DNA of 12,227 nt from Ilumatobacter sp. (GTDB lineage Bacteria; Actinomycetota; Acidimicrobiia; Acidimicrobiales; Ilumatobacteraceae): NCBI GenBank assembly GCA_029263275.1, contig JAJCXU010000527.1, positions 1 to 12,227 on the forward strand, read 5' to 3'. Of the stretch, positions 1 to 12,227 are shown one piece after another. A program made the position numbers and the translations under genes. Each line of letters begins with the position of its first letter. The first letter of the stretch is position 1. Below the pieces are notes generated by a model. The model did not search any database. It saw only the letters and a program-made list of their open reading frames with translations, and had not been told where the DNA came from.

Positions 1-21
1 GCTGACGCTCCGCGCGCTCGC

Positions 22-27
22 TAGCCT
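22..27 (+). promoter_or_regulatory. Putative -10 element for a leaderless transcript of the first prenyl synthase
   Basis: The hexamer TAGCCT fits the actinobacterial -10 pattern TAnnnT and lies 7 nt before the GTG at 35, so transcription would begin at or next to the start codon. The same hexamer followed by GCA precedes the CobW-family gene on the other strand. No convincing -35 is seen, because only 21 bases lie upstream. The TAG inside it is also a stop in frame 1 (ADAPRAR then stop), so it could overlap the end of an upstream gene. Confidence 0.4.
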
Positions 28-34
28 GCACCAC

Positions 35-1033
35 GTGTCCGAGCTGCCGAACAACACGTCTCCGCTGCTCGCGGTGCCGGCGATGGACGCGGACCGCGAA
101 CGGATCGAAGCAGCGATGCACGAGTCGGTGCAGACGCCCGACTCCTACCTCAACGAGATCGCCTCGCACCTCATCGTCGCCGGAGGGAAACGGCTGCGCC
201 CTGTGCTCGCGGTTGCCGCAGCGCAGATCAATGGTGTCGTCGCCTCCGACGATGCGGTCCGTGGCGGCGTGTCCTGCGAGCTGGTCCACCTCGGGTCGCT
301 CTACCACGACGACGTCATGGACGAAGCCGACACACGCCGCGGCGTCGAAACGGTCAACGCCAAGTGGGGCAACCTGCAGGCCATCCTCGCTGGCGATTTC
401 TTGCTGTCGCGTGCCTCTGAAATTGCAGCCTCACTCGGCACCGAGGTGGCTGGGCTGTTGGCCCGCACCATCGGGTGGCTGTGCGAAGGCCAGATCGAAG
501 AGCTGCGCCACACCTACGACATCAGCCGCTCCGAGTCCTCGTACTTCGCCTCGATCCATGGCAAGACCGCCTCGCTGTACGGCACGGCTGCCCGCATCGG
601 CGGCATCGTCGCGGGGCACGACCGGGCGACCATCGACGCGCTGACCGAATTCGGCAACGCCTACGGCATGGTCTTCCAGATCGTCGACGACATCCTCGAC
701 ATCACTGCCACTGACGAACAGCTGGGCAAGCCCGCAGGCCACGACATGGTCGAAGGCGTGTACACCCTTCCCGTGCTCCGCACGCTGGCGATGTCGAACA
801 GCGCAGCCGAGGAACTCGCGGAGCAGCTCGGCTCCCCACTCGACGACACTCAGCAACAGAAAGCGTTGGCGATTGTCCGATCGAACGAAGGCGTGGCATC
901 GGCAATGGTCACCGCTCGCGAGTATGTCCAGCGCGCCGAAGACGCATGCGATGGATTCGCCGACACTCCGGCCACCGAGGCGCTCCGCACCGCCTCTCGA
1001 GTCCTGCTCGACTCGGCCGCAGTTCACGCCTGA
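35..1033 (+). CDS. Trans-polyprenyl diphosphate synthase, long-chain type (heptaprenyl/octaprenyl-like)
   Basis: A 332-residue all-helical isoprenyl diphosphate synthase. It condenses isopentenyl diphosphate onto an allylic diphosphate with Mg2+ in the cytoplasm. Visible family motifs are GGKRLRP at residues 50-56, the first aspartate-rich motif DDVMD at 92-96 followed by an Arg pair (TRRG), and the second motif DDILD at 218-222. The residues 4 and 5 positions before the first motif are Ser and Gly. Small residues there leave the chain pocket open in known long-chain synthases, so a menaquinone or similar side chain (C30-C50) is more likely than FPP or GGPP; this is inferred. The GTG start is supported by a TAGCCT hexamer 7 nt upstream; no Shine-Dalgarno sequence is seen. 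It is a separate unit, 79 bp from trkA. A second, different prenyl synthase in the carotenoid cluster supports a division of labour. Confidence 0.9.
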   Translation: MSELPNNTSPLLAVPAMDADRERIEAAMHESVQTPDSYLNEIASHLIVAGGKRLRPVLAVAAAQINGVVASDDAVRGGVSCELVHLGSLYHDDVMDEADTRRGVETVNAKWGNLQAILAGDFLLSRASEIAASLGTEVAGLLARTIGWLCEGQIEELRHTYDISRSESSYFASIHGKTASLYGTAARIGGIVAGHDRATIDALTEFGNAYGMVFQIVDDILDITATDEQLGKPAGHDMVEGVYTLPVLRTLAMSNSAAEELAEQLGSPLDDTQQQKALAIVRSNEGVASAMVTAREYVQRAEDACDGFADTPATEALRTASRVLLDSAAVHA

Positions 1034-1039
1034 ACCGAT

Positions 1040-1075
1040 CATTCGGCATCGCCCTTCGATCATGTCCGCCGAATG
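1040..1075. repeat. Inverted repeat with nested direct repeat between prenyl synthase and trkA
   Basis: CATTCGGC (1040-1047) and GCCGAATG (1068-1075) are perfect reverse complements, separated by 20 nt. Interleaved with them, CGATCAT occurs twice, at 1036-1042 and 1057-1063, exactly 21 bp apart (two helical turns). There is no T-tract after the repeat, so a classical intrinsic terminator is not supported. It could be a 3' RNA hairpin of the prenyl synthase mRNA or an operator for trkA. Function unknown. Confidence 0.35.
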
Positions 1076-1112
1076 TCCCGCTTGACGCCCTCCCATCGGG
1101 CAGGCTGACACC

Positions 1113-2462
1113 ATGCATGTAGTCATCGTCGGTGCCGGCGAAGTCGGTTGGTATCTCGCTCAGCGGCTCGGTGCCGAAGGCCACGACGTGGTCGTGGTCG
1201 AACAGAACGAGGCCATCGCGGCGGCACTCGGCGCAGAACTCGATGTGCAGGTCGTCATCGGCAGCGCCACATTGCCGTCGACGCTGCAGGCGGCACGGAT
1301 CGATCGGGCCGACCTGCTCGCCGGTGTCACACAAAACGATGAGGTCAACCTCATCGCCTCACTCCTCGCGAAGGAAGCAGGCGTGCCGCAGACGGTCGTC
1401 CGCATTCAGACCGAAGAGTTGCGTGGCGAGTCCGGAGCCCGCCTGCGCGAAGCAATGCGCGCCGATGTCGTCATCGACCCCGATGCTGACACCGCCGACG
1501 AGATCATGGAACTCACCGAAGCCTCCGGCGCCGACGAGGTGTACCAGATGTCGGGCGGCGATCTGATCGTGCTCGGCTGCACTATCGGAGAAGGCGCGGC
1601 GTTGGCGGGCAGCACGCTCGCCGAAATCGGTGCCAGTTTCGAACCCGACTGGAGCTTCTTGTTCGGGGCGCTCACCCGCGACGGCGAGACCGTCATCCCG
1701 CGCGGCGACCAGAGTCTTGAGGTCGGCGACCACGTCCGTGTGCTCACCAGCCGAAAAAGTCGCAACGAGATTCTCGAACTTCTCGGCGCAGCCCACCGTC
1801 GCGCCAAACGGGTGATGGTGCTCGGCGGCGGCGCCGTTGGTTCACGCGTCGCCGAACGGCTGGATCAGGCTGGCTCTGACGTCGTGCTGGTCGAACACGA
1901 TCCTGACCGCGCTCGCGTCTTGAGCGAGAGGCTTCCCCGGATCACTGTGGTACGTGGTGACATCGAAGACACCGACATGCTCAGCGAAGAGTCGATCAAC
2001 GACAAGGACCTCGTCATCGCAGCGACCGGCGACGACGCCGCCAACGTGTTGGCATGCGCCTTTGCCGCCTCCGGTCGCGACACGTTCACCGTCGCGGTCA
2101 TCCATCGCCTGAGCCTGCTCCCGCTCGTCCGCCAGTTCGGCATCGACGCTGCACTCAGCCCGCGCACCGCGTCGGCCAATGCGGTGCTGCGCCACGTGCG
2201 CGGCGGAACCGCATCAGTCGCGACGTTCCTCGAGAGCGACATCGAGGTCGACGAGATCGCCATCGAAGTCGGATCCGACGCTGACGGCGCCGTTGTCTCC
2301 GAACTCCACTTGCCGCACTCCATCGTGCTCGGTGCGGTGATTCGGCCGGGCGAGCCGGGCCGAATCGTTCGCGGCTACACCGTGCTCAATGCCGGCGACA
2401 ATGTCGTGGTCTTCGCCCGACCAGAGTCACTGCCCGCACTCCGCAAGGTGTTCACCACGTGA
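1113..2462 (+). CDS. trkA: TrkA, NAD-binding regulatory subunit of Trk potassium uptake
   Basis: Cytoplasmic ring-forming subunit that binds nucleotides and gates the TrkH channel. At 449 residues it matches the usual two-RCK-domain TrkA (about 450-460). The first Rossmann repeat begins at residue 1 with GAGEVG at 7-12, ending in VVVVEQNE with the acidic residue that binds the ribose. A first TrkA-C domain follows at about 143-225. The second Rossmann repeat has GGGAVG at 238-243 and VVLVEHD after it, and a second TrkA-C domain ends the protein. Its last 4 bases overlap the GTG of trkH (GTGA), so the two are co-translated. The ATG is chosen because the Rossmann strand begins at once (MHVVIVGAGE). 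A TTGACG sits at 1082-1087, but I see no good TAnnnT -10 at the right distance; CAGGCT at 1101-1106 is the nearest match. Confidence 0.96.
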   Translation: MHVVIVGAGEVGWYLAQRLGAEGHDVVVVEQNEAIAAALGAELDVQVVIGSATLPSTLQAARIDRADLLAGVTQNDEVNLIASLLAKEAGVPQTVVRIQTEELRGESGARLREAMRADVVIDPDADTADEIMELTEASGADEVYQMSGGDLIVLGCTIGEGAALAGSTLAEIGASFEPDWSFLFGALTRDGETVIPRGDQSLEVGDHVRVLTSRKSRNEILELLGAAHRRAKRVMVLGGGAVGSRVAERLDQAGSDVVLVEHDPDRARVLSERLPRITVVRGDIEDTDMLSEESINDKDLVIAATGDDAANVLACAFAASGRDTFTVAVIHRLSLLPLVRQFGIDAALSPRTASANAVLRHVRGGTASVATFLESDIEVDEIAIEVGSDADGAVVSELHLPHSIVLGAVIRPGEPGRIVRGYTVLNAGDNVVVFARPESLPALRKVFTT

Positions 2463-4060
2463 CCAACGTGCCATCGGCACCCGGGCCAGACCAGGGACGA
2501 CGCCTCCACCATCCCGACCTGCGCGCGGCCGCGAACCCGCGTGCGTCAATCTTCGGCGCGCGCGGCGAGCGATTGTTGACCGAACGACGACACCCATCGC
2601 TGGTGCTCAACGTCGTCGGCCTCACCGTGGCGGTCGTCGGCGTCGGCATTGCGGTCTCCGGCATGGTCGATCTGATCGATGGCGGCCCGGACGTTGTGGC
2701 ATTGCTGCTCACCGGGCTGATCACCTGGATCGTCGGTTCGGTGATCTGGCGCACCACGGTGGTCCCCGGCCAGATCCGAGTGCTCGACGTCTTCACCACG
2801 GTCACCATTGCCTGGGTCGCCATCGCCGCCGTCGGCGCGATTCCCTATCTCGTCACCGGTCACTTCACGCGCATCGATGACGCGCTGTTCGAAGCCATGT
2901 CCGGGTTCACCACGACGGGCGCAACGGTCACGCCCGACATCGAGGCCACATCGAAGGGTCTTCTCTTCTGGCGATCGATGACGCAATGGATGGGTGGCAT
3001 GGGCGTCATCGTCTTGGTTGTCGCCGTCCTCCCGACGGTCGGTTCGGGCGGCATGAGCCTGCTCGAAGCCGAAGCTCCCGGACCGACAGGCGAGCGACTC
3101 ACGCCGCGCGTGCGTGAAACAGCTCGGCGCCTGTGGGCGGTCTACCTCGGCTTCACGGCACTGATGGCCGGTGCGTATTTCGTTGCCGGCATGAGCCTGT
3201 ACGACGCGGTGAGCCACTCCTTCACCACCGTGTCGACCGGCGGATTCTCGCCGTATCAGGGGTCATTCGGCCACTTTGAATCCACGACACTTGAGTGGAT
3301 CTGCATCGGAGGAATGATCCTCGCCGGCGGCAGTTTCACGCTCTACTGGCGTGCGCTCCGCGGCAACGTCAAGCCGCTGCTGCGGTCGACTGAGTTTCGC
3401 GTCTACATCTTCATGGTCGGGACGATCTCCCTGTGGGCCTTCGTCACCGCCGCTAATGGCGCTGGCGAGTCGACGGGCTTTCGCGATGCGCTCTTCACGG
3501 TGTCCTCGACGGTCACGACAACGGGATACGTCACGACCGAGTACGGGCTGTGGAGCCAGACCGCACAATCCGTGCTGCTCATCGCACTGCCCCTCGGAGC
3601 GATGGCGGGGTCGACCGCTGGCGGCATCAAGGTGCTGCGCATCATGGCCGTGTCGAGTTTCGCCCACCGCGAAGCCCTCAAGCACCTCCACCCCAAACTG
3701 GTGCGCCCGATTCGCGTGGGCAACGCCATGCTCTCCGACGACGTGGCCGGCAAGGTCGTCGGGTTCGTCCTGCTGACGCTCGTGATCTTCGGCGGCGGAG
3801 CCTTCGCGATCGCTGCGACTGGCCCGGACATGATCACGTCGTTCTCAGCGTCGGCGACGGCACTGGGCAACGTCGGCCCGGGTCTCGGCGCCCTCGACCA
3901 CACCGGCGACTTCCTGGTGATCCCGCGCGAAGGGCGCTTGATCGCGACGGGGCAGATGCTGCTCGGCCGCCTCGAGGTCTACCCGGTGATTCTCGCGATC
4001 AGCGTGGTCACCCTGCGGTTCCCCAAGACGATGCTCCCGCGCCGCACCAAGCGGTCCTGA
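2459..4060 (+). CDS. trkH: TrkH-family potassium channel/transporter subunit
   Basis: Polytopic inner-membrane protein of 533 residues, somewhat longer than E. coli TrkH because of a hydrophilic N-terminus of about 45 residues. The four membrane-pore-membrane repeats of the SKT family are visible from their filter loops: GFTTTGA at 149-155, FTTVSTGGF at 255-263, TTTGY at 353-357 and ALGNVGPG starting at 468. Each supplies a glycine to the K+ selectivity filter. Basic segments such as the one following GSTAGGIKVLR match cytoplasmic loops. The GTG start lies inside the trkA stop region (4-bp overlap), which argues for coupling in a trkA-trkH operon. It is TrkH rather than KtrB because the partner is a full-length two-domain TrkA. 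Downstream it converges with a CobW-type gene across only 43 bp. Confidence 0.95.
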   Translation: MTNVPSAPGPDQGRRLHHPDLRAAANPRASIFGARGERLLTERRHPSLVLNVVGLTVAVVGVGIAVSGMVDLIDGGPDVVALLLTGLITWIVGSVIWRTTVVPGQIRVLDVFTTVTIAWVAIAAVGAIPYLVTGHFTRIDDALFEAMSGFTTTGATVTPDIEATSKGLLFWRSMTQWMGGMGVIVLVVAVLPTVGSGGMSLLEAEAPGPTGERLTPRVRETARRLWAVYLGFTALMAGAYFVAGMSLYDAVSHSFTTVSTGGFSPYQGSFGHFESTTLEWICIGGMILAGGSFTLYWRALRGNVKPLLRSTEFRVYIFMVGTISLWAFVTAANGAGESTGFRDALFTVSSTVTTTGYVTTEYGLWSQTAQSVLLIALPLGAMAGSTAGGIKVLRIMAVSSFAHREALKHLHPKLVRPIRVGNAMLSDDVAGKVVGFVLLTLVIFGGGAFAIAATGPDMITSFSASATALGNVGPGLGALDHTGDFLVIPREGRLIATGQMLLGRLEVYPVILAISVVTLRFPKTMLPRRTKRS

Positions 4061-4103
4061 CGCTGTCCCAGCCGTTCGAGACGGTGGACCGGATCCGCCT
4101 CGG
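4061..4103. terminator. Convergent gene ends with short hairpins, possible bidirectional termination zone
   Basis: The 43 bp between the stops of trkH (plus) and the CobW-type gene (minus) contain two short inverted repeats: CCGT/ACGG around TCGAG (4072-4084), and GACCG (4087-4091) with CGGTC (4101-4105). Neither has a T-tract. They may act as weak GC-rich hairpins ending both mRNAs; this is a guess from position alone. Confidence 0.25.
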
Positions 4104-5012
4104 TCAGGCGAGCGAGATGATCGTCAGCGGCGTGGGTGCTGCGAACTCCGACATCGGCAATGGCGTGATTTCACGTCGCCGGCCGACGACCTGAACCAGA
4201 TGGAGCCGGTCGTCATCGGTGGCGACGATCCCCTTGGCACGCATCACCGTGCCCGGCGACTCGTCCAGCACTTGTTGTAGCGCCGCGTCGGCGGCCACGA
4301 CCGATTCGAACGGACCAAACGGGAGTGTGGCAACGGTGTGTGCGTCGAAGAGTGAGGGCGTCGCGGTTGCCGCAACGCCGTCTGGTCGCCGCCCTCCCAG
4401 CGCGAGGAACCGGCCCGCAGCAGGGTCGCTCGCACCGACGACGAAGATCGGGGTGTCGCCAGCGAGTTCGCTCAGCCGGGCATCGACAAGCGCACGTTGC
4501 TCGTCACCGATCAGGTCGGTCTTCGTGAGCACGATCAGGTCGGCCTTGGCGACTTGGGACTCGATGGCTTCGTTCACCGCGGGTGGCTGATCGCCGTCGA
4601 GTAGTTGATCAGCGGCCACGACGACCACCACACCGTCGAGCATGAATCCAGCGGAATTGCCCCACGGGGTCATGCGGTCAGGATCGGCGACACCACTCAG
4701 TTCGACCACGACGTGGTCCGGAGGTGTTTCGCGTGCTCGGAGCTGGTCGAACGCGGCACCAAAACCGTCGATGAGGCTGCAGCACACGCACCCGTCGGTG
4801 AGTTCGACCGTGTCGCCGTGACGGCGGGCGATCAACGCTGCATCGATGTTGATCTCGCCGACATCGTTGACCAGCACCGCAATCGGACGGTCGGTCACCG
4901 CCAGGAGTTCATTGATCGCGGTCGTCTTGCCCGCGCCGAGATACCCGGCGACGAACGTGATCGGCACGCGCCGACCGTCCCACGGGAGGTACTCGGGCTC
5001 CTGATACGGCAT
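4104..5012 (-). CDS. CobW/COG0523-family GTP-binding protein (putative metallochaperone)
   Basis: A 302-residue G3E-class P-loop GTPase. Visible motifs, numbered from the ATG at 5012, are Walker A GYLGAGKTT at 23-31, the metal-binding CVCC at 75-78, ELSGVADP at 104-111 and the base-specificity motif TKTD at 163-166. A compact CobW C-terminal domain follows (MRAKGIVATDDDRLHLVQVVGRR). COG0523 proteins deliver Zn2+, Co2+ or other metals to client enzymes. No His-rich linker or cobalamin gene is present, so metal and client cannot be named. The frame stays open to an ATG at 5099, but the extra 29 residues are unlike the family, and a TAGCCT hexamer lies 8 nt before the ATG at 5012, so the shorter form is preferred. 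It is transcribed convergent to trkH and divergent from rmuC. A 7-bp inverted repeat upstream may be its operator. Confidence 0.9.
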   Translation of the reverse strand: MPYQEPEYLPWDGRRVPITFVAGYLGAGKTTAINELLAVTDRPIAVLVNDVGEINIDAALIARRHGDTVELTDGCVCCSLIDGFGAAFDQLRARETPPDHVVVELSGVADPDRMTPWGNSAGFMLDGVVVVVAADQLLDGDQPPAVNEAIESQVAKADLIVLTKTDLIGDEQRALVDARLSELAGDTPIFVVGASDPAAGRFLALGGRRPDGVAATATPSLFDAHTVATLPFGPFESVVAADAALQQVLDESPGTVMRAKGIVATDDDRLHLVQVVGRRREITPLPMSEFAAPTPLTIISLA

Positions 5013-5020
5013 TGGCGTGC

Positions 5021-5026
5021 AGGCTA
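5021..5026 (-). promoter_or_regulatory. Putative -10 element of the CobW-family gene
   Basis: Read on the minus strand this is TAGCCT, 8 nt before the ATG at 5012, which predicts a leaderless or nearly leaderless mRNA. The preceding -35 zone (about 5044-5049) falls inside the inverted repeat 5038-5058. Confidence 0.4.
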
Positions 5027-5037
5027 TTGCCCCGTTG

Positions 5038-5058
5038 CCGACACTCCGTCGGTGTCGG
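5038..5058. repeat. Inverted repeat (possible operator) between cobW-like gene and rmuC
   Basis: CCGACAC (5038-5044) and GTGTCGG (5052-5058) are perfect reverse complements around a 7-nt spacer, TCCGTCG. The element covers the expected -35 region of the minus-strand CobW-type gene and lies about 100 bp before rmuC, so a repressor site for the former is the likelier reading. It does not resemble the AT-rich Zur box that controls many COG0523 genes. The binding protein is unknown. Confidence 0.35.
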
Positions 5059-5145
5059 GCACCGCTGATCGGTCGCGCCGGGCGGGCTGTTGACTGCATC
5101 GCCCCTGATCACACCCCATCCGCGAACTCTGTGACACCCAATCTC

Positions 5146-5151
5146 TACCGT
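5146..5151 (+). promoter_or_regulatory. Putative -10 element of rmuC
   Basis: TACCGT matches TAnnnT and ends 7 nt before the ATG at 5159. This placement, seen at several genes in the window, supports that ATG rather than the GTG at 5150, which overlaps the hexamer itself. Confidence 0.4.
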
Positions 5152-5158
5152 GGGCACC

Positions 5159-6466
5159 ATGTTGATCGTTGTTGTCCTTCTCGGCCTCGTGTTGGCCGGG
5201 TGCGCCGCCGCCGCGGCCTATTTCTTCGCGCTGCGGCGAGCTGAGCAACAGGCCGCTTCGCAACTTGCCGATCAGCTCGGTGCCCAGTCGCTCTCCAACG
5301 AGTCGCTGCAGCTCTCCATCGATTCGGCCGTCCAGAGCGCGGTCGCGGCGGTGCGCGATCAGGCGAGCGCGGAACGCGATGCCGCCGTCGCTGCGGCCCT
5401 CGAGCAGAGCGCCGTGCTCCAACGCGAGCAGTTGGGTGCCAAAGCATCACAAGTGCAACAGCACGCCAGCGCCGATCTGGCGTCGAAGAAGGACGTCATC
5501 GACAACCGCCTCGACCAGGTGCATGGCGAGATGCGCACTGAGCTCACCAAGCTGACCGACATGGTCAATGCGCTGGGCCGAACGAATGCCGAGAAGTTCG
5601 GCCAGGTCGAAACGTCGCTCAAGGCGCACGCCGACGTCGCCGCTGCGGTCGCGGAGTCCGCGCAGGCGTTGCGTACCGCCATCGCCAACCCGCAGGCGCG
5701 TGGGCAGTGGGGCGAGCGCATGGCCGAAGACGTGCTGCGCATGGCTGGCTTCATCGAGAACATCAACTACACCAAGCAAGGCCAGATCGACGGTGCCACG
5801 GGGCGCCCGGACTACACGTTCAACATGCCCAAGGGGCACGCCCTCTACATGGACGTCAAGTTTCCGATGGCTTCCTACGTGCGCTACCTCGAAGCCGGCA
5901 CCGACGCCGAACGTGAGATGCATCTCAAGAACTTCTTGCGTGATGTGCGCATGCGCGTCAAGGAGTTGGCCAAGCGCGACTACGGCAATGTCGGCGACCA
6001 GCAGGCCGTCGACTACGTGTTGCTGTTCATTCCTAACGAGCAGCTCACCGGCTTCATCCACGAGCACGACCCCGGCCTCCTCGACGATGCGATGGTCCAA
6101 CAGGTCGTGATGTGTTCGCCGCTCACGCTGTTCGCGTTCGTCGGGATCATCCGCCAGGCGTTCGACAACTTCATGATCGAACAGACGAGCGACGAGATCC
6201 TGCAGCTCATCAGCAAGTTCGGCACGCAGTGGAGCAAGTACTCCGACCAAGTCGACAAGGTGAAGAAGCGTTTCGAAGGTGTGGAGAAGGAGTTCGAGGC
6301 CCTGGCCGGCACCCGCCGGCGTGCCCTCGAACGGCCGCTGCGCGAACTCGATGGCATCCGCCAGGAGCGCAATCTGCCAGTCGATGGCGAGCTGTTCGCG
6401 CTGCCACGCGACGCTGATGAGAACGAAACCCCCCCTGGCGGGGCCATCCGCCAACTTGGTGCCTGA
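5159..6466 (+). CDS. rmuC: RmuC-family DNA recombination protein
   Basis: A 435-residue RmuC homologue. In E. coli, RmuC influences recombination and inversion at short inverted repeats; its biochemical activity is poorly defined. Residues 2-24 form one transmembrane helix, so the rest faces the cytoplasm. Residues about 25-150 are a long Ala/Gln/Glu-rich coiled coil. The RmuC core follows, with GQWGE around 182-186, then a PD-(D/E)XK-like nuclease arrangement: D218 in RPDYTF, and D232-V-K234 in MDVKFP. The tail is helical and charged. An LAGC box near residue 15 looks like a lipobox, but hydrophobic residues continue past the Cys and there is no basic N-region. The ATG at 5159 is chosen because the membrane helix begins at once and TACCGT lies 7 nt upstream. 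It precedes the toxin-antitoxin/xseAB block by 53 bp, forming a DNA-processing neighbourhood. Confidence 0.93.
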   Translation: MLIVVVLLGLVLAGCAAAAAYFFALRRAEQQAASQLADQLGAQSLSNESLQLSIDSAVQSAVAAVRDQASAERDAAVAAALEQSAVLQREQLGAKASQVQQHASADLASKKDVIDNRLDQVHGEMRTELTKLTDMVNALGRTNAEKFGQVETSLKAHADVAAAVAESAQALRTAIANPQARGQWGERMAEDVLRMAGFIENINYTKQGQIDGATGRPDYTFNMPKGHALYMDVKFPMASYVRYLEAGTDAEREMHLKNFLRDVRMRVKELAKRDYGNVGDQQAVDYVLLFIPNEQLTGFIHEHDPGLLDDAMVQQVVMCSPLTLFAFVGIIRQAFDNFMIEQTSDEILQLISKFGTQWSKYSDQVDKVKKRFEGVEKEFEALAGTRRRALERPLRELDGIRQERNLPVDGELFALPRDADENETPPGGAIRQLGA

Positions 6467-6483
6467 GCACCCAACAACTCGCC

Positions 6484-6510
6484 TGTAGCACAGTCAACCA
6501 CCGTGCTACA
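6484..6510. promoter_or_regulatory. Perfect inverted repeat, likely toxin-antitoxin operator
   Basis: TGTAGCAC (6484-6491) and GTGCTACA (6503-6510) are perfect 8-bp reverse complements with an 11-nt spacer; arm centres are 19 bp apart, close to two helical turns. The right arm overlaps the inferred -10 of the antitoxin gene (6507-6512) and the left arm falls in the -35 zone. Phd/YefM antitoxins typically bind such palindromes over their own promoter, so autorepression is the natural reading. No protein-DNA evidence is available here. Confidence 0.6.
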
Positions 6511-6512
6511 CT
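6507..6512 (+). promoter_or_regulatory. Putative -10 element of the toxin-antitoxin-xseAB unit
   Basis: TACACT matches TAnnnT and ends 7 nt before the ATG at 6520, predicting a leaderless transcript. I see no comparable promoter before xseA or xseB, so this is the most likely promoter for all four genes. Confidence 0.45.
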
Positions 6513-6519
6513 TGCCGGA

Positions 6520-6798
6520 ATGGAGACCAACGTGTCCGTTCGCGACCTTCGCAACCGCACCGCCCAGGTCCTTGACGAGGTCGAGGCTGGCGACACCGTG
6601 TACATCACCCGCAACGGCGAACGGGTCGCTGTGCTGACGTCTCTCACGCAGGCCCGTCATCCCGCGAATGCCCGGTTGCTCGCGATTCTCGACGCTCAGC
6701 GCCCGTACGACAGCGGCCTCGCGGCAGACCTGGACCAGTGGAAGCGCGACGACCTCGAAGCCGAGGCCCGCAAAGCCGAGCTCTTCGAAGACGAGTGA
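6520..6798 (+). CDS. Phd/YefM-family antitoxin
   Basis: A 92-residue antitoxin. The N-terminal half is the Phd/YefM DNA-binding fold: SVRDLRN (a variant of the usual VsefR start), then TAQVLDEVEAGDTVYITRNGERVAVL, which covers residues about 14-39 and carries the typical GD.VYITRNG..VAVL strand pair. The C-terminal half (about 60-92) is acidic and helical (DQWKRDDLEAEARKAELF), as expected for the part that wraps round and blocks a toxin. Its stop overlaps the toxin start by one base (TGATG). A perfect inverted repeat covers its promoter, which suggests autorepression, with conditional cooperativity likely. The partner is a PIN nuclease, so it works as VapB although its fold is Phd-type; such pairings are known. 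Confidence 0.9.
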   Translation: METNVSVRDLRNRTAQVLDEVEAGDTVYITRNGERVAVLTSLTQARHPANARLLAILDAQRPYDSGLAADLDQWKRDDLEAEARKAELFEDE

Positions 6799-7244
6799 TG
6801 GCGCTACTTCTCGACACGTCAGCGGTCATTGGCCTGGTTGAACGACGATCGATCGCGCTTCGCGACATTGTTGCGCGACACTCCGGAGCGGTGGCAATCT
6901 CGACCATGACCCTCGGCGAACTCGAACGTGGTGTCCGGGCGCGTCCCACGCCGCTCACTCAACACACGCTCGATGTCGCGGCCGGAACCATGCAGCAGGT
7001 GCCGATCGATGAACTCGTCGGCCCTGCATGCTTCGGCCACATCGCATCTTCAACGAGCCGCCGCGTCGGAGGCATCGACTGCTGGATTGCCGCGACAGCA
7101 GTCATCAACAACCATGAACTTGTCACCCAGGATCGACGACTCGCGACCGAACTCAACCAGGTCGATTGGTCACTCACCGCCTGGAACGCACCGGAAGTCA
7201 TCTACGTGCCCGTGAACGACAACGCAGATCCCGAGTCCACATGA
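6798..7244 (+). CDS. vapC: PIN-domain ribonuclease toxin (VapC family)
   Basis: A 148-residue PIN-domain toxin; VapC proteins cut tRNA or rRNA at specific sites and stop translation. The acidic metal-binding residues are all present: D6 (LLLDTSAVIGL), E41 (LGELERG), D94 (GGIDCWIAATA) and D112 (TQDRR), so it should be active. It is slightly longer than usual, with a tail after the last PIN strand (about residues 128-148). The frame is open further upstream, but the ATG at 6798 starts exactly at the first PIN strand and overlaps the antitoxin stop by one base. Its own stop overlaps the xseA start by 4 bp (ATGA), so toxin and exonuclease VII are translationally coupled. That is an unusual downstream neighbour for a toxin gene. 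The cleavage target is unknown. Confidence 0.9.
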   Translation: MALLLDTSAVIGLVERRSIALRDIVARHSGAVAISTMTLGELERGVRARPTPLTQHTLDVAAGTMQQVPIDELVGPACFGHIASSTSRRVGGIDCWIAATAVINNHELVTQDRRLATELNQVDWSLTAWNAPEVIYVPVNDNADPEST

Positions 7245-8620
7245 GCCAGCCTGCGTTCGACTTCGGCGACGAGATGCCCGAAGAAGTCGCCGATCCCACG
7301 TACACCGTCGGTGAGTTGGCGGAGGCAATCAACGATCAACTCCGCCGCGGCTTCCGTGACGGCATCTGGGTGCGCGGCGAAATTAGCGGCCTCCAGAACC
7401 GAGGACCACACACCTACTTCTCCTTGGTGGAAGACGGTGACGCCGGCAAGGCCGTCATGAACGTGCAGCTGTTCGCACCGGCCAAGGCCCGCCTGGCACC
7501 GATGCTGCGCAAGTTCCGCCTTGAACTGCGCAACGGCATGAAGGTGCGGATTCATGGCCATCTCGACTTCTGGGCCCAGGGCGGTCGGCTCGGGTTCAAG
7601 ATGGCCAGCCTCGACCCGAAGTACACGATCGGCGACATTGCACAGTCACGCGACGAAGTCATCCGGCGCCTCGTTGCCGAAGGGCTGATGGACACCAACA
7701 AGCGACGCCCGATGTCGCCGGTGCCACTTCGCGTCGGTGTGGTCACCAGCGTCGGCACCGCCGCCTGGCATGACTTCCACGACGAACTCGCCCAGAGCGG
7801 ATTCGGATTCCGTCTTGTCGTCGCCGACGTCCGCGTCCAGGGCGACCTCGCGGAGAACATGGTCACCGCAGGAATCGCGCGGTTGGCGATGCTCGGAACG
7901 CTCGATGCCATCGTGGTCATCCGTGGCGGTGGCGCCCGCAACGAACTTGCCGTCTTTGATTCGGAGAAGATCGCTCGGATGATTGCCAACTCACCCGTGC
8001 CGGTGCTCACCGGCCTGGGCCATGAGGTCGACCGGAGCGTGGCCGACGACGTTGCGCACCTTGCCCTCAAGACCCCCACCGCCGTGGCCGGCGAACTCCT
8101 CGGCCGAGTCGCTGCCTACACCGCCAACGCCGAGCAGACGTTTGCCGCGATCCTGCAGCGCAGCACCACCGCGCTCGCCGAAGCCACCGGCGAACTGTCC
8201 GACGTCGGCCATCGCATCGCGCGCCGCACGCACTCCGCTGTCGAGCGCGCCGACGAGCGATTGTCGATGCGAGTCGACCGGCTGAACCGAAGCGGCCCAG
8301 CTGTCCTCGACCGAGCCACCGAACGACTCGACCGGGTCGCACTCCGACTCCTCGAGCGACCAACCGACATTCTCGACCGAGCCAGTCAACGCCTCGACGT
8401 CCTCACCGCCCGAGTTGGCGGCGTCGACCCGGCCGTCCAGATCGCTCGGGGCTGGACCATCACGCGCGACGCATCGGGCACCATCGTTCGATCCGTGGCC
8501 GACCTGGACATCGACGACGTCCTCACCACCACGCTCATCGACGGCTCCGTCACCAGTACGGTCACGGCCGCCGTCCCCACTGCTGACGACACCACCATCA
8601 TCAACGAGGACTCACCATGA
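7241..8620 (+). CDS. xseA: Exodeoxyribonuclease VII large subunit
   Basis: A 459-residue catalytic subunit of exonuclease VII, which degrades single-stranded DNA from both ends in repair and recombination. E. coli XseA is of similar size. The N-terminal OB fold (about 20-120) contains YTVGELAEAIN, WVRGEISGL and HTYFSLVED. The nuclease domain contains the invariant RGGGARNEL at 228-236 and TGLGHEVDRSVADDVA starting at 257. The C-terminal part is a long helical arm, including three consecutive 22-residue repeats (335-400) of pattern [DE]RAx[EQ]RL; in the family this arm carries the XseB subunits. The ATG at 7241 is chosen over an open frame reaching 7166 because the shorter N-terminus fits the family and forms an ATGA overlap with the toxin gene. 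It overlaps xseB the same way. No promoter of its own is visible. Confidence 0.96.
   Translation: MSQPAFDFGDEMPEEVADPTYTVGELAEAINDQLRRGFRDGIWVRGEISGLQNRGPHTYFSLVEDGDAGKAVMNVQLFAPAKARLAPMLRKFRLELRNGMKVRIHGHLDFWAQGGRLGFKMASLDPKYTIGDIAQSRDEVIRRLVAEGLMDTNKRRPMSPVPLRVGVVTSVGTAAWHDFHDELAQSGFGFRLVVADVRVQGDLAENMVTAGIARLAMLGTLDAIVVIRGGGARNELAVFDSEKIARMIANSPVPVLTGLGHEVDRSVADDVAHLALKTPTAVAGELLGRVAAYTANAEQTFAAILQRSTTALAEATGELSDVGHRIARRTHSAVERADERLSMRVDRLNRSGPAVLDRATERLDRVALRLLERPTDILDRASQRLDVLTARVGGVDPAVQIARGWTITRDASGTIVRSVADLDIDDVLTTTLIDGSVTSTVTAAVPTADDTTIINEDSP
8243..8440 (+). repeat. Three tandem 66-bp (22-codon) repeats within xseA
   Basis: Residues 335-356, 357-378 and 379-400 of XseA align without gaps. 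Each starts [DE]RA followed by [EQ]RL, and each ends in a Pro-containing turn. At DNA level the 13-mer CTCGACCGAGCCA recurs exactly 66 bp apart (8306-8318 and 8372-8384). The units are diverged elsewhere, so this is an old internal duplication forming the helical arm, not a recent slippage array. Confidence 0.6.
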
Positions 8621-8823
8621 CCGACACGCCCGTACCCGGCTACGCCGCAGCACTCACCGAACTCGATGCGATTCTGCGCGAGTTGGAGGGGTCCGATGTC
8701 GATGTCGATCACTTGGCAGAGCGCGTGTCGCGGGCGTCCGAACTCATCTCGCTCTGTCGCGACAAGATCTCCAACGCGCAGATCAAGATCCAGGAAGTCA
8801 CCGCCGATCTCGACACCCCATAG
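8617..8823 (+). CDS. xseB: Exodeoxyribonuclease VII small subunit
   Basis: A 68-residue helical-hairpin protein. Several XseB copies bind the arm of each XseA and are needed for exonuclease activity and for restraining the toxicity of free XseA, as known for E. coli. The family pattern is visible: YAAALTELDAILRELEGSDVDVDHLAERV (first helix and turn, about 9-37), then ASELISLCRDKISNAQIKIQEV (second helix). The start overlaps the xseA stop as ATGA, so stoichiometry is set by coupling. Its TAG stop lies inside a palindromic element (8822-8854). Confidence 0.94.
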   Translation: MTDTPVPGYAAALTELDAILRELEGSDVDVDHLAERVSRASELISLCRDKISNAQIKIQEVTADLDTP

Positions 8824-8854
8824 TTACGCATGGGGTCAGGCCCCTTTCGTAACT
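8822..8854. repeat. REP-like palindrome, element 1 (after xseB)
   Basis: A 33-nt near-perfect palindrome. The outer arms AGTTACG/CGTAACT pair over 7 bp, then come two mismatches around an A-T pair, then GGGG/CCCC closing a TCAGG pentaloop (CCTGA on the minus strand). It begins at the second base of the xseB TAG stop. It aligns without gaps to element 2 behind crtI, with a compensatory A-T to G-C change in the outer stem. There is no T-tract. It may stabilise the mRNA end or act as a weak terminator. Confidence 0.65.
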
Positions 8855-8941
8855 CTGCGAGTCACGCCGGGCGACCGGTGCCGTCAGATATTGACGCATC
8901 GAAGTCGGAGGACGACACAGCAGGCCTGGGCTGAGCACAAG

Positions 8942-8947
8942 TACCAT
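8942..8947 (+). promoter_or_regulatory. Putative -10 element of crtE-like gene
   Basis: TACCAT matches TAnnnT and ends 8 nt before the ATG at 8956. The stretch TACCATCG followed by TTCATG is shared with the crtB upstream region, hinting at common control. The rest of the 132-bp gap holds element 1 and a stray TTGACG (8891-8896) too far away to be its -35. Confidence 0.4.
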
Positions 8948-8955
8948 CGGCCTTC

Positions 8956-10014
8956 ATGTCCAAGGCCCCGGCTTCACTTCTGCAGTTGGCCACGCGCGTC
9001 GAGGCCCGACTCGATGAGTTCCTCGCTGTAGAGCGCGACCGGTGGGCGGATCTCGACAGTGAATTGGCCCAACCAATCAACGAGATCCGCCGCCTCGTTC
9101 TGTCTGGTGGGAAGCGACTGCGCCCTGCATTCTGCCATTGGGGCTTCGTCGGCGCCGGTGGCGGCGACACGGAACGAGCCGACATCGATGCCGGCGCCGC
9201 CCTCGAACTGATGCATGCAATGGCCCTGTTCCACGACGACGTCATGGACGACGCCAACTCACGGCGAGGACAACCGACCACCCACACCGTGGCCGCAGCA
9301 CAACATGCCGAGCACGGCTGGGCTGGCGAGTCACGCCGCTTTGGTGAGGGTGTCGCGATCCTCGTCGGAGATTTGGCGTTCGTGTACGCCGACCAGATGT
9401 TGGAGGGCGCCAGTCTCGAAGCGACCAGAATCTGGAACGAGCTGCGGATCGAACTCAACATCGGGCAGTACCTCGACATCCTCGGCAGCGTCAGCCGCAC
9501 CCGGGACGTGGCGAAGGCCGAACGAATCTGCCGCTACAAATCGGGCAAGTACACGATCGAACGACCACTGCACCTTGGCGCCGTGCTGGCCGCACCCGAA
9601 CGGGCCGACGAACTGTTGCCACATCTCAGCAACTACGGCTTGCCATTGGGCGACGCCTTCCAAATGCGCGATGACGTAATGGGAGCGTTCGGCGACGAAG
9701 CTGTCACGGGCAAGCCGGTCGGTGGCGACCTGATCGAGGGCAAGCCCACTCCGCTACTCGCACGCTCCACTCGGCGAGCGACCGGCGCCCAACGCGAGGT
9801 GCTCGAACTCGTCGGCGACCCTGACCTCGACGCCGACGGCGTGGCCAGAATCCAGCAGGTCATCGTCGACACCGGTGGCCTCGACGAACTCGAGGCACAC
9901 ATCAGCGCGCTCACCGAGTCCGCTGTCGCCTCGCTCACCGCAGCGCCCATCACCGCGCTCGCCAAGACTGAACTGACGCAGCTGGCCGAATTCGTCAGCC
10001 AACGAGCCGTCTGA
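8956..10014 (+). CDS. crtE: Geranylgeranyl diphosphate synthase (CrtE/IdsA-type polyprenyl synthetase)
   Basis: A 352-residue trans-isoprenyl diphosphate synthase that should supply C20 GGPP to the adjacent phytoene synthase. Motifs: GGKRLRP at 51-57, first aspartate-rich motif DDVMD at 94-98 with SRRGQ after it, and second motif DDVMG at 239-243 followed by AFGD. A DDxxG second motif before FGD is usual in actinobacterial GGPP synthases. The residue five before the first motif is Met, bulkier than the Gly of the synthase at 35-1033, which fits a shorter product. The assignment to carotenoid supply rests on its position directly before crtI and crtB. The ATG has no Shine-Dalgarno sequence but a TACCAT hexamer 8 nt upstream. 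A perfect 13-bp palindrome follows its stop codon. It could alternatively feed other C20 pathways. Confidence 0.88.
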   Translation: MSKAPASLLQLATRVEARLDEFLAVERDRWADLDSELAQPINEIRRLVLSGGKRLRPAFCHWGFVGAGGGDTERADIDAGAALELMHAMALFHDDVMDDANSRRGQPTTHTVAAAQHAEHGWAGESRRFGEGVAILVGDLAFVYADQMLEGASLEATRIWNELRIELNIGQYLDILGSVSRTRDVAKAERICRYKSGKYTIERPLHLGAVLAAPERADELLPHLSNYGLPLGDAFQMRDDVMGAFGDEAVTGKPVGGDLIEGKPTPLLARSTRRATGAQREVLELVGDPDLDADGVARIQQVIVDTGGLDELEAHISALTESAVASLTAAPITALAKTELTQLAEFVSQRAV

Positions 10015-10016
10015 AC

Positions 10017-10047
10017 CGGTCAGTCTGTGCCTGACACAGACTGACCG
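10017..10047. repeat. Perfect 13-bp palindrome, element 3 (between crtE and crtI)
   Basis: Arms at 10017-10029 and 10035-10047 (CGGTCAGTCTGTG and its exact complement) enclose a CCTGA pentaloop. It starts 2 nt after the crtE stop and ends 20 nt before the crtI GTG. There is no T-tract (GTTG... continues), so a U-tail terminator is not supported. It may be a GC-type terminator, an attenuating or stabilising hairpin, or an operator. The pentaloop equals that of elements 1 and 2, in reverse orientation. Confidence 0.7.
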
Positions 10048-10058
10048 TTGCCGAAGAG

Positions 10059-10063
10059 AGGAG
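10059..10063 (+). promoter_or_regulatory. Shine-Dalgarno sequence of crtI
   Basis: AGGAG within AGAGAGGAG lies 4 nt before the GTG at 10068, on the short side of normal spacing. It decides the crtI start and is the only obvious Shine-Dalgarno sequence before a monocistronic-looking start in the window. This implies that crtI is translated from a leadered message, for example one reading through the palindrome from crtE. Confidence 0.6.
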
Positions 10064-10067
10064 CACC

Positions 10068-11567
10068 GTGAGAGTTGTCGTCATCGGAGCGGGACTCGGC
10101 GGGCTGTCCGCAGCTGCACACCTGAGCAAGGCTGGCCACGACGTCACCATCGTCGAACGCGAGGCAATGCCGGGTGGGCGCGCTGGCATGGTGATTCGCG
10201 ACGGGTTCCGGCTCGACAATGGCCCGACCGTGCTGACGATGCCGAACCTGCTCGAAGAAGCGTTCCAGGCGGCCGGCGCGAACATGTCAGATCACATCAC
10301 GATCAAGCCGGTCGATCCGATGTACCGCGCGTGCTACGCCGACGGCTCGACGCTGCTCGTCAAGCACGGACGCGAGGCAATGACCGAGGAGATCGCCCGG
10401 TTCGCCGGCGACACGGAAGCGGCTGCATTCGGTCGCTTCGCCGACTGGCTCAAACAGCTCTACTCCGCGGAGATGCGGTCCTACATCGATGCCAACTTCG
10501 ACTCGCCGCTCGATCTGGTCAAGCCGTGGCGTGACGGACTGTCGATTCTGAAGCTCGGAGGCTTCGGCAAACTCGACAAGAAGGTCGCCTCGTTCTTCGA
10601 CGACGAACGGCTGCAACAGATCTTCAGCTTCCAGTCGATGTACGCGGGCCTCGCTCCATACGAGGCGCTCGCGATCTATGCGGTCATCACCTACATGGAT
10701 TCCGTCGAGGGTGTGTTCGTGCCAGAGGGTGGGATGCACATGATGGCCGCCGGGCTAGCCGACGCGGTCGAACACGCCGGCGTGACCATCCGCTACTCGT
10801 CGCCGGTCAACCAGATCGTGCGCTTCGCCGACGGATCGGTGCGTGGGGTGCAACTCGGCGATCCGAGCGAGGCACACACGCCTGAGGGTGGCGAGCTGAT
10901 CGAAGCGGATGCGGTGGTCTGTAACCCGGACCTGCCTGTCGCCTACCGCGAACTCCTCGACGGCATCGACGTTCCGAAGAAGGCGCAGCACGGCAAGTAC
11001 AGCCCATCGTGTCTGCTTTGGGTCGCGGGAGTGAAGGGCGATCCGCCGCCAGATGCGGCGCACCACAACATCCACTTCGGCGACGACTGGAACGGTTCGT
11101 TCAAGGCGCTGATCGATGACGGCGTACGAATGCCTGACCCATCGATTCTCGTGACGCTCCACTCACTCGACGATCCGACGCTCGCGCCACCAGGGCACAG
11201 CAACCTGTACGTGCTCGAACCCACGCCCAACCTGAGCGGCAAGATCGACTGGAGCCGAGAGCGCGACACGATCACTGCCTCCTTACGGGCGAGGGTCGCA
11301 GCGCTCGGCTACCCCACCGACGTGGTGACCGAAGAGGTCTATGACCCGCAGGACTGGCGCGACATGGGGATGGAGCAAGGCACACCGTTTGCCCTTGCCC
11401 ACACGTTCTTCCAGACCGGTCCGTTCCGTCCCAACAACGTGACCAAGAAGGTTCCAGGCCTGGTGTTCACCGGTTCGTCCACGCTCCCCGGTGTCGGCGT
11501 GCCGATGGTTCTGGTGTCCGGCAAGCTCGCCGCCCAACGCATCGACCAATACGCCGCCAGCAAATAG
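10068..11567 (+). CDS. crtI: Phytoene desaturase (CrtI-type carotenoid oxidoreductase)
   Basis: A 499-residue FAD-dependent desaturase that introduces double bases' worth of unsaturation into phytoene, giving a coloured polyene such as lycopene at the membrane surface. The N-terminal dinucleotide-binding fold has GAGLGG at 7-12, E30 at the end of the second strand, and PGGRAG at 35-40. The C-terminal signature is GLVFTGSSTLPGVGVPMVLVSGK starting at 464, close to the usual ...GA.T.PG.GVP.V..SG of CrtI. Length is typical (490-550). The GTG start is supported by AGGAG 4 nt upstream and by the Rossmann strand starting at residue 3. It sits between a GGPP synthase and phytoene synthase, as in many actinobacterial crt clusters. 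The number of desaturation steps, or an alternative substrate such as diapophytoene, cannot be read from sequence; a GGPP synthase neighbour favours the C40 pathway. Its TAG stop lies in palindrome element 2. Confidence 0.93.
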   Translation: MRVVVIGAGLGGLSAAAHLSKAGHDVTIVEREAMPGGRAGMVIRDGFRLDNGPTVLTMPNLLEEAFQAAGANMSDHITIKPVDPMYRACYADGSTLLVKHGREAMTEEIARFAGDTEAAAFGRFADWLKQLYSAEMRSYIDANFDSPLDLVKPWRDGLSILKLGGFGKLDKKVASFFDDERLQQIFSFQSMYAGLAPYEALAIYAVITYMDSVEGVFVPEGGMHMMAAGLADAVEHAGVTIRYSSPVNQIVRFADGSVRGVQLGDPSEAHTPEGGELIEADAVVCNPDLPVAYRELLDGIDVPKKAQHGKYSPSCLLWVAGVKGDPPPDAAHHNIHFGDDWNGSFKALIDDGVRMPDPSILVTLHSLDDPTLAPPGHSNLYVLEPTPNLSGKIDWSRERDTITASLRARVAALGYPTDVVTEEVYDPQDWRDMGMEQGTPFALAHTFFQTGPFRPNNVTKKVPGLVFTGSSTLPGVGVPMVLVSGKLAAQRIDQYAASK

Positions 11568-11598
11568 TTGCGATCTGCGTCAGGCACGCTTCGCAAGT
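11566..11598. repeat. REP-like palindrome, element 2 (between crtI and crtB)
   Basis: A 33-nt imperfect palindrome collinear with element 1. Outer arms AGTTGCG/CGCAAGT have one G-G mismatch, then come A-T, two mismatches, T-G and G-C pairs, and a TCAGG loop closed by G-C. An alternative inner stem GCGT/ACGC is also possible. Both elements are followed by CTGC. It begins at the second base of the crtI TAG stop, exactly as element 1 does for xseB. Confidence 0.55.
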
Positions 11599-11605
11599 CT
11601 GCACC

Positions 11606-11611
11606 TACCAT
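11606..11611 (+). promoter_or_regulatory. Putative -10 element of crtB
   Basis: TACCAT ends 6 nt before the ATG at 11618, and the stretch TACCATCGATTCATG resembles the start of the crtE-like gene. It lies just past palindrome element 2, so crtB may have its own promoter rather than depend on crtI read-through. Confidence 0.4.
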
Positions 11612-11617
11612 CGATTC

Positions 11618-12227
11618 ATGAGGCTCCCCTCTCGGCGCAGTCCGCCCACGCCGACGACGCACTTACTGCCGTCGGGTCCCGTGACCTTGGACGAGAGCTA
11701 CGCGCTGTGCCGCAGCTTCAACAAGCGGCACGGAACCACCTACTTCTGGTCGACCAGGGTGCTCCCGAAGATCAAACAGCACCACGTCCATGCGCTGTAT
11801 GCGTTCGCGCGGTACGCGGACGACATCGTCGACGAGATTCCTTCGCAGGGTGGCCGAGACGTGCCGACCGAGGTGCGCGCAGCGACGCTGGCGGACTTCG
11901 GGCAACGCTTCTTCGATGACCTGGCTGCAGGCAAGTCCGACGACCCGGTGCTCAAGGCGGTTGTGCACACCGTTCGTGCTTTTGACATCGACACCACTGC
12001 GTTCGACCGGTTCCTCCAGTCGATGACGATGGATCTCACCGTCGAGTCATACGAAACCTGGGACGACCTCCTCGTCTACATGGATGGGTCGGCGGCAGTG
12101 ATCGGCGAGATGATGCTCCCGATTCTCGAACCCTCCGACTACGACGTCGCGCTCCCCCACGCTCGCGACCTCGGCAACGCGTTCCAGCTCACGAACTTCT
12201 TGCGCGACATCGATGAGGATCTCGACC
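11618..12227 (+). CDS. crtB: Phytoene synthase, 5' part (runs off the window)
   Basis: The first 203 residues of a squalene/phytoene synthase, open to the window end with no stop. It joins two GGPP molecules head-to-head through prephytoene diphosphate to give phytoene, the substrate of the CrtI encoded upstream. Visible family landmarks are SFNKRHGTTYFWSTRVLP at 33-50, ALYAFARYADDIVDE with the first Asp motif DDIVD at 68-72, and QLTNFLRDIDED with the second Asp motif at 197-201, just before the edge. Spacing between the two motifs fits the family, so the gene looks intact so far; about one third is missing. The ATG is supported by a TACCAT hexamer 6 nt upstream. An N-terminal stretch rich in Pro and Arg (about 1-20) precedes the conserved fold. 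The 50-bp gap from crtI holds palindrome element 2. Confidence 0.94.
   Translation, partial: MRLPSRRSPPTPTTHLLPSGPVTLDESYALCRSFNKRHGTTYFWSTRVLPKIKQHHVHALYAFARYADDIVDEIPSQGGRDVPTEVRAATLADFGQRFFDDLAAGKSDDPVLKAVVHTVRAFDIDTTAFDRFLQSMTMDLTVESYETWDDLLVYMDGSAAVIGEMMLPILEPSDYDVALPHARDLGNAFQLTNFLRDIDEDLD

Follow-up and report, generated by a model that had tools for sequence, protein, structure and literature searches.

Whether the promoters of chromosomal toxin-antitoxin pairs come to regulate other genes is an old question, and the locus described here makes it testable at a single site. In a draft genome of Ilumatobacter sp., a toxin-antitoxin pair stands directly before xseA and xseB, the genes of exonuclease VII, at a place where most of the relatives examined keep what is probably the promoter of this housekeeping repair nuclease, giving a before-and-after case in which the pair-free relatives serve as controls. 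Does the pair control exonuclease VII, or is it simply its neighbor? Our reading, to which we assign a probability of roughly 0.6, is that the pair displaced the xseA promoter and that xseAB now form the distal part of a Phd-repressed operon, with possible additional read-through from rmuC. The window, i.e., the whole stretch of DNA analyzed, is an entire contig of 12,227 bases (C527), and its relevant features are the following:

5150..6466, + strand: rmuC (Pfam RmuC, E 6.7e-65), upstream neighbor and possible source of read-through
6484..6510, unstranded: palindrome TGTAGCAC-N11-GTGCTACA, a putative Phd operator overlapping the antitoxin -10, with half-sites that recur upstream of phd genes
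6507..6512, + strand: TACACT, putative -10 of a leaderless phd transcript
6520..6798, + strand: Phd/YefM-family antitoxin, 92 aa (PF02604, TIGR01552)
6798..7244, + strand: PIN-domain (VapC-like) toxin, 148 aa (PF01850), with its TGA stop within the xseA start
7241..8620, + strand: xseA, exonuclease VII large subunit, 459 aa (TIGR00237, PF02601, PF13742)
8617..8823, + strand: xseB, exonuclease VII small subunit, 68 aa (TIGR01280, PF02609)
8822..8854, unstranded: hairpin directly 3' of xseB with the dispersed core GGGGTCAGGCCCC, a possible transcript end

The genes of the pair and their overlaps

The antitoxin scored above its cut-offs in both Pfam (PhdYeFM_antitox, E 3.7e-11; PF02604, 43.1 bits, cut-off 29.8) and NCBIfam (TIGR01552, 42 bits, cut-off 20.8), and the toxin above that of the Pfam PIN family (E 2.3e-10; PF01850, 41.5 bits, cut-off 23.6). 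Residues D6, E41, D94 and D112 of the toxin, which we take to be the catalytic acids, were invariant across 9 aligned sequences. Since the toxin fell below the NCBIfam cut-offs for VapC equivalogs (NF047863, 33.4 vs. 140 bits; NF047959, 20.1 vs. 80 bits), we refer to it as PIN or VapC-like. By sequence, the two genes would be classed with Phd-PIN type II toxin-antitoxin pairs and their arrangement with toxin-antitoxin-led operons. Both XseA (TIGR00237, 290.9 bits, cut-off 180) and XseB (TIGR01280, 43.7 bits, cut-off 35) exceeded their equivalog cut-offs and are encoded by adjacent genes, assigning them to exonuclease VII.

The four genes overlap in series, through TGATG at 6796-6800 (phd/PIN), ATGA at 7241-7244 (PIN/xseA) and ATGA at 8617-8620 (xseA/xseB), as an earlier reading of this DNA from its sequence alone had described and as the list of open reading frames and a direct check confirmed. 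No Shine-Dalgarno-like 4-mer was found upstream of phd, PIN or xseA, and xseB is preceded by GAGG/AGGA. As xseA has no such 4-mer, its translation probably relies on ribosomes finishing the PIN gene, whose stop is the TGA in the xseA start.

That sequence-only reading had taken the ATGA overlap as coupling of the pair to xseA, an argument that is weakened, since the overlap needs no selection: xseA already starts with xTGA in 46 of 57 relatives, none of which carries the pair. Such starts are frequent because the second codon of xseA often has GA, or AG-like letters (e.g., AGC), at its beginning, and where the start is natively xTGA, an upstream gene in the right frame ends within the first codons of xseA without selection. 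By this comparison, the PIN gene borrows its stop from the xseA start, and selected coupling is not indicated by the shared ATGA; given the native xTGA start, the overlaps at this locus are not beyond chance. The coupling of PIN to xseA may be real while accidental in origin. More generally, 4-nt ATGA overlaps, often taken as selected coupling, can come free where the downstream gene starts with xTGA. Open reading frames overlapping xseA were also tried as a sign of coupled genes and dropped, with one of at least 90 aa present at 19 of 47 xTGA starts, the window included, a number too high for such frames to represent genes.

The site in relatives and the sequence before xseA

The sequence-only reading had proposed a check of synteny across relatives, and had named absence of the pair from this site in all close relatives as one half of what would speak against its interpretation. 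None of nine congeners was found to have a Phd or PIN gene ahead of xseA. In six of these (G001, G003-G007) the next gene upstream of xseA is rmuC, and in the other three (G002, G008, G009) an open reading frame of 230-233 aa, judged by eye to be alpha/beta hydrolase-like, lies between rmuC and xseA. The insert in these three congeners, of ~800 nt, had been considered as a second toxin-antitoxin pair, a candidate dropped given the hydrolase-like frame that it contains.

A match to xseA was found in 192 of the 221 genomes of the family (own genome included), which leaves 191 relatives; we examined the xseA loci of 83 of these, 82 of which had at least 300 nt of upstream sequence and 77 at least 1000 nt. 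Models built from homologues of the window's own Phd and PIN, which pairs of other families would escape, matched before xseA at the window's locus only, and in none of the 82 relatives with at least 300 nt upstream. Of the 83 relatives, 39 have rmuC upstream on the same strand as xseA (31 of them no more than 250 nt away) and one has it on the opposite strand; in the remaining 43, rmuC was undetected in this flank. At four loci (L154, L159, L166, L172) a GNAT gene precedes xseA; in all four xseA begins with ATGA and has no -10-like element, and in L159, L166 and L172 the GNAT stop codon falls within the xseA start. Going by gene order, these loci are the same kind of capture of xseA by an unrelated gene, and the pair before xseA is a local novelty.

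The window also differs from most relatives in what precedes xseA. The four congeners closest to it, with XseA 75-77% identical, have an xseA that starts with GTGAGCCA and follows TGATTGAATCGAG. We counted such elements in the 57 relatives with an aligned start (33 GTG, 24 ATG), leaving out 26 of the 83 for want of a start codon at the aligned position or of sufficient upstream sequence; these are related genomes, and the counts are not independent. An A...T pair with its T at -6 to -9 of xseA was present in 38 of 57 relatives, whereas ten control windows gave counts of 1 to 9 out of 57. A further 8 had a TTGAAT form ending at -8 or -9, spotted in the data before being counted, bringing the total to 46 of 57. 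The three congeners in which the hydrolase-like frame lies upstream have the A...T form as well. At the same distance from an RTG, TGATTGAAT occurs 1 to 3 times per congener (18 times in the nine, 4 of them at xseA), and 0 times in both the window's genome and a reversed control. The first letter of database XseA proteins was tried as a test of ATG versus GTG starts and dropped, with P0057 beginning with M and its locus L005 with GTG.

From its position and conservation, we infer that the element is a promoter; a leaderless gene would be expected to have its -10 at this distance from the start. According to PMC3898074, the -10 motif of M. tuberculosis is usually TANNNT, and the transcripts of toxin-antitoxin pairs in that species are predominantly leaderless. 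In many relatives, the element before xseA does not conform to TANNNT. In the window, neither the A...T nor the TTGAAT form stands before xseA, and within 6467-7241 there is no TANNNT other than the TACACT of the antitoxin, whose last T lies at -8 of the phd ATG; TANNNT-N6-ATG as such occurs 276 times in the window's genome and 161 times in a reversed control. The earlier observation that no TANNNT lies at leaderless distance before xseA was thereby confirmed, and it gains weight from the presence of an element in 46 of 57 relatives. Speaking against our reading, neither form is present in 11 of the 57 relatives, all of which keep xseA; it may be that the element is not needed, or that it is missing where xseA is served by other promoters.

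A putative Phd operator and the transcription of xseAB

The sole evident promoter, according to the sequence-only reading, was that of the antitoxin with its palindrome. This palindrome was confirmed at 6484-6510; a perfect 8-nt inverted repeat with a spacer of up to 20 nt arose in 229 of 20,000 Markov-1 randomized copies of the 53-nt gap that separates the end of rmuC from the start of phd, both on the + strand. The half-sites GTAGCAC and GTGCTAC were both present at 22 of 69 distinct phd upstream regions from the family and order (window included) and at least one at 42, with neither exact half-site at the remaining 27; this larger count came after the half-site had been defined on the window and a few loci. 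Among 5000 random pieces of xseA loci, both occurred in 4 and at least one in 6, and the control pool contains L001, the locus of the window itself, from which the 4 double matches may stem. The distance between the starts of the two half-sites varies; about 10 bp is common, and in the window it is 18. These recurrent half-sites lend comparative support to the autoregulation that, according to PMC3920265, is expected of Phd-type operons; the same source describes the Phd-Doc operon as derepressed when the antitoxin is lost or the toxin is in excess. The earlier claim thus stands in part: TACACT is the only TANNNT between rmuC and xseA and the operator-like half-sites recur at other phd genes, while read-through from rmuC had been overlooked.

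We therefore favor a course of events in which a Phd-PIN pair would have entered the rmuC-xseA gap in an Ilumatobacter-like lineage, replacing the leaderless promoter of xseA, so that xseAB would now be transcribed mainly from the antitoxin promoter. Phd, with the toxin as co-repressor, would be expected to hold this leaderless promoter down through the GTAGCAC/GTGCTAC operator, and loss of the antitoxin or excess of the toxin would derepress the operon and raise xseAB, as in Phd-Doc. Ribosomes finishing the PIN gene would then translate xseA. Transcripts from rmuC may add a basal supply of xseAB, as a consensus scan of 6000-9100 found no + strand terminator. We claim no dedicated stress-response function or purpose for this arrangement.

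This same read-through bears against our reading, as rmuC, only 53 nt upstream and with no predicted terminator after it, could by itself supply xseAB. A less likely alternative is that the insertion was passive, i.e., that the rmuC-xseA gap occasionally takes genes, that transcription from rmuC mostly carries xseAB, and that toxin-antitoxin regulation is inconsequential for exonuclease VII. The gap does hold the hydrolase-like frame in three congeners and the GNAT gene in four loci, and the latter likewise begin with ATGA and have no -10-like element; moreover, the overlap is free from the xTGA start of xseA and the pair is missing in the congeners. However, xseAB are separated from rmuC by the phd promoter with its palindrome, making some influence likely unless the promoter is very weak, and three other cases, described below, seem to have a Phd relative and xseA on one contig.

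Relatives of the pair elsewhere and comparison with known operons

Within the family, Phd relatives were found in 63 and PIN relatives in 16 of 221 genomes, and across the order Phd relatives (query P0022) in 102 of 397, the own genome being included in each count. A single PIN protein used as query against genome contigs retrieved no relative and a PIN alignment retrieved 8 loci, 33-41% identical; viral contigs held no PIN relative. In 88 loci retrieved with Phd or PIN queries (L031-L088, L121-L150), which are the best of the matches and extend for the most part about 1.5 kb to each side, tblastn detected xseA only in the 3 copies of the window's locus. The components of the pair therefore circulate, whereas their position before xseA is rare. 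That this order survey with Phd and PIN relatives gave no second case in readable DNA weighs against our reading. A second Phd-PIN pair in the same genome (contig C432) also has the antitoxin first and carries the same half-sites 22 nt apart, with no xseA found at that locus.

Metagenome protein clusters offer a further indication. Here, linkage of Phd and xseA was judged by equal size of the longest contig reported per cluster, rather than from contig DNA. Three such matches were found: Phd P0016 and XseA P0037 (13,973 bp), Phd P0022 and XseA P0031 (3,092 bp, two contigs each, same source) and Phd P0025 and XseA P0059 (4,578 bp, same source), i.e., 3 of 19 Phd clusters when compared with the 120 XseA clusters listed of 500. 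This suggests that three metagenome contigs each carry xseA together with a close relative of Phd; on that of 3,092 bp, the two genes would be at most about 1.5 kb apart, if both are present. None of the three sizes occurred among the 10 PIN proteins compared. The DNA-binding half of Phd is kept (50/58 identities in P0022, 46/58 in P0025) and its toxin-binding tail differs (8/29 and 8/30, respectively), with P0016 keeping more of the tail (17/29). Four other XseA relatives (80-82% identity, contigs of 39,551 to 1,449,591 bp) had no Phd entry of equal size among the listed matches, making the association patchy. On a tree of 40 XseA rows, with the state unknown for 22, no fewer than two gains or losses are required to account for the four rows that have the pair or a linked Phd.

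These cases bear on two further explanations. According to the first, which we put forward tentatively and consider rather unlikely, Phd-controlled cassettes were placed before xseAB repeatedly in the Ilumatobacter lineage or kept there for long, with tail and toxin exchanged and the DNA-binding half kept, such that a Phd-repressed promoter for exonuclease VII, and not the toxin, was selected. If true, a toxin-antitoxin module would have been turned into a DNA-repair switch for exonuclease VII.

The second, advanced by the sequence-only reading over chance adjacency, is a selected stress-response unit in which toxin and exonuclease VII are released together to slow translation and process DNA. 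This idea could draw on the co-directional overlaps, on possible persistence in the three other contigs and on the toxicity of overexpressed XseA in E. coli, which is cited in PMC11077951, although nothing ties that toxicity to this locus. We find it highly improbable: the pair is absent in 9 of 9 congeners, the native xseA start explains the overlap, free XseA is not expected with xseB present and also overlapping, and the toxin-binding tail differs in two of the three linked contigs.

Could the junction itself be an artifact? The genome is a 3.54-Mb draft of 672 contigs, estimated to be 70% complete, leaving some room for a chimera in which the pair was misjoined to xseA in the metagenome bin. 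Such an error is barely credible here, as rmuC on one side and xseA, xseB and the prenyl synthetase on the other stand in congener order, Phd P0011 and PIN P0003 are both reported on a contig of 2250 bp, and Phd and XseA relatives report equal contig sizes in three cases.

Among the open-access papers listed by searches on this subject, no title or abstract opening pointed to a toxin-antitoxin pair before xseA. The closest parallel is S. aureus mazEF-sigB, in which, according to PMC3920265, a type II pair likewise lies directly upstream and transcription through the pair feeds the downstream operon. There, toxin and antitoxin belong to other families, a sigma factor rather than a nuclease lies downstream, autoregulation of the promoter is denied in the description and the parts are set apart by a weak terminator, whereas in the window there are overlapping genes and a -10 covered by a palindrome of Phd type. 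In E. coli mazEF-mazG, a further gene is also cotranscribed behind the pair, but MazG is described in the same paper as acting in the pair's own control, and no such link is known for XseAB. The window's pair resembles other Phd/YefM-PIN type II pairs, e.g., that of C432, in its leading antitoxin, overlapping toxin and palindrome over the -10, and differs in continuing into xseAB. Similarly, xseAB here retain the usual adjacent and overlapping subunit genes and, unlike 46 of 57 aligned relatives, have no -10-like element before xseA.

At the distal end of the locus, the hairpin that directly follows xseB has a fold z of -2.44, and its core is dispersed through the genome in 33 copies (0 in a reversed control). 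A polyprenyl synthetase gene starts 132 nt 3' of xseB.

Genes between rmuC and xseA in relatives

At four xseA loci of relatives (L154, L159, L166 and L172), rmuC and xseA are separated by a GNAT acetyltransferase gene. The start of xseA lies in an ATGA in all four, and none of the four carries, before xseA, the -10-like element, i.e., the promoter-like motif that ends 6-9 nt before this gene in most examined relatives. Three congener loci (L007 in genome G008, L011 in G009 and L012 in G002) bear a hydrolase-like ORF of 230-233 aa in the rmuC-xseA gap, and retain the -10-like element 5' of xseA.

A second Phd-PIN pair and the two halves of Phd

The window's own draft genome (G000) encodes another Phd-PIN pair, locus L047:

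contig C432, 6190-6842, minus strand: second Phd-PIN pair

This pair is 38-41% identical to that of the window, whose putative operator half-sites (GTAGCAC / GTGCTAC) are also present there. Among the Phd proteins P0011-P0025, the DNA-binding half is near-constant and the C-terminal tails are of at least two unlike kinds, a sequence pattern that looks as if toxins had been swapped beneath one regulator.

A dispersed palindromic core

window 8832-8844, and 32 further genomic sites: palindromic core GGGGTCAGGCCCC

Counted over the window's genome, the core occurs 33 times, compared with 0 for the reversed control. Several copies are paired on opposite strands, with a spacing of 44 bp in two pairs and of ~0.1 to 1 kb in others; such paired copies resemble REP or MITE ends. 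One copy forms the loop of a hairpin directly 3' of xseB.

Separately, the window, a single 12-kb contig, carries two polyprenyl synthetase genes:

window 35-1033: first polyprenyl synthetase gene
window 8956-10014: second polyprenyl synthetase gene
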